Source of the DNA: Acidobacteriota bacterium
Lineage (GTDB): Bacteria > Acidobacteriota > Terriglobia > UBA7540
Reading direction: 5' to 3'
Assembly: GCA_021787735.1 (NCBI GenBank)
Contig: JAJYLL010000013.1
Coordinates: forward strand, 1-64,000
Length of the DNA stretch: 64,000 nucleotides
The position numbers were made by a program, and so were the translations under genes. Positions 1 to 64,000 of the stretch are shown here, piece by piece. The notes under the pieces are model-generated. The model saw only the letters and a list, made by a program, of their open reading frames with translations. It was not told the origin of the DNA and did not search any database. The stretch's first letter is position 1. Every line of letters begins with the position of its first letter.

Positions 1-126
1 TCCCACAACGCCAAGGCTCGTCGGCGACGGTCCTCGAGCAGATCGGCACTTCCCTTCAGTCGGGGCATACAGGTTCCCTCCTGAAGGACATGCTATTGCA
101 TTATTTATGCAGATGTCAATAGTGAC

Positions 127-1101
127 TTGGTCGAGGCCCTTGGCATAGACCCGGAATTATCAATAGCACAAAAGCTGGACGCCTTTGATGATTTTGGGGT
201 ACTGGATCTGCCAGACCCAAAGAACGGGGCTCTGCCAACGTATCGACAGTACCTGGATCGTAGCCCTGGTATGCTTCTCCAGGACATATGGGCTTATCAA
301 CCTCACACACGCGGCGTTCTCTACGGTACGGAGGAGGCAATCGATGAGGATGTTAGATGGCTCACAGCCCAAGGGGACGAAGAGCGTCTTGGGTACCCGA
401 CTCAGAAGCCAGTCGGCTTGCTGGAACGTGTTGTCCGCGCCTCCACAAAGGAAACCGATCTAGTGCTAGATCCTTTCTGCGGCTGTGGAACAACCATCCA
501 CGCCGCGCAGAGGCTCAAACGTCAGTGGATAGGTATAGACATTACCCACCTTGCAATTTCTCTCATTGAGAAGCGGCTAAAAGACGCCTTCCCGACATCC
601 GTTTTTGAGGTGCACGGCACTCCGAAAGACCTTGAGGGCGCGCGTGCGCTTGCGGCCCTTGACAAGTATCAATTCCAATGGTGGGCGGTGTCGCTTGTTG
701 ACGCCGTGCCATACGGCGGCAAAAAGAAGGGAGCAGACCAGGGGATTGACGGCTATATCTACTTTAAACCCGACGGGAAGTCCACTGAGAAGGCCATAGT
801 CTCTGTCAAGGGAGGGGAGCACGTCAACGTCATTATGGTCCGCGAACTCGCTCAGGTCGTTGGTAATGAGAAGGCCAAGATAGGCGTATTTATATCCCTT
901 GCTGACCCGACGAAGCCGATGCAAACCGAGGCCGTCAAAGCTGGATTCTATGAAACCCATTATGGCAAGTACCCTAAGATTCAGCTTCTCACGATAGAGC
1001 AACTGTTCGCTGGCAAGAAACCTGAAATCCCGCTGATCGACCCGTCAGCTTTCAAAAAAGCTGCGGCGGAACACGACACCGAGCAGCACAAGCTCTTTTG
1101 A
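127..1101 (+). CDS. 5'-truncated DNA methyltransferase fused to Mrr-like endonuclease domain
   Basis: The product resembles the C-terminal half of a beta-class N4/N6 DNA methyltransferase followed by a restriction-endonuclease-like domain. Seen: YPTQKP (90-95), the S-adenosylmethionine motif DPFCGCGT (115-122) and a GIDITHLA segment near 137. A GxDG element follows (D208), with VSVKGG at 225-230 (K228), a D...SxK variant of the endonuclease core. The catalytic DPPY motif, which precedes the SAM motif in this class, is missing. Upstream the same frame is closed by TGA at 82-84, and no other upstream frame looks like the missing half. The TTG at 127 is simply the first start-like codon and has no good ribosome site. 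I infer a remnant or 5'-broken gene; loss of part of the gene before the window start cannot be excluded. Confidence 0.7.
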   Translation: MVEALGIDPELSIAQKLDAFDDFGVLDLPDPKNGALPTYRQYLDRSPGMLLQDIWAYQPHTRGVLYGTEEAIDEDVRWLTAQGDEERLGYPTQKPVGLLERVVRASTKETDLVLDPFCGCGTTIHAAQRLKRQWIGIDITHLAISLIEKRLKDAFPTSVFEVHGTPKDLEGARALAALDKYQFQWWAVSLVDAVPYGGKKKGADQGIDGYIYFKPDGKSTEKAIVSVKGGEHVNVIMVRELAQVVGNEKAKIGVFISLADPTKPMQTEAVKAGFYETHYGKYPKIQLLTIEQLFAGKKPEIPLIDPSAFKKAAAEHDTEQHKLF

Positions 1102-1344
1102 CCATCCCTTGCGCGGGTGGCCCATATGTTCCGAAGTATGGAATGTGTATGCGTCACTTCGGCACTCGAACAACGTCTGCGTAATTTGTGCGATAAGACT
1201 GCAGGCCGTGTTCCAGTACTGCCTTTTCCTTGCGGGCCGAACCTCCTGAGCGCACGCTTGCCAGAACGCGGCATGCTGAGACGGCCGCGGCGTTAATCCC
1301 GAAGGCACTGTACCTTCGGCCAGTATAAGATCAGGAGAGTCCTC

Positions 1345-1372
1345 TTGACATGCGACACCAGTGGTATATACT
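1345..1372 (+). promoter_or_regulatory. Near-consensus sigma70 promoter with overlapping dyad
   Basis: TTGACA (1345-1350), a 16-base spacer and TATACT (1367-1372) form one of the best promoter matches in the window. A 7-bp inverted repeat, CGACACC at 1353-1359 and GGTGTCG at 1376-1382, sits across the spacer, -10 box and predicted start, where a repressor would bind. No convincing plus-strand gene follows before 2099, so the transcript may be non-coding. Confidence 0.6.
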
Positions 1373-1519
1373 CAGGGTGTCGTGAGAGCTGAAAGGCACG
1401 AACTGAGACGCGGAGGTTCGCTCGGTTTTCCTGCCGGGGTTGTGGATGGAGCGTTTTGGCCTGTAGGTAACCAACGAAGGTGAAACAATCTGGAGCGGGT
1501 GGCCGTGCGATGAGCTACG

Positions 1520-1657
1520 CTACTTATTCCTGCGGACCCAAATCGGCCAGGATTTGCGTCCGTACCACTTAGCGTATACTCGACGTCCGTCCTTGGTCGT
1601 GTAATACGGCCTGTAAATCAGGACGTAGTCTTCCTCAGACGTAGGCAATTTGCCCAT
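1520..1657 (-). CDS. Small basic aromatic protein, 45 aa, unknown
   Basis: A short ORF of 45 codons starts MGKLPTSEEDYVLIYRPYY and ends KSWPIWVRRNK. It is rich in Tyr, Trp, Lys and Arg and has no Cys and no membrane segment. GGAGG (1666-1670 on the complement) lies 8 bases before the chosen ATG at 1657. A second ATG two codons upstream (1663) is too close to that site. The amino-acid mix and ribosome site look like a real gene; I recognise no family. It lies between the arms of an inverted repeat and opposite a strong promoter. It could be a nucleic-acid-binding peptide or an accidental frame. Confidence 0.45.
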   Translation of the reverse strand: MGKLPTSEEDYVLIYRPYYTTKDGRRVYAKWYGRKSWPIWVRRNK

Positions 1658-1771
1658 GGCCATCGCCTCCCTTCCCGCCGGTGGTCCGGCGCGCTGTTCA
1701 CCGGCTTCGGCTTAAAGGGTTAAGGCAGCGGCCACCCGCAAACCTTTGGAACCTAAGCACATACCAACTTC

Positions 1772-1803
1772 GAAAATGCAGCCCTTCGCCGGGCTGCATT
1801 TTC
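1772..1803 (+). terminator. Perfect 13-bp hairpin, terminator-like
   Basis: GAAAATGCAGCCC and its exact complement flank a 6-base loop. The A-rich and T-rich stem ends give T-runs on either strand. It could end the transcript from 1345 or, read the other way, a minus-strand transcript; the U-tract beyond the stem is weak. Confidence 0.6.
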
Positions 1804-2098
1804 ATTTCTAATTGGAACATAAAGTGCTACTGAAGTCAATAACGACAAACCATAGTATTTTCAATTAGTTGTACAATCCTATCTAAAGTACACAGTTGTT
1901 CTTGAACTCTGCGGCTTTTAATTTTGAAGAAACGAACCGCAGAGTAATGCGCTCAGCGCATAATTCTGCGCTACTGGCTACAAGTGACCCCTCACCTGCC
2001 GTCGTACCTCCGGCACCCTCTCCCCACGGTAGAGGGAAAAGAGAGCGGGTAGCCTCGGTCAGTGGTCTTCAGACGTGAGGAATTTGGGGAAAGGTGAT
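1804..2098. other. Intergenic DNA with a C-rich repeat-like stretch
   Basis: An A+T-rich stretch (1804-1930) is followed by a segment at about 1990-2045 with CACCCTCTCCCCACGGTAGA and a run of GAGGGAAAAG. This resembles widely dispersed intergenic repeats of the type CCCTCTCCC...GGGAGAGGG. No gene seen. Confidence 0.3.
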
Positions 2099-3073
2099 AT
2101 GCAAATTTTGAACAGGGCAATGATCTTTGCTGCCTGTGTTGTGCTTGCGTGCAGCGCCGCGAGGGCAGGGACGCGCGTCTGGCAGCCATCGCCAGGCCAT
2201 ACTCAAGTGCCGATCTGGCCGGGTGCGGTGCCTGATGCCCAGCCTGTTCCGGGGCCGGAATATGCGGAGACGTCGAAGGGGCTGATTGGCGGCAAGCCGG
2301 TTGTGAGTGTGCATAACGTGTCGCAGCCGACCATGACGGTCTATCGGCCAACCGTGAAAAACACGGGCGTGGCGGTGGTTGTCTTTCCCGGCGGCGGGTT
2401 TGAGATATTGGCCATGGACCTGGAAGGCACCGAGGTTTGCGATTGGCTGACGTCCAATGGGATCACGTGTGTGCTGCTGAAATATCGCGTGCCGAGCCTG
2501 CCTTATGACTGGCACTGCAAGTGCCGGCCTGACGGTTTGGCGCAGTCCACACTGCCGCTCGAAGATGCGCAGCGGACGATGGGGCTGGTGCGCTTGCACG
2601 CCGCCGAGTGGGGGATTGATCCGCACAAGATTGGGGTCCTTGGGTTTTCGGCAGGCGGATTTCTGATGGCGGAGATCAGCACAAAATTCCAGCGCCGTCT
2701 GTACGCGCCTGTCGATGCGGCCGACAAGCTAAGCTGCCGTCCGGATTTTGCCGTGGGCGTCTATCCGGGGCATCTGTGGGCCGGCGGTGAGGCCTGGAAA
2801 CTTAATCCGAATCTCCGGGTCACTCGCGAGACGCCGCCAACTTTTTTGGTGCAGGCGGAGGATGACAACGTGGATGGCGTAAACCAGTCGGTGGCGTACT
2901 ACATCCAGCTGGAGAATGCCGGCGTTCCCGTGGAAATGCATCTGTATACGCAGGGCGGACATGCGTTCGGGCTGCGGCCCACAAAGCTTCCCATTACACA
3001 ATGGCCCCGCTTGGTGGAAACATGGCTCAAAACAATCGGGATGCTTCCACCGCAGGCCTCTCAAACTGACTGA
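2099..3073 (+). CDS. Secreted alpha/beta-hydrolase esterase (acetyl esterase-like)
   Basis: The predicted 324-aa hydrolase starts with a signal peptide of about 23 residues (MQILNRAM..., ending SAARA). The alpha/beta-hydrolase layout is clear: oxyanion loop PGGGF (97-101), nucleophile elbow GFSAGG (Ser184), acid in AEDDN (Asp255 or 256), and His288 in QGGHAFG. Enzymes of this type remove acetyl or other acyl groups from plant polysaccharides, but the substrate cannot be read from sequence. I chose the ATG at 2099, preceded by GGGGAAAGGTGAT, rather than an in-frame GTG at 2075, because it places the signal peptide at the N terminus. The gene stands alone; a 7-bp GC-rich stem-loop follows at 3154-3172. 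Confidence 0.85.
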   Translation: MQILNRAMIFAACVVLACSAARAGTRVWQPSPGHTQVPIWPGAVPDAQPVPGPEYAETSKGLIGGKPVVSVHNVSQPTMTVYRPTVKNTGVAVVVFPGGGFEILAMDLEGTEVCDWLTSNGITCVLLKYRVPSLPYDWHCKCRPDGLAQSTLPLEDAQRTMGLVRLHAAEWGIDPHKIGVLGFSAGGFLMAEISTKFQRRLYAPVDAADKLSCRPDFAVGVYPGHLWAGGEAWKLNPNLRVTRETPPTFLVQAEDDNVDGVNQSVAYYIQLENAGVPVEMHLYTQGGHAFGLRPTKLPITQWPRLVETWLKTIGMLPPQASQTD

Positions 3074-3493
3074 AAAACTCAATGACGAAGGGCGGCGGGT
3101 CGCGCATACGTACTGTGGTTTGAAATGTATGCGCCAGGCCGGTAATGTAAGATGCCGCCATGCCGTGGCGGCTTGGCCGGGTCTATCTCGCCAGACTGTA
3201 GCGCTTGCCACCTGTTCAATAAAGCGCCCTGAAGGCGGCCACGCCTGCGAGTAGGCCGTGTTTAGTAGGCTAGATTCAAGCCTCGCCAATTCCCAAATGG
3301 GACGTATGGGATTTTCGCTCCACAAAAATTCAATTTCATAAGTTATTGATAATAAATAGCTTGATAAATTATTAAGGTGCTGAAAATTTCGCTCTGATGC
3401 AAATTGTGTTTCATTGATGAACAGCGGGTAAAAATTACAGAAAGCCCGTTCATCGGTTCGTCAGGTAAGCTGCTGGCGCCGGGCCGGGCTGCC
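3074..3493. other. Intergenic region between convergent genes
   Basis: A stem-loop with perfect 7-bp arms, GCCGCCA/TGGCGGC, lies at 3154-3172, 80 bases after the esterase stop, without a T-run. About 3300-3440 is A+T-rich. No gene or recognised RNA seen. Confidence 0.4.
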
Positions 3494-4201
3494 TCAGGGG
3501 ATGTTGGAAGGCGGGTAGTCCTCTTCACCTCTAAAGATATAGATCCCGCCCATGTGAACCTTGAGCTGGATGTTCTGGGTCCCGTAGGGATTCCAGAAAA
3601 GCACTTTCTTGCTGAATCCTGCGTCGTTCTCTCCGTGCAGGTTGCTCTGGACGTTTCCCAGCCACGTCTTGGCTCGCACCGATCTCAGGCGATCGGGCGA
3701 AGGGATATCAATCTCAACCTGCCCGTAGTTGACCATTAGCTTTTCCTGACCTACAACGCCCTGGACCCTGACATCGCCGTCGACGCATTTCAGGACGAGG
3801 TTGGCGTCATAGGGCATGTGGATGTGGAAGTTGACGGACAACCTGGACTCTGCCCTAAAGGGTCGCCACGGCCTGCGCGACGGATAGAGAGTGCGAAGCC
3901 TGATCATTTCATCCTGTCCGTTCAGCAGGATTTGGACGCGCTTGTATTGGTCTTCGGCCGCCTCTTTTGACTTGGCCTCCACCACTTTTTCTGCCTCAAT
4001 CTCAACGTGCGGATCGTCCCAGCCTGTAATGTAAATGTCACCCGTGCGCGTTTCCATGGTGAGAGTGCCGCCGGTAAACAGGCGTACGCGGTAGTGGAAA
4101 GTTCGGCTGAATTCATCGGCGTGCAGAGGGAACGTGAAGAAAAGCATGCAGCAAAAGCCGGCGAGGAGCAGTCGCAATGTTTTTTGGCCGGATTTGCGCA
4201 T
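3494..4201 (-). CDS. Secreted DUF4097-like beta-repeat protein
   Basis: The 235-aa product has a signal peptide (MRKSGQKTLRLLLAGFCCML..., cut near HADE) followed by a beta-rich body. The pattern of GTLTMETRTGDIYITGW, then repeated short strands such as VDGDVRVQGVVG and MVNYGQVEIDIP, is that of DUF4097 putative adhesins, which form a beta-helix-like fold. No catalytic motif is visible. The ATG at 4201 has GAGG 11 bases upstream; an in-frame TTG at 4228 would bury the signal peptide. It follows the TPR gene at 4242-5192 closely, so the two are probably co-transcribed and act in the periplasm or outer envelope. Function unknown. Confidence 0.65.
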   Translation of the reverse strand: MRKSGQKTLRLLLAGFCCMLFFTFPLHADEFSRTFHYRVRLFTGGTLTMETRTGDIYITGWDDPHVEIEAEKVVEAKSKEAAEDQYKRVQILLNGQDEMIRLRTLYPSRRPWRPFRAESRLSVNFHIHMPYDANLVLKCVDGDVRVQGVVGQEKLMVNYGQVEIDIPSPDRLRSVRAKTWLGNVQSNLHGENDAGFSKKVLFWNPYGTQNIQLKVHMGGIYIFRGEEDYPPSNIP

Positions 4202-4241
4202 CAGTTTTGTTGCCTCGATGGCCGTCAATGCCAGGACACTA

Positions 4242-5192
4242 TTATTGATGTGAAGGGGCCTGAGACTCTTCCGCCTGTTTTGCCTGGTTCTTCAGCGTCT
4301 CAATCACCAGTTCTTCCCTGTTGGCTTCCAATGTTTTGCCCAGCTTGTTATATACGCCGGCCAGCATCGAATGGGCCTCAATATCCTCGGGAGCAAGGTT
4401 GATGACCATTTCGAGCTCAGACTTGGCTTTGGGCAACTGGTTCAGGATCAGATACACGCGGGCCAGCCCGAAATACGCTTCGTAGGCCAGCGGATTGATC
4501 TTGGTCGCACGGTGAAAGAGCGCTTCAGCCGCGCCAAATTGTTTCACAGCAATTTCGGAGTACCCGGCGCTGACGTAGACGCCATAAAAGTCCGGGTTAA
4601 CTCCCAGTTCGGCTTTGTATTCGTCGAGAGCAGCCATATTGTTTCCCTGGCGGGCATAGATCTTTCCCATGTTGTAGTGGGCGAGCGGCAGATCAGGTGA
4701 AATGGCGAGAGCCTTTTTCAGTTCCGCGATGGCAAGCGGAATGTTGTTCTGCTTGCTGAGGGCGATCCCCAGCATCAGGTGAGCCTTGGCGTTCTGCGGA
4801 GTTGCGCCGAGAAAGGTCTTGAGCATCTCTGTCGCCTTGGTATAATCCTCGGCCTGCATGTCGAGTAAAGCGAGGTCATAGTAGTTCTGGAGGATTGTGG
4901 GGTCCAGCCGGATTGCCTTACGGAAACTCTTGCGCGCCTCGTCCTGCAACCCGTTTTGGGATTCCGCTGCTGCCAACAAGTGCATCAGGACGGCGGAATT
5001 CGGGAACTCCTCGACTGCCTGGCGGGCGTCGGCCAGCGCAGATCTGTAATTTCCCGTTGAGAGTTTCCATCCGATCTCGTGGATCAGGCTGGACTGGGAG
5101 TCCTGCGCGTATGCCCGCCGCGCCGAACCTGATACGCAGAAAGCAATAGCAAGCGCACATGCTGTGGCCAGGCGCCTTTGCCGGTCAGCCAT
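4242..5192 (-). CDS. Exported tetratricopeptide-repeat protein
   Basis: The predicted 316-aa protein has a signal peptide (MADRQRRLATACALAIAFC..., ending near ARRAYA) and then about seven tandem TPR units. Typical TPR spacing is visible in AVLMHLLAAAESQNGLQDEA, LGATPQNAKAHLMLGIALSK and INPLAYEAYFGLARVYLILN. TPR arrays are protein-protein scaffolds; no enzyme domain is fused. The ATG at 5192 is preceded by AGAGAGGGAAAT. An earlier in-frame ATG at 5210 overlaps a possible -10 box and lacks a ribosome site. It is first of a two-gene minus-strand unit with the DUF4097-like gene. Confidence 0.75.
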   Translation of the reverse strand: MADRQRRLATACALAIAFCVSGSARRAYAQDSQSSLIHEIGWKLSTGNYRSALADARQAVEEFPNSAVLMHLLAAAESQNGLQDEARKSFRKAIRLDPTILQNYYDLALLDMQAEDYTKATEMLKTFLGATPQNAKAHLMLGIALSKQNNIPLAIAELKKALAISPDLPLAHYNMGKIYARQGNNMAALDEYKAELGVNPDFYGVYVSAGYSEIAVKQFGAAEALFHRATKINPLAYEAYFGLARVYLILNQLPKAKSELEMVINLAPEDIEAHSMLAGVYNKLGKTLEANREELVIETLKNQAKQAEESQAPSHQ

Positions 5193-5208
5193 ATTTCCCT
5201 CTCTGGGC

Positions 5209-5238
5209 ATGTTAGGCAGGGTTTTGCGGCCAAGTCAA
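5209..5238 (-). promoter_or_regulatory. Possible promoter for the TPR gene
   Basis: On the minus strand TTGACT (5238-5233), an 18-base spacer and TAACAT (5214-5209) precede the TPR start at 5192. The leader would be about 10 bases, just enough for the ribosome site. The -10 match is modest (4 of 6). Confidence 0.35.
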
Positions 5239-5671
5239 ACACCATCGAAATCGGGCCACCTCCCCAATTTGGCATCGAGGTTAGTCGAGGCCACCCTGTA
5301 GCGTTGCAGGCCCGGCGGAACGGCCTTTGCGGCTGAATCAGCAAGCGAACTGAAATTCGCGTGTGAGAAGAAGCAACCGATGGTAGGATGGACGTTTCAT
5401 AAAGGCGGTGCATTGTTGCGGCCGGCAGATTCCGGCGGCGCAGTTTTCATCGCTTCCCGAAAGGATTCACACGGCGTGTTTCCATCCGTTATAATCTATC
5501 GCTTTGGTATTCAGGGGTATTGCACTCTTGGCCGGCATGCCGCTAGCGAATTGCGGTGCGGCCGGTGAACATTCGTACCACCGAACAGTACACAACTTGT
5601 CCATGCGGCAGGGGAAGGCGTCCTGAATCTGTAGCCCCTGCGGCAGCCAGACACTAAAGGAAGAGGCTCAC
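5239..5671. other. Divergent intergenic region before the sugar transporter
   Basis: It contains the transporter promoter (5466-5495). It also has a leader stem-loop with 7-bp arms GCAGGGG/CCCCTGC at about 5612-5642, close to the transporter start. No coding frame looks real. Confidence 0.4.
5466..5495 (+). promoter_or_regulatory. Sigma70 promoter of the sugar transporter
   Basis: TTCACA (5466-5471), an 18-base spacer and the consensus TATAAT (5490-5495). The predicted start near 5502 leaves a leader of about 170 bases before the transporter ATG. Confidence 0.5.
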
Positions 5672-7450
5672 ATGCAAACAATCAAATTTAAACCCGCTAC
5701 CTACAACCGTTTCCTGAAATTCGTGGCGGGCCTCGGCGGGTTGCTGTACGGCATTGACGTGGGCATCATTGCCGCGGCTTTGCCATACTTGGAGGCTACC
5801 TCGGGACTGACGGCAGGCCAGATTTCCTTTGTCGTGGCGGCCGTGCTGCTGGGTACCGTGATCTCGACATTGTTCGCGGGCGTGCTGGCTGACGGTATGG
5901 GCCGCAAGCGTCTGATGATTCTAAGTGGCGCCCTGTTTGCCGCCAGCATTCCTGTCATCGCGCTCTCCCACAGCTACAACTTGCTGATCATTGGCCGGTT
6001 GTGCCAGGGCATCAGTGCTGGTCTGATCGGTGTGGTGGTTCCTCTTTATCTTGCCGAGTGCTTGGCACCAGAAGACCGCGGGCAGGGCACTGCCATGTTC
6101 CAATGGCTGCTGACCATCGGCATCGTTGCAGCGGCCAGTATCGGCATGTACTTCAGCTTCCGCGTGGATGAGGTCGCCAAGCTGGGCAATCCGCAGATGC
6201 TGTTCGCTTATAAAGACTATGCATGGCGCAGCATCTTCTGGGTCTCGTTGCCCCCGGGACTGATCTTTGTGCTTGGTGGATTTCTGGTGGCGGACTCCCC
6301 GCGCTGGCTATTCCAACGCGGACGGAAGGATCAAGCGCTGGAAGCTCTGCTGCACTCACGTACCCCGGAAAATGCTCGGCTTGAACTTGAGGAGATGGAA
6401 AACAATCTGGCCGCGGAACAAGCTAAGGCCGCCGGTCGGCGCATTGCCGAGAGCCTTTTCCAGCGTAAGTACATCATTCCTTTTATTCTTGCCTGTGTGA
6501 TTCTGGCTCTGAACCAGACCACCGGTATCAATTCGATCATCGGGTACAACACGGCTATCCTGATCCAAAGCGGCTTGTCGGACGTGGCGGCGCACTGGGG
6601 GTATATCCTTTTCACCGTGGTGCAGGCACTGGCCACTGTGATCGGCATGGTGCTTGTGGATCGCAAAGGCCGAAAATTTCTGCTTTCACTGGGCACGGCC
6701 GGAATCATCGTAGCCCTGTGTTCATCGGCTTTCCTGTTCCACCGTGCTGAAAAGCGCCGCGTTGATGTCAGCCATGTAGTCCAGGCGGCCGTGAACGGAC
6801 AAACAGATTTCCAGGTGCATTACACGCCGGAATTGCAGAAGAAATGGCTGAGCGAAGCCGGAGACACCAGCCTGGCTGGTGAGCCCACCACTCTGACCAT
6901 TATCTATGCTTATGGGGATTTCAGCGCCGTGACGCCGGCTATGGTTTCAAACCAACCGCTTTCCACTCCCGTCAAAATCACCCGGGCGGATACTGTTCCG
7001 GGCAACAAGGTCGTAGCCTTCTTCTCCGATCCTTTTGGCAATCTTGACCAGGCAAAGACGGCCCCGTTGCGCATTGAGCACGCGCTGATCACGCCATTGC
7101 CCGGCCGGACCAATGGCTGGCTGGTGGCTTTGACGCTGTTCATGTTTGTCACGTTTTACGCGCTGGGGCCCGGCATCTGCGTCTGGCTGGCGCTGTCGGA
7201 GTTGATGCCCACCCGCATTCGTTCGAACGGCATGAGCATCGCGTTGGTCATCAACGAAGCCGTGGCCACGTTCCTGGCGGCCATCTTCCTGCCCGCAGTG
7301 GGGCGCTACGGATACACAACGATGTTTCTGCTCTTCGCGGGTTGTACCGTCTTCTACTTTATTACTGTGGCTTTCTTCCTGCCGGAGACCAAGGGGAAGA
7401 CGCTGGAAGAGATTGAAGCTCACTTCTCCAGTACGCACGCAAAAGCCTGA
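5672..7450 (+). CDS. Sugar:proton symporter, MFS sugar-porter family, with large loop insertion
   Basis: The 592-aa inner-membrane transporter has twelve predicted membrane segments. Sugar-porter signatures are present: GGLLYGIDVGIIAAALPYL in TM1, the loop DGMGRKRLMILSG, PLYLAECLAPEDRGQG after TM4, NQTTGINSIIGYN in TM7, DRKGRKF before TM9 and PETKGKTLEEIE at the C terminus. Between TM9 and TM10 (about 360-478) there is a hydrophilic insertion of roughly 115 residues with beta-strand-like sequence; ordinary members have a short loop there and are about 450-480 aa long. By topology the insertion should face the periplasm. The ATG has GGAAGAGG upstream. It stands alone behind its own promoter. 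Substrate not deducible; a monosaccharide such as xylose, arabinose or glucose is likely. Confidence 0.85.
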   Translation: MQTIKFKPATYNRFLKFVAGLGGLLYGIDVGIIAAALPYLEATSGLTAGQISFVVAAVLLGTVISTLFAGVLADGMGRKRLMILSGALFAASIPVIALSHSYNLLIIGRLCQGISAGLIGVVVPLYLAECLAPEDRGQGTAMFQWLLTIGIVAAASIGMYFSFRVDEVAKLGNPQMLFAYKDYAWRSIFWVSLPPGLIFVLGGFLVADSPRWLFQRGRKDQALEALLHSRTPENARLELEEMENNLAAEQAKAAGRRIAESLFQRKYIIPFILACVILALNQTTGINSIIGYNTAILIQSGLSDVAAHWGYILFTVVQALATVIGMVLVDRKGRKFLLSLGTAGIIVALCSSAFLFHRAEKRRVDVSHVVQAAVNGQTDFQVHYTPELQKKWLSEAGDTSLAGEPTTLTIIYAYGDFSAVTPAMVSNQPLSTPVKITRADTVPGNKVVAFFSDPFGNLDQAKTAPLRIEHALITPLPGRTNGWLVALTLFMFVTFYALGPGICVWLALSELMPTRIRSNGMSIALVINEAVATFLAAIFLPAVGRYGYTTMFLLFAGCTVFYFITVAFFLPETKGKTLEEIEAHFSSTHAKA

Positions 7451-7462
7451 GCCGGAACTCCT

Positions 7463-7492
7463 GCCGGGAGCCGCTGCTATGGGGCTCCCGGC
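7463..7492. terminator. Bidirectional hairpin between convergent genes
   Basis: A perfect 10-bp GC-rich stem, GCCGGGAGCC/GGCTCCCGGC, with a 10-base loop lies between the transporter stop (7450) and the FecR-protein stop (7523). No long T-run follows, but placement between convergent stops supports a terminator role. Confidence 0.6.
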
Positions 7493-7522
7493 TACATCCC
7501 TGACAGCAATGATTGTTATTAA

Positions 7523-9922
7523 TTAGCGCCGGTGGCCCCCACCGCCGCCGCGTCCGGAACTATGCGAAGGGGCTGAGTACGAACCGTGGAAACCTCCACC
7601 AGAGTTCCCGTGATAGCTTGGCTCTGACCTGACCCGTGATCCACCGCCATAGTTTGGCCTGGCGTTGCCGCCGTAGGACCTGTTCCGAGGTTCACTCACG
7701 ATAGGTCTGTTCAGCCGCAACGGCGGGCGTGAATAATAACCTGAGTTCCCGTAATTGGGCTGCCGTTCAACACGCGGCTGGGAATAGCCCTGAGGTCGAG
7801 TTCCTCCGTTATAAAGTCCGCCTCCCCGCTGCGCGGGGGCTTCCCGTTGCGGTTGAAAGCGGTTCCATCCTGCGCCACCCCTGTTGTAGCTCTGGGGGGC
7901 GGCCGCCGAGTTGTTGTTGAAGCGCCCTTCGTTTCTCGGGGCTGCCTGCGGCGCCGGCTGCGGAGTGAATCGGCGGAAACCATTGTTGTTCGGCTGGCTA
8001 CGCGGTGCAGAATTGCCGCCCTGGTTGAACCTCTGCGAATTACTGTTTGGGACTTCGCGTGCGGCACCGGGCGCGTTTCCGGAAAAATTACGGAAGTTCG
8101 ATTGAGGCTGAACGAAGCGATGCCCGTTGTTCTGCCGTGGTTGCGGGTTTTCCCGAACGACCGGGGCGGCGTTCTGGCGTCCCTGGTTGCCGCGCCCCTG
8201 ATTGACCGGCGCTCCCGTTCCGAAGCTGCGGAATCCCGGGCGACTCGTCTGGACGTTGCGCTGGAACCCGTTGCCTGAGCTCTGTCTCGCTTGCACGTTT
8301 TCGCGGACAACCGGAGCGGGGTTCTGGCGTCCGACGTTGCCTGCGTTCTGCGGCCCCGTCGGCCGCGACATCTGGAACCCGCGGTTGACGACGGGGGATG
8401 CGCCAGGACGGTTGGCTGCCGGCGTCTGGACATTACGGTTTTCCACCATATGGCGGATGGAAGCCGCCTGGTTGTTAAAGGAGTGCTCACTGGCGGGCAG
8501 AGCCACGGCACGCCGCGTGAAAAACCGGGTGTTATTCGCGCGGCCCCTTGCCACGGCCGGAACGGCCACATTGCGGCTGGTGACCCGCAGGCTTTCGCGC
8601 GTCGGAACCACGGGCAAAGTGCCATGGACCACCTTTGCATCCTGCAGCATGGTGGCCGTTACGATCTGATGATTGCGCGGCACGGCTTCACGTCCGAACC
8701 GGGCAGCGGACATCGTAACAATGGCCCGCTGCACGTGGAAATTGCTCCCAACTTCTGCCAGGTTTGAGCCGCCATACCCGTGCCCCCCGTGGCCGCCGCC
8801 CCTGCCGTAGTAATTGTTGATGTTCACCACGTTGAATGAATGGTCACGACCGTGTCCCCACCAGCGATGGAATGTATCGTGCGGTCCAAGCGGGCACCAG
8901 CCAATCGAGCGGAACCCGTATCCGTAACCAAAGGAGTACTGGTAGTACCCATAACCGAAACCGAGAAAGGAGACGTAAGCCGGAGCCCACATCGGGCGGT
9001 AAAAGGGTGTTACGGCCCCGGGCCACCAGCACCAGAAGTTGTTCCAGAAGAACCAGCGGCCATAGTGATAAGGCGCCCAGCCCCACGAATCGTAGGAGAC
9101 CCACGTCCAGCCGTAATAAGGTTCCCACACCCACCGGCCGTAGCTATACGGTACCCAGCCCGCGCCAACGTACGGCGTCCAGCACCAGTCATAACCGGGC
9201 ACATAGACCCACCGCCCATACGAGCCAAGGTCCTGCGCACCGGTGTAGTACTGGTTAACGTGGCTGTAATTTGAGGCGCTCTCGATGACGCCGTTCCGTT
9301 CGCGGTTCCAGTAGTCCCAGTTGTCGAGCGGGGCCGCGTCCACAATCTTGTACTGCGGGTTTTGTTCGCCCTCAACCGTGATTTGCTGGCCAGCATTGAT
9401 GTTTGTCGAACCCTGGGGAGTGGAGACTTGCGCCTGGCCGTCCCTCACGGTCACCAGCGTCATGCTACCGGAGTCGACTTCGATGCGGTAAGTACCCGGT
9501 TGCAGCGGGGAAACGGCAACGTTCGGCGTGTCCACTTCAGAATTTGCCTGATTGTCTTTAAAGACTGCAAGGTCCGCCAGGCCGCGCGCCACCTGGAGCT
9601 GGATTCGAGAGTCATTCAGGTCGGCAATCTTGACTTCAGTGTTCTGATCCAGCCGCACTACGTTGGAGAAGTTGAGCTGTACCTCGGCGCGCGCGCCTGT
9701 GCCGGTGGCAATTGTGTCTCCCGGCACCAGAGGCGTGTTTACTGTCACGGCCACCCATTCGTTTGCGTCGCTACGCTCCATTGAAACGTCGCCTCGAATC
9801 AGGCTGGTACGCGCAACTCCTGTGGAGGTTCCAGTCCCGCCCTGCCCGAATAAAGGAAGACCTGCCAGCGCTAGGGCTGCAACGATAATGCCTGCTATCA
9901 ACTTGACCTTTAGTGCTCTCAT
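7523..9922 (-). CDS. Exported FecR-domain protein with W/Y-rich DUF6600-type region and low-complexity tail
   Basis: The predicted 799-aa protein has a signal peptide (MRALKVKLIAGIIVAALALA...). A FecR-like beta domain follows at about 35-190 (TSLIRGDVSMERSDANEWV, VVRLDQNTEVKIADL). Then comes an extraordinary Trp/Tyr/Gly-rich block at about 210-360 with repeats such as YGRWVYVPGYDWCW, YGRWVWEPYYGWTW and YGRWFFWNN, characteristic of DUF6600. The last 350 residues are Asn/Gln/Arg/Gly/Pro-rich and end in a GGGGGHRR tail, likely disordered. The ATG at 9922 is preceded by GGAGGTGGTCC; in-frame sequence upstream is not needed. Probably periplasmic or surface-exposed. No sigma-factor or TonB receptor gene adjoins it, so classical FecR signalling is unlikely. 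Function unknown. Confidence 0.8.
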   Translation of the reverse strand: MRALKVKLIAGIIVAALALAGLPLFGQGGTGTSTGVARTSLIRGDVSMERSDANEWVAVTVNTPLVPGDTIATGTGARAEVQLNFSNVVRLDQNTEVKIADLNDSRIQLQVARGLADLAVFKDNQANSEVDTPNVAVSPLQPGTYRIEVDSGSMTLVTVRDGQAQVSTPQGSTNINAGQQITVEGEQNPQYKIVDAAPLDNWDYWNRERNGVIESASNYSHVNQYYTGAQDLGSYGRWVYVPGYDWCWTPYVGAGWVPYSYGRWVWEPYYGWTWVSYDSWGWAPYHYGRWFFWNNFWCWWPGAVTPFYRPMWAPAYVSFLGFGYGYYQYSFGYGYGFRSIGWCPLGPHDTFHRWWGHGRDHSFNVVNINNYYGRGGGHGGHGYGGSNLAEVGSNFHVQRAIVTMSAARFGREAVPRNHQIVTATMLQDAKVVHGTLPVVPTRESLRVTSRNVAVPAVARGRANNTRFFTRRAVALPASEHSFNNQAASIRHMVENRNVQTPAANRPGASPVVNRGFQMSRPTGPQNAGNVGRQNPAPVVRENVQARQSSGNGFQRNVQTSRPGFRSFGTGAPVNQGRGNQGRQNAAPVVRENPQPRQNNGHRFVQPQSNFRNFSGNAPGAAREVPNSNSQRFNQGGNSAPRSQPNNNGFRRFTPQPAPQAAPRNEGRFNNNSAAAPQSYNRGGAGWNRFQPQREAPAQRGGGLYNGGTRPQGYSQPRVERQPNYGNSGYYSRPPLRLNRPIVSEPRNRSYGGNARPNYGGGSRVRSEPSYHGNSGGGFHGSYSAPSHSSGRGGGGGHRR

Positions 9923-10187
9923 GGACCACCTCCAGGTTCTGTCGCTGCCTTTGACGAACCTTTGCCAACGTTTGTGGGGCACGATGATTGCCAAACTATT
10001 GCCTTGCTGTGTCCCTAAATTATTGATAAATACGCTGATATAAAAAACTGTTCTGGCGGCCTGAGAATGCCGGTAGACCTCTGGGTGAGATCAACCGAAT
10101 GTGGTGGATTTCAACCACCGGGTTAAGCCTGTTCAAACTGGCAGAAATTGACGGTCACGCTGCGTTGGTTTGGTTCCCATGCGGGCA

Positions 10188-10898
10188 TCAGACTGCGGCC
10201 AGATGCAGCAGGGAGGCGATGGCGGCGCAGTCTTTGCATCCGTCCTTCCCCGCGGGTGGCGAAGGCATATGGAGAAGGCCACCAGCAATCTTCAGCAGGC
10301 GGGTCACAAGTTCGGGTTTGATTTCCACGTCCAGTATCCGCGCTTTGAAATCCATGCGGAAGCCATCCTGCGTCAGGTTGGAATCGTTGGATGCCTCGGC
10401 GTTGCCGGTGACCGGCTCGGTATAAACCAAAGCGAGCTTTGAGACTGGCCTCACCTCAAGGCGCTCCGCAATGTATGCGTAGGCGTTCAACTGCGCTTCG
10501 TACATCGGGAAAAGATCGTCCTGATAAGCGGTGAACCTGGCGGTCTTGTAGTCGATGATGGCGTATGAGCCGTCCTGCATGATGAATATGCCATCGGGCG
10601 TTCCTCGCAGGACGATCGCGTTCTCTTCATCAAGAACCGTGAACTTGCTGTAGTGCGGCGGGCTTTTGTAAGTTCGGATTTCTCCGAGCGGGCCGAGCCA
10701 GTCTGGTGCTTTCCCATGGCGATCGAACCAGCCATGGACAACGTTTTTGGAATAACTGTCGATGGCGCTGAAGATGCCGGGGAATATCTGGAAGGGTAGT
10801 CTGTCGGCATTCATTGCCAGCCAGAAGCATCGCGGGCAATAACCGGGCAATGCGAGTTGGCCCAGAGCCTTGGCCGAAATAATGGCGGGTTCGCTCAA
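10188..10898 (-). CDS. PD-(D/E)XK nuclease, RecB/Cas4-like, with paired CxxC motifs
   Basis: The 236-aa protein has the nuclease core GTPDGIF (Asp102) followed by IIDYKTA (Asp116, Lys118), as in RecB/Cas4-type PD-(D/E)XK enzymes. Two Cys pairs, CPRC (21-24) and CKDC (221-224), flank the core near both ends, an arrangement reminiscent of the iron-sulfur staple of Cas4/AddB nucleases. No CRISPR array or cas gene is nearby. Translation starts at a TTG one base after the TAA of the NtrC-type gene, with GGAG 8 bases upstream, so the two are translationally coupled. It may act in DNA repair or processing under the control of, or merely co-transcribed with, the two-component pair. The fold is fairly secure; the role is unknown. 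Confidence 0.75.
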   Translation of the reverse strand: MSEPAIISAKALGQLALPGYCPRCFWLAMNADRLPFQIFPGIFSAIDSYSKNVVHGWFDRHGKAPDWLGPLGEIRTYKSPPHYSKFTVLDEENAIVLRGTPDGIFIMQDGSYAIIDYKTARFTAYQDDLFPMYEAQLNAYAYIAERLEVRPVSKLALVYTEPVTGNAEASNDSNLTQDGFRMDFKARILDVEIKPELVTRLLKIAGGLLHMPSPPAGKDGCKDCAAIASLLHLAAV

Positions 10899-10899
10899 T

Positions 10900-12285
10900 T
10901 TATGACTCCGGTTCGTCCGGCACTCCTATCTTTGACAGCCTGTAGCGCAGAGCATTGCGCGAGAGGCCGAGCAGCCGGGCGGCCTGACTCTTGTTGCCGC
11001 CAGCGCGCTGCAATGCCTCGCGGATCAGCTTGTCTTCAAACTGTTCGAGTGTCATGCCCTCAGGCAGAAACATCGTTGCCAGATTACCGGTAGCCTGCGA
11101 ATTCGCCTGCCCCCCCGATGGTGCGACGTCCAGACGAATATCTCCAGCCTCGATCCGGGGTCCCGAGGCCATCACTACGGCGCGTTCAATAATGTTCTCC
11201 AGTTCTCGCACGTTCCCAGGCCAGTGGAAATCCACGAGCAACTTCATCGCCTCCGGCGTAATGCCCTCGATCGTCTTTCCTGAGCTCTCCGCAAAGCGCT
11301 TGATGAAGTGGTCCACCAGGTAAGGGATGTCTTGCTTATGCGCGCGCAATGGCGGAATGGAGATGGGCACCACGTTCAGCCGGTAATAAAGGTCTTCGCG
11401 AAACGTTCCCTGTTCGAGCGCGGCGCGCAAGTCCTGGTTGGTAGCGGCCACCACGCGAATATCCACCTTAATGGTTTTTGTCCCGCCCAGCCGTTCAAAC
11501 TCGCGCTCCTGCAACACGCGCAGAAGCTTAACCTGTAGGCTGCCGGGCATGTCACCGATTTCATCCAGGAAGATGGTGCCTTTATCAGCAAGTTCGAACT
11601 TGCCGGGCTTTGCCGTGACGGCGCCCGTAAAAGCGCCTTTTTCATAGCCGAAAAGTTCGCTCTCCAGCAAGTTCTCCGGAATGGCTGTACAGTTGATCTT
11701 GATGAACGGTCCGTTCACGCGGCGCGAGTGCTGATGGATCGCGCGGGCGATCATGTCTTTCCCCACGCCGCTCTCGCCGCCCAGCAGCACCGTGGAATTC
11801 GTTGGCGCCACCTGCTCCACTGTGGCCAGCACCTCCTGCATGCTAGGGCTGTTGGCGACGATGTTTTCAAACTGGTACCGCTGGCCGAGCGCCTCCCGCA
11901 ACTGGCGGTTTTCTTCGTGCAGCCGCCGGACTTCCAGTTCCTTGCGGATGATCAGCTTGATCTCTTCAATGGAAAACGGTTTCAGCACAAAATCGCTGGC
12001 GCCGTCCTTCATGGCTTCCACAGCGGTTTCCACCGTGCCGTATGCGGTCATCATCACCACGGGAATCGCGGCGTTGGCGCGCTTCACCGCCTGCAGGAAT
12101 TCCAGCCCGCTCATTCCCGGCAGCTTCACGTCGCTCAGCACCAGGTCAACTTTGTCGCTGGCAAGTATCTTCAGGCCGTTCTCGGCTGTGGTGGCGGCAC
12201 GCGTGCTGTAACCGTCGTCGGCGAGGTTCAGTTCCAGCAGCCGGAGCATTTTGGGTTCGTCTTCAACAATTAGAATGGTTGCCAT
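10900..12285 (-). CDS. NtrC-family sigma54-dependent response regulator
   Basis: The 461-aa regulator has three domains. The receiver (1-120) has Asp52 in LVLSDVKLPG and Lys in FVLKPF. The sigma54-interacting AAA+ domain (about 140-370) has Walker A GESGVGKD, the sigma54 loop GAFTGA and Walker B FLDEIG. A Fis-type helix-turn-helix at the C terminus includes NKSQAARLLGLSRNALRYRL. When phosphorylated it should activate sigma54 promoters. I chose the ATG at 12285 because MATILIVEDEP matches the usual receiver start; there is no clear ribosome site. It lies 62 bases after the kinase gene and abuts the nuclease gene. Targets unknown. Confidence 0.93.
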   Translation of the reverse strand: MATILIVEDEPKMLRLLELNLADDGYSTRAATTAENGLKILASDKVDLVLSDVKLPGMSGLEFLQAVKRANAAIPVVMMTAYGTVETAVEAMKDGASDFVLKPFSIEEIKLIIRKELEVRRLHEENRQLREALGQRYQFENIVANSPSMQEVLATVEQVAPTNSTVLLGGESGVGKDMIARAIHQHSRRVNGPFIKINCTAIPENLLESELFGYEKGAFTGAVTAKPGKFELADKGTIFLDEIGDMPGSLQVKLLRVLQEREFERLGGTKTIKVDIRVVAATNQDLRAALEQGTFREDLYYRLNVVPISIPPLRAHKQDIPYLVDHFIKRFAESSGKTIEGITPEAMKLLVDFHWPGNVRELENIIERAVVMASGPRIEAGDIRLDVAPSGGQANSQATGNLATMFLPEGMTLEQFEDKLIREALQRAGGNKSQAARLLGLSRNALRYRLSKIGVPDEPES

Positions 12286-12347
12286 AAGTGCATCGTTCGT
12301 CCCCGAAAAATTACGGCCTGCGGCGCCCGAAAACAAGCTATAGGGCG

Positions 12348-13604
12348 TTATTCCGCTGGAAGAAAGACGCGGAAGCAGGCGCCTTTCCCCGCGCTAGGTT
12401 CCACGCGAATCCAGCCGCCGTGGTCATCAACAATCTTTGAAACAATCGAGAGCCCCAGCCCTACGCCGGTGCTCTTGGTCGTAAAAAAGGGATTAAAAAT
12501 TTGCTCGCGCAATTCCGGGGGCACGCCGGGCCCGCTGTCAGAAAAAGCGACTTCCACTCCGCGCCGGCCGTCGCTGTACTCCTTTGTGATTTGGACGTTC
12601 AGCGTTCCGCCGTCCGGCTCCATAGCCTCGAAGGCGTTAAACACCAGGTTTTTGAAAACCTGCTCGGTGAGTTCAGCATCCACGTCAACCGGAGGAATGT
12701 CCTTTGCGTAGTCGCGATCCACCTCCACACTGGAATCGGGCCATTGCTCCTGCGCGGCTTTGATGGCGTGTTCCACGATCAGCGAAATATCTTCCGGCTG
12801 CTTCTTAAGCTCCAGCGGCTTGGCGAAACTCAGAAACCGGCTGACCAGTGAATTCAGCCTGTTCACCTCGCTTGAAATGTAGCCGGCCAGTTCACGCGCC
12901 ACCGGGTCTTCTGTGGGAAGTTTCTTGCCCAGAGTTTCCGCCGAGCCCTTGATGACGCCGAGCGGGTTTCGAATTTCGTGAGCGAGCCCGGCGCTCAGTT
13001 GCCCCAGCGCCGCCAGGCGTTCAGACCGCCGGGCTTCCGCCTGCGCCTGCTTTAGTTGCCGGTTGGTGTCTGCAAGTTGCTCGGCCACCTGCCGGTAGCG
13101 TTCCGCCTGCTGGCGGCTCTCCATTACAAACCGGTTCACCAGCATGGCGGCCAGAAAGAAAAAGAGGTTGCGAATGGCAAGTTCCGTAGCGCCGCTGGCC
13201 GTCAGGCGGTACACCTGAAGCGCGGGGATAAGAAAGGAGCAGTATGCCGCTGAGGAAAGCGCTGTCCACGCCAGCGTTCCCCAGGGACCGGAGTACATGG
13301 CGGCAGTTACCACGGGTATGTAATAGATGAGATAGAAACTTGAGTTGATGCTGGGCTGTTGGACGCTGCCCGTGTAGGAGATCAGCAGCGACGCGAGCGC
13401 GATCTTGATAATGATGCTGTATGTTTCACCGCGCTGGCCCACAAAACCGATAAAGCTGCGCTCGAAGACCTGAAAAATTCCGATAGAAAGCAGAGCCAGC
13501 TGCGCGTGGATTTCAGAGACCGGATTGAGCACTGCCAGGCTGGCCAGAAACACCAGCAGCAACACGTCCATCCAGGCAAATTTGATCCGCCTCTCTTGGG
13601 ACAT
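12348..13604 (-). CDS. Membrane sensor histidine kinase (NtrB-like)
   Basis: The predicted 418-aa protein has about six hydrophobic segments in residues 12-160 with little extracytoplasmic sequence. A short coiled coil rich in Gln/Ala/Arg (165-195) leads into a HisKA domain with the phospho-accepting His209 in LAHEIRNPLG. The ATPase domain has the N box FKNLVFNAFEAM, G1 DSGPGVP, F box FFTTKSTG and G2 GLGLSIV. It probably senses a membrane-linked or intramembrane cue and phosphorylates the NtrC-type regulator encoded next. The ATG at 13604 begins MSQERRIKF just before the first membrane segment; upstream in-frame sequence looks non-coding. It is first in the three-gene minus-strand unit. Confidence 0.9.
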   Translation of the reverse strand: MSQERRIKFAWMDVLLLVFLASLAVLNPVSEIHAQLALLSIGIFQVFERSFIGFVGQRGETYSIIIKIALASLLISYTGSVQQPSINSSFYLIYYIPVVTAAMYSGPWGTLAWTALSSAAYCSFLIPALQVYRLTASGATELAIRNLFFFLAAMLVNRFVMESRQQAERYRQVAEQLADTNRQLKQAQAEARRSERLAALGQLSAGLAHEIRNPLGVIKGSAETLGKKLPTEDPVARELAGYISSEVNRLNSLVSRFLSFAKPLELKKQPEDISLIVEHAIKAAQEQWPDSSVEVDRDYAKDIPPVDVDAELTEQVFKNLVFNAFEAMEPDGGTLNVQITKEYSDGRRGVEVAFSDSGPGVPPELREQIFNPFFTTKSTGVGLGLSIVSKIVDDHGGWIRVEPSAGKGACFRVFLPAE

Positions 13605-14485
13605 TGTGCAAGCTCTGCCGGAATCAAGATAACACGGGTGAAGCGGCTTTCGCCAAGGTACCACTTGTCTTTTCGCGGGTCGGGGGCCGGGCTTGTAGTG
13701 GAAGCCCGCCATGTCGAACGCCCCTTTCACAGTCCCCCGGTCCACGGGCAGAGAGACCAATGTTCTCTTACAGGAATAGCTTCACAAATATTAACGCGGC
13801 TCAATACATTTCCCGGCAATACGTAGGAAGACTCGGGAATCTTGCCTTTCAATACCAGCGTGTGTTGTTCTCACACGGTTCCCGGCCTCCACCATTGAGT
13901 CTGCGTTGCCCCTCAAGAAATCTGCCCATTTCGATGCTCCGAACGTTCGCCACTAACCTCTGGTGCTTTCCGGCGCATAGTTCCTGACGGTTTTATAAGC
14001 CGGGCCCGCGGCCAAATTGCACCTTGCGAAATCGAATTTTTTCAAAAGGGCCAAACGGCAGTCTAGCCGACTGGAACAATTAAATAGTCAATGTTATGAA
14101 TAAGTTAGCTTGGTTCCATGCGCATGGTACTAGAGTACTAGTACCTTCGTTTCTTGACTGTCATTAACTAAATAGGTAAAAAGGATGCGTCAGGATGAGT
14201 GAGGGGGGCAGGGAACCGATCCTCCAAAGAATCCGCTTTACGACTCCGCAGTGCGTTCCCGCCTTAAACCCGCAGACACATTTTCGGTTCACTGTCCTCT
14301 TCTTCACTTCTTTTCACCTGGCGCATTCCCTGAATATCTCATCCCCAATCAGGTTAGGGCTCTCCAGGATGAAAAAGCCCCCGCAACGGACCTGTGGTGC
14401 GAGACCGCGTTCCAGCCAATTTGCTCCACAACCGCGCCAAAATGGAGTAAAATGTATTGTTTGTAACCCCTGAGTACCTTTAGCC
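13605..14485. other. Long intergenic region with nested palindromes
   Basis: About 880 bases separate the kinase from the LysR gene, which point in opposite directions. Apart from the palindrome pair at 14116-14145 and a possible promoter just beyond it (TTGACT 14154-14159, 17-base spacer, TAAAAA 14177-14182), I see no gene or RNA. Much of 14030-14190 is A+T-rich. Confidence 0.4.
14116..14145. promoter_or_regulatory. Two adjoining palindromes, operator-like
   Basis: A perfect 12-bp palindrome, CCATGCGCATGG (14116-14127), shares two bases with a second inverted repeat (14126-14145) whose 8-bp arms GGTACTAG/CTAGTACC surround AGTA. A candidate -35 begins 9 bases downstream. This fits a protein-binding site controlling the LysR gene or the cluster behind it. 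Confidence 0.4.
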
Positions 14486-15415
14486 ATGGACTACGACCAA
14501 TTAGCGAGCTTTATAGAGGTCGCCAAGTTGCAGAGCTTTTCCCGCGCGGCTGAAAAGATTTACCGAACGCAGCCGGCAATCAGCGCCCAGGTGCGTCTGC
14601 TGGAGCAGGAGTGCGGCGAAAAACTCTTTGACCGCAGCGGCAAGAAAGTCCAATTGACCCCGGCGGGAGAAATCCTGCTCCGCTATGCGGAGCAACTCCT
14701 GGCCTTGCAGAAGGAAGCGCTTCAGGCGATTGCTGAACTCAACCAGACGCCGCGCGGCAAGCTTTACATCGGCGCCAATGAGGCTACCTGCCTTTACGTT
14801 TTGCCGCAGACCTTCGCGCATTTTCGCCAGCTTTATCCTCTGGTGCAGATCAGCATCTATCGCAACTTCAGCCACAAAATTCTGCAGAAGGTGCAGGAAG
14901 GCGCCGTGGACCTTGGCATCGTGACGCTGCCTCAGAACGCGACCAACATCGAAGTGATGCCGGTTTTCCGCGATGAGGTCCAGGTGGTTGTTCCCAAGGA
15001 CCATCCGCTAGCCAAAAACAAAAGCGTGACCGTTGAAGAAGTGGCCCAGCATCCGTTGATCCTGCCCAAGACCGGCCACACGCGCGTGGTGATTGACCGC
15101 CTGCTGCGTGACTTTCGCGACCACATTCAGATTTCGATGGAACTTGCAAGCGTTGAGACACAGAAGAAGTTTGTCGGCGCGGGCCTGGGCATCTCGTTGA
15201 TCAACCGGGCCTATGCGGAGCCGGAAGTGGCCGCCGGTGTGCTGAAGTTGATTCCGCTGGAAGGCGAAAGAATCTATCGGGAACTGGGGCTGATTTATCG
15301 CCGCGACCGGTATCTGTCATTGCCCGCCAAGGTGTTTCTACAGGCCGTGCAGGACGCAGCCAAAGCCACGCAACCCAAAAAAGCTACGAGCACGACGAAA
15401 ACGAAGACTCGCTAA
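14486..15415 (+). CDS. LysR-family transcriptional regulator
   Basis: The 309-aa regulator has a winged helix at the N terminus ([20 protein letters not shown]..., [14 protein letters not shown]) and a two-lobed effector domain from about residue 90 ([38 protein letters not shown]). The basic tail [12 protein letters not shown] is unusual. It lies 67 bases before the aspartokinase gene in the same direction. It may regulate the lysC-thrC-ppc block, but LysR proteins more often act on divergent genes, and none is adjacent. The ligand cannot be inferred. The ATG at 14486 matches the family start, though its ribosome site is weak. Confidence 0.88.
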
Positions 15416-15482
15416 AGGGCGGAGGCTCGTAAGGCTCTGCTCGAACGGCTGAGCGTGCTGCCCTTTGTCCGCAGGTGAAAAG

Positions 15483-16916
15483 ATGGTGAAAGTAAAAGAA
15501 GGTTCAAGCAAAAGCAAAAAGCCACTGATCGTGATGAAGTTTGGCGGCACCTCCGTCGGCAGCCCCGAGCGGATGCAAGGGGTGGCTGATATTCTGGCAG
15601 AGCATGCCCAGCATGCCGATGTTGTCGCCGTCGTGTCCGCGATGGGCGGCGTCACCAACATGCTGATCCGCGCCGCCACGCAGGCCAGCGAAGGATCGGA
15701 AGAGCCTTGGAAAGGTTCGCGGGCGGAGCTTGCGCGGCGCCATCGTGAGGTGGCAGACCAGTGTCTTTCCGCTGCGGAGCAGGCCACCGTGCTGCCCCGG
15801 TTGGCCGAGCAGATGAAGCATTTTGAGGACCTGTGCTCCGGTTTTACGCTGCTTCGCGAAATCACCCCCCGCGGCATGGACACGATGTCGAGTCTGGGTG
15901 AGGTGCTCTCGGCCACGCTTGAGTCGGGCATCCTGCGCTCGCGCGGATTGAAATCGGAAACTGTGGACGCCACCGATTGCATTGTGACCGACGACAATTT
16001 CGGCAACGCCAGCCCCCTTTTCGAGGAGACGCGCGCCAAGACGCAGGAGCGGCTGATGCCTTTGCTGAAAGACGGCGTCATTCCTGTGGTGACCGGTTTT
16101 CGAGGCGCTACCCGGGAAGGTGTCTGCACCACGCTCGGGCGTGGTGGGTCGGACTTCAGCGCTACGATTCTTGGCGCGGCGCTCGACGCGGATGAAGTCT
16201 GGATCTGGACCGACGTGGATGGCGTGCTGACGGCCGATCCTCGCCTGGTTCCGGAAGCGCGCATCCTTCCGGAAGTCTCTTACCGCGAAGCTATTGAGCT
16301 TTCGTATTTCGGCGCCAAGGTGCTCCATCCCAAGACGATCTTGCCCGTAATGGAAAAGAAGATTCCAGTGTGGATCAAGAACAGTTTTAACCCCTCCTGC
16401 CCGGGAACCAAGATTGTAAGCGCGGCCAGAAACGGCCATGGCGGCATCAAGGCGATTACCTCTGTAAAGGAAGCGGTGCTGATCACTTTGAGCGGCAGAA
16501 ACACGGTCTCGTTTCCGCAGCTTGCCGCGCGCGTCTTCAACAGCCTTTACATTGAGAATGTTTCCACGCTGATGGTCACGCAGTCCTCCGCGGACAATGT
16601 GCTGTGCTTTGCGATCCATCAGGCCGACCTGGCGCGCGTGAAAGCAGAGCTGGAAAAAGTATTCGAGCTTGAGATGCTGCACGATTACGTTGGCGTGCTG
16701 GATGTGATGCCCAAGGTTGCCATCGTGGTGACGGTGGGCGAGAACATGAAAGGCACTCCCGGTATCACCGGGCGGGCGTTTGGATCGTTGGGGCGCAAGG
16801 GGATCAATATCATCGCGATTGCACAAGGTTCCTCGGAGCTGAGCATTTCGTTTGCAATCAAATCTTCGGACATGAAGGAAGCCGTCAAGGCCATCCACGA
16901 GGAATTTGAACTTTAA
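15483..16916 (+). CDS. lysC: Aspartate kinase
   Basis: The 477-aa enzyme phosphorylates aspartate, the committed step to lysine, threonine, methionine and isoleucine. The kinase domain begins with KFGGTSVG and continues with [22 protein letters not shown] and [13 protein letters not shown]. Two ACT domains fill the last 150 residues (for example [18 protein letters not shown] and the closing [19 protein letters not shown]), so allosteric feedback by an end-product amino acid is expected. Length and the absence of a homoserine dehydrogenase domain show the monofunctional form. I chose the ATG at 15483 behind AGGTGA over an in-frame TTG at 15465. It is followed 63 bases later by thrC. Confidence 0.93.
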
Positions 16917-16979
16917 CGGGCCGCGCACCCACGGTTGAATTACAGCCTGATTGGTACGTGCCTTTATCTCGACACTCGA

Positions 16980-18272
16980 ATGGCATTCACGTTTCTGCAG
17001 TGCATTGAAGAAGCCTGCGGCCGCAGGCAGGACCCCAAAAGGGAATCGCACCTGTGCGCCTGGTGCGGTGGCCTGCTCGACGTCAGGTATGAATTTGATA
17101 TCACGGACCCGGAAACCCTTCGAGCCGCTTGGCATCAGCGGCGTCTGAGCGGCGAACCCATTGACCGCAGCGGTGTCTGGCGCTTCCGAGAACTGCTGCC
17201 TTTTATCGGCGCGCACGACCGCGTCATTTCACTTTCCGAAGGTTCCACACCACTGGTAGGGACCCGGCGTGCGGGCTGGTGGGCCGGGCCGGTGCACCTT
17301 ACCATCAAGCACCAAGGCATCAACCCGACCGGCTCCTTCAAGGACCTGGGCATGACCGCTTGCATGACGCGAGCCGCCTCGCTTGGTGTGCGCATGGTCG
17401 CGTGCGCTTCCACGGGAAACACTTCTTCCTCCATGGCGGCCTACGCGGGCCGCGCGGGAATGAAGGCGATTCTTTTTGTTCCTTACCGGCAGATTTCCGC
17501 CGCCAAGTTGGCCCAGGCGCTGGACTTTGGGGCGATGGTTGTTGAAATCGGCGACAGCTTTGATGAGGCCTTCAGTTTGTTACGCCAGGTGGCCGCGGAG
17601 ATGCGTTTCTATCTTGTAAATTCCATCAACCCGTTTCGCATTGAGGGCCAGAAGACCATTGTGGCTGAGATGATGGAACAGCGTGCCTGGCGTCCGCCCG
17701 ATTACATTGTGGTGCCGGGCGGCAACCTGGGCAACGCTTCCGCCATCGGCAAGGGCCTGCGGGAATTGAAAGAAATGGGTTTTATCGAGAAGGTGCCGAA
17801 GGTTGTCGTGATCCAGGCCGCTGGGGCCAATCCGTTTTTCCGCACGCTCCGGGCCGGCTCGAAGGAACTGATCCCAGTAGAGAAACCAGACACTGAAGCA
17901 ACGGCTATTCGCATCGGCCGCCCCGCCAACTGGAAAAAAGCACGCCGCGTGCTCGAGTGGACCGGAGGCTTTTGCGAGTCGGTGACGGACGAAGAGATTT
18001 TTGAAGGCAAGGCGGCCCTTGCTGAAGATGGCGTGGGATGCGAACCTGCCTCTGCCGCCACAGTTGCCGGCATCCGCAAGCTGGTGCGCGCGGGAAAGAT
18101 CGAGCGGCATGCCGACATCATCGCCATATTGACGGGCCACCAGTTGAAAGACACGGATTACGTGATTCGCCATCACTCGGCCGCAGAGGACTCACGGCAG
18201 CGAATACGAGTGGACGCCAACTTGGACGCCCTGCGAAAGGCTCTGGAGGGCGTACTGGCGGTTCGCGCGTAA
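16980..18272 (+). CDS. thrC: Threonine synthase
   Basis: The 430-aa PLP enzyme converts O-phosphohomoserine to threonine. The PLP lysine is K121 in NPTGSFKDLG, and the phosphate-binding loop is ASTGNTSSSMAAYAGRAG. An N-terminal zinc-ribbon-like pair (C8, C13, C26, C29) is typical of the longer threonine synthases. It lies between lysC and ppc on the same strand, in line with aspartate-family synthesis. The ATG at 16980 gives the usual family start (MAFTFLQC); an in-frame TTG at 16935 is possible and neither has a good ribosome site. No homoserine dehydrogenase or homoserine kinase gene is in the window. Confidence 0.9.
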   Translation: MAFTFLQCIEEACGRRQDPKRESHLCAWCGGLLDVRYEFDITDPETLRAAWHQRRLSGEPIDRSGVWRFRELLPFIGAHDRVISLSEGSTPLVGTRRAGWWAGPVHLTIKHQGINPTGSFKDLGMTACMTRAASLGVRMVACASTGNTSSSMAAYAGRAGMKAILFVPYRQISAAKLAQALDFGAMVVEIGDSFDEAFSLLRQVAAEMRFYLVNSINPFRIEGQKTIVAEMMEQRAWRPPDYIVVPGGNLGNASAIGKGLRELKEMGFIEKVPKVVVIQAAGANPFFRTLRAGSKELIPVEKPDTEATAIRIGRPANWKKARRVLEWTGGFCESVTDEEIFEGKAALAEDGVGCEPASAATVAGIRKLVRAGKIERHADIIAILTGHQLKDTDYVIRHHSAAEDSRQRIRVDANLDALRKALEGVLAVRA

Positions 18273-18306
18273 TTTCACCCGGCCGCCCGGAATGTGACAA
18301 ACAATT

Positions 18307-21003
18307 ATGGATGAAATACTTCGCCGGGAAGTTCGATTGCTGACCACGCGCCTGGGAGCGGTGATCCAGGAGCAGAGCGGCCGCAAGACGTTTGAGGCCA
18401 TTGAAACTCTTCGGCGGCTTTCCAAGCAGCTCCGCCAAACCGCTGATCCCGATCTGCTGGCCGCGGGCGACCGCGAGGTGCGCAGCCTTTCTCTGGACCG
18501 CGCTGCGGACGTGGCCCATGCCTTCAGCCTGTTCTTCCACTTGGTGAACCTCTGCGAAGAGCGCCAGCGGGTGCGCCGGTTGCGCCAGTACGAATCGGAA
18601 GAAAACGCCGCGCCGATGTCGTTGCGCCGGACTTTCAACCGGATGGCAAAGCAGAACGTTCCGCTTGCCGAACTCACCCGGCTGTTGCGCACGATGCACA
18701 TTGAGCCTGTGCTGACGGCACATCCCACGGAAGCCAAGCGCCGCAGTGTCTTTAATCATGTGCTGCGCATCGGCCACTCACTTGAGGTGTTGGGAGCCTC
18801 ACCCGAGCACACGGTTGAAAAATCCGTGGACCCATGGATTGAAGCGTTGTGGCTCACTGAAGAAACCCGCGAACGCGCTGTGACCCCTGAACTGGAAGTC
18901 GAGAACTCGCTGGTTTTTCTGGAGCGGACCATCTACGACCTGGCGGGGATCTTCTGGGAGCGTTTTGAGCAGGAGATGGCCCGTGTTGCGCCACAGTTGA
19001 GAGAACAGCGTCCGTGTATCCGGTTTGGTTCCTGGGTGGGGACTGACCGCGACGGTAACCCCAACGTGACAGCCGAAACCAGCCTGAACGCCGCCGAGCG
19101 CCTTCGACGCAGCATCCTGGACTATTACATCCGCCGGCTGGACGAATTCCTTAGCGTGATCTCATTCCCCTGCTCGCGGCCGGCGTTGGAACGAAAGATT
19201 AACGCCGAAATCCAGCGCGACATGCGGCGCTTTCCTGCCACGCGCATTTTTGAAAGCGTTGACCAGCAGAACGAAGTTTACCGGCGCAAGATTCGCGTCA
19301 TGCGCTGGCGGCTTGAGCGGACACTCGAAAGGACGAACGGCGAATACACCGACGCGCAGGAATTTGAGCGTGACGTGGAATCGCTTGAACGACTGCTGAT
19401 GGAACACCCCAGTTCGCGTGTGGCACGTCTGGAGCCCGGCCGGTTGCTGACGGCTGTGCGCGTTTTTGGGTTACACTCCGTCAGCCTGGATTTCCGCCAG
19501 CACTCATCCCACGTGCGCGCCGCGGCGGATGAAATTTTGAAAGCATCGGGCTTGGCGCACGCAACCGATGAAGAGCGCATCAGTTCCATCCGGACTTTGC
19601 TGGGCCGGCGGCCGCGTCGTATCAAGTTGTCGGGAGCCGGCCAGCGCACGCTTAGCGAATTTGAGACGCTCGGGCAGATCCAGGCGCGCAACGGCCCGGA
19701 CGCCACGCACCGTTACATCCTCAGCATGACCAGCAGCGCCGCCAACATCTGGGATGTTGTGCTGCTGGGATGGCAGGCTGGCTTGGTCACCTCAGGCGCC
19801 GACGGAGAATTAAAGTCCACGTTTGACGCCATTCCGCTTTTTGAAACTGTGGACGACCTGGAAGCCGGGCCCAGAATTCTGGAGCAACTCCTGAAGGACC
19901 GCCTTTACCGCCGGCTTCTCCGCTCGCGCGGCAACTTCCAGGAAGTAATGTTGGGCTATTCCGATTCCGTCAAGGACGGCGGATATTTTGCCGCCAACTG
20001 GGCCCTATTCCGCGCCCAGAAGCGCCTGTGGGAAGTGGCTGAAACGCACAATGTCCGGCTGGGACTTTTCCATGGCAAGGGGGGAACCATCGGTCGCGGC
20101 GGCGGGCAGTCGCACCGCAGCGTCCAGGCACAGCCTTACGCGGCGCCCGGTGGCCGCATGCGCATCACCGAGCAGGGTGAAGTGATCTCGCTGAAGTACG
20201 CCAACCTTGAGATCGCCGAACGGAACATGGAACAACTTGTAACTTCCGTTCTGGACACACATTTGCTTGCCCCCCAACACCCGCTGCACGAAGACCAATT
20301 TGCCGCCTGGGAGGAATACTCGCAGGAGATTGCGTCCGACAGCCGCGATTTCTACCGCAACCTGGTTTATGACACGCCCGGCTTTATTGAGTTTTTCCGC
20401 CAGGCAACGCCCATTGACCTGATTGAAAATCTCCGCCTGGGTTCGCGCCCGAGCCGCCGCTCGAACACGCAGGATATTGGCCAGCTTCGCGCGATTCCGT
20501 GGGTCTTTGCGTGGACGCAGTCGCGCCATTTCATTCCTGCCTGGTACGGCCTGGGATATGGTCTCGAGAAATTCCTGGCCAGCCACCTGCCCGATGGCCT
20601 CGACGTGCTGCGGCAGATGTACTGCCATTGGCCCTTCTTCGCCGTCATCATTGACAACGCAGAAGCGTCACTGGCCAAGACGGACCTCTACATTGCGCGC
20701 CGGTATGATGTCTTGTGCCGCAACGCAAGCCTGCGCCAGCAGATTTCAAGCCGCATTGAAGAGGAGTACCAACGCACGGTCCGCTGCGTGCTGGAGATTA
20801 CCGAATCGAAACACCTGCTGGAACACCAGCCCGTGCTGCAGGAATCCATCCGGTTGCGCAATCCTTATGTGGACCCGCTCAACTTCCTGCAGATCCGCTT
20901 CCTTGAAAAATGGCGTCGTGAGCGCCATCCCTCGTCGGAACTCGTACGCCTGCTTCAGATCACCGTGGGCGGCATCGCCTTCGGCATGAAAAGCACGGGC
21001 TAG
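18307..21003 (+). CDS. ppc: Phosphoenolpyruvate carboxylase
   Basis: The 898-aa cytosolic enzyme carboxylates PEP to oxaloacetate. Family landmarks are present: VLTAHPTEAKRR with the catalytic His139, the glycine-rich loop FHGKGGTIGRGGG near 587-600, and a C terminus GGIAFGMKSTG comparable to the usual NGIAAGMRNTG. Length is normal. It begins 34 bases after thrC, so lysC, thrC and ppc probably form one transcript, supplying oxaloacetate for aspartate where it is drawn off. The ATG at 18307 has no strong ribosome site, consistent with coupling to the preceding gene. Confidence 0.95.
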   Translation: MDEILRREVRLLTTRLGAVIQEQSGRKTFEAIETLRRLSKQLRQTADPDLLAAGDREVRSLSLDRAADVAHAFSLFFHLVNLCEERQRVRRLRQYESEENAAPMSLRRTFNRMAKQNVPLAELTRLLRTMHIEPVLTAHPTEAKRRSVFNHVLRIGHSLEVLGASPEHTVEKSVDPWIEALWLTEETRERAVTPELEVENSLVFLERTIYDLAGIFWERFEQEMARVAPQLREQRPCIRFGSWVGTDRDGNPNVTAETSLNAAERLRRSILDYYIRRLDEFLSVISFPCSRPALERKINAEIQRDMRRFPATRIFESVDQQNEVYRRKIRVMRWRLERTLERTNGEYTDAQEFERDVESLERLLMEHPSSRVARLEPGRLLTAVRVFGLHSVSLDFRQHSSHVRAAADEILKASGLAHATDEERISSIRTLLGRRPRRIKLSGAGQRTLSEFETLGQIQARNGPDATHRYILSMTSSAANIWDVVLLGWQAGLVTSGADGELKSTFDAIPLFETVDDLEAGPRILEQLLKDRLYRRLLRSRGNFQEVMLGYSDSVKDGGYFAANWALFRAQKRLWEVAETHNVRLGLFHGKGGTIGRGGGQSHRSVQAQPYAAPGGRMRITEQGEVISLKYANLEIAERNMEQLVTSVLDTHLLAPQHPLHEDQFAAWEEYSQEIASDSRDFYRNLVYDTPGFIEFFRQATPIDLIENLRLGSRPSRRSNTQDIGQLRAIPWVFAWTQSRHFIPAWYGLGYGLEKFLASHLPDGLDVLRQMYCHWPFFAVIIDNAEASLAKTDLYIARRYDVLCRNASLRQQISSRIEEEYQRTVRCVLEITESKHLLEHQPVLQESIRLRNPYVDPLNFLQIRFLEKWRRERHPSSELVRLLQITVGGIAFGMKSTG

Positions 21004-21081
21004 TGCCAATATGCAGCGCAGCGCTTTAATGAGCTGAATTTCCGCAACGCTGCCAGTATCAGTCCTGGGAGGAGGAAACAA

Positions 21082-21903
21082 TTGGGACAGGAGATTACGC
21101 AGGTGGACGCCTTCACGGCCACGCCCTTTGCGGGAAATCCTGCCGCCGTTTGCGTGCTGAAAGAGGCCGCGGGCGAAGATTGGATGCAGAACGTGGCGCG
21201 TGAAATGAATCTGTCTGAGACTGCGTTCCTCTATCCTCACGAGGATGAGTTCAACCTGCGCTGGTTTACTCCGGCGGTTGAAGTTGCGCTTTGCGGACAT
21301 GCCACGCTGGCGAGCGCGCACGTGTTGTGGGAGGAAGGCCATCTGCCGCCCGGCCAGCAGGCTCGTTTTCGCACAATGAGCGGCCTGCTGACGGCCGAGC
21401 GCAAGGGCGGCTGGATCGAGCTTGATTTCCCCGCGGTGCGCGTCGAGGATGCGGACCCACCGCCCGGATTAATCGAGGCGCTGGGTATTGAAACTCGATA
21501 CGTGGGGAAGAACAAGTTTGACTACCTGGTCGAAACGGAATCAGCGCAAGCCGTAAGGAAGGCGACTCCCGACTACACCGATCTACGCCAGATCCAGGCT
21601 CGCGGCGTCATCATCACCAGCCGATCAGATTCGCCCCAGTTTGATTTTGTTTCCAGGTTTTTCGCTCCCGGCGCAGGAGTCGATGAAGATCCGGTGACGG
21701 GCTCGGCGCACTGCGCTCTTGGTCCTTTTTGGGAAAAGCGTTTGCAACGGCACGAGTTCGTGGCTTATCAGGCTTCGCAGCGTGGGGGAGTGGTGCGGGT
21801 GGGCGTGGTAGGCGACCGCGTCAAGTTGGGAGGCCAGGCCGTTACAGTGTTGCGCGGAGAATTATTGGCCCCGCCGGACAAGGGAAATCAAGGACAGACC
21901 TGA
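21082..21903 (+). CDS. PhzF-family isomerase/epimerase-like protein
   Basis: The 273-aa protein belongs to the PhzF/diaminopimelate-epimerase-like superfamily. Seen: DAFTATPFAGNPAAVCVL at the N terminus, the general acid/base Glu46 in LSETAFL, ALCGHATLASAHVLWE, and GVDEDPVTGSAHCALGPFW in the second half. Most members are uncharacterised; PhzF itself isomerises a phenazine precursor, and no phenazine genes are here. The start is a TTG at 21082, well supported by GGAGGAGG six bases upstream. It follows ppc by 78 bases and converges with proC. Confidence 0.9.
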   Translation: MGQEITQVDAFTATPFAGNPAAVCVLKEAAGEDWMQNVAREMNLSETAFLYPHEDEFNLRWFTPAVEVALCGHATLASAHVLWEEGHLPPGQQARFRTMSGLLTAERKGGWIELDFPAVRVEDADPPPGLIEALGIETRYVGKNKFDYLVETESAQAVRKATPDYTDLRQIQARGVIITSRSDSPQFDFVSRFFAPGAGVDEDPVTGSAHCALGPFWEKRLQRHEFVAYQASQRGGVVRVGVVGDRVKLGGQAVTVLRGELLAPPDKGNQGQT

Positions 21904-21933
21904 AAACGAAGACGCCAGCGCGTCTGTCGCCGC

Positions 21934-22812
21934 TTACGAATTGTTGCATTCTACAAGCTGCCGGGCGCGCGCGGCGGCGCGGACCACGGCTTTGATCAGG
22001 GTGACACGCAATCGGCCTTCTTCAAGTTCCATCAGGCCGTCGATGGTGCAGCCTGCCGGGGTGGTTACTACGTCTTTCAGCTTGGCGGGATGCTCACCCG
22101 TGTGGAGCACCATGGCAGAAGCGCCCAGCAGGGTTTGCGCGGCGAGTTCGGTGGAGAGATCGCGCGGCACCCCCAACTTCACTCCGGCTTCGGCCAGCGA
22201 TTCAATAATCATATAGACGTAAGCGGGGCCGGAACCGGAAAGGGCAGTGATGGCATCCATGTGTTTTTCGTCCGCAACCACGGTGCGGCCCATTGCCGCA
22301 AAGATATTCTGCGAAACTTCCAGGTCATGCGCGGTGGCATGCTTGCCGCCGGTGAGCGCCGTCATCCCCTGGCGGATCAGGCAGGGAGTGTTGGGCATGG
22401 CGCGAATCACGCGCGCCGGATGACCCAGTTCGCGTTCAATCATCGATGTGGTGACGGATGCCGCCGCGGAAACGATCAGCGCGTCCTTGGACAGCGTTTT
22501 GCGGACCTCTTGCAGGAAGGCTTTCACTTGCTGAGGTTTCAGCGCGATGAGCACCAGGCTGGCGCCCTTGACGGCCTGGACGTTATTGGTATGGGCTTTT
22601 ACACCGTACTTGCCGTTGAGATAATCCGCGCGCGGCTGGTGCGCCACAGTGCATTCCACGCGTCCCGTGGGAACCGCTTGCGATTGCAGCATGGCGGAAA
22701 GCAACCCCTCGCCGAGTTTGCCGGTACCGATCAGGGCCAGTTTCTTTATTTCATCCCGCGATTTCTTGGCTGCCGACGAAGGCGCGGCAACAGCTTCTGT
22801 CACTTTTTTCAT
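21934..22812 (-). CDS. proC: Pyrroline-5-carboxylate reductase
   Basis: The 292-aa enzyme makes the last step of proline synthesis with NAD(P)H. The Rossmann glycine motif is LIGTGKLGEGLLSAM; other family segments are LVLIALKPQQVKAFLQEV, VIRAMPNTPCLIRQGMTAL and the dimerisation region ALSGSGPAYVYMIIESLAEAG. The N terminus carries about 20 extra Ala/Lys-rich residues before the fold. The ATG at 22812 has GGAG nine bases upstream and is preferred over an in-frame start at 22869. It is convergent with the PhzF-like gene and 200 bases downstream of ilvC. Confidence 0.93.
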   Translation of the reverse strand: MKKVTEAVAAPSSAAKKSRDEIKKLALIGTGKLGEGLLSAMLQSQAVPTGRVECTVAHQPRADYLNGKYGVKAHTNNVQAVKGASLVLIALKPQQVKAFLQEVRKTLSKDALIVSAAASVTTSMIERELGHPARVIRAMPNTPCLIRQGMTALTGGKHATAHDLEVSQNIFAAMGRTVVADEKHMDAITALSGSGPAYVYMIIESLAEAGVKLGVPRDLSTELAAQTLLGASAMVLHTGEHPAKLKDVVTTPAGCTIDGLMELEEGRLRVTLIKAVVRAAARARQLVECNNS

Positions 22813-23030
22813 GGAAGTCTTCTCCGTTCCTGACGGACCCACGGTCACAGCTTGCAGGCAAGCGTTCATTTCTTAGCGCTGCGAGTTTTGCCGCACACAT
22901 TCAACCTAAGGGTATTGTAAAGCGGGTAGCTGCGGCTGGCAATTTCACAGCTGCGAGACGATCAACAAGAGGCCCACGGCGACGCCATGTGCGGTCCCAC
23001 CGTAGGCCCCTTTGTCGTGTACGTTTCCGG

Positions 23031-24065
23031 TTACGTCCGCGCCTGGGCCTGGGCGGCTGTGACCTCTTCCTTGGCAGTCTGGATCCACGGCATCATCTTG
23101 CGCAGCTCGCTGCCCACCTTTTCGATCAGGCGAGCGGAAGCCTCGTTGCGCATGCCCATGAATTTCTTCCGGCCGGATGTGTTTTCGTCCATCCACTCTT
23201 TGGCGAACTTGCCGTTCTGGATTTCTTCCAGGACTTTCTTCATTGATTCGCGAACATGGTCGTCAATGACCCTCGGGCCGCGCGTGTAGTCACCGTATTC
23301 CGCTGTGTCGCTCACTGAGTAGCGCATGTACTTGATGCCACCCTGGTAGATCAGGTCGACGATCAGTTTCAGCTCGTGCAGACATTCGAAGTAGGCGATT
23401 TCCGGCTGGTAACCGGCCTGCACCAGCGTTTCGAAACCGGAATTGATCAGTGCCGAAACGCCGCCGCAAAGAACCGTCTGCTCGCCGAACAGGTCGGTCT
23501 CAGTTTCTTCCTTGAAAGTGGTGCGGATGACGCCCGCCTTCAGGCTTCCGAGCCCTTTGGCGTAGGCCAGCGCCTTCTGCTCGGCCTGCCCCGTGGCGTC
23601 CTGCTCAACGGCCAGCAGCGACGGAACGCCAATCCCTTCCGTGAACAGCTCGCGCAGCCGGTGGCCGGGGCATTTGGGAGCGATCATGATCACGTCCACG
23701 TTTTTCGGCGGCTGCACGAACTTGTAATGGATGTTGAAGCCGTGGGCGAACAGCAGGGCTTTGCCGGCAGTAAGGTTGGGCTCAATGTCCTTCTTGTAAA
23801 GCTGCGCCATGGGAGGATCGGGCACAAGCATGGCAATCAGGTCGCCGCGCTTTGCGGCCTCCGCGGGGTCAAAAACTTCAAGTTTCTGCGCCTGGGCCTT
23901 GGCACGGGACTGGCTCGTGGCAGGAAGTCCCACAATTACTTTCAGTCCGCTGTCGCGCAGATTCAGCGCGTGGGCGTGCCCCTGGCTGCCGTAGCCGATT
24001 ACCGCGACGGTTTTACCCGCCAGATGTTTGACGTCACCGTCGTTTTCATAATAAGCTTTCGCCAT
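23031..24065 (-). CDS. ilvC: Ketol-acid reductoisomerase
   Basis: The 344-aa class I enzyme performs the second common step of branched-chain amino-acid synthesis (acetolactate to dihydroxyisovalerate), using NAD(P)H and magnesium. Seen: the cofactor motif [20 protein letters not shown], the phosphate-region lysine in [15 protein letters not shown], and metal ligands in [19 protein letters not shown]. Length is slightly above the usual 330-340. AGGTGA lies four bases before the ATG. It follows the small-subunit gene by about 190 bases, a gap filled by a repeat-like element. Confidence 0.97.
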
Positions 24066-24150
24066 AACGTCACCTATTCCTTTACTGTTTGGAATTTTTT
24101 AGCTTCTGATTCCGGAGTGTGGGAACCGACCCAACCCTTCAAGGCTTCAA

Positions 24151-24229
24151 TGTCATGCTGAACGAAGCCAAGCATCCCAGTATGTGCCTGAAGAAAACAC
24201 TGAGACCCATCTCTGCGCTCAGGGTGACA
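24151..24229. repeat. Palindromic intergenic repeat element
   Basis: The segment starts TGTCATGCTGAACGAAG and ends CTGCGCTCAGGGTGACA, imperfect inverted repeats with TGTCA/TGACA termini. Elements of this look, TGTCATCCTGAGCGAAGCG and its complement, are scattered in many acidobacterial and other genomes. It lies between ilvC and the small-subunit gene and could form a hairpin in the ilv transcript. Confidence 0.5.
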
Positions 24230-24257
24230 ATCTATCACATCTGTCAACGTCCTTTTG

Positions 24258-24746
24258 TCACACGACACTAGCTGCGCCCACTAGTTCCATCTGCGGATTG
24301 TGCTGGCTTGCCCTCACGCATGAAAGCGGAAGGAACCCCGGCTCCTCCAGTCCGGGGAACTGCGCTCCGGCGGAGAGCCCCGAAGGGATTTCCACCAGAT
24401 ACTTGCCGTGGCTGGCAAAAACCACTTTGCACTCCGGAAACGCTTCCTGGATGCGCTTGATGTTTTCCGGATTTTCAGCCGATTCGACAAAGATAAAGGA
24501 CGCGTCCTGCGTGGGTTCGTGCCGGTAGTACGCGACGCTCAGAACGCCGGAGGATTGGCGCAAAAAATGAAAAATGTGGTCAACGTCCGTCTGCGGAGAC
24601 TCAACCACGGCCATCAGCGAATAAGACTTCGATTTCGCATTCACAGCCAGGGTTTCAATCTCCAGTCCTTTGCGCCGGAAAATATTCATCAGCCGGCACA
24701 GCACGATAGGGTCACGATCGCTTTCAAGCGTCAACAGCCATTGCAT
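24258..24746 (-). CDS. ilvN: ACT-domain acetolactate synthase small (regulatory) subunit
   Basis: The 162-aa protein starts with an ACT domain (MQWLLTLESDRDPIVLCRLM, then a second half with LSVAYYRHEP) followed by a less conserved C-terminal region. By position between ilvB and ilvC, by size and by fold it should be the feedback subunit of acetohydroxyacid synthase. It diverges from the classical IlvH sequence, so the identity depends on context. The ATG at 24746 is preceded by GGGAG at a suitable distance. It lies 165 bases downstream of ilvB. Confidence 0.75.
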   Translation of the reverse strand: MQWLLTLESDRDPIVLCRLMNIFRRKGLEIETLAVNAKSKSYSLMAVVESPQTDVDHIFHFLRQSSGVLSVAYYRHEPTQDASFIFVESAENPENIKRIQEAFPECKVVFASHGKYLVEIPSGLSAGAQFPGLEEPGFLPLSCVRASQHNPQMELVGAASVV

Positions 24747-24911
24747 ATGGAACTCCCGATTTATCAAGTATACAGCCTTAACGAGGCATGGAAAACCCGT
24801 CCGCCTCAGCCATGACCTTTGGGGCTGTGGCCCATTTCCTAAAAACCCGCGTCCAAATCTAGCTGCAAATCACCTGTGGCGGCCATAAAACGGACCCTGA
24901 GTCAGCAGTCC

Positions 24912-26657
24912 TTAAACCGCCCACATGTCGTCCAGAACTTCTTCCTCAACCAGCGCCCGCGGCGGTTCCACTATCATCTCCGCGATGCTTGCTCCCGCGG
25001 GAACAATGGGATAGCAGTTTTCCGTGGGGTCAACCGAGAAGTCGAGCAAACCCGGCTCGCGGTCGCTCAGGAAGTCGCGGACAGCGTCCTTTACGTCAGC
25101 CCGGTGTTCGACGCGCCGGCCGCAGATGCCGTAAGCTTCCGCCAGCTTGGCGAAGTTGGGCGAAAAGTTCAGGTCGATGTCGCAGTAGCGTTTTTCAAAG
25201 AAGATTTCCTGCCACTGCCTGACCATCCCGAGCGCCCGGTTATTGATGACGACAATCTTTACGGGCACGCGGTACTGCACCATGGTGGCCAGATCGTTCA
25301 GCGTCATCTGGAAGCCGCCGTCGCCCACAAACGCGATCACCTGGCGGTTGGGGAAGGCCATCTGCGCGCCCAGCGCCGCCGGGAAGCCGTAGCCCATCGT
25401 TCCCAGGCCGCTCGATGAGAGCCACGTGCGCGGGTAGCGGAAGTTGTAAAACTGGGCCGTCCACATCTGGTGCTGGCCCACGTCCACGGCGATGATGGCG
25501 TCGTCGTCGGCAAGCTCGGCGACGGTCTCAATCACATACTCCGGCTTCACGATGTTGGTGTACCTGTCGTAAGTGAGGGGATGCTCAGCCCTCCAGGCTT
25601 CAATGCGTTTCAGCCAGTGTTCGCGTTCGGGCATCGCCGCCTTGTGCCCGGACTTATTGAGCTCATCCACCAGCGCCTGCAAAGTTTCGCGCGCGTCGCC
25701 CACCAGTGATAGGTCAACGTTTACGTTCTTGTTGACCTCGGAGGGGTCAATGTCAAAGTGGATCTTCTTGGCGTTCGGCGCAAATCCGCTGATGCGCCCC
25801 GTAACACGGTCGTCAAAGCGTGCGCCCACCGCAATCAGGAGATCGCAATTGCTCACTGCCAGGTTCGTGGCGTAGGAACCGTGCATGCCCAGCATGCCGA
25901 GCGAAAGCGGGTGCCGGGAAGGGAAAGCACCCATGCCCATCAGTGTAGTGGCCACCGGAGTGTGCGTCAGCTCGGCAAGCTCCCGAAGCAGATCAGAGGC
26001 GTTCGCGGAAATCACTCCGCCGCCCACGTAGAGCACCGGTTGCTGGCTTTCCCGGATCATCTCGACAGCCTGTTGCAGTTGCTCACGGGTCCACTCGCCC
26101 GGCCGGGGAACGCGGTGCGACTCCCTTGTCGGGGGATAATCCGGCTTCGTCGTTTCAACCAGCACGCTCTTGGGCAGATCGACCAGCACCGGCCCCGGAC
26201 GCCCTGAGGCGGCAATCTCAAACGCCTGTTGAATCACGTAGGGGACGTCGGCCGCGCTTTTCACCATGAAGGCTCGCTTGGTAATCGGCGTCGCAATCCC
26301 GACCGTGTCCGCCTCCTGGAAGGCGTCCTTACCGATCAAGCTGGCGGGCACCTGGCCCGTCATTGCCACAACAGGAATGGAATCCATCATGGCGGAGGTC
26401 AGAGCCGTCATCATGTTGGTGGCGCCGGGACCGGAAGTGACAAGGCATACGCCCGGTTTTCCCGTCACGCGCGCATAGCCGTCCGCCGCAAATGCAGCCG
26501 CTTGCTCGTGGCGCACCAGCAGGTGGCGAATTCCCGCACTGTACATGGCGTCATAAAGCGGCAGAATGGCGCCGCCCGGCAGGCCAAAAATGACTTCCAC
26601 TTTCTGGCGAACCAAGCTTTCAAGGAGGATTTCGGAACCGGAAAAAGTCTTTGACAT
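24912..26657 (-). CDS. ilvB: Acetolactate synthase large (catalytic) subunit
   Basis: The 581-aa thiamine-diphosphate enzyme condenses pyruvate units, or pyruvate with 2-oxobutyrate. The catalytic Glu51 is in RHEQAAAFAADGYAR; the ThDP/Mg motif is GDGGFQMTLNDLATMVQ...NN; FAD- and pyruvate-binding regions such as VCLVTSGPGATNMMTAL are present. The start MSKTFSGSEILLESL at 26657 fits the family and has AGGA upstream, about 12 bases away. It is first gene of the minus-strand unit with ilvN and ilvC. A TTGACG/TATTCT promoter and a TetR-like palindrome lie 62-109 bases upstream. Confidence 0.96.
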   Translation of the reverse strand: MSKTFSGSEILLESLVRQKVEVIFGLPGGAILPLYDAMYSAGIRHLLVRHEQAAAFAADGYARVTGKPGVCLVTSGPGATNMMTALTSAMMDSIPVVAMTGQVPASLIGKDAFQEADTVGIATPITKRAFMVKSAADVPYVIQQAFEIAASGRPGPVLVDLPKSVLVETTKPDYPPTRESHRVPRPGEWTREQLQQAVEMIRESQQPVLYVGGGVISANASDLLRELAELTHTPVATTLMGMGAFPSRHPLSLGMLGMHGSYATNLAVSNCDLLIAVGARFDDRVTGRISGFAPNAKKIHFDIDPSEVNKNVNVDLSLVGDARETLQALVDELNKSGHKAAMPEREHWLKRIEAWRAEHPLTYDRYTNIVKPEYVIETVAELADDDAIIAVDVGQHQMWTAQFYNFRYPRTWLSSSGLGTMGYGFPAALGAQMAFPNRQVIAFVGDGGFQMTLNDLATMVQYRVPVKIVVINNRALGMVRQWQEIFFEKRYCDIDLNFSPNFAKLAEAYGICGRRVEHRADVKDAVRDFLSDREPGLLDFSVDPTENCYPIVPAGASIAEMIVEPPRALVEEEVLDDMWAV

Positions 26658-26718
26658 AAAATTGTTTCTTCCTGTCAGATGTCCGGCCGGTGCAGAGTTT
26701 TTAATGGCCCTCTGCATG

Positions 26719-26734
26719 TACCGACCAGTCGGTA
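26719..26734. promoter_or_regulatory. TetR-type operator at the predicted ilvB start site
   Basis: TACCGAC-CA-GTCGGTA is a perfect inverted repeat with 7-bp arms. The ACCGAC..GTCGGT pattern is a classic TetR-family operator form. It begins four bases after the ilvB -10 box, so it covers the expected transcription start. No tetR gene is present in the window. Confidence 0.55.
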
Positions 26735-26737
26735 GGT

Positions 26738-26766
26738 AGAATAGCATTGCCGCTATTCCTCGTCAA
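26738..26766 (-). promoter_or_regulatory. Promoter of the ilvB-ilvN-ilvC unit
   Basis: On the minus strand TTGACG (26766-26761), a 17-base spacer and TATTCT (26743-26738). Start predicted near 26731, giving a leader of about 75 bases; no attenuator-like leader peptide was recognised. Confidence 0.6.
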
Positions 26767-26842
26767 GAGGGAATTCAAAAAGGAAAGGCAACCTGTCCTC
26801 TTCACGAGCTGTGGCTTTCGGGGCTGACCGACCCGTCCCTGG

Positions 26843-28426
26843 CTAAAACCCCAGGGGCGCTTTCAGATATTCCATCCAGAATTGCTCGCGGGCGGCGGGA
26901 GCCAGTGGGATGGGGCCCATTCGGGCGGCGAGCTGCATGGTGGTGAAATTCCCAACGCGGAAAAGCGGCCATTCGGGCAGGCCTTTCCCGTTGGGATTGC
27001 CGGTCTTCGCAAAGTCAGTCCAATAAGAATACATCTCGCGCGCCGCGCGCCAATCCGAGGGCTGCCAGGGACGATCCATCAGCGCGAGATTGTCAAACAC
27101 GTAGGGCAGTTCGGATGAGTGGAACACACCGTACTCGGGGTGCTGGGGCCAGGGAATTTTCTGATTAAAGTAATAGGTGTAAACCTGCGGACTCAAGCTT
27201 GTTTGCTGCACGCCCCACTTATAGAGCGAAACGCGGGCGCGGTCCTGCAAGGCGGAGCGGATGGCAGCGGCGGCCTGCAGATCATCTCCGGCCGGGTAAA
27301 GCTTCTCGCATTCAGAGGCCTTAGCCTCGCAAGTCTCCCGCATCGTCTTGTGGTAATCCTTCAACGTAACATCTGGCGCCGGTCCGTTGCCGTAGTAACC
27401 GATTCCGATATCTTCCGCGACCATGCCATTGATCACGGTAACCTCGTGCTCGGGATGCCAGCCCGCGCGGATAACCCAGCCATCCTCGATGGGCGCCCAC
27501 CGCGCGCGTCCCGAATCCTTAATGATTCTTTCGGCCGGCAGGGCGCGGAGTTGATCGATTAATTGCGCACCAAGACGGCTGGCGACCTCCTGCCCCTGCT
27601 TTTCGGCGGCGGCCAGTGATCGCTCGCCTGTGATCATTTTCGCGGGTATCACGGCCGGGCCGCTCATGATGATGGCCCTCTCAAACAGGCCGCGTGCCAG
27701 AGGCGACTGCATCAGCAGCCAGACGCTGCCTGCTCCGGCCGATTGGCCGAAGATGGTCACCTGGCGCGGGTCACCTCCGAAAGCGGTGATGTTGCGCTGC
27801 ACCCACTGGAGCGCGGCAATCTGGTCGAGCAAGCCGTAATTACCGGAGGAATGATGCGGCGATTCTGCGGTCAACCCCGGATAGGCGAAAAAGCCAAAGA
27901 CTCCCACGCGATAGTTGGCGCTGACCACCACCACGCCTTTGCGGGCCAGTGCCGCGCCATCGTAAATCTCCACGCTGCCGGCCCCGCTGGTAAACCCTCC
28001 GCCGTAAATCCATACCATCACCGGGAGCAAAGTCTTCGGCCGCTTCGCCGTGGTCCAGACGTTCAGGTAAAGGCAATCTTCGCTGGGCTGCATTTTGGAT
28101 AGGAACACGCGCGTCCATGGGCCCAGTCGCTCGGGCGATTTGCTCTGCATGCAGGGCGCGCCGAAACTGTCGGCTTTGCGGACGCCTTGCCAAGCGGCAG
28201 GCGCTTGCGGCGGCTGCCAGCGCAGCTTGCCCACCGGCGGCGCGGCAAACGGAATCCCTTTGAAAACCTCTTGGCCATGGCTCAGCGCTACTCCGGAGAC
28301 GAGGCCGCTCTTGGTGCGGATTGCATGCGTTTGCGCCAATGCCAGCGCAGGCACGCAGAAGAGAATTGCCAGCAAAGCGGTGCAGAGTTTTCCTTCTGTA
28401 ACGTGAGTACTTCTGGATCTGTTCAT
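26843..28426 (-). CDS. Secreted type-B carboxylesterase
   Basis: The 527-aa hydrolase starts with a signal peptide (MNRSRSTHVTEGKLCTALLA..., ending LALA). It has the type-B layout: SEDCLYLNVWTT near the N-terminal third, oxyanion MVWIYGGGFTSGAGS, the nucleophile elbow FGQSAGAGS (about residue 225; the usual Glu before Ser is Gln), and a C-terminal catalytic His region around the segment GVFHSSELPYVF. It hydrolyses carboxylic esters; the natural substrate is unknown. AAGGA lies seven bases before the ATG. It stands upstream of a separate ilvB promoter and is not part of the ilv unit. Confidence 0.9.
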   Translation of the reverse strand: MNRSRSTHVTEGKLCTALLAILFCVPALALAQTHAIRTKSGLVSGVALSHGQEVFKGIPFAAPPVGKLRWQPPQAPAAWQGVRKADSFGAPCMQSKSPERLGPWTRVFLSKMQPSEDCLYLNVWTTAKRPKTLLPVMVWIYGGGFTSGAGSVEIYDGAALARKGVVVVSANYRVGVFGFFAYPGLTAESPHHSSGNYGLLDQIAALQWVQRNITAFGGDPRQVTIFGQSAGAGSVWLLMQSPLARGLFERAIIMSGPAVIPAKMITGERSLAAAEKQGQEVASRLGAQLIDQLRALPAERIIKDSGRARWAPIEDGWVIRAGWHPEHEVTVINGMVAEDIGIGYYGNGPAPDVTLKDYHKTMRETCEAKASECEKLYPAGDDLQAAAAIRSALQDRARVSLYKWGVQQTSLSPQVYTYYFNQKIPWPQHPEYGVFHSSELPYVFDNLALMDRPWQPSDWRAAREMYSYWTDFAKTGNPNGKGLPEWPLFRVGNFTTMQLAARMGPIPLAPAAREQFWMEYLKAPLGF

Positions 28427-28523
28427 GGATTTATCCTTCCCCCTGCCGCATGCTTTTTTAGGGTTATAAGCCGGAGACTCTGAAGCCCACAGACTCTATG
28501 TTTCTACCTCTATCCGCTCCTTG

Positions 28524-29522
28524 CTACCAGATCGAGAGTGGGGAAGTTGCCAGAAAACGCGCGTCTCCTACTCGGCCTCCAGTCATATCTGAACGGGTAG
28601 GCAATGTAGCCTGCCCAGGCGGCTCACTTACACAGCGATAGGCCCAGTAATTCCCCCAGCCGCGCTTAACGAACGCCGCGACGTTACCGTTGTAGGCGAT
28701 GCGGAAGGCTTTGTTCCTCCCAAACTCGGAACTCGTCCACCAGTAGATGACGGGTGAGTGAGGGTTCCAGAGCGGCGAGTCCTTATTGGGTGTGACGCGG
28801 TATCGTGCCCGATCGCGGGCTGGGTCCCACGTCCCGCCGGCGTTGCGTCCACGATAAACCATCGACCGGACCGCTTCATCAATAGTTGGCAGGCGCCATA
28901 GGTCTTGCGGTTTGCTTGAGATTGAGCGGCCATCCGCACTCAAGCACGTGCAAACATGCTGAGCCTGCCACCAGGAAGCATAGTGAGAAGGCCACCCGGG
29001 TCCCTCAGGCGCCCATACCAACTCTACGCCATTCCCCACGACGAGTCTCATTCCGTGGTTCCCGTCGTCATATCGATTGACTGCCCGCCAGCCAGGATAA
29101 ACGCCACAGACAACCGCCGTAAGGATGGGCAGGCAGATTACCGCACGCAATGCCCAAACCCGGGGATGCGGGCTCCCAAAGTGAAAGAGGATGCCCAAAA
29201 TGAGAAGCGGGATTGCAATCAGAATCACACCTGCTGCGTTGGGGTGGGAAAAGAGGGCAATAGCGATGGCCAAGCCAAAGACCGGCAGGGCAGACCTGCG
29301 CCAACGAAGTGCGATGGCGCTTGCTGCAACCACAACGATCATTGGGGCGAGGTACCGCCCAAACATCACCGCGAGGTCCTTCCACAGGCTGGTGAACCAC
29401 CAGCCTTCGAAAAAGTTTTCGACGCTCCCCCAGAAACCCCAGATTCCGGAGAAGAGGACGGAGACTGAAACCCCCAACCATCCAAGAATCTCTTGCCGCC
29501 TTGGCGTCAACAAGCTTCTCAT
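28524..29522 (-). CDS. Membrane protein with C-terminal DUF1566/Lcl-like domain
   Basis: The 332-aa product has four or five hydrophobic segments in residues 10-150 and then a globular domain with LWRLPTIDEAVRSMVYRG, YWWTSSEFGRNKAFRIAYN and WAYRCVS. That is the signature of the DUF1566/Lcl C-terminal fold found in many exported proteins. The domain should lie outside the cytoplasm. GGAGG sits only three bases before the ATG, a tight spacing. A second frame on the same strand (29595 down to about 29480) also reads plausibly, so the 5' end may be frameshifted or follow a gene relic. No enzymatic role can be given. Confidence 0.6.
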   Translation of the reverse strand: MRSLLTPRRQEILGWLGVSVSVLFSGIWGFWGSVENFFEGWWFTSLWKDLAVMFGRYLAPMIVVVAASAIALRWRRSALPVFGLAIAIALFSHPNAAGVILIAIPLLILGILFHFGSPHPRVWALRAVICLPILTAVVCGVYPGWRAVNRYDDGNHGMRLVVGNGVELVWAPEGPGWPSHYASWWQAQHVCTCLSADGRSISSKPQDLWRLPTIDEAVRSMVYRGRNAGGTWDPARDRARYRVTPNKDSPLWNPHSPVIYWWTSSEFGRNKAFRIAYNGNVAAFVKRGWGNYWAYRCVSEPPGQATLPTRSDMTGGRVGDARFLATSPLSIW

Positions 29523-29755
29523 AGGCCTCCAGCGAGTCGGGAATAGGCCAGTTGCCGGGTCTTTGGTGAAGATCGACCCATGACTTCCCTCGCACTCAAC
29601 TGCAACCCGGGGTTGCCCTTAATGCACCACAAGTGAGCAGGACTCTGGAGGCGAACATCCATTCCTAAGCAGCACGAACCTCCGGTTTTCAGGTCCACGA
29701 CTCTTCTCTGATGTCGATGGCAACCGCTAGGAACCCGCATCATATTCCATTCCCG
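29523..29755 (-). other. Possible degraded coding sequence
   Basis: The minus strand holds overlapping frames that look partly protein-like: one opening at 29743 and closing at 29519, and a GTG-initiated one from 29595 running on into the DUF1566-like gene. Neither has a ribosome site, and I recognise no family. Remnant or chance. Confidence 0.2.
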
Positions 29756-30331
29756 CTAGTCAAATTTCGATCCGCATTGTTTGCAGAACAAATTGGCGGC
29801 GGCATTTTGCGTACCACATTGAGTGCAGAACTTAGTGTCTCCAGTGGTAAGAGGCGAAGCCATTCGATCGCCCTTGCCGGCCATGAGCGAATAAATGCTG
29901 GTCCCAACAGCCGACAGCAGGAAAGCCAGGCAAAGATAGTAGCCTGCTCCGTAGCTGACTTGAATGACTCCTCCACCTTGCCTGAGCGCGTCGCCGTCAA
30001 GCTTCGATTTCAGGGCCACCAGCAGGATTACACCCAGAGCCGCCAGCGCTGCCGAACCAACGCCCCACTTTTTTCCTCTCAGAAAACTCAGCACCAAGGC
30101 CGCAAGGACGGAGAGAAGCGCCACGGTTGCCAGAGGTTCCGCGTCAACCTTGTGTTCTTTCGGCGGGCCGAACGCCTGAGGCTGTTGGATTCTTGTCCCG
30201 GTCGCCAGCTGGATGCCGCTGAAGCTGGCCACGGTTTGTCCCTGGCAGGAGAACGTCACGAAGGGAAGGAAAAAACAGACCAGTGCCAAAACGAAAGCTG
30301 CTGGAGAAAGTTTTTTTACGACGTCCTTCAT
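29756..30331 (-). CDS. Membrane protein with C-terminal zinc ribbon
   Basis: The 191-aa protein begins with a hydrophobic segment (AAFVLALVCFFLPFVTFSC) and has three more at about 66-86, 92-106 and 125-150. It closes with a zinc ribbon, FCTQCGTQNAAANLFCKQCG (two CxxC pairs). Similar zinc-ribbon membrane proteins are common and mostly uncharacterised. GAGGTGG is seven or eight bases before the ATG. It lies 84 bases after deoC on the same strand; no functional link is evident. Confidence 0.7.
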   Translation of the reverse strand: MKDVVKKLSPAAFVLALVCFFLPFVTFSCQGQTVASFSGIQLATGTRIQQPQAFGPPKEHKVDAEPLATVALLSVLAALVLSFLRGKKWGVGSAALAALGVILLVALKSKLDGDALRQGGGVIQVSYGAGYYLCLAFLLSAVGTSIYSLMAGKGDRMASPLTTGDTKFCTQCGTQNAAANLFCKQCGSKFD

Positions 30332-30414
30332 TCGGCACCACCTCTTGAAGATCCTTCTTTATCCTTCATCCTTCTGACTTCCGACTACCGGTTTCAACAA
30401 GTCCTTAATCCTGC

Positions 30415-31095
30415 TTATCCCAACCGCCGCTCGCACTCGTCCAGAATTTCAGCTGTGCGGCTGGCGCCCACGCGCGTGACGCCCAGGGCGCGAACTTCCA
30501 GCAATTTGTCGAGCGTGCGAACGCCTCCTGCGGCTTTCACCTGCACGTGCGCCGGGGAGTGCCGTCGCATCAGTTCCAGGTCTTCGATGGTTGCGCCGCC
30601 CGTGCCGTATCCGGTTGAAGTCTTCACCCAGTCGGCGCCCAGTTCTCCGCAGATCTCGCACAGCCTGATCTTGTGGTGGTCCTGCAGGTAGCAGTTCTCG
30701 AAGATGACTTTCACCTTCTGGCCGCGGCCGTGCGTCACGTCGATCACTGCGCCAATGTCCTGCCGCACGTAGTCCCAATCCTCGCTCAGAACCTTGCTGA
30801 TGTTCACGACCATGTCGAGTTCCTGGCCGCCGTCGTCGAGCGCGCGTTCGGCTTCGGCAACTTTCACCGCCGTGGTGTGGCCTCCATGCGGAAAGCCGAT
30901 GGTGGTGCTCGCCTTCACCGTGCTGCCCTTTAGAATCTCCGCGCAGCGGCTCAACGCGCAAGGCATGATGCAGACGCTCGCGCAGTCGTAATCAAGCGCC
31001 AGCCGGCAACCCTGCTCAAGCTGGCTCGCCGTCAGCGTGGGATTAAGCAGAGAATGGTCAATCGTCTTTGCGATGTCGTGATAGGTGTAGTCCAT
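30415..31095 (-). CDS. deoC: Deoxyribose-phosphate aldolase
   Basis: The 226-aa class I aldolase splits 2-deoxyribose 5-phosphate into glyceraldehyde 3-phosphate and acetaldehyde during nucleoside catabolism. The Schiff-base Lys158 lies in DWVKTSTGYGTGGAT; the accessory Lys187 is in VQVKAAGGVRT and Asp94 in ELDMVVN. Length is normal for the short bacterial form. AGGA lies eight bases before the ATG. It is flanked by a secreted SGNH hydrolase and a zinc-ribbon protein, so no deo operon is formed here. Confidence 0.95.
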   Translation of the reverse strand: MDYTYHDIAKTIDHSLLNPTLTASQLEQGCRLALDYDCASVCIMPCALSRCAEILKGSTVKASTTIGFPHGGHTTAVKVAEAERALDDGGQELDMVVNISKVLSEDWDYVRQDIGAVIDVTHGRGQKVKVIFENCYLQDHHKIRLCEICGELGADWVKTSTGYGTGGATIEDLELMRRHSPAHVQVKAAGGVRTLDKLLEVRALGVTRVGASRTAEILDECERRLG

Positions 31096-31176
31096 GAATT
31101 GCTTCCTGATAAGAGCGTTCTTTGATTACCTGACGTTGGCCCGCGCTTCGCTTTCCGGACAGGCACGGCGCGCGAT

Positions 31177-32568
31177 CTACTGCGCCACCAACTCGTAATG
31201 ATGCGGCTTCGGCTGGGCGGCAGCGTGAGCTTCGTCCACCAGGGTGTTCTGCCACTGCTCCAGGTTGGCCAGCATCTGGTTGATGCTCTGCGTGGTGTCC
31301 GGCACAGGGTCAATCCGCAGCGGAACCTGGATGCCGCGCCATCCATAGAAGCGCACGTCAACGCGGTGCCACACCAGCGTCAGCACCTTGTTGGCCTGCT
31401 GCATCATGGGCGTATCGTAGCGCGCAAGGTTGATTCCCTCGGCCAGTTGCGCTTTGCTGAAGGTGCCCACCGTGGATCCGTCAATCTTCAGCGCGTACTT
31501 TGCCGCCGCGAGGCCCGCCACCTTCAGAGTTTCCGAGTCCAGGTTTTCGTACATGTGGGTCAGCCGTGCCACCAGTTGCGCCAGCGGATTGATTTCCGTT
31601 CCCTCAAGCGGCGGCAGTTTCCAGAAGATCTCTGGCCCATGGTTGCCAAACGGATCGGGCGGAAACTGCGGCCATTTGGTTGTGTGCAGCGTCATGACGG
31701 GATAGGGCAGCGCCTTGTCGGTCTGGGTCCACGTGATGTTCTGCCCGGAGGCCATGAGACCGCTCACCTCGGTATTCGCAGAATCTTCTACTTTTCCGCT
31801 TGCGTTGATTGCCACGCGAGTCACCGTTGCGGGCGCGTTCCAGGCTTTCAGCAGAACCTGGGCCATGGCCAGTTCGCCGCTGGCGCCAGGATGGACGCGG
31901 CCCGGAATAATTTTCGCCGCCAGTGACGGGTCAATCTTCTGGGCTTCTTCCATCAGTTTCACCATCGGCGTGTTGAAGTCCACCACCATCAGGTGGTGCT
32001 CGGCGGCAAGCTCGCGCACGAATTTGCAATAGTGCAGCAGCGTTGAATTGTAGCCTCCCGGCTTGTTGTCCGGATTGCTTGGGTAGGAAGGAGTCTGGGT
32101 CACGTCGTCCCATGGCGATGGCTCTATCAGCACAATCTTCACGCCGGGCAGGTGCGATTGCATCTGCTGGATGATGTACCGGTATCCTTTGACGTAGGTG
32201 TCGAATATCGACTGGTCAAACGGCCTGTAGCTGGCGTCATTCATGCCCAGCATGATGGTGATAACGTCCGGCTTGAAAGGGAACACGTCGCGTTCGAGGC
32301 TCTCGTTTTCCGAACTGACGGCCCAATTGCCGGTAACCCGCGCGCCGCCCACCGCGGAATCGACGAATTTCACCTTCAGGTTGGGAAACCGCGTGCGCAC
32401 GTAGGTTTCAATCGCCACGGGATAGTACCGCTGCTCGGTGATGCTGTCGCCATAGAAGAGCACGCGCTGGCCGTCATGAAGATAAAAATTCTTCGCCGCC
32501 GCCGAGCCTGCCTGGGCAGTCCCCAAAATAAGAACAACCAATGCAAATTGCCACCTGGAAAGTTTCAT
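31177..32568 (-). CDS. Secreted SGNH/GDSL hydrolase
   Basis: The 463-aa protein has a signal peptide (MKLSRWQFALVVLILGTAQA...) and an SGNH domain at about 25-240: block I FYGDSITEQ with the nucleophile Ser, a Gly block in FVDSAVGGARVTGNW, Asn in ITIMLGMNDASY, and the Asp/His region PGRVHPGASG. The C-terminal 220 residues are beta-rich and not recognised; they contain LEGTEINPLAQLVARL and VLTLVWHRVDVRFYGW. Such enzymes deacylate polysaccharides or lipids. GAGGAGG is five bases before the ATG at 32568, preferred over 32628. Part of the secreted-hydrolase neighbourhood at 26.8-39.7 kb. Confidence 0.85.
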   Translation of the reverse strand: MKLSRWQFALVVLILGTAQAGSAAAKNFYLHDGQRVLFYGDSITEQRYYPVAIETYVRTRFPNLKVKFVDSAVGGARVTGNWAVSSENESLERDVFPFKPDVITIMLGMNDASYRPFDQSIFDTYVKGYRYIIQQMQSHLPGVKIVLIEPSPWDDVTQTPSYPSNPDNKPGGYNSTLLHYCKFVRELAAEHHLMVVDFNTPMVKLMEEAQKIDPSLAAKIIPGRVHPGASGELAMAQVLLKAWNAPATVTRVAINASGKVEDSANTEVSGLMASGQNITWTQTDKALPYPVMTLHTTKWPQFPPDPFGNHGPEIFWKLPPLEGTEINPLAQLVARLTHMYENLDSETLKVAGLAAAKYALKIDGSTVGTFSKAQLAEGINLARYDTPMMQQANKVLTLVWHRVDVRFYGWRGIQVPLRIDPVPDTTQSINQMLANLEQWQNTLVDEAHAAAQPKPHHYELVAQ

Positions 32569-32715
32569 CCCGACCTCCTCGAATTTCGAAAGCCCCGGCA
32601 GAAGACGCCCGGTGAAAACCGCAAGCATTCTATCACCAAGAGTCGGGTGTTCCGCATTAGCGGCCTATTCCGGCGGCGGGGTGGCGAGTGGCTATAAGTT
32701 CCCAGCGCAGCCGGT

Positions 32716-33081
32716 CTACCCTTTGACCTTCGCCAGCGGGATAAGTTCTGTAATGCCGCGCGCTTTCAAGTAGTTCTCATCGTTGGCGCGGCCTTCGAGA
32801 ACAACCGCTGGTGTTTTCCCTTGGATAATCAAATCCAGATATGCCTGGGCATATGTCCAATCCGGCGGCCAGGGTTTTTGGGATAGCCCATGATCCGGTA
32901 CCACGAGAGCTGCCGAGCAGACCGGCGCCTCGGGAACTGCCACTGATGCCTGCCATCTTTGCGATGTTCCGAAAGGTGCAGCCCCTTGAGTCTCCTCCGA
33001 TGCATGTTTTCCCGTCATGCGCGGAGAACTCCATCTTGTGGGCAAGAGTCCTTTGCACAACCCGGTGCCTCTCAAGGTCAC
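32716..33081 (-). pseudogene. Probable gene fragment, unrecognised
   Basis: The last 50 codons (about 32716-32870) look like the true C terminus of a protein: PPDWTYAQAYLDLIIQGKTP and onward to ITELIPLAKVKG. The part before it (32880-33080) is Ser/Arg/Pro-rich and reads equally well in another frame, as expected of non-coding DNA. There is no ribosome site, and the frame overlaps the end of the neighbouring gene by four bases. I take it as the tail of a gene whose 5' part was replaced. Family unknown. Confidence 0.3.
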
Positions 33082-34640
33082 CCTCTCCGCATGCGGTTCG
33101 GACGCAAGGTCAGCGTGCCATCGTTATTCAACTTCTGGTGGCAGGCCCACGGAACCGCATATCGCATGCCCTTTACTTCGATCTCCGCCTTGAGCCTCAG
33201 TCCCTGCCATTTTATTCCTTTGGGAAGCACAAACTGCGCCTGCCGAATCTTTCCCGGCAGCGGATATCCTGGGTCCAGACAACCGCTTCGCAAACGAGTT
33301 CCCTCCGGTGTTTCAACGCTCACACGCAGCACGCCCGGAACGCCCGCGATGCCGTCATTCGCAAATCCGATGATCAGGCCACCGTATCCTTCGTCTTCAT
33401 AGCTCCAGATGAACGACGGCCTCACGCGGTAGCCGATCCGGCTGTTGATCCGGTCGAACCATTCGGGAAAAGCCTTGTACCAGCTCATCAGATTCGCCGC
33501 GCTGATGTCGTGGAAATTCCAGAGCGACCAGTAATTGGCCCCGATGTCCATCACGTGCGCAATGATGTTGTCCGAAGGTGAAATGCCTTCTTCCAGCTGG
33601 GCGGAGTCTGCCGGTCTGCCCGGCAGGCCCTGTTCAAGCAACGCAGCAATCCAGGGCGGGCGATTGCTCAATTCCTCGATCTGTTCATTCTCGATAAAGA
33701 TCGTGTCGCTCCGGATCCAGTTGTTGCTGCGAACCGTGCGGTCGAGAACTTCCGAATTTCCAACCCGGCTGAAATCCGGCTGCGTATTGGTAAGCAACGG
33801 AGTCTTTGTAAAATGCTCGAGTTGGACTTCCAGCATATTCACCCATGTCCGCTCGGCCGTCTGATAGTCCGGAAAGGGCGTATTGGTGAATGGCCATGTG
33901 TGGCCTTCGCCCCAGAATCCGTACATGAACGTGTCCATGAACTCAATCAGGGGACTTCCGTTGAATTCAGCCGCCAGCAAGCCAACGAGTTCCTTGAAAG
34001 ACTGTTGGAAGAAAGGATCGGCAAATCGTGGCTGATAGTGCGCGTTCGGATTGTTCTCGCGGTTTGCCCCGGGCCATTTGCCGCCGGTCAGCTTTACCAT
34101 CGGCACCTTGTCGAGGACGAATTGCGGTAGCGCGGGCTCGTGGTAGTCGGGGGCGCTCATCTGGATTCGAAATCCAATGCGCTTGTCATATTTCTTTGAC
34201 AGGTTGAAAACCAGCTTCAGGTAGTCGGGAAAATCAAGCCGCCCCGGACGCGGCTGTACTTCCCGCCATGTCGGGCGAATGTAAAGTTTCTGCCCAAGCG
34301 GAAAGCGGACCAGATCTTCTATCGCCTGCGGAATGTTGTCGGACTTGATCTCCGCCGTACCCATGTCCGCCGTGATGTAGGTTACCAGTCCCTTGCCGTA
34401 GCCGGGCACCACGGCCTCGGAGGGCGTGGTTGTCATCACAACGTCATCATTGGGGATGATGGCCTCAGGAGGGTATTGCGGAAACGGCCCCTGATTCAGC
34501 CGGTCGCGAACCTCCGGCCCTGATCCAAAATCGTACTTGCCCCAATTGTGGGCAGGTACAATGCCGCTGGCAGTCCCGCCGCCAATGCCTGCCGCAGCTG
34601 CCAGCGCGCCGCCGTTCTTCAGGAAGTCTCTGCGATTCAT
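33078..34640 (-). CDS. Tat-exported glycoside-hydrolase-like protein
   Basis: The 520-aa protein begins with a twin-arginine signal (MNRRDFLKNGGALAAAAGIG). The body looks like a TIM barrel of the glycosidase type: KLYIRPTWREVQPRPGRLDF, RIGFRIQMSAPDYHEPALP, LIEFMDTFMYGFWGEGHTW and GANYWSLWNFHD. A beta-sandwich-like C terminus follows. Acidic residues suitable for catalysis are plentiful, but I cannot assign a family or substrate. GGAGG lies 11 bases before the ATG. The final residues RPNRMRRG look like a short artificial extension into the foreign-looking DNA at 32880-33090, so the natural C terminus may be slightly altered. It shares direction with the larger Tat-exported protein upstream. 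Confidence 0.65.
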   Translation of the reverse strand: MNRRDFLKNGGALAAAAGIGGGTASGIVPAHNWGKYDFGSGPEVRDRLNQGPFPQYPPEAIIPNDDVVMTTTPSEAVVPGYGKGLVTYITADMGTAEIKSDNIPQAIEDLVRFPLGQKLYIRPTWREVQPRPGRLDFPDYLKLVFNLSKKYDKRIGFRIQMSAPDYHEPALPQFVLDKVPMVKLTGGKWPGANRENNPNAHYQPRFADPFFQQSFKELVGLLAAEFNGSPLIEFMDTFMYGFWGEGHTWPFTNTPFPDYQTAERTWVNMLEVQLEHFTKTPLLTNTQPDFSRVGNSEVLDRTVRSNNWIRSDTIFIENEQIEELSNRPPWIAALLEQGLPGRPADSAQLEEGISPSDNIIAHVMDIGANYWSLWNFHDISAANLMSWYKAFPEWFDRINSRIGYRVRPSFIWSYEDEGYGGLIIGFANDGIAGVPGVLRVSVETPEGTRLRSGCLDPGYPLPGKIRQAQFVLPKGIKWQGLRLKAEIEVKGMRYAVPWACHQKLNNDGTLTLRPNRMRRG

Positions 34641-34966
34641 AAAGTGATGGCCTCCTTCTACCGTATTGGTTCAGGTTCCGCATGCCGCCGTCCTGCGGGT
34701 GCCACATCCGGCTGCATCCTGGCACGCATGCGGGCACAGAATTGGACCTTGGATACCAAGCTGGAATCATTCCGGACAAAAAACTCCACCTTGGTCAAGG
34801 TCACCCGCTGCAATAACTCTGCCTTTGCGATGCTCCGCCATTCTAACGCCGCTCAGCTTCACTGGCCGCAGACTTTTGAAATCAATTTGCACGCCGGCCA
34901 TGACAATCCTTTGCAGCCGGTGAAAGGCGGGGCTATAATCGCGCCACAAGGGAGCGGCTTCGTCCG
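34641..34966. other. Intergenic region with an orphan promoter
   Basis: Between two minus-strand genes. The only clear signal is the plus-strand promoter at 34911-34939, which points into the decayed VWFA-type gene. Nothing else recognised. Confidence 0.4.
34911..34939 (+). promoter_or_regulatory. Sigma70 promoter of the decayed VWFA-type gene
   Basis: TTGCAG (34911-34916), a 17-base spacer and the consensus TATAAT (34934-34939). The expected start near 34946 is just before the relic's signal-peptide codons. Confidence 0.5.
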
Positions 34967-35233
34967 ATAAGAAGAGTAACCTGTCTGGTTCTTTTCGTTT
35001 TGCTCGCGATTCCAGTTGCGGCCGCCGGCAAGCGGTCCAACGGTGGACGAAAAAGCCTCGAAGTCATCCAGGTACCCACGCCTCTGGTCTAGGTGAACGT
35101 GATTGTCAAGGACCGGCACTGCGAGTTTATGCCGGGTGATAGGTCTCTGGCGGCGTATTGGGAAGAACGACCTGTCACGGAAATCTATATGGTACGTCGC
35201 AAGGTCAAAGTGCCAGAAATGATCATCCGGTTC
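34967..35233 (+). pseudogene. Remnant of an acidobacterial VWFA-related secreted protein
   Basis: Reading from 34967 the frame encodes a signal peptide (RRVTCLVLFVLLAIPVAAA) and then LEVIQVPTPLV, an in-frame TAG at 35090-35092, and VNVIVKDRH...ERPVTEIY. The order VPTPLV-x-VNVIVKD, a short loop, then RPVTEIY is the N-terminal pattern of the acidobacterial VWFA-related family (TIGR03436-like). The first codon is ATA where ATG is expected, the DDF-type loop is scrambled, and the VWA domain is missing because the frame runs into the neighbouring gene's tail near 35234. It is a pseudogene by start loss, nonsense mutation and truncation. Ancestry of this segment is fairly clear; any function is doubtful. 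Confidence 0.65.
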
Positions 35234-37861
35234 TCACAGCAGCGTAATCGCATAGGATTGCTGCGGCGCGCCAGCGGGTGCGGTCAGCTTGTGGGCGGAG
35301 TTGGGATCGTTGAACGTTGCCTCCACGTAGTATTCAAGCAGCGGCGAGTCCGCTTTGCCTGCCTCGATCTCTTTCGCGAAAGTTCGGCGACCTGCCAGCT
35401 CCATTGGGAATGATTGCCATTCTTCTGTGGTGGCGCGGCGCAGGAACAGTTTGAGCCGCGGTTCGGAGTTGCCTCCAGGCGCTACCGCAAAGATTCGCAC
35501 CTTTTCACCCGGCGCCAAAGCCGATGGCCTCGTTGGGATGATCACCCGCGCGGATGCGGTCGCGTCCCTTTTGCGCACTTCACGAAACGACCTTTCAACC
35601 TCCTCCGGCAATTCGCCCATGAATTCCTTCATAGAGAGCCGGAGGCGCATCAATGCCAGCCTCTCAAATTTATTGTGGACAGAGGCGAGAGCGCCCTGCT
35701 CGTTTCGCTCACTCACCATCTTCTGGTAAATCAGGAGCGCATCGCGCACCCGCGGGGCAAGCTTCAGCCAGAGAGGCACTCCTTCTTCAAGTACTTTCTG
35801 TTTTGCCTCGGTGGCTTTGCCGGTTTGCTCCGGTGTCTGCGCTTCCTGTAAGAGCTGATGAAGGCGTGACGCCAGCACCCACGATTCCGAATAGGGAACA
35901 AGGAATTCGACATAGCGCGCAATGTAATCCAGCCGCTCACGCTCGGCCGGACTTGCAGCCTTGTTAATTAAAGACCTTAGCTCCTGCGCAACTTTGGCCT
36001 GCGAAACCTGCACTTCTTCAGGCGGTTCGTAGCCCGCCCAGAACTCGAACGCCTCACTGTAGTCTCCCGAAAAGGCATGAATCTGGTGATGGCCGTCCTC
36101 AAGCTTCCCGGTGAAAGAATTCAGGATGAGCCGATCGCGGTCCGTCTTTGTCAGGATGTCAGCCAGTTCGGCAGCGCGGGAGCCCTCGGCCTGAGCAGCC
36201 GCGAATGACTGGAAGAATTTCGCGGGCCGCAGCGTCCTGTCCCACGAGGCGCGCGATTGGAACCCCGCGTCGGCGTTCATGATGCGGTTCCGCCAGTGGA
36301 TCCCCAACACGCCCTGGCATCCGTACTTCTCGGCCAGGTTCAGGTCATTCGCTCCGCGATGGACGTGAAACTGCGGAAGCCACATCGCCGGATCGTCCTC
36401 AAGCCAGGGAATGGGCCACCGTTCGCGTTCGCCGAGTTTTCCGTATTCCTCGCTCACGGGGTCCCAGCCGAGATTGTCGCTGAGCGACGTAAAGATTACG
36501 TCCAAAGGCAATTGACTATGAAACTGCGCAAAGTGGCGAACCACGCCTCCCCATCCGGAGATGACCAGGCGTTTTTCCGGAGCATGCCGCTTGAGGAAAT
36601 CGTAGGCCTGCTTGTAAGGCGTAACCGAAAGCGGAACGTTTTCCTTCTGGCTTGCCCAGTTCATTGCCTCGTCTTCCCACAGCCAGACGTAATCCACGGT
36701 GGGATAGGTTTCAAGCAGATTCCCGAGCCGGGCTTCAAGAATGTCACGCGCCGCCACCGATTCTGGATCGATGCGCGGGCCAGGCACCTTTGGATTCCTG
36801 CTTTTGAAATAAGCTTCGGGTGGAGTTGCGCGAAAGATTTCATCCGGGATCTGGTAAGGCTCAAATCCGACGCCGGTCCGGATGCCGAGCTTCTGTGCGT
36901 AGCGGAAGGCTTCGCCCCACAACTGCTGAGCGAACCTGGAATCTTCCCAGCAACTGGTCGCCCGCGTGGTGGCCTCAGAGCCGAAGACATCCCCGGCGAA
37001 ATAATCGGCCGCGCCCATGCCGTAGTTTGAAGTGCGCTCGGGAATGTATCCCCAGCGGTTGGTTGCTGTCGTGTCCGTGTAAGCCAGATGCCCGGTTCCG
37101 GCGTATTCAAATGAAAGAAAGGACTCGGTCCACTGATCCGCACCCGAGTAGACGTGAATGCCGAGTGTGTTGAAGCGCATCCGCAGCATCGCTTCCAGGT
37201 AAGCGCGGTGCTCCTCGCGGTTATAAACCGTGATGCAATTCAGAAAGTCGGGCCAGGGAAGCAGACCTCGCGTTTTGAAACGGGGCTGCGCGCGCCAGGA
37301 AGTATTTGCGGGTGGGAGATTCAGGTCCCGTGCGGGTCGCAAAGGATAAGTGTCACCATCAAGTCCGAAGAAAGCGCCCTGCCGCTCAAGAAAGTCGAAT
37401 ACAGCATAGAGGACGGCTTGCGGCGTAGATCCCGTCAATCGGATCCTCAATCCGTTGCCTGTCGCGGCCTCCTGACGGATCTCGTAAGCTTCGGGATCTT
37501 TGAAAGTCTCTTTGTCCACTCGCAGCGTGAAGACAACGTCATTGACCCGGGCTTCTGTGCCTGGTCCTGCAGCTTCAATTGGCGTACGGGCCAGCCCAAG
37601 CTTGCGCAGTCCGCGGGCGAGCTCCTTGCCGGCAAGCTTTTCCTGAAAGCCGGGTTCGGTCGGAGCGAGAATCCAGACTTTACGATTTTCTCCAAACGCG
37701 AACTTCATGCCAAGGCTGCCGTTATCACCTACACCCGGGCCGGCTGCTCTTCCACCCGACGTTCGTGCCGTGCCGCTCTCTGTGCGGCGAACTGCGCTCG
37801 CGCCCACCAGTGCTGCGGACCCTTGCAGAAACTCCCGCCGTCCGATACCTTTGTCTTTCAC
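35234..37861 (-). CDS. Large Tat-exported GH20/GH67-like glycosidase-type protein
   Basis: The 875-aa protein starts at GTG 37861, with AAGGAG seven bases upstream, and has a twin-arginine signal (KDKGIGRREFLQGSAALVG). Residues about 55-190 resemble the N-terminal beta/alpha domain that precedes GH20 and GH67 barrels: EAYEIRQEAATGNGLRIRLTG, then AVLYAVFDFLERQG. A barrel-like region follows with FLNCITVYNREEHRAYLEAM, VGFEPYQIPDEIF, VDYVWLWEDEAMNW and VISGWGG. A long helical segment (about 560-780) and a beta-sandwich at the end complete it. WEDEA offers candidate catalytic acids. A role in glucuronoxylan or related glycan degradation is an inference; substrate unknown. It is transcribed ahead of the Tat-exported gene at 33078-34640. 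Confidence 0.7.
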   Translation of the reverse strand: MKDKGIGRREFLQGSAALVGASAVRRTESGTARTSGGRAAGPGVGDNGSLGMKFAFGENRKVWILAPTEPGFQEKLAGKELARGLRKLGLARTPIEAAGPGTEARVNDVVFTLRVDKETFKDPEAYEIRQEAATGNGLRIRLTGSTPQAVLYAVFDFLERQGAFFGLDGDTYPLRPARDLNLPPANTSWRAQPRFKTRGLLPWPDFLNCITVYNREEHRAYLEAMLRMRFNTLGIHVYSGADQWTESFLSFEYAGTGHLAYTDTTATNRWGYIPERTSNYGMGAADYFAGDVFGSEATTRATSCWEDSRFAQQLWGEAFRYAQKLGIRTGVGFEPYQIPDEIFRATPPEAYFKSRNPKVPGPRIDPESVAARDILEARLGNLLETYPTVDYVWLWEDEAMNWASQKENVPLSVTPYKQAYDFLKRHAPEKRLVISGWGGVVRHFAQFHSQLPLDVIFTSLSDNLGWDPVSEEYGKLGERERWPIPWLEDDPAMWLPQFHVHRGANDLNLAEKYGCQGVLGIHWRNRIMNADAGFQSRASWDRTLRPAKFFQSFAAAQAEGSRAAELADILTKTDRDRLILNSFTGKLEDGHHQIHAFSGDYSEAFEFWAGYEPPEEVQVSQAKVAQELRSLINKAASPAERERLDYIARYVEFLVPYSESWVLASRLHQLLQEAQTPEQTGKATEAKQKVLEEGVPLWLKLAPRVRDALLIYQKMVSERNEQGALASVHNKFERLALMRLRLSMKEFMGELPEEVERSFREVRKRDATASARVIIPTRPSALAPGEKVRIFAVAPGGNSEPRLKLFLRRATTEEWQSFPMELAGRRTFAKEIEAGKADSPLLEYYVEATFNDPNSAHKLTAPAGAPQQSYAITLL

Positions 37862-38130
37862 CGTTGGCTCCTTAAGTAAATGTTGTTCGAGATGAATGCG
37901 ACGTGTTGCAGGGTCGTGATGAGAAGATTCCCCTCCAGTTGGACAATCGGCGCGCACCAAACGGTGAGAAATTATCACCCTTCGGCTGAAGGGGCAAGTG
38001 TTCCGGTTCAATCATCAACAGGCTGGTAGCAGGTATGAATTCCGGGGCTGGTGTGGCGCGTGCAATCTGTGGCTGGAAAGTGGACGGCCACGGTCTGCTC
38101 CGTATGGGAGCTTGCCGCGGCCGCCGATGA

Positions 38131-39714
38131 TCAGTGGCCGCTTGATGCCTTGGTGATGAACTCGTTGATATTGCGGTCGAGTTCCGGGAGCACTTTCGGG
38201 TTGAGGTAGAGCATGTGGCCGCAATCATAATACTTTGTGGTGATACGATTCCAGGCGTCCTTTGGAAGGTCGGTATGGCGCAGAGAGTATTCTGTGGCAA
38301 AGAAAGGTGTCGCCATATCGAAGTATCCGTTGTTGTCCATCAGCTCCAGTCCCGGATCGTTGGTCATGGCGCGCGCAAGCGCAGGCGCAACATTCAGGAA
38401 CATACCGCCCTGTCCCAGGAGATCCTCGGCGGGCGGCCTGTATTTCCAATCCCAGGCCCTGTTGACCTCATAGCTGAGTTGAATGTAGTGCTGTTCGCTG
38501 TGGTAATTCAGCCGCCGTTCGAGATAGTCGTTGAAGCTGGCGGTCAGCGCGCCCGCCATGGCGCTGTCGGAGGCGTCCTCACTTCCTGATCCGCTGACCG
38601 GGAGCAGTGGTTGAAGCTGGTCGATGGTGTAACGCGAATCGTAGCGTCCGGTTGACTCGTCAGCTTTGCCCAGCAGCCTCCGTGAAAACACTGGCAGGGA
38701 AACGCGCAGGTTGGCTTTTAGCCAGAGAGATGCCGGCAGCCCTGTCAATTCGGCAAGCTGCCCAGCGATGGATTGTCGCTCTGCGTCGCTGAGAGTCGAG
38801 CCCTTGAACAACGCCGTGGCGTAAGGTCCCTCAGCAAAAGCCTCGGCCTTCCTGACAAGGTCGGGCAAGCTGGCGGGTTCCGGCTTCAGCATGTGATGGT
38901 ACCAGGCGGTGGCCGCGTAAGACGGGAGATAGAGAATGAAGGGCAGGTCGTCGCCAGGCGCGAAAGTGATTGTCGGAAAGTTCAGGACCGTCGAGCAGAG
39001 AATCACGCCGTTCAGGTAAATGCCATGCTGCACCAGTTCTTGCGCCAGCACCGCCGAACGAGTAGTGCCGTAACTCTCTCCCAGCAGAAATTTGGTCGAA
39101 CCCCAGCGATGGTATTTTGAGATGTATTGCTCGATGAATTGCGTAAAAGCGTGGGAGTCCTGCCGGACTCCATAAAACATCTTATCTGTTCCCTTGGGCG
39201 GGATGACGCGGCTGTAACCGGTTCCGACCGCATCAATAAACACCAGGTCCGTTGAAGCGAGCAAGGTGTCCGGATTGGGTTCCATCTTGTAAGGCGGGGC
39301 CGCCGCGGTGGGGCTACCCGGCTTCGGCCAGACAATCCTGCGCGGACCGAAGCCCCCAAAACCCACCAGCGACGATGAACTGCCCGGGCCGCCGTTGTAA
39401 GCGAAGGTAATAGGACGGGAAGCCGGATCGCTGACGCCATCCTTTGTGTACGCGATGTAAAAAACTTTGGCCGTCGGCTCATCCTTGTCGTTGTGCAGGA
39501 TGAGGGTTCCGGCCGTGGCCGTGTAGGAGACGTTCTTGCCTGCAATCTCTACCGTGTGGTGTGATGAGACGGCCCGGGCTTGTGGCTTTTCCGCAGGGGC
39601 CTCCTTTGTAGTCGACTCCTTCGGTTTTGGTGAAGGTTCAACAGCCTTTTTCTGGGCCAATCCCAGGACAGGCAGGCTCAATGTTAGAACCAGGCACCAC
39701 AGGGCTGCGCGCAT
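38131..39714 (-). CDS. Secreted serine carboxypeptidase, family S10
   Basis: The 527-aa peptidase has a signal peptide (MRAALWCLVLTLSLPVLGLA) and a Lys/Pro/Glu-rich linker at 22-50. The S10 fold follows: ITFAYNGGPGSSSSLVGFGG (oxyanion region), LLGESYGTTRSAV with the catalytic Ser, Asp in LELMDNNGYFDMATPF, and His in YDCGHMLYL. S10 enzymes remove C-terminal residues from peptides at acid pH, which suits an acid-soil bacterium. GGAGG is eight bases before the ATG at 39714. Divergent from rimP. Confidence 0.92.
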   Translation of the reverse strand: MRAALWCLVLTLSLPVLGLAQKKAVEPSPKPKESTTKEAPAEKPQARAVSSHHTVEIAGKNVSYTATAGTLILHNDKDEPTAKVFYIAYTKDGVSDPASRPITFAYNGGPGSSSSLVGFGGFGPRRIVWPKPGSPTAAAPPYKMEPNPDTLLASTDLVFIDAVGTGYSRVIPPKGTDKMFYGVRQDSHAFTQFIEQYISKYHRWGSTKFLLGESYGTTRSAVLAQELVQHGIYLNGVILCSTVLNFPTITFAPGDDLPFILYLPSYAATAWYHHMLKPEPASLPDLVRKAEAFAEGPYATALFKGSTLSDAERQSIAGQLAELTGLPASLWLKANLRVSLPVFSRRLLGKADESTGRYDSRYTIDQLQPLLPVSGSGSEDASDSAMAGALTASFNDYLERRLNYHSEQHYIQLSYEVNRAWDWKYRPPAEDLLGQGGMFLNVAPALARAMTNDPGLELMDNNGYFDMATPFFATEYSLRHTDLPKDAWNRITTKYYDCGHMLYLNPKVLPELDRNINEFITKASSGH

Positions 39715-39985
39715 ACACAAATCCTCCAGCTTCCCCCTTGACTCGTAAACCGGGGCCACTTGCCAAGATATACCGAACGGAGTGACTTCGGCAAACAGGC
39801 TGATTCCTGCCGGACTTCCGGCATTTCTTCCGGTTTGCCGGGATTCGGCCCCGAGTTCAGTGCCAAACGACCGCTGGCCGGCCGGCATTGGCGTGCGAGT
39901 GCTCGGAATGCGACCACGGCCTGAAAATGATTCCACCTTTGTTCTGTGATCAGCAGCAAGCCTGGTCTGGGGCGGGGTGGTTTGC

Positions 39986-40014
39986 TTGCGTTGTGCTGTT
40001 CGACGGTCTATACT
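39986..40014 (+). promoter_or_regulatory. Promoter of the rimP-nusA-infB operon
   Basis: TTGCGT (39986-39991), a 17-base spacer and TATACT (40009-40014). Start predicted near 40021, immediately before the leader hairpin. Confidence 0.55.
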
Positions 40015-40032
40015 TTATTGGAGAGTGGTTGC

Positions 40033-40050
40033 GGTGGGCGTAAGCCCACT
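40033..40050 (+). promoter_or_regulatory. rimP leader hairpin
   Basis: GTGGGC-GTAA-GCCCAC is a 6-bp stem with a GNRA tetraloop, followed by a TATTTTG stretch. It lies at the very start of the predicted rimP transcript. Small G+C-rich hairpins with a T-run are frequent in rimP-nusA leaders and are thought to take part in NusA autoregulation; that role is inferred here. Confidence 0.45.
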
Positions 40051-40125
40051 ATTTTGTTGGGGTCAGGATTGGCTGCTTGGGCCTCCGGGCCTTCAACAGA
40101 CGGCGATCCAACCCGTAACTTACGA

Positions 40126-40584
40126 ATGATCGTTGACCTGGAAAAGATCGAAGCCATCGCCGAGCGCGTGGCCGCCGGCGAAGGATTGACGCTTATTGAC
40201 GTTGAACTCAAGGGTGGGTCGGCGAACCTGTTGCTCCGGGTCTATATTGATAAGCCGGGCGGGGTTTCACACGCGGATTGTGCGCTCGTCAGCGAGCAAA
40301 TGAGTGCTATCCTAGATGTAGAAGATCCCTTCCCGGGAAGTTACGTGCTGGAGGTTTCATCACCCGGTCTGGACCGGAAGTTGGTGAAGCCGCGGGAGTA
40401 TCGTTACTTCACGGGGCGGCGCGCAAGGATTGTGTTGCGGGAGCCGCTTGAGGAGCAGAAAGTTTTTGAAGGCAGGCTGGCGGGATTTGACGAAGGCCGA
40501 GTCAAGATGAGCCTGGATGACGAGAGGGTTGTGGAGCTGGAGCTCTCTAACATTACGAAGGCCAGGTTGCTCCCCGAGTTTTGA
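40126..40584 (+). CDS. rimP: Ribosome maturation factor RimP
   Basis: The 152-aa cytosolic factor assists 30S subunit assembly. The N-terminal domain includes LTLIDVELKGGSANLLLRVY and SEQMSAILDVEDPFPGSYVLEVSSPGL-type sequence ending in DRKL; the C-terminal SH3-like domain includes RYFTGRRARIVLREP and VVELELSNITKARLLPEF. Length is typical. The ATG at 40126 gives the usual family start; the ribosome site is weak. First gene of the operon running to truB, 85 bases before nusA. Confidence 0.95.
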   Translation: MIVDLEKIEAIAERVAAGEGLTLIDVELKGGSANLLLRVYIDKPGGVSHADCALVSEQMSAILDVEDPFPGSYVLEVSSPGLDRKLVKPREYRYFTGRRARIVLREPLEEQKVFEGRLAGFDEGRVKMSLDDERVVELELSNITKARLLPEF

Positions 40585-40668
40585 TCGGGGATTTAGTTGT
40601 TCGGACGACTCGGTGGAATTCATGCCGGTTTGTGAACCAGCGAGAGTCAGGCAAGCTGGAGGGAAATA

Positions 40669-42243
40669 GTGACGACCAGTCTTCTGTATCAAACAATTGA
40701 CCAGTTGAGCCGGGAGAAAGGCATCGACCCGGAGATCGTGGTCGCTGCTGTGGAAGACGCCATTCTGGTTGCGACACGGAAGTACTACAAAAGCGCCGAG
40801 GACCTGGAATCGCACTTCAACAAAGAGACCGGGCACATCGACGTGTGCGCGGTCAAGAAAGTTGTAGAAACTGTTGCCGATCCCGACCACGAAATTTCAC
40901 TGGATGACGCCCGTAAACTGGACCCCGAGGCTGCCATCGAATCTGAAGTCAGAATTCCCAAGGCTACCGAGGTGCTGGGCCGCATCGCAGCGCAGACGGC
41001 CAAGCAGGTGATTTTCCAGAAGGTCCGTGAGGCTGAACGCGATACCGTTTATGCGGAGTACAGCCAGCGAATCGGGGAACTGATTAATTGCACGGTGAAG
41101 CGCATGGAAGGCCCCGACGTCATCCTGGATCTGGGGCGGACAGAAGCTCGCATGCCCCGGCGTGAGCAGTCGAAGCTGGAAACTTACCAGATCGGCGACC
41201 GGGTGCGCGCGGTAATCACCCTGGTGGACCGGGCAGCACGCGGGCCGCAGGTGATCGCTTCGCGGGCTGATTCGAACCTGGTGCGCAAACTTTTTGAAAT
41301 GGAAGTGCCGGAAATTTACGATGGCACCGTCGTGATCAAGGCCATTGCCCGTGAGGCCGGCGAGCGGACCAAGGTTGCCGTGTTCTCGCGCGACCCTGAT
41401 GTGGACTGCGTGGGCGCTTGTGTTGGAATGAAAGGCATGCGCGTGCAGTCCGTGATTCGCGAATTGCGCGGCGAAAAGATTGACATCATTGAATACAACG
41501 AAGACCCTGTGGCTTTTGCCGCCAACGCGCTAAGCCCCGCCAAGATCAACCACGTCTCCATCGTGGATATTGACCAGAAGCATCTGGAAGTGATTGTTGA
41601 TGACTCGCAGCTTTCGCTGGCCATCGGGAAGAAAGGGCAGAACGTCCGGCTCGCCGCCAAGCTGCTAGGCTGGCAGATTGATATCAAGAGCGAAGAAGAA
41701 AAGCGCCAGGAGATTGAGTCGCAGATGGCTGCTATGGCCTTGCGCGGGGCCTCGATTTCGGAACTAGAGGGCCTGGGTGAGAAGACCTTGGAGCGGTTGC
41801 GTAGCGCAAATATTGAGACGGTCGAGCAGTTGGCGCAGATGACCCCTGAAGATCTGATGCAGATCCAGGGCATCGGCGACAAGACCATTGAACGCATCCG
41901 GCGCATTGTCACTGACTACTTTGAAAAGGGCCAGGAAGCGATCGAGCAGGCGACCGTCGAGGAAGAACCGTTGTCCCTGGAACAACTGAAAGCGGATTCT
42001 GAAACAGCGGAAACGGCAGCAGATCCCGAGGTGCAAACCTCCGAGAATGAAGAACCGGCCGAGGAAGGTGCTGCGCAGGTTGAGGCGGCTGAAGGCGAAA
42101 GCGCACCCGCTACCGATGATGACGCCGCTGGAGCTTCAGAGGAATCTCCGTCCGCTGCTGAGTCTTTTGAAGAAGAAGCCGCAGCGCCTGAGAAGGCAGC
42201 TGAAGAAGGAAAGGCCGACGAAGCTACGGAGGAAAAGGGTTGA
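40669..42243 (+). CDS. nusA: Transcription termination/antitermination factor NusA
   Basis: The 524-aa protein binds RNA polymerase and nascent RNA. The N-terminal domain (1-125) is followed by an S1 domain (INCTVKRMEGPDVILDLGRT), two KH domains (KGMRVQSVIRELRGEKIDII and GKKGQNVRLAAKLLGWQI) and a helix-hairpin-helix segment near 365-420 (SELEGLGEKTLERL, IQGIGDKTIERI). An acidic Glu/Ala-rich tail of about 95 residues ends the protein, probably disordered and not part of ordinary NusA. It starts at GTG 40669 with GGAGGG five bases upstream. The ylxR gene that often follows nusA is absent. Confidence 0.97.
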   Translation: MTTSLLYQTIDQLSREKGIDPEIVVAAVEDAILVATRKYYKSAEDLESHFNKETGHIDVCAVKKVVETVADPDHEISLDDARKLDPEAAIESEVRIPKATEVLGRIAAQTAKQVIFQKVREAERDTVYAEYSQRIGELINCTVKRMEGPDVILDLGRTEARMPRREQSKLETYQIGDRVRAVITLVDRAARGPQVIASRADSNLVRKLFEMEVPEIYDGTVVIKAIAREAGERTKVAVFSRDPDVDCVGACVGMKGMRVQSVIRELRGEKIDIIEYNEDPVAFAANALSPAKINHVSIVDIDQKHLEVIVDDSQLSLAIGKKGQNVRLAAKLLGWQIDIKSEEEKRQEIESQMAAMALRGASISELEGLGEKTLERLRSANIETVEQLAQMTPEDLMQIQGIGDKTIERIRRIVTDYFEKGQEAIEQATVEEEPLSLEQLKADSETAETAADPEVQTSENEEPAEEGAAQVEAAEGESAPATDDDAAGASEESPSAAESFEEEAAAPEKAAEEGKADEATEEKG

Positions 42244-42329
42244 TCTTTTGACCGGTTGTGGTGTGGGCTGTGCGAAATAACAGCGCCTGCTGTGACAGAA
42301 GGGCCGAGGCACTCTCGGAAAGAGGTGAA

Positions 42330-44960
42330 ATGGGCAGTATCCGAATCAACGAGCTGGCACGTGAACTGGAGGTAAAAAGCCGGGCAATCCTGGAATGTCT
42401 CCAGGAAGTCGGCATTACCGAAAAGAAGTCGCACTCCAGTTCGCTCGACGAGGAAGCGGCGAACAAGGTGCGCGCGTACTTCCGTCGAGGCGAAGTCCCT
42501 TCTGAAACCGTTGCCGCCGAACCTGCGCCCGCCGCCGAAGCGTCCGCCACCGAAGCGCCCGCCACTCCGTCGCCAGAGGCTCCGGCGAAGAAGCGAGTGA
42601 AGCCTGCGGAACCTTCCGTTGCTCCCCAGTCGTTTACGAGATCGATTGCAGAAATCAAAGCAGCAGCACGTAAAACAGTGGCGCCGCGTCCTCCTGTGCG
42701 CCCTGTGGTGGAACACGTTTCGCCGGCGGCCCCGAGCGCACCGCCAGAAATCGTAACATCGCGTCATGCTGAGACTGTGTTGCCTGCTCATGCGGCCCCT
42801 GTGCGGACGGAAGTTGCCCGCCCGGTAGCGAAAGCCCCGGAACCTGTCGCTCAGAAAGCGAAACCTGTGTCCCCAATTGCTGTTGCAACAATTCCTGCAA
42901 AAGCGCTGGAGCCAATTCCTCCTGCGGCTGAGACCAAACCTGCAAGGCCATCCCGGCCGTCAAAACTGCCGGCCTCCAAGCAGCCGATTTACCCCGCTGC
43001 GGGTCTGCCGAAAGCTGTGCCGACACGCACGCACACTTTTCGGCGGCCAGGTGAACCGCGCCCCATGCATCCAACCGCGCGGCCAGCTGCCGGTTCGGTG
43101 GGTACCGCCATTCCTCCGGGACGCAAGAAAATTGTGGTGCCCAAGGTGGAACGGCATCCCGCTCCACCGCCTGCAGCGGCAGCACCGGAAGAGGCCCAGA
43201 TCAGCCGGACCATCACCATCACTGAAGGCATCAGCATCAAGGAGCTTTCTGAGAAACTGGAAGTTCGTGCCAAGGATGTGCTGAAGCGGCTCCTGGAAAA
43301 AGGCATATTCGCCACCATCAATCAGACCTTGGACAGCGAGACCGCTTCCGAGATCGCGCGAAACTTTGGCGCGGAAGTCAAAGTTATCAGCTTTGAGGAA
43401 GAAGTCTTCCGTGAAGATGAAGAAGAGGACCGCAAAGAAGACCTGGAGCCGCGCGCTCCTGTGGTTACGGTGATGGGTCATGTTGATCACGGCAAGACCT
43501 CCCTTCTTGATGCGATCCGCGAAACCAAAGTCGCCTCCGGCGAAGCGGGAGGCATCACGCAGCATATCGGCGCGTACGAAGTCAGGACGCAGGATCGCAA
43601 AGTGGTTTTCCTGGATACACCCGGCCACGAAGCCTTCACCCTGATGCGTGCCCGCGGCGCCAAAGTGACGGACATTGTGGTGCTTGTGGTTGCCGCTGAT
43701 GACGGCGTCATGCCGCAGACGCTGGAAGCCATTAACCACGCTCGTGCCGCCCAGGTTCCCATCGTGGTGGCCATCAACAAGATTGACAAGCCGGATGCGA
43801 TGCCGGACCGTGTGAAAAAACAACTGGCTGACCGTGGCCTGAGCCCGGAGGACTGGGGCGGTGACACGGTTACGGTGGAAGTCTCTGCAAAGCAGCGGAA
43901 AAACCTGGACCTCTTGCTGGAGATGATTTTGCTGGTGGCCGATATGCAAGCGCTGAAGGCCAACCCCGGCCGGCTTGCTTCGGGAACGGTCCTGGAAGCC
44001 AAGCTGGACAAGGGCCGCGGACCGGTGGCCACGGTGATTGTTCAGAACGGAACACTGCGCGTAGGCGACTCGTTTATTATCGGGGCCATTTACGGAAGAA
44101 TTCGGGCCATGTTCAACGACCGCGGGCAGCCGGTGATTGAGGCGGCCCCAAGTACGCCAGTGGAAATCCTGGGGTTGGAAGACGTTCCGCAGGCAGGCGA
44201 CCGTTTGCAGGCTATAGAAGATACGGCCAAAGCCCGCCAGATTTCCGCGCACCGGCAAACCAAGCTTCGAGAAGCGGCGCTGGCAAAGAGCGCCCGGCTT
44301 ACTCTGGAACAGTTGCACGAACAGATGGCAGCGGGCGAGGTAAAGGAACTGGCGCTGATCATCAAGGCAGACGTTCAGGGTTCGGTCGAAGTGCTCGCGG
44401 ACACGCTGGGCAAACTTGGGAATGAGAGAGTTAAAACCAAGGTCATCCATGCCGGCGTCGGAGCAATCACGGAGACGGACGTCCTGCTGGCCTCGGCTTC
44501 CAACGCGGTGATTGTCGGATTTAACGTGAGGCCGGAGCGCAAGGCCAATGACCTTGCTCAACTCGAACACGTTGACATCCGCCTGCACACGGTTATTTAC
44601 GAGGTGGTGGAAGAAATCAAGAAGGCCATGTCCGGCCTGCTATCGGCCACCTTCAAAGAGATTATGCAGGGCCGTGCTGAAGTTCGCGACACCTTCCGCA
44701 TTTCCAAGGTCGGCACTATTGCCGGCTGTTACGTTCAGGAAGGGAAAGTCACGCGTGAATCCAGGATCCGCGTGCTGCGGGACAACGTAGTGGTTCACGA
44801 AGGCCGTGTCCATTCCGTCCGGCGGTTCAAAGAGGATGTCTCAGAGGTGAAGTTCGGCACCGAATGCGGAATTTCTGTCGAGAACTTTAATGACATCAAA
44901 GTCGGGGACGTGCTCGAAGCGTTTACGCTTGAGCGCGTGATGGAGCCCGCCATAGCCTGA
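42330..44960 (+). CDS. infB: Translation initiation factor IF-2
   Basis: The 876-aa GTPase delivers initiator tRNA to the ribosome. An IF2-N domain starts the protein ([20 protein letters not shown]). A long Pro/Ala-rich linker (about 60-290) precedes a second IF2-N-like domain ([20 protein letters not shown]). The G domain has G1 GHVDHGKTS, switch [10 protein letters not shown] and NKID for guanine recognition, then domains II-IV end with [18 protein letters not shown]. The ATG at 42330 follows AGAGGTGAA; an earlier in-frame start at 42258 is unlikely. It follows nusA by 86 bases. Confidence 0.97.
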
Positions 44961-44977
44961 CGAGGTGATGGGCCAGA

Positions 44978-45259
44978 ATGCCAGTCGGCCTCCTTACCCT
45001 CGAGATTCATCTGCCGTATTCACACTCACTCAAAGAGAAGCGTGCTGTCCTGCGCAAGGTCAAAGACCGCCTGCGCTCCAGGTTTAACGTTGCAGTGGCG
45101 GAAATGGACCATCGTGATGTGTGGCAGGTGGCAACCCTGGGGGTTGTTTCGGTTTCCGACAGCCGGCAGCTTCTGGATACTCTCCTTCACGATGTCCTGC
45201 GTGCGTCAGAAGGGATTCTAGGAGAAGATGTTGCCCATTTCGATATTGAGTTTCTTTGA
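44978..45259 (+). CDS. DUF503 family protein
   Basis: The 93-aa small protein has the family pattern LEIHLPYSHSLKEKRAVLRKVKDRLRSR near the start (shown here only in part by LKEKRAVLRKVKDRL) followed by NVAVAEMDHRDVWQVATLGV. DUF503 genes commonly sit between infB and rbfA, as here, and are presumed to help ribosome maturation, though without known activity. It begins 17 bases after infB and ends 39 bases before rbfA. Confidence 0.9.
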   Translation: MPVGLLTLEIHLPYSHSLKEKRAVLRKVKDRLRSRFNVAVAEMDHRDVWQVATLGVVSVSDSRQLLDTLLHDVLRASEGILGEDVAHFDIEFL

Positions 45260-45298
45260 TTGCCGCGCGCAAGTAACGTAGTCTTTAGAGCAATTCTT

Positions 45299-45652
45299 AT
45301 GACTGTTCCCGGTCGGCGCCAGGAGAGGTTGCAGGACCAAATTCGTGCCGAATTGGCCGAGATGATCGAGCTGGAATTGAAGGACCCCCGAATCGGCTTT
45401 GCCACGGTCACCAAGGTTGATCTGCGGCCGGACTTAAGGTCGGCGCACATCTGGGTGTCGGTGAATGGTGACAAGGAAGCTCAGGATGGGACGCTTGAAG
45501 GGCTAAGGTCTGCGATGGGATACCTTCGGCACGAACTTTGTCTGCGCCTCAGGTTGCGGCGTGTCCCGGAGCTTATTTTTGTGCTGGATCACAGCGCGGA
45601 AGATATGCACAGAATTGAATCCCTGCTTGACCAGGCCAACAAGAACACATAA
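45299..45652 (+). CDS. rbfA: Ribosome-binding factor A
   Basis: The 117-aa KH-like protein matures the 5' end region of 16S rRNA in the 30S subunit. Seen: RRQERLQDQIRAELAEMIEL at the N terminus, DPRIGFATVTKVDLRPDLRS, and the C-terminal helix region FVLDHSAEDMHRIESLL. Length is typical. The ATG at 45299 matches the family start; the ribosome site is poor, consistent with expression as part of the operon. Confidence 0.93.
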   Translation: MTVPGRRQERLQDQIRAELAEMIELELKDPRIGFATVTKVDLRPDLRSAHIWVSVNGDKEAQDGTLEGLRSAMGYLRHELCLRLRLRRVPELIFVLDHSAEDMHRIESLLDQANKNT

Positions 45653-45734
45653 ACGTTGAATTTGCATTTCCATTGGAAATCTGGCATTGCGCCCCAGGAA
45701 TGAGGTCGCTTGTTCGTGCGATTGTGACTCTTTC

Positions 45735-46652
45735 ATGAATCAGGAAATTTCAGGAGTTTTGATTATCGACAAGCCGTCGGGGATCACGTCCCATGGCGTT
45801 GTTGCGCGCGTCCGGCGGTTGTTAGGGATCCGCCGAATCGGACATTTTGGCACTCTGGACCCGTTTGCCACCGGCGTATTGCCGCTTTCCGTGGGCAGGG
45901 CGACGCGCTTTGCCCGGTTCTATCTGAAGTCCCGCAAAGCCTACGAAGGCACGATTCGATTGGGTTTTTCCACGGACACCTACGACAGCACGGGAACCCC
46001 TGTGTCCGAGGAGTTGCCGGTTTCTGTAGAGGCGGAAGAGCTTGAAAAACATTTCCGCGAATTTACAGGGAGACTGATGCAGACACCGCCTCCCTATTCG
46101 GCCAAGAGGGTCGGCGGCGTGCGGGCCTACCAGTTGGCGCGGCAGAACAAGCCCGTGCAACTGGAGCCGGTTGAAGTTGAGGTCTACGCTTTGGAACTGG
46201 TGTCGTTCGAGGGGATTCGCGCCCGCATTGCTGTGGAATGTTCCGGGGGCACTTACGTGCGCTCGCTTGCTCACGATATCGGGCAGCGACTGGGTTTCGG
46301 TGCGCACCTGGAGGGCCTGCGACGCACGACCGTGGCAGAGTTTACGCTCGATAAGTCGGTGACGCTGGAATTGCTGGAAGAAGCCGTCCGCGAGGAAAAA
46401 TTAGGAGAGTGTATCGTCCCCCTGGAAGCGCTCCTGCCGGACTGTCCCGAACTGATTGTGCGCGGACGGGAAGAAAAGAGCGTCCGGCACGGGCATAAGT
46501 TTGAGCTGGCGCAGGTTGAGCGTTTCGGCCGCGGGACGGGTCGCGAACAGTCTGTTTCCATCTTAAAGATTATGGATCCGGACCACCGGCTGATTGCCGT
46601 GGCAAGGCATGTCTCCGGAAGTATTTATCATCCCGATCTTGTGCTGGTTTAA
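45735..46652 (+). CDS. truB: tRNA pseudouridine-55 synthase
   Basis: The 305-aa enzyme makes pseudouridine 55 in the T arm of tRNAs. The catalytic Asp42 is in HFGTLDPFATGVLP; other motifs are GVLIIDKPSGITSH, YSAKRVGGVRAYQLAR and VECSGGTYVRSLAHDIG. A PUA-like C terminus follows (LIVRGREEKSVRHGHKF). I chose the ATG at 45735 (MNQEISGVLIIDKP). Last gene of the rimP operon. RibF and ribosomal protein S15, often next, are not here. Confidence 0.95.
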   Translation: MNQEISGVLIIDKPSGITSHGVVARVRRLLGIRRIGHFGTLDPFATGVLPLSVGRATRFARFYLKSRKAYEGTIRLGFSTDTYDSTGTPVSEELPVSVEAEELEKHFREFTGRLMQTPPPYSAKRVGGVRAYQLARQNKPVQLEPVEVEVYALELVSFEGIRARIAVECSGGTYVRSLAHDIGQRLGFGAHLEGLRRTTVAEFTLDKSVTLELLEEAVREEKLGECIVPLEALLPDCPELIVRGREEKSVRHGHKFELAQVERFGRGTGREQSVSILKIMDPDHRLIAVARHVSGSIYHPDLVLV

Positions 46653-46795
46653 GAGGTTCAACCTGCACTTGTTCGGCGGGGTAGAGTGGTACCGCCTGGG
46701 GGGCCGTTGCGGGACAGCCCGGTTCGGAGCCCGGCCGCTAGCGGTCTTGCCCTCTTTTTTCTTGTGTTGCCCGCGACAAGGGTTTCGAGCGTGAG

Positions 46796-47410
46796 ATGCA
46801 GTTATTCCTGCTGGGATTCGGGATGGGCGTTGTGGGTGGATTGCTTCCCACTCCCTTGCATCTGATAGCCGTGACCCAGATGACGCTCAAACGTTGGGGA
46901 TGGGCAACGTGGGTCATTATTGGCCCCCCCACAGCTATTGATGTTGTCTTTTTCCTCATTGCCTATTTCTTTTATCAATTCATTCCTCCCAGCATTGCGC
47001 ATTACACTGCCTACGGTGGCGGCGCGGCCCTGGCGGGGTTCGGGGCCTATCTGATGGTGGCCCGCCCGGGCAAAGAGGCCGAGAAAAAGGAATACTCGTG
47101 GAAGCTGACTCATGGGAACCTCACACTGGCCACGCTGGTTGAAGCCAGCGCGCCGGGAACGTGGGTTTACTGGCTGGCCATCGCCGGTCCCATCATCGCC
47201 GAGGGCCAAGTGGAAGGATACTGGCGCGTCCTTCCTTTTTTTGCAGGAAGCCTGATCGGCTATTACGGAGCGTCTTTCTCATCCGTGTGGCTGATGGCCT
47301 GGGGCGCAGGAGCCCACAAAAGGCTCAGGCAGGTCATTTTTTTTGCCGCGAACGGCCTGTTGATCGCCCTGGGAATCCTATACATTCTGCGTGCGTACTT
47401 TGTCGGGTAG
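46796..47410 (+). CDS. LysE-like membrane transporter
   Basis: The 204-aa protein has about six membrane segments. The N terminus (LLGFGMGVVGGLLPTPLHLI) and the segment VEASAPGTWVYWLAIAGPII match the general plan of LysE/RhtB amino-acid exporters, though sequence divergence is considerable. Substrate unknown. It lies between truB and the phosphofructokinase gene on the same strand with its own spacing (143 bases after truB), so it may or may not belong to either transcript. Confidence 0.6.
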   Translation: MQLFLLGFGMGVVGGLLPTPLHLIAVTQMTLKRWGWATWVIIGPPTAIDVVFFLIAYFFYQFIPPSIAHYTAYGGGAALAGFGAYLMVARPGKEAEKKEYSWKLTHGNLTLATLVEASAPGTWVYWLAIAGPIIAEGQVEGYWRVLPFFAGSLIGYYGASFSSVWLMAWGAGAHKRLRQVIFFAANGLLIALGILYILRAYFVG

Positions 47411-47609
47411 TTTCCTGCCGGATTCCGCGAGGTCTTTTGATCCCAGCCTGATTCGCGGAAGTAGGATTTGACCGGTGCCTCGTTTTCCTGATAGATTCGA
47501 ATGTTTTAGTCCTGTGCCTTGTTTTCTGCAAGGGCCGGGCGCTAGACCAGGCGTGTGTGGTCTGTAATTGCCCACGAGCTGCATATTCTTACTAGGAGAA
47601 TCAAAAGAG

Positions 47610-48656
47610 ATGGCTACAGAAGGTCATGGAAAAATTGGAATCCTGACGGGAGGCGGGGACTGCCCCGGACTGAACGCGGTGATTCGCGCCGTTGTTCGCC
47701 GTGCCTTGATGCTGGGATATGAAGTTTACGGAATCAAGAACGGATGGTTGGGCATTGTCAAAGGCATCATCGAGCCTCTTGATCTGGCGGCGGTGTCTGG
47801 TATTTTGCCCCGTGGCGGAACGATCCTGGGAACTTCCCGGACGAATCCGCTGAAAAAGGAGGAAGACAAAAAAGCGTTGCTGGCCAACATGGAGAAGTTC
47901 AAGCTCGATTACCTGATTGCGATTGGCGGAGAAGATACGCTCGGTGTGGCCCGCCAGCTTGCGGCGGAAGGCGTCAAGGTTGTGGGCGTACCCAAGACGA
48001 TCGACAACGACGTAGAGGGAACGGATCAGACCTTCGGGTTTGACACCGCCGTTTCGATTGTGACGGAGGCCATTGACCGCCTGCACACAACGGCTGAGTC
48101 TCACCAGCGGGTGATGGTGGTCGAGGTGATGGGCCGCCACACGGGCTGGATTGCCGTGACCGGTGGACTGGCCGGAGGCGCCGATTGCATTCTGATTCCG
48201 GAACAGCCGATGAGGATTGATAACATTTGCGCTATCATCCAGAAGCGGCACGCACGTGGTCGCCTGTTCTCGATTGTGGTGGTGGCTGAAGGCTTCAAAC
48301 TGGAAGGCGTTGAAGAGGTTGTGACCAAGAACCAGAAGCTTGACCAGTTTGGCCACGTTCACCTCGGCGGAGTTGGTGAAGTGATCGCCGACGAAATCGA
48401 GAAGAGGACCGGTTTCGAAACCCGCGTCACCGTTCTCGGGCATATCCAGCGGGGCGGTTCGCCCACGGCGTTTGACCGAGTGCTCGGTACACGCTACGGA
48501 GTTAAAGCCGTCGACCTTATCCACGAAGGCAAGTACGGCACAATGGTCCGGTTGAACGGAAACAAGATCGACTCCATTCCGCTGAAGGACGCGATGACAA
48601 AGCTGAAGTTTGTCGATCCGGGACTGATCCAGACGGCAGAAATCTTCTACGGATAG
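47610..48656 (+). CDS. pfp: 6-phosphofructokinase, probably pyrophosphate-dependent
   Basis: The 348-aa enzyme phosphorylates fructose 6-phosphate. Seen: GILTGGGDCPGLNAVIRAVV, GGEDT (106-110), PKTIDNDVEGTDQTFGFDTA and VTVLGHIQRGGSP. Two residues decide the phosphoryl donor in this family: Asp at the second acidic place of GGEDT (Asp109) and Lys129 in PKTIDND both mark pyrophosphate users, whereas ATP users have Gly in both places. I therefore infer PPi dependence and reversibility, as in actinobacterial PPi-PFK; many databases would simply label it pfkA. The ATG at 47610 has AGGAG upstream. A long hairpin follows the stop. Confidence 0.85.
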   Translation: MATEGHGKIGILTGGGDCPGLNAVIRAVVRRALMLGYEVYGIKNGWLGIVKGIIEPLDLAAVSGILPRGGTILGTSRTNPLKKEEDKKALLANMEKFKLDYLIAIGGEDTLGVARQLAAEGVKVVGVPKTIDNDVEGTDQTFGFDTAVSIVTEAIDRLHTTAESHQRVMVVEVMGRHTGWIAVTGGLAGGADCILIPEQPMRIDNICAIIQKRHARGRLFSIVVVAEGFKLEGVEEVVTKNQKLDQFGHVHLGGVGEVIADEIEKRTGFETRVTVLGHIQRGGSPTAFDRVLGTRYGVKAVDLIHEGKYGTMVRLNGNKIDSIPLKDAMTKLKFVDPGLIQTAEIFYG

Positions 48657-48670
48657 AAATTGCCTCCAAT

Positions 48671-48749
48671 GTTTGCCGCCCGGCCAGAGTTGTTCCGGCG
48701 CCGCTTGCTGACGTGGCGTCGCGGAAGCAGAAGGCCGGGCGCGGCAAAC
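48671..48749. terminator. Long hairpin between convergent genes
   Basis: GTTTGCCGCCCGGCC (48671-48685) pairs with GGCCGGGCGCGGCAAAC (48733-48749) except for a two-base bulge, with a structured 47-base loop. It lies between the stops of the phosphofructokinase gene and the minus-strand gene at 48800. There is no T-run, but the placement suits a bidirectional terminator. Confidence 0.5.
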
Positions 48750-48799
48750 TCTATGGCCGTTCCCTGAAACAATAGTCTTCTTGTGGGGAGATTTTCCGC

Positions 48800-49531
48800 C
48801 TAACGCTGGGCGGAGGCGGTGCTGAGCACGCTGTTGCGGCTGGTGAGGACCGAAACTTCAGCGACCATGGCCTTCTTTTCCTGATCCGGAAGGCCGGCCA
48901 ATTCTGCACTGAATCCCAGGAGAGTTTCTTTTGTCAGCCGGTCCAGGTCATGAAAGAGAACATCGATCTGCGGCAGCGCACAATCAAAAAGGATGCTGTC
49001 CGCGCTCAGGTCGTGCCGGATCACTTCAAAACTCTCGTTGAGCAGCGCGCTTGCGCGGCGCAGGAGCCGCAGGTGCAACTGGAACCTGAGCTTGGAGCGA
49101 AAGACAAATTCTTCCAGCATTACGTGGCCCGCAATGAACTCACTCACAGGCTTTGAAAGGAAAGCCCCTGGGTCAAGCTTTCGCGGCTCAAGAGGATACT
49201 GCACCGAGGGGATATATTTCAGCGAAAGGTTCTGCACGCTTATGACTAGGTCGACCAGTCGCTCCCGCTCGCTATCAAACAGGTTGAGCATCGTGCGGCA
49301 GGCTTCCCTGTGGCCGGAACCCTGTTCGGCTATAACGTCGTTCAGCACCACTCCGAGAATGGCGGTATGCGCCTCAATTTCTGAGGCCAGGGGTAAACAT
49401 GCAGGGTTGTTCCTGGGTCTTCGAAAGCGCGGGCCCGATTCCTGAGAAGGAGCTTTCTGCCCCATGTGGAGGACGCGGCGTAGCACGAAAGCTACGACAA
49501 GCAGGGAGCCGAATTCGATCACCCAGAGCAT
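48800..49531 (-). CDS. Hypothetical membrane-anchored helical protein
   Basis: The 243-aa protein has one N-terminal membrane segment (LWVIEFGSLLVVAFVLRRVL), a basic hinge and then an almost wholly helical cytoplasmic body, for example LVDLVISVQNLSLKYIPSV and LRFQLHLRLLRRASALL. I recognise no family. GAGGTCGACT precedes the ATG at 49531; an in-frame TTG four codons earlier is less likely. It is monocistronic and converges with the phosphofructokinase gene. Possibly a structural or signalling adaptor; nothing firmer can be said. Confidence 0.6.
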   Translation of the reverse strand: MLWVIEFGSLLVVAFVLRRVLHMGQKAPSQESGPRFRRPRNNPACLPLASEIEAHTAILGVVLNDVIAEQGSGHREACRTMLNLFDSERERLVDLVISVQNLSLKYIPSVQYPLEPRKLDPGAFLSKPVSEFIAGHVMLEEFVFRSKLRFQLHLRLLRRASALLNESFEVIRHDLSADSILFDCALPQIDVLFHDLDRLTKETLLGFSAELAGLPDQEKKAMVAEVSVLTSRNSVLSTASAQR

Positions 49532-49891
49532 AGTCGACCTCAAATATAGGCGAACGCGCAGAAATTTGCAAGACCAAAGTAGCCTATTCTCGGAATCTTT
49601 TTTTGCAGGGAGCGGATGCTCAGGTAGCTATTATAGCCTTGATAAATAAACACTTCCTGCAGGCCGATGGCGGCCCCGGACGGGTTTCCTTGACACCCTT
49701 TTGGGCGGATACCTATAATGCGTCTTTCGGACTCCGGCGGTTCATAGGAAGAGTAGAAGTTATTTTAGGCTGGCTAGCCGTTGCGGTTCTGCTAGAATAA
49801 CTCTTTTAGATTTATATTATTGCAGTCTTACCAAGGGCCGCAGGTTGACCCCGGTGGCGGGGAAGAGGTTCACAGACAGGAGTTAATAAAC
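49532..49891. other. Divergent intergenic region before lysS
   Basis: It holds a consensus promoter (49690-49719) and a 165-base lysS leader. No tRNA or known leader motif recognised. Confidence 0.45.
49690..49719 (+). promoter_or_regulatory. Full-consensus sigma70 promoter before lysS
   Basis: TTGACA (49690-49695) and TATAAT (49714-49719) are both perfect, with an 18-base spacer. Start predicted near 49726, 165 bases before the lysS start codon. Confidence 0.65.
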
Positions 49892-51445
49892 TTGTCAACA
49901 GCAAACAGCGAAAGTCAGGATTTGGTGCAGCAGCGCGAAAAGAAGCTCAAGGCCATTGCGGGGCTGGGTTTTGAGCTTTACCCCCGGAAATTCGACTTCA
50001 GTCATACCATTCCGCAGATTCTGGGCGATTATTCGACCAGCACGACGGAGGATCTGGCCGCAAGTAAGGTTCCGGTAAGGGTTGCCGGGCGTGTCATGAC
50101 CATTCGCCCTCACGGCAAGGCCGGATTTGCCCATCTGCAGGGCGAAGGGGGGCGGTTGCAGATCTACGTCCGCCTGGACGCGGTGGGCGAGCGCGATTTT
50201 GAGCTGTTCAAACTCCTTGATCTTGGTGATTTGATTGGAGTTGAAGGATACTTGTTCCGCACCCGTACAGGCGAGTTGACAATCCACGCCGAGCATCTCC
50301 ACTTTCTTGCCAAAGCCCTCCTGCCCCTGCCGGAAAAGTGGCACGGCCTTACCGATGTGGAGATCCGTTATCGCCAGCGCTACCTCGACCTGATGGTGAA
50401 TGAGGACGCCCGGCGGGTTTTTGAGAAGCGCTTCAAGCTGATCAAGGCCCTGCGGGAGTTCCTGGAGTCGCACGGTTATGTTGAGGTTGAGACTCCCATG
50501 ATGCAACCGATGGCCGGCGGCGCCATGGCCCGTCCCTTTATCACCCATCACAATACGCTGGATATGAACCTCTATCTGCGAATTGCTCCCGAACTTTATC
50601 TGAAGCGTCTTATCGTGGGGGGGCTTGACCGCGTCTATGAAGTCAACCGTAACTTCCGCAACGAGGGCATTTCAACGCAGCACAATCCCGAATTCACGAT
50701 GCTGGAGTTTTACCAGGCCTATGCGGATTTTCGGGACATGATCGAACTGAGCGAACTCCTGATGCAGCATGTGGCCAGAGCCGTTGTGGGATCGCTTGAG
50801 TTTGACTATGGCGAACACCATATCTCCTTTGAAAGGTTTCAGCGGTTGACGATGAAAGATGCCGTGGTGCAATACTGGCCGAAGGAAGCCGGGCCCGGGC
50901 CAAAAGTTGAAAGCTTTGCCGAGCCCAGAGCGGTTTTTGATTGGGTCAAGGCCTATAACAACTGCGCGGAAGAATCGGGTGGAGAGTATGCGCCGCTGAC
51001 GGTACCCGACGGGACGGCAGCGGGCACCGCGCTCCAGGAACTTTTTGAGGCAGTGGCAGAGCACGAACTGATTCAGCCGACATTTATCACCGAGTTCCCC
51101 CTTGAGGTCTCACCGCTTTCAAAGCAGAAGCCTGACGATCCCAACTTTGTAGAGCGCTTTGAACTCTACGTCGCCGGGATGGAGATCGCCAATGCTTTCA
51201 GCGAGTTGAATGACCCCGCTGAGCAGCGTGACCGATTCGAATACCAGCAACTCTTGCGCGAACGGGGCGATTTGACGGCCCATGCCATTGATGAGGACTA
51301 CATCCGCGCGCTGAGTTACGGCATGCCGCCGACGGGCGGGGAAGGAATCGGCATTGACCGGCTGACGATGCTCCTGACCAATTCACATTCGATTCGCGAC
51401 GTCATCCTTTTCCCTCTGCTGCGCCCTGAAAAGTCTTCGGCCTGA
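49892..51445 (+). CDS. lysS: Lysyl-tRNA synthetase, class II
   Basis: The 517-aa enzyme charges tRNA-Lys. An OB-fold anticodon-binding domain ([20 protein letters not shown]) precedes the class II core with motif 1 around [17 protein letters not shown], motif 2 [20 protein letters not shown] and motif 3 [14 protein letters not shown]. The likely start is the TTG at 49892 with AGGAG upstream; an alternative in-frame TTG at 49820 would add a Gly/Pro-rich stretch foreign to the family. It lies behind a full-consensus promoter and a long leader. Confidence 0.95.
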
Positions 51446-51587
51446 AGCCGCCGCGGCGCCGATTTTGACTGTCTCCGTCTGCTTGTTCAGCTGCAAAAAA
51501 CTGACCCGCCAGTCAGGCGCGGGCCGGGGGTTCTGCGTCAGCCGTGACGCAAGTCTTCCCGCCCAGTCCGCGGGCCTTCGGTCTCTG

Positions 51588-53036
51588 CTACTTCGGCTGG
51601 GGCAGGAATGGTGAGAGCTTCACGGCGGTGTCCCAGTCCACGCCGCCCGTAGGCTTCAGCCCGTTGGCGGTCTGGAAGGCTTTCAGAGCGTTGAGCGTCA
51701 GAACGTCAACGATTCCATTGGTGGGGCCGTTGTAAACGCCCGCCGCGGCCAGCGCCTGCTGGACCTCTTTCCAGCCGTCCGGTGTGGTGTTGAGCCACGA
51801 TCCGAGCGCGGGGCTCATCGCAGGTGTGGCCCGCAGGTACACGGGCACGGAAGGCACCGGAGGCAGCGACGGCGAGAGTATCGCAGCCGTCAAATAGTCG
51901 AACTTCCCCGCCTGCTGCGGCAAGCCACGCGCCTGCTGGAACCGCTTCAGCGCAGCAATGGCATTCGCGTCCCAACGGGCTGTCGGCAGGGTGCGCAGAT
52001 AGCCCAGGTTCGCCAGCGCCTGCTGGATATCCCGAATCCCCGCGGGCGTGCGCGCGCGCGCCAGCCAGTAGCCGCCGGGCGGCACGGGCCGCATCCTCAA
52101 GAACTTAGCAGGAGCCGGAGCTGGCGTCGGGGGCCGCGGCGGCTCGCGATAGGGGAGGCCGACGACGCTGACGCCATACTCGTAGCCACAGTCTGGCAAG
52201 CAGATACCGTAAAGCACCCTCGTGACGCCGACGGTGCCCCTAGGCCCCATCAAGTCCGCGATCGCGCGCCACGCCGACACGTCCTCTGCCCCCATCTGTG
52301 GCGGGCGCTCTCCATGCGCGGGCATCACCGGAGCAAAGGTTCCTCCAACAGGGGTCAGGGCGACCCGGAAATTGACTCCCGACGCCTGTGCCAACTGCTG
52401 CACGATTAAACCGAACATCTCTGCGGGCCACCGACGCGCCTTGGGGATGGATATCCTCGTGCTGAGGAAATCGGGCTGGGCCACCATTGTCCCTGACTTG
52501 TCACGAGCGTAGATGGGGTAGACCTCCCAGCGCGCACCGTAAGGCATCTCGAGCTTCCGAACCGTGAAGATCTGTCCGCCCTGGTCGGCGAATTGATGGA
52601 GCACATCATGGATGAGCCCTTCTATCCCCTCCTGCGGCCTCATCGTTACCGGCGCGCAACCGAGTGTGTCAGTCTTGCACCGGTAGATGGGCGCCACGCT
52701 CCCAGGCGTCCCCAGCACCTCCCAGTAGCGCACAGTAATTGTCCTGGTCTTGGGGCCCGGGGACGGCGGAACTAGGGGTCTCCCGTGGACTGACCGGTAA
52801 AGCTGGATGTCCTGCGGAGCCACCCATGGCGCGTCCACGTAGTCAATCAGGACGCCATACCTTTGCTCGATCACGTCCATCGCCCTGGCCACGGGCCTGC
52901 CCCCCGTCACCTGGATCGTTTCGAATGTCGGGCCCTCCGTCCCCCCCTGTGCCCGCGCCCGCCCGGCGCAGAGGAAAACAGCAAGAATGCCTGCCGCGAC
53001 CGCCGCACGACTCAACACTATCTTCGTGTCTGTCAT
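51588..53036 (-). CDS. Secreted protein with two C-terminal peptidoglycan-binding-like domains
   Basis: The 482-aa protein has a signal peptide (MTDTKIVLSRAAVAAGILAV...) and an unrecognised N-terminal region of about 300 residues with Cys pairs (CKTDTLGC, CLPDCGYEYG). A Pro-rich hinge (PPRPPTPAPAPA) follows. Two PG_binding_1-like modules end it: IQQALANLGYL...AIAALKRFQQARGL and VQQALAAAGVYNG...LNALKAFQTANGL. It may attach to murein. GGGGGG lies before the ATG at 53036, which overlaps by ATGA the end of the extended upstream reading frame. The two genes appear to form an operon and look richer in G+C than their neighbours, perhaps acquired. Confidence 0.7.
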   Translation of the reverse strand: MTDTKIVLSRAAVAAGILAVFLCAGRARAQGGTEGPTFETIQVTGGRPVARAMDVIEQRYGVLIDYVDAPWVAPQDIQLYRSVHGRPLVPPSPGPKTRTITVRYWEVLGTPGSVAPIYRCKTDTLGCAPVTMRPQEGIEGLIHDVLHQFADQGGQIFTVRKLEMPYGARWEVYPIYARDKSGTMVAQPDFLSTRISIPKARRWPAEMFGLIVQQLAQASGVNFRVALTPVGGTFAPVMPAHGERPPQMGAEDVSAWRAIADLMGPRGTVGVTRVLYGICLPDCGYEYGVSVVGLPYREPPRPPTPAPAPAKFLRMRPVPPGGYWLARARTPAGIRDIQQALANLGYLRTLPTARWDANAIAALKRFQQARGLPQQAGKFDYLTAAILSPSLPPVPSVPVYLRATPAMSPALGSWLNTTPDGWKEVQQALAAAGVYNGPTNGIVDVLTLNALKAFQTANGLKPTGGVDWDTAVKLSPFLPQPK

Positions 53037-53248
53037 TTGCATTTCCCCCCTGTTCTTGGATAGGTCTGGCATGCCGTAGCCTCCTGGCCCGTGCCCGGCG
53101 TAAGGCCCACGATCAAATCTTTTGGCGTGATTTCAGCCGGCGTCTGCGTGTCGGTCATATAAGTAGGCATCGGCCACGTGCGAGAGTCAATGTAGAGCTT
53201 CTGGGGGGTAGTAATCGCGCATGTCTCGCCCTTGGGCCCATAGTAGTC
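53033..53248 (-). other. Open 71-codon extension of the upstream secreted gene
   Basis: After the TAG at 53251-53249 the same frame stays open for 71 codons with normal codon choice (DYYGPKGETCAITTPQKLYI and onward to RTGGKC). It ends with a TGA that overlaps the ATG of the next gene as ATGA. This is best explained as the original C terminus of the preceding gene, now cut off by a nonsense codon, or reached by readthrough. Confidence 0.6.
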
Positions 53249-54472
53249 CTAGTAATCGGTGTCCCACTGGCTGCTCATGCCGATCTTGTCGCCTCCCCAA
53301 GACCCGTTCGGGTCGACGTACCACCCGCCGCCCCCTAATGTGCTTTCGGTTACCTCGGGTTGCGGATCGCCCGGACTGTACCAGCACATGTCCGTCGGCG
53401 CGCCGCCCGACTGCTCGTAAACAAATCTTCCGGCGAAGCCGACGAAGCCGTCCAGGAAGGGGAAGGTACGTCCAAAAACGGCGAGTGTCGGCAGTGTGGA
53501 CAAAGGGGCGGTGACCCACTCATTTGAAAAGGCGGCCGTTTCGACCAGCGGGAGGTCCGTCGCGCTCTTGAACAGCGGCGGCACGCCCCACCGGTAGTAG
53601 GGGCCCTCAGCCGAATCCATGCTGCCATTGAGGAAGTCCCTCGTGGGAACCGGGGGTGTCCCCGGAGTGCATGCGACCCCGTAGTTGAGGCCTTGCGAGG
53701 TGACGTCGCCGGAGCCAAGGACCAGCCACTCGATGCCATTGGGGCTCTGGTTGCCGAAGGCCAAACAAAGTGCGAGGTCGCCATACTGATCAAGCGTCCC
53801 CCACACGTTATACTGTCCCCAGATGTTGTCCACCTCGGAGCCGGTTATCGGCCAAGTGCCGTTGGTTTGGGGCAACTGGTTGAGGGTGAGCGTCATCGTC
53901 TCGCCGCCGTCGTCGTAATTCCACGTCCCCTCCACGTACTCCGGCGCCGACTCCGTTCCTTCCATGTTCGGCGGCGAGTAGGCCGGCCCCGGCGTGTTCA
54001 CCGTCTGGATGGTAAACGTTGCGTTGACCTTGTCGTTACCGCAATAATCGGGGATGTAATTGGGCGGCGAGGCCGGGCAGTTCGCCTCATTAGCGGTGCT
54101 GTCCGAGCCGTAGCTTGGCGAACTGACCACCAGGTTGCCCGAAGCAGCGTCTAACGGATGACGGAACGCAATTTCTGCGTCAGTCCAGAACACGATATCG
54201 GTCACGGCCTCACCGTTAAGTGTGATGCTCGCTCCCGGAGGTACGATGCTCCCTGCCGGCGGGTCGCCAAAGCAGTAGCCCTGAATGTACACCACCGTGA
54301 CGCCGGGCAGGGCAACCTGCGGCGAGACGCTCTCGATGTGCGTCGTGCCCGTAACCGGAGGGTACGTGCAGCAGAGGGGTTCGTAACAGGTACCTTGGGC
54401 AGACAAAGGAAACAGGAATGCAGCGAATGCAAGGAAAAGTAGCAGAGCCGACGCCGAGCGGAATCTGGCCAT
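53249..54472 (-). CDS. Secreted hypothetical protein, apparently truncated by in-frame TAG
   Basis: The 407-aa product has a signal peptide (MARFRSASALLLFLAFAAFL, ending SAQG), a Cys-rich start (CYEPLCCTYPP) and a TIG/IPT-like beta domain at about 45-125 (IESVSPQVALPGVTVVYIQG, GASITLNGEAVTDIVFWTD). A large beta-rich region follows, ending GGWYVDPNGSWGGDKIG. AAGGAGGT precedes the ATG at 54472, an ideal ribosome site. The TAG at 53251-53249 interrupts an otherwise open frame that continues to 53033. No family recognised for the main body; probably an extracellular or outer-surface protein co-expressed with the murein-binding-like protein downstream. Confidence 0.7.
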   Translation of the reverse strand: MARFRSASALLLFLAFAAFLFPLSAQGTCYEPLCCTYPPVTGTTHIESVSPQVALPGVTVVYIQGYCFGDPPAGSIVPPGASITLNGEAVTDIVFWTDAEIAFRHPLDAASGNLVVSSPSYGSDSTANEANCPASPPNYIPDYCGNDKVNATFTIQTVNTPGPAYSPPNMEGTESAPEYVEGTWNYDDGGETMTLTLNQLPQTNGTWPITGSEVDNIWGQYNVWGTLDQYGDLALCLAFGNQSPNGIEWLVLGSGDVTSQGLNYGVACTPGTPPVPTRDFLNGSMDSAEGPYYRWGVPPLFKSATDLPLVETAAFSNEWVTAPLSTLPTLAVFGRTFPFLDGFVGFAGRFVYEQSGGAPTDMCWYSPGDPQPEVTESTLGGGGWYVDPNGSWGGDKIGMSSQWDTDY

Positions 54473-54815
54473 AGCGACCTCCTTTTGAGCATGATCTCTA
54501 TTGGACACCGGCAAGAACCGGTCTCTGTTTCAGTCCGCGACGGCCGTTATAAGCTTGTCGACGTCCCGTTACTACGTCAGTACTTGAATTACTAATACAC
54601 CTGCAAAAAGGGGTCTGTCAAGGGAAAAATCAAGCCCCACCTCTTCAAAAATATCCCCATTGGGCGGTATCTTTCTCCTGGTTTTTCTGTCTCCAATTTT
54701 CCTTGGGGTGGCAGTTGGCCCATTCCAGAAACCGGAAAATGTGGTGCGACGGCTGTACCGACCAGCATTTGAGATTTCCCTTCCAGCCGATATCATCGGA
54801 TAATAGCTCTGGACT
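54473..54815. other. Divergent intergenic region
   Basis: It holds the minus-strand promoter at 54592-54621 for the secreted pair. I saw no convincing plus-strand promoter for lolC/E and no coding frame. Confidence 0.4.
54592..54621 (-). promoter_or_regulatory. Promoter of the secreted-protein pair
   Basis: Minus strand: consensus TTGACA (54621-54616), an 18-base spacer and TATTAG (54597-54592). Leader about 110 bases to the ATG at 54472. Confidence 0.5.
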
Positions 54816-56045
54816 ATGAGGTTTGAACTATTTGTCGCGTTGCGGTACCTGAAGGCGAAGCGCCGTCAGGCTGCCTTGTCGGTGGTGACGGCCATCTCCG
54901 TAGTTGGAGTGATGGCCGGAGTGGCGGCCCTGGTGATCGCGCTATCCATTAATAATGGGTTTCGGCTGGAACTGCAGAATAAACTCCTCGGTGCCACGGC
55001 CAATGTAAACCTCATCCGGTCTCAGAACGATGGCATCAATCATTATGATGCGCTGACCGATCGCCTATCAAAGCTGCCGCACGTGGTTGCGGCGGCGCCC
55101 GCGCTTTACGAACAAGCCCTGATTTCAAACCGGCAGCGGTCGAGCGGGGTGGTTATCAAGGGGATTGACCCCCGACGCGAACTCAAGGTTTGCGACCTTC
55201 TCCAACGTCTCACAAAGGGTTCACTTCAAGGACTTTCTGAAACCTTCCCTGACGCTGACCCGATTATTATCGGTGCCGAGCTGGCCAGGTCGCTTGGAGT
55301 AACGGTTGGTGACACGGTGATGATCACCAGCCCGCAGGGAACCCTGACGCCCTTCGAAGTGGTTCCCAAGTACCGCCATTTCCGGGTGGTCGGGGTGTTT
55401 AATTCCGGGTTCTTCGACTTTGACGCAACCTGGGTTTTTACAAACCTGAATGCCGCCCAGCGCCTGTTTGATTTGAGAAATGTTGCTTCCGTGATCGAAT
55501 TCAAGCTCGATGATGTTTACCTGGCTGACTCGGTGGCCCGGTCCATATTGAAAGCTGCCGGCTCCGGGTTTACTACTACGACGTGGGTGGACCAGAACCA
55601 CGCGTTGTTCAGTGCCTTAAAGCTGGAAAGGCTGGTTACAATCCTGACCATCGGATTGATCGTGCTGGTTGCCGCGCTTAACATCTTCATAACGCTGGCG
55701 ATGATGGTGATGGACAAGAACCGTGACATCGCGGTTTTGAAATCGATGGGAGCGAAGAATAAACAGATCTGGACGGTTTTCACACTCCACGGGATACTCA
55801 TCGCGACTCTGGGGACGATCCTTGGTCTGATTCTGGGCTATGGCGGAGCATGGCTTGGCGAAACCTACCGGCTGATACCGCTGCAGGCTGACGTTTACGG
55901 ATTGTCCTTTGTACCATTCATCCCACGGCCCTGGGACGGCCTGTGGATAAGTCTGGCGGTTTTGGTTATAAGTTTCCTTGCTGCTTTTTATCCTTCCTTT
56001 TCCGCTGCCAGGCTGGATTCGGCAGAAATTCTGCGATACGAATGA
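54816..56045 (+). CDS. Lipoprotein-releasing ABC transporter permease (LolC/LolE family)
   Basis: The 409-aa inner-membrane permease releases lipoproteins from the inner membrane for transfer to the outer membrane. It has the MacB/FtsX plan: one N-terminal membrane helix (SVVTAISVVGVMAGVAALVI), a periplasmic domain of about 220 residues, then three helices (LVTILTIGLIVLVAALNIFI and two more) and a final conserved SAARLDSAEILRYE. A single permease gene is present, so it may form a homodimer (LolF-like) with the adjacent ATPase. The ATPase gene starts 77 bases downstream. Confidence 0.88.
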   Translation: MRFELFVALRYLKAKRRQAALSVVTAISVVGVMAGVAALVIALSINNGFRLELQNKLLGATANVNLIRSQNDGINHYDALTDRLSKLPHVVAAAPALYEQALISNRQRSSGVVIKGIDPRRELKVCDLLQRLTKGSLQGLSETFPDADPIIIGAELARSLGVTVGDTVMITSPQGTLTPFEVVPKYRHFRVVGVFNSGFFDFDATWVFTNLNAAQRLFDLRNVASVIEFKLDDVYLADSVARSILKAAGSGFTTTTWVDQNHALFSALKLERLVTILTIGLIVLVAALNIFITLAMMVMDKNRDIAVLKSMGAKNKQIWTVFTLHGILIATLGTILGLILGYGGAWLGETYRLIPLQADVYGLSFVPFIPRPWDGLWISLAVLVISFLAAFYPSFSAARLDSAEILRYE

Positions 56046-56121
56046 ATTCGGTATCGAGCATTGATTGTCTCCGGAAACTTTTATGCTAATGTACCGTCAG
56101 AATTCGGAAAAATGAGGCCCA

Positions 56122-56808
56122 ATGCTGCGAGTTGAAAATCTGAGCAAGATTTACCACTCCGGGGAGCAGGATGTGGTAGTTTTTGAGGGGCTCAATCTGG
56201 AGATCCAGCAGGGCGAACTACTTGCGCTTGTTGGGAGATCGGGGTCAGGGAAGACGACTTTGCTGCACCTGCTCGCGGCGCTAGACACCCCGACAACAGG
56301 TGAGATATACTTTGGGAGGCAGAGGTTGGGTGAGCTCAGTTTTGATGGGCAGGCAGAGTATAGGAACAAGCGAATTGGTTTCGTTTGGCAAATGCACCAT
56401 TTGTTGCCTGAATTCAGCGCGTTAGAGAATGTTATGCTGCCTCAGCTCATCGCAGGCAATGATTTTGAAAGGGCACAGGGTCGCGCCAGAGAACTTCTGG
56501 CGGAGGTGGGCCTGGGAAATGCCTTGGGGCGCCGGACCGGTGAGCTTTCTGGGGGAGAGCAGCAGCGGGTGGCACTGGCAAGGGCACTAGTTAACAACCC
56601 ATCCTTGCTGCTGGCGGATGAACCAACAGGAAACCTGGATCACCGGACCGCAGAACTGGTTATCGATCTGCTCGAACGGTTGCACCGGGTTCATGGGTTG
56701 ACTTCAGTACTGGCTACGCACAATATGGAACTCGCGCAGCGCGCGGCTCGGACGTTGCGTCTGGAAGACGGCCAACTGACCGAGGTGGTAGTTCCACGGT
56801 TTAACTGA
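56122..56808 (+). CDS. lolD: Lipoprotein-releasing ABC transporter ATPase (LolD)
   Basis: The 228-aa ATPase has Walker A GRSGSGKTT (38-46), the signature LSGGEQQR, Walker B LLLADEPTGNLD and the switch His in LATHNMELA. It belongs to the LolD/MacB subclass and should pair with the permease encoded just upstream. GAGG lies shortly before the ATG at 56122. Confidence 0.9.
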   Translation: MLRVENLSKIYHSGEQDVVVFEGLNLEIQQGELLALVGRSGSGKTTLLHLLAALDTPTTGEIYFGRQRLGELSFDGQAEYRNKRIGFVWQMHHLLPEFSALENVMLPQLIAGNDFERAQGRARELLAEVGLGNALGRRTGELSGGEQQRVALARALVNNPSLLLADEPTGNLDHRTAELVIDLLERLHRVHGLTSVLATHNMELAQRAARTLRLEDGQLTEVVVPRFN

Positions 56809-56829
56809 CAGCCTGCTTTTTGGCATAAT
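56801..56829 (+). promoter_or_regulatory. Possible clpC promoter
   Basis: TTAACT (56801-56806), a 17-base spacer and CATAAT (56824-56829), overlapping the lolD stop and 40 bases before clpC. Matches are moderate. Confidence 0.3.
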
Positions 56830-56868
56830 AGATGTCAGGAGCAGGGTCTAAGGAAGAACTGAGGAGCT

Positions 56869-59307
56869 ATGTTCGAGAGATACACAGAAAAAGCCCGGCG
56901 TGTCATCTTCTTTGCCCGATATGAGGCCAGCCAGTTCGGGAGCCCTTATATCGAAACGGAGCACTTGTTGCTCGGTTTGTTGCGCGAAGATAAGGCGCTT
57001 ACCAATCGGTTTCTCCGTTCCCACGCCTCCATTGAGTCCATTCGTAAACAGGTGGAAGGGCACATCCCCGTCCGGGAAAAAGTGTCAACGTCTGTCGAAC
57101 TGCCTCTCAGCCAGGAATGCAAGCGCGTCCTTGCATATGCCGCCGAAGAAGCCGAACGGTTGGCGCACAAGCACATTGGCACTGAACATCTTCTGCTCGG
57201 ACTTCTTCGTGAGGACAAATCGTTCGCAGCTGAAATTCTGCACGAGCGCGGACTTCGGTTGTCAACGCTCCGGGAAGAATTGAGCCGCACACAGAACGAG
57301 AAGGTGACTGCGAATCGCACGAAAGAGACTTCGCTGCTTTCCGAGTTCAGCCGTGACCTTACCCAGGCAGCGCTTGAAAATCAGCTTGACCCGCTGATCG
57401 GCCGGGAGAACGAGGTTGAGCGGGTCATCCAGATCCTGTGCCGCCGCACTAAAAACAATCCGGTTTTGATCGGTGAGCCTGGCGTTGGCAAGACGGCCAT
57501 CGTTGAGGGTCTGGCGGAACGCATCGCTGAGGGCGACGTTCCCTCCTTCCTTTCAGACAAGCGGATTCTGGCCCTTGACCTTTCTCTTATTGTGGCGGGC
57601 ACCAAGTATCGCGGGCAGTTTGAAGAGCGCCTGAAAACCATCATGAAGGAACTGATGGAGGCGCAAAACTCTATCATCTTTATCGACGAACTCCACACGC
57701 TGGTGGGCGCTGGGTCGGCCGAAGGGTCACTCGACGCGGCGAACATTCTGAAGCCGGCCCTTTCGCGCGGCGAGATTCAATGCATCGGCGCCACAACACC
57801 GGGCGAATTCCGGAAGTCCATTGAGCGCGACCGCTCACTCGAGCGGCGCTTCCAGGCCGTTAAAGTGCCGCCGCCCGACGAGGCGCAGACCATCAAGATA
57901 CTTTTCGGGATTAAGGAACGGTACGAGAAGTTCCATGCCGTCAACTATACGGATGAGGCCATTACAGATTCCGTGTATCTCTCAAGCCGTTACATCCCGG
58001 ATCGTTTCCTTCCCGACAAGGCCGTCGACCTGATCGATGAGGCGGGTGCGCGCGTCAAGCTGCGGCAGAGTACCTTGCCGGAAGAGATGATCGACGTCCA
58101 GAAGCGGATCAAGTTTGTGGTTCACCGGATGGAAAACGCCATCGCCAACCACGAATTTGAAAAGGCGCGTTTCTATTCGGATGAGGAGCGCAAGGAACGT
58201 GAGAACCTCCGGATCCTTCGCGAAAAGTACAATATTGATGAGACGGCCATCGGCTCGGTGTCCAAGGCAGACATTGAAGATGTTGTTGCGCGCTGGACGG
58301 GGATTCCCGTGGCTTCCATCAAAGAAGAGGAAATGGCAAAGCTGCTCCGGCTTGAAGATGAGTTGCACAAGCGGATCGTCAGCCAGGAATCAGCCATCTC
58401 AGCGCTGGCGCGGGCCATCCGTCGTTCGCGGGCGGGGTTGAAGCCGCCGGGGCGGCCGGTCGGATCGTTCCTCTTTCTGGGACCGACCGGCGTGGGCAAG
58501 ACTGAAATGGCTCGGTCGCTTGCGGCCATCCTGTTCAACAGTGAACGGGCAATGATCCGCTTTGACATGTCGGAATTCATGGAAAAACACTCCGTATCAA
58601 AGCTGATCGGTTCGCCTCCCGGATACGTAGGGTACGAGGAAGGCGGACAACTCACGGAGCGGGTGCGGCGTTCGCCCTATTCGCTGATCCTTCTGGATGA
58701 AATTGAGAAGGCTCACCCCGATGTCTTCAATATTCTTCTGCAGGTTTTTGAAGACGGCCAGTTGACAGATGGGTTAGGAAACACGGTTGACTTCAAGAAC
58801 GCAATCATTATTATGACGTCGAACATCGGTGCGCGGTACCTGGAACGGCGTTCGAATCTTGGGTTCCAGTCCGCGACGGAAGGCGCGACGGACAAGAAGA
58901 TGACTGACCTGGTGATGGGTGAGGTCAAGCGTCTGTTTAATCCGGAGTTCTTGAACCGGCTCGATGAGACCATTGTCTTTAATGCTCTGAATGATAACGA
59001 CCTGCTGCAGATCCTTGACTTGCTGGTCGCAACAATGAACCAGCATCTGGCGCAGAAAAACATCTCTTTGACGCTTTCCCCCGAAGCCGGGAAGTGGATT
59101 TTGGAGAAGACCTGTACGGATCGTTCATACGGGGCCCGGCCACTAAGGCGGGCCTTGCAGAAGTACATCGAGGATCCGCTTTCGGAAGCGTTGATCCAGG
59201 GCGACATTCAACCTCCTGCTGTCCTTGAGGTGGTTGTGGAGAATGAATCGCTTTACTATCGCCCTGTGAATGATAAGCTGGTCGCGGCCACGCCACTTTC
59301 TCACTAG
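56869..59307 (+). CDS. clpC: ClpC-type AAA+ protease regulatory ATPase
   Basis: The 812-aa unfoldase feeds substrates to ClpP. Two N-terminal Clp repeats (1-145, each with an [13 protein letters not shown]-type motif) precede NBD1 with Walker [10 protein letters not shown] (about 203) and Walker [12 protein letters not shown] middle domain with a UVR-like segment ([20 protein letters not shown]) marks ClpC rather than ClpB or ClpA. NBD2 has GPTGVGKTE (about 538) and [16 protein letters not shown]. No mcsA/mcsB/ctsR genes, the Gram-positive partners, are nearby. clpP is not in the window. Confidence 0.95.
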
Positions 59308-59484
59308 TGCGACTCCTTCGGGGGTCGGGGAATCCGCGAGTAACCTGAATATCCAACGCATCCTAAGACAAACTTGCTGTAGGCGGGCTGGCCTTGATTG
59401 AGGGACGCCAGCCAACTTTAGGGGAGTTCGCCGCATCGGAGATGCTTAAGCTAATCTACCAGAGCGCGGGAGAAAGGCTGTTTC

Positions 59485-62400
59485 TTGAAGTTTTTGAGAG
59501 GTAAGGGCATCAGGCAGGATCAGTCGTTCGGAGGGCAATTGGCTGCTGCGGCTCTGGTATTTTTCATGAGTGTGTCCGCACTCCTGGCTCAGAGTTCTGC
59601 CCCGCAGAGCCAGACGAAACAGTCTTCTCCGCCCGCTCAGGCAGAAAAGCAACAGACGCAGAAGCAACAGCCCCCTCAGGCGGCCCCGGCCAAACCCGGG
59701 CAACTGGAACTCACAACGCCTCAACTGACCACTCCGCAGCTGACGACTCCCAAACCGGCAGTTCCTGCAAAGCCGGGCGCTAAGGAGAAAGCTCAACCTG
59801 TCAAGCCGAAGCAGACGCTCATTGAGGGCATTGAATTCCGGGGCAACCGGCGCATCCCTTCCGCCTCCTTACAGGCACAGATTTTTTCGCGACCTGGAGA
59901 TGTCTACAATGTCAACGCGCTCGAGCGCGACTTCATGGCGTTGTGGAACACCGGCTACTTTGATGATATCCGCCTTGAGGTCCAGGACGGGAAGACGGGC
60001 AAAATCGTAATCTTTTATGTCCGCGAGAAGAAACTGGTTCGGGCCATCACCTACAAAGGTCTGCATTCCGTTCAACAGTCAGACGTTCTGGAGGCGTTTC
60101 AGAAGCAGAAGGTCGGGCTGACCATGGATTCGCAGTATGATCCGGTCGTCGTCAAACGCGCCGAGGTTGTGCTCAAGGAGATGCTGGCCGCTCACGGCAG
60201 ACAATTTGCAACCGTCCGGCACCGCACTCGCAACATTCCGCCGAATTCGGTGGCTCTTACCTTCATTGTGACGGAAGGTCCCAAGGTCAAGATTGGAAAG
60301 ATTCAGTTCACTGGTAACACCGTGTTCCCGAACCACACGCTTGTTCGGGCCATGAAATTGTCCCGCCCCGCCGGCCTCCCGCCGTGGTTCTACTGGTTTC
60401 ACAAAACTTACGATCACGACCAGGTCTTGTATGACCTTGAAAAGGTACGCGAACTCTATCAGGACCGCGGATACTTCTACGCTCTTCCAGGTGAACCGGT
60501 TGTGAAGATGCGAAACACATCGCACCACTGGCCGTTCTTCTTCTGGAGTTGGGGTCATGGCAAGGCTGTTGACGTTACCATCCCGATTGAAGAAGGCGTG
60601 CAATACCGGCTGGGCAAGTTCAATATCCGGGGCAATAAGCTCTTTAAGACGAAGCAGCTTGAGCCAATCCTGGGTATGAAGTCCGGCGATATCTTTGACC
60701 TGAGCAAGATGCGCAAGGCGAATGACAACCTGACCAAGCTTTACGGAGAGTTCGGGTACATCAACTTCGTCGCGACTCCCGATCCGGAGCCGGACCGCAA
60801 AAAGCGCCTGATCAACCTGACCTTTGATTTTGACGAAGGCCACCAGTTCTTTATTCATCGGATCGAGTTTTCGGGCAATACCAAGACCCGCGACAAGGTG
60901 ATTCGCCGCGAGTTGCTGGTGAACGAAGGCCAGATGTTTGATACGCGGCTCTGGGACCTTAGTATTCTGCGCGTGAACCAGCTGGGCTTTTTCCAGGAGA
61001 TCAAGAAAGACGATTACAAGATCAACCAGAATGCCAAGAACCACACGGTTGATATTGACCTGAAGGTCCACGAGAAAGGGCGCAACCAGATCGGGTTCTC
61101 CGGTGGCATCAGCGGCTTTGCGGGCAATTTCTTCGGGTTTAACTACTCCACCAACAATTTCATGGGGCTTGGTGAGACGCTGAGCGTCGGCGTCCAGACC
61201 GGGCAGTATGAAAAGATGTACACGTTTGGGTTCACTGAACCCTACGTGGCGGACCGCCCCATTACGACAGGGTTTACGGTCTTCAAGAGCGACATTAATT
61301 TCAACCAGCTTCAGCAGACCAGCATTTATTCGGGCGTCAGCCAGACGGCGCTGGCTTCAGCTTATGGCGCTACATCGTTCCAGAACTTTGCCCAGAATTC
61401 CACCGGCTTTACCACCTTTGTCAGCTATCCGCTCAAACGCCATTTTGCTCGTCTGGGGATGACCTACAGCTTCTCGACCAGCAGCCTGGAGACTTTCAGT
61501 CTGGCCTCCCAGGAGTATTTCAAAGCCCTAAATTTCCAGAACATTACTCAGGGCCCCAACTCGCTGACCGGCATTCGTACCAGCTCCGTGATGCCCACTT
61601 TAAATTACAACACCGTGGGTCCGAACTACATGGAGCCGCATTACGGGAAGTCCCTGTACGCTTCGATCCAGTTCGCGGGGAGCGTGCTGGGAGGCAACGT
61701 CAATACCATTACTCCCAGCCTTGAGTTCAAGTACTATCACCCCATAAATCATGGCCGCAATACGCTGGCGTTCCATGCGTTGGTTTCTTCCATCAGCGGT
61801 TACGGCGGCAAGGTTCCGCCTCCGTTCTCGCGGTTTTACATGGGCGGAGAATATGACATCCGCGGTTTCGACATCTATTCCATCAGCCCGGTTGCTTTCT
61901 TCCCCACGGTAGCTTCCGTCTGCAACAGGGACAGCGCGGGGAATGTCATTCCTGCGCTGGATCCTTCAGGGAACTCCACCGGGGCCTGCGGGTCGTCCAC
62001 CAGTTTCCCGGTTAACACGGTGATTTTCCCGGGCGGCGATACTGAGTGGTACACGCAGTTGGAATACCGGATCCCGATCATTGGCCCTGTAACCGTCGGA
62101 CCCTTTCTTGACGCCGGCATGGATTTCATCTGGCACAAGAGCGAATTGAATCTGCGGTCCAACGCGCTGACCTCCCTTACGCAGGAGTTCCCGTTCTTCA
62201 AGGCCCCATCGCAATTGCAGCTTGCGGCTGGAACGAACTATCAGCCGCGCAGTTCTACAGGCATCCAGTTGCAGGTGATCGTGCCGCACTTTAACATCCC
62301 GTTTCGACTGTATTACGCGTACAACTGGTTAAGGATGAACAAGGTGATTGCGCCGCCGGGAGCTTCTGCTGACATTCAGTCGCTGTTCCCCAACAACCAG

Positions 62401-62490
62401 ACTTATCTGGGTGCGGCGCCGTACTTCCAGAGTTTCCATTATGAGGAGCGTAAAACCCGGTTCGGTTTCACGGTGGCCAGTTCTTTTTAG
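59485..62490 (+). CDS. bamA: Outer membrane protein assembly factor BamA
   Basis: The 1001-aa outer-membrane protein inserts beta-barrel proteins. A signal-like N terminus (FFMSVSALLAQ) is followed by a Gln/Pro/Lys-rich linker with LTTPQLTTPQLTTP repeats (about 36-112). Five POTRA-type domains run from about 113 to 540, with IEGIEFRGNRRIPSASLQAQ first and FFIHRIEFSGNTKTRDKVIR near the last; one carries a Trp/His/Phe-rich insertion (HHWPFFFWSWGHG). The barrel follows (GISGFAGNFFGFNYSTNNFM) with the lid motif region MGGEYDIRGF, ending GFTVASSF with a terminal Phe. It starts at TTG 59485 with GGGAGAAAGG upstream. ompH/skp follows. Confidence 0.93.
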   Translation: MKFLRGKGIRQDQSFGGQLAAAALVFFMSVSALLAQSSAPQSQTKQSSPPAQAEKQQTQKQQPPQAAPAKPGQLELTTPQLTTPQLTTPKPAVPAKPGAKEKAQPVKPKQTLIEGIEFRGNRRIPSASLQAQIFSRPGDVYNVNALERDFMALWNTGYFDDIRLEVQDGKTGKIVIFYVREKKLVRAITYKGLHSVQQSDVLEAFQKQKVGLTMDSQYDPVVVKRAEVVLKEMLAAHGRQFATVRHRTRNIPPNSVALTFIVTEGPKVKIGKIQFTGNTVFPNHTLVRAMKLSRPAGLPPWFYWFHKTYDHDQVLYDLEKVRELYQDRGYFYALPGEPVVKMRNTSHHWPFFFWSWGHGKAVDVTIPIEEGVQYRLGKFNIRGNKLFKTKQLEPILGMKSGDIFDLSKMRKANDNLTKLYGEFGYINFVATPDPEPDRKKRLINLTFDFDEGHQFFIHRIEFSGNTKTRDKVIRRELLVNEGQMFDTRLWDLSILRVNQLGFFQEIKKDDYKINQNAKNHTVDIDLKVHEKGRNQIGFSGGISGFAGNFFGFNYSTNNFMGLGETLSVGVQTGQYEKMYTFGFTEPYVADRPITTGFTVFKSDINFNQLQQTSIYSGVSQTALASAYGATSFQNFAQNSTGFTTFVSYPLKRHFARLGMTYSFSTSSLETFSLASQEYFKALNFQNITQGPNSLTGIRTSSVMPTLNYNTVGPNYMEPHYGKSLYASIQFAGSVLGGNVNTITPSLEFKYYHPINHGRNTLAFHALVSSISGYGGKVPPPFSRFYMGGEYDIRGFDIYSISPVAFFPTVASVCNRDSAGNVIPALDPSGNSTGACGSSTSFPVNTVIFPGGDTEWYTQLEYRIPIIGPVTVGPFLDAGMDFIWHKSELNLRSNALTSLTQEFPFFKAPSQLQLAAGTNYQPRSSTGIQLQVIVPHFNIPFRLYYAYNWLRMNKVIAPPGASADIQSLFPNNQTYLGAAPYFQSFHYEERKTRFGFTVASSF

Positions 62491-62560
62491 CTTGACAGCT
62501 CTTCAGGGAGCAATGGCAAGATAAAAGCGACTTTTAATGATGGCAAAGGAGTAAGCACGG

Positions 62561-63163
62561 ATGAGAAATCGAGTATTTGTAATTTTGATGTCGCTCGGCG
62601 TCATGGTACTTCCGACGTTTCTAGGCGCGCAAACTACGCCGGCAGCCGGTGGCGACAAGATCGGCGTCATCGATATCCAGCAGGCGGTTCTGGAAACCGC
62701 AGAGGGGAAAGAGGCCTTCCAGAACCTCCAGAAGAAATACCAGCCGCGCGAGACGGAAATCACCCAGCGGCAACAGGATGTTCAGGCGATGCAGCAGCAG
62801 CTTCAAAAGCAGATGACCACGCTGAGTGCGGATGAGCAGCGCCGAATGCAACATGACCTTCAGGACAAGCAAACGGTCCTCCAGCGTCTGGAGCAGGATG
62901 CGCAGTCTTCGTTTCAGTATGACCGCGACACGCTGATGAGGGAGCTCGGGCAAAAGATGGTAAAAGTGATTAACCAGTATGCCTCCACGCACGGTTACGC
63001 ACTCGTGATTGACGGGAGCCAGGTTCCCGTTTATTACGCTGCCAAGGGTGTGGATATTACGCCGGACATCGTAAAACTGTATGACACGACCTATCCTGTT
63101 CAGGCGGCGTCCACTGGCTCCGGTGCAACTGCAGGAGCAAAGCCTGCGGCCAGTCCGAAGTAA
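62561..63163 (+). CDS. skp: Periplasmic OmpH/Skp-family chaperone
   Basis: The 200-aa protein has a signal peptide (MRNRVFVILMSLGVMVLPTF, ending LGAQ), the start strand KIGVIDIQQAVLETAEGKEAF and a long Gln/Arg-rich coiled coil (about 60-135), then a closing strand region YALVIDGSQVPVYYA. Skp chaperones escort unfolded outer-membrane proteins to BamA, whose gene is immediately upstream. The Thr/Ala/Gly-rich tail has no known role. A strong hairpin ends the unit at 63241-63292. Confidence 0.88.
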   Translation: MRNRVFVILMSLGVMVLPTFLGAQTTPAAGGDKIGVIDIQQAVLETAEGKEAFQNLQKKYQPRETEITQRQQDVQAMQQQLQKQMTTLSADEQRRMQHDLQDKQTVLQRLEQDAQSSFQYDRDTLMRELGQKMVKVINQYASTHGYALVIDGSQVPVYYAAKGVDITPDIVKLYDTTYPVQAASTGSGATAGAKPAASPK

Positions 63164-63786
63164 TTGCGCAACAAAGCGCGGATAGAGCGGCCGGCCAGGG
63201 ATTGCGTTTTCGGCGCTCAAGTCGGCTGAATGCAAGATTCAACCCCTGTTGGTATCGTTTTTCACCGATTGAAGGCGATGCCGGCAGGGGTTTCGGTTTA
63301 CTGCGCTTGTGTTGGCGTAGGCGGAGGCCTCAAACCCAGATAACTTTATCGCCCCCGTTCCATGGAGGTCCGATCTGACACCTTGCAGCCCTGGACCTGG
63401 CAAGGTGCCTTCGGCCCAATGTTTCTCATCCTGCCGCGGAAAATGATTCAGAATGCCAGCGGGCCTTCCTGCCAAATTCCTGGAACGGCGTTCTTTATTC
63501 AACCAAGTGAAATGCTTCAAAGTGACCGGACGAAGCCTGGTCTTTCCGTTTTGGGGCTTCAAATCAGGTTGTCTTGAGGTCCCGGGTGACGTAATATAAG
63601 TTGATAGATTAAAAGTGGTTAAAAGGGTCGCCGCGGCCGAGGTTGCAGCATAGCATGGCTGCAGAATCGGTATGCGGTGATTTCTGGGCAGCACGGCGCT
63701 TGTCGACCTACCCATAAGAGGGTGGGCGGGTTTTGCAGGATCGCTCGGCAGAAGCTTAGCTGAATACTGAAGGAGTTCATCTATCC
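63164..63786. other. Intergenic region after bamA-skp
   Basis: A terminator hairpin lies at 63241-63292. From 63360 to 63780 there are further imperfect GC-rich inverted segments but no recognised gene or RNA; an antisense frame of 158 codons there has biased composition and no ribosome site. Confidence 0.4.
63241..63292 (+). terminator. Terminator of bamA-skp
   Basis: A 17-bp stem (AACCCCTGTTGGTATCG at 63241-63257 with CGATGCCGGCAGGGGTT at 63276-63292, three G-U pairs) and an 18-base loop, 78 bases after the skp stop. Confidence 0.6.
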
Positions 63787-64000
63787 TTGCCTAAGAAGAA
63801 ACAGACGCAGAAGAGGAACGGAAAAACAGTCAGTGAATCCCGGGTGGAAATGGTGGAGGTTGTGCTGCCGAATGACGCCAACCCGCTTGGCAACATCCTG
63901 GGCGGCAAGGTCATGCATCTGATTGACATTGCGGGAGCCATTGTTGCCCATCGCCACACTCGCAGCGTAGTGGTGACGGTCTCTGTTGACAACCTGGACT
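63787..64000 (+). CDS. Acyl-CoA thioesterase, hotdog fold (partial at window end)
   Basis: The first 71 codons are present. After a Lys/Gln-rich start the sequence EMVEVVLPNDANPLGNILGG, then KVMHLIDIAGAIVAHRHTRS, matches the N-terminal half of YciA/ACOT-type acyl-CoA thioesterases, which hydrolyse acyl-CoA; the Asn-x-x-Gly-Asn and GG-x-x-M-x-x-ID segments are conserved. It starts at TTG 63787 with AGGAG 11 bases upstream. The gene runs past the window end, so the remaining active-site residues cannot be checked. Confidence 0.85.
   Translation, partial: MPKKKQTQKRNGKTVSESRVEMVEVVLPNDANPLGNILGGKVMHLIDIAGAIVAHRHTRSVVVTVSVDNLD

Follow-up and report, generated by a model that had tools for sequence, protein, structure and literature searches.

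The analysed window, a stretch of 64,000 nucleotides (positions 1 to 64,000 of contig JAJYLL010000013.1 from an Acidobacteriota bacterium), carries on its minus strand a gene for a secreted protein, here called A, that is interrupted by an in-frame TAG and whose frame continues beyond it into an overlap with the next gene, B. This raises the question of whether the TAG is a recent nonsense mutation, an assembly error, or a codon that is read through or recoded, which were the options named by an earlier note on this DNA. The source genome is a 4.87 Mb draft of 184 contigs, the window being one contig. The features concerned are:

53033..54472, minus strand: gene A, encoding a secreted protein (479 residues without the interruption; frame analysis and homologue alignment)
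53249..53251, minus strand: in-frame TAG of gene A, codon 408; CAG (Gln) in 4/4 homologues
53036..53248, minus strand: extension after the TAG, 71 sense codons, conserved C-terminal part of A
53033..53036, minus strand: ATGA overlap of the TGA of A (53035-53033) with the ATG of B (53036-53034)
51588..53036, minus strand: gene B, secreted, two C-terminal peptidoglycan-binding domains (PF01471), ATG in the ATGA overlap
54571..54601 (approximate), minus strand: promoter-like TTGACA-18-TATTAG upstream of A (regular-expression match)
51501..51518, minus strand: intrinsic-terminator-like stem and T run after B

Gene A starts at the ATG 54472-54470 (minus strand), has a signal-peptide-like beginning and is preceded by the Shine-Dalgarno sequence AAAAGGAGGTCGCT. 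It comprises 407 codons before the TAG and 71 codons after it, and the coordinates that the earlier note had given for the TAG (53251-53249), the open frame and the TGA overlapping the next ATG proved exact. The description of the extension as normal-looking also holds, as its codon score is coding-like (0.130 vs 0.147 for the reading frame before the TAG), the residue-level alignment with homologues carries on across the stop and past it, and dN and dS relative to the closest homologue are equal on both sides (0.233 and 0.466 before the TAG, 0.231 and 0.478 after it). All four homologues continue past the TAG by the same length and run into B via an NTGA-type overlap, which supports both the proposed product of about 479 residues and the intact operon junction; none of them ends at the TAG with unrelated sequence downstream.

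The residue aligned with the TAG is glutamine, encoded by CAG, in each of these homologues, which implies that the window TAG arose from the ancestral codon by a single transition (CAG>TAG). Judged by eye, distant relatives of the C-terminal domain appear to have Gln or Arg near this position. Truncation at the TAG costs A 72 residues, including the invariant C418, Q424, D429, C468 and C478; Y471 in the same extension is invariant as well. Window A thus combines what marks a recent pseudogene, namely a lesion that disrupts the frame relative to homologues and the loss of a conserved part. Most likely, the TAG is a recent nonsense mutation of a gene for a 479-residue secreted protein.

The protein is laid out as a signal peptide, an IPT/TIG-like N-terminal domain, and beta-rich-looking middle and C-terminal domains of no known family. 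In profile searches, TIG (PF01833) was matched by one of the four homologues (best E 2.4e-5), in a further profile search the G172 gene exceeded the curated cut-off, and the window protein gave no PF01833 match. A profile search of A against the PDB returned nothing, and structure prediction from a four-row alignment was uninformative (pLDDT 33). Gene B, which has alternative in-frame starts at 53042 and 53072, matches PF01471 over the curated cut-off in two stretches (E 9e-22), and this match was found in all members of the family; its predicted structure (pLDDT 55) retrieved a peptidoglycan-binding domain and otherwise weak matches only with Foldseek. The promoter-like element upstream of A falls below the threshold of a consensus scan that allows spacers of 16-18 and demands T at the last position, and G001, a genome of the same genus, has TTGACA-18-TACTAG at the same place. 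A is most likely co-transcribed with its peptidoglycan-binding partner, and the A protein is probably surface-exposed. As a separate observation, B of the window contains a G7 tract on its coding strand just past the signal peptide (52941-52947); only four G/C runs of this length occur in the window, and this tract is a candidate for a second slippage site.

A search of 200 relatives yielded four further genomes with a full-length A (G001, G172, G190 and G151). Within the genome collection, the three closest homologues belong to draft genomes of Acidobacteria. No further full-length A was found when the two orders involved were searched whole (40 and 95 genomes), in even samples of the class (399 genomes) and the phylum (396), or in a pattern scan of GTDB (84,980 species), and viral contigs and plasmids held no relative. 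In more distant relatives the similarity is confined to the C-terminal or the TIG part, and those inspected are open frames. Full-length members are few, only five being known, three of them from one genus, with one genome per species. Each of these five A genes is broken exactly once; no two lesions share a position, and they are of three kinds:

Window genome (G000): TAG at codon 408
G001 (same genus as the window): +1 C at codon 275, turning a C5 run into C6; the other frame reaches the natural end
G172: TAG at codon 48, where other members have Gln (CAG)
G190: TGA at codon 144, where other members have Cys
G151: TGA at codon 152, in a linker

Base changes, as opposed to homopolymer indels, make up four of the five lesions, and the positions of all five are spread evenly along A (KS P = 0.76), as expected of null mutations and not of a programmed site. 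The partner gene B is intact in 5/5 genomes.

Could the genomes themselves be at fault? In the five genomes, ABC_tran domains showed no stop among the matches listed, and one of 36 TIG domains contained a stop, which was that of the G172 A gene itself. The comparison of the window with the G001 contig covered 15 gene pairs, B included, and all were intact once apparent stops had been traced to antisense ORFs or N-terminal extensions. These control domains and gene pairs are sound, which argues that the assemblies are not error-ridden. A coding-potential scan for other stops open to readthrough was confounded by neighbouring genes that share the frame, and it was excluded from the controls. Based on an upper bound of ~1.6% for the background of broken genes (3 divided by ~190 domains), the probability of finding all four further members broken is ~7e-8, and it is 1e-4 at a background of 10%; this calculation omits the window genome because it had prompted the search.

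The lesions are young. Of all one-step changes in the A genes, 3.8-4.1% create a stop, and since no A gene contains a second one, the neutral divergence accumulated after the first lesion is, on average, limited to ~1%. The A copies are 40-67% identical and keep their frame save for the one lesion, and the two closest of them, in the window and G001, are separated by a dS of 0.47. Together, the missing second stops and this divergence imply that A was constrained until recently and broke late in every lineage. One lesion per gene, no more and no fewer, is the pattern that a favoured first null with neutral evolution after it would leave. In the comparison of the window with G001, A and B have dN/dS values of 0.50 and 0.49, against 0.03-0.16 for 14 other ortholog pairs.

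A TTGAC element lies upstream of A in 5/5 genomes, and in two of them it is followed by a poly-G tract between the -35 and -10 elements:

G151 C43:6270-6280 (L005, L011 region): 11 G, in TTGACA-AGCACCGC-G11-TACCCT, spacer 19
G190 C187:13557-13563: 7 G, in TTGACG-TCGCAGTT-G7-TATGCT, spacer 15

These two promoters share the layout TTGAC-N9-Gn-TANNCTGC, G190 having four G fewer. The G11 tract is the only G/C run of at least 8 in 390 kb (five contigs), where 0.2 runs of at least 11 are expected under a first-order Markov model and runs of at least 7 are eight times rarer than this model predicts; the G7 tract is the longest G/C run of its contig. It should be noted that the tract was spotted after the fact and that the A promoters of the window, G001 and G172 have no poly-G tract. 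A homopolymer in the promoter spacer is a classical site of transcriptional phase variation. Judging from their sequence, the tracts in G151 and G190 would switch transcription of A by strand slippage, and the homologous promoters of these two species differ by G7 versus G11, a hint at variation in repeat length. A literature search for homopolymer phase variation in Acidobacteria found nothing on the subject, judged by title and abstract.

Based on these findings, we favour, with a probability of about 0.62, the reading that the TAG is a real and recent OFF allele and that A is a fast-evolving, contingency-like surface-protein gene that is recurrently inactivated beside B. According to this model, A would be exposed at the cell surface, and the peptidoglycan-binding B would either anchor it or serve it. 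Selection would intermittently favour cells without A, so that OFF states keep rising; phages or predators that use A may be the selective agent, which is a guess. Transcription would be switched by promoter poly-G in two lineages; each of the five coding frames carries a single null lesion, placed at random, and the window TAG would be the local OFF allele. We regard as doubtful a stronger version in which A is the contingency locus of a mobile two-gene surface cassette and natural populations almost always have it OFF, through poly-G switching of the promoter as well as coding nulls that keep recurring; ON alleles would then be a rare minority or be regained by exchange among cells.

Unlikely, yet deserving serious weight, is plain decay, in which a dispensable A is dying in each sampled lineage without switching or selection and the TAG is a neutral nonsense mutation. 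It would account for the high dN/dS of A, for the absence of A from most relatives and for G002, which has lost A and half of B. However, copies that are 40-67% identical and carry a single lesion speak for long constraint and very recent breakage in 5/5 cases, which would be rare if neutral decay had set in at unrelated times; in addition, the adjacent B stays intact, and the poly-G promoters are left unexplained. A sequence or assembly error at 53249-53251 is very improbable. A single base in a draft genome decides the matter there, but the same gene is broken in all five genomes and no other checked gene is, so that five separate errors in five assemblies would be needed; moreover, base changes predominate among the lesions, unlike the homopolymer indels usual for errors. 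Of the three options raised by the earlier note, the nonsense mutation gains support from the glutamine codons of the homologues, recoding loses it, and error is unlikely as a general cause.

The lesions might also be tolerated, with near-cognate suppression and slippage on the C6 run providing low-level readthrough and little full-length A. The frames do look constrained beyond the lesions, and a TAG at a Gln and a TGA at a Cys position could be filled by near-cognate tRNAs; low-level readthrough has been argued for many bacterial in-frame stops, and reversible TAG/CAG changes have been described (Belinky et al. 2021, PMC7918605). We nevertheless consider this improbable, as two types of stop and a frameshift occur at five unrelated sites without common context, no RNA structure was found around the window TAG (z 0.94 and -0.02), TAG terminates 6/15 neighbouring genes, and the number of tolerated lesions should follow a Poisson distribution (none, one, two) instead of being one in each gene. 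Hardly credible is a recoding of TAG, be it genome-wide or specific to the gene, by a suppressor tRNA or pyrrolysine. The conserved downstream frame would agree with it, but homologues have CAG at the site and other members carry TGA or a frameshift, and TAG serves as terminator on the same contig, for example of clpC, which ends in TAG in both species. A suppressor tRNA, which the earlier note suggested looking for, was not found by a tRNA pattern search of the whole genome, as none of its three amber-anticodon matches is a tRNA according to ARAGORN. The differing kinds and places of the stops, the use of TAG by neighbouring genes, the failure to find a CUA tRNA and the lack of structure together argue against recoding, and neither a recoding site nor its context is conserved among homologues, as it would be for programmed readthrough or frameshifting. 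The downstream folds in L009 and L011 are moderately stable (z -2.5 and -2.0) but unrelated. Selenocysteine was considered for the TGA of G190, which lies in a Cys column, and was rejected because the downstream fold is not unusual (z 0.41).

The favoured reading of A as a recurrently inactivated surface-protein gene can be compared with known systems. Phase-variable surface-protein genes can carry homopolymer tracts in promoter spacer and coding region, and porA, opc and fetA of Neisseria are examples. Helicobacter pylori sabA has a poly-T tract in its promoter and a CT repeat in its coding region (PMC2715451). A resembles these genes in encoding a secreted or surface protein, in its promoter-region homopolymer and in being OFF in the coding frame in many sequenced strains. 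It differs from them in that its OFF states are scattered stops and one additional C instead of a coding-frame repeat, that poly-G is present in 2/5 genomes only and switching is putative, and that its hosts are environmental Acidobacteria. The single in-frame stop (CAG>TAG) in a frame that is otherwise maintained at dN/dS <1 recalls the cases of Belinky et al. 2021 (PMC7918605), whose stops, however, are common to related genomes at the same site, whereas those of A are unique to each genome and affect the whole family. Likewise, homologues with disrupted frames in several genomes are found in the frame-transition pseudogene clusters of Antonov et al. 2013 (PMC3711429), but these are defined by a conserved position of the disruption, and the lesions of A differ in position and kind.

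Our data suggest that A is a cell-surface protein that these Acidobacteria turn off or lose time and again. Every known A is freshly broken while B is intact and the genomes are sound, which is evidence of strong, repeated selection against a secreted protein; in these uncultured bacteria, it is probably exerted by phages or predators. If the mostly-OFF version were true, a phylum whose bacteria live freely in soil and mines would possess a phase-variable surface antigen. Where a draft genome shows a single in-frame stop, the whole family should be checked before recoding, decay or error is called.

The two genes form a small cassette that lies at a different site in each genome and is most likely gained and lost as a unit. 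The extent common to the window and G001 reaches from the promoter to the end of B:

51535..54634, minus strand: A-B cassette, 3.1 kb

The neighbourhoods of A-B differ in 5/5 genomes; by eye, the pair is flanked by lysS and a lolC-like gene in the window and lies next to serS in G001. Between these two genomes, dS is 0.47 for A and 0.37 for B, lower than in the other pairs (0.60-1.86), which together with the different neighbourhoods points to cassette transfer. A search for terminal repeats of the cassette found none that was convincing. The genus of the window has a third species, G002, in which B is reduced to its last 196 residues (L054 7942-8529), A and the front of B being gone. Second copies of B without an adjacent A are present in G172 (C125:20851-22338) and G190 (C337:3058-4404, L055). 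On the same G172 contig, C125:35495-43552 comprises three tandem genes of ~890 codons, whose relatives in G001 and G151 are single genes.
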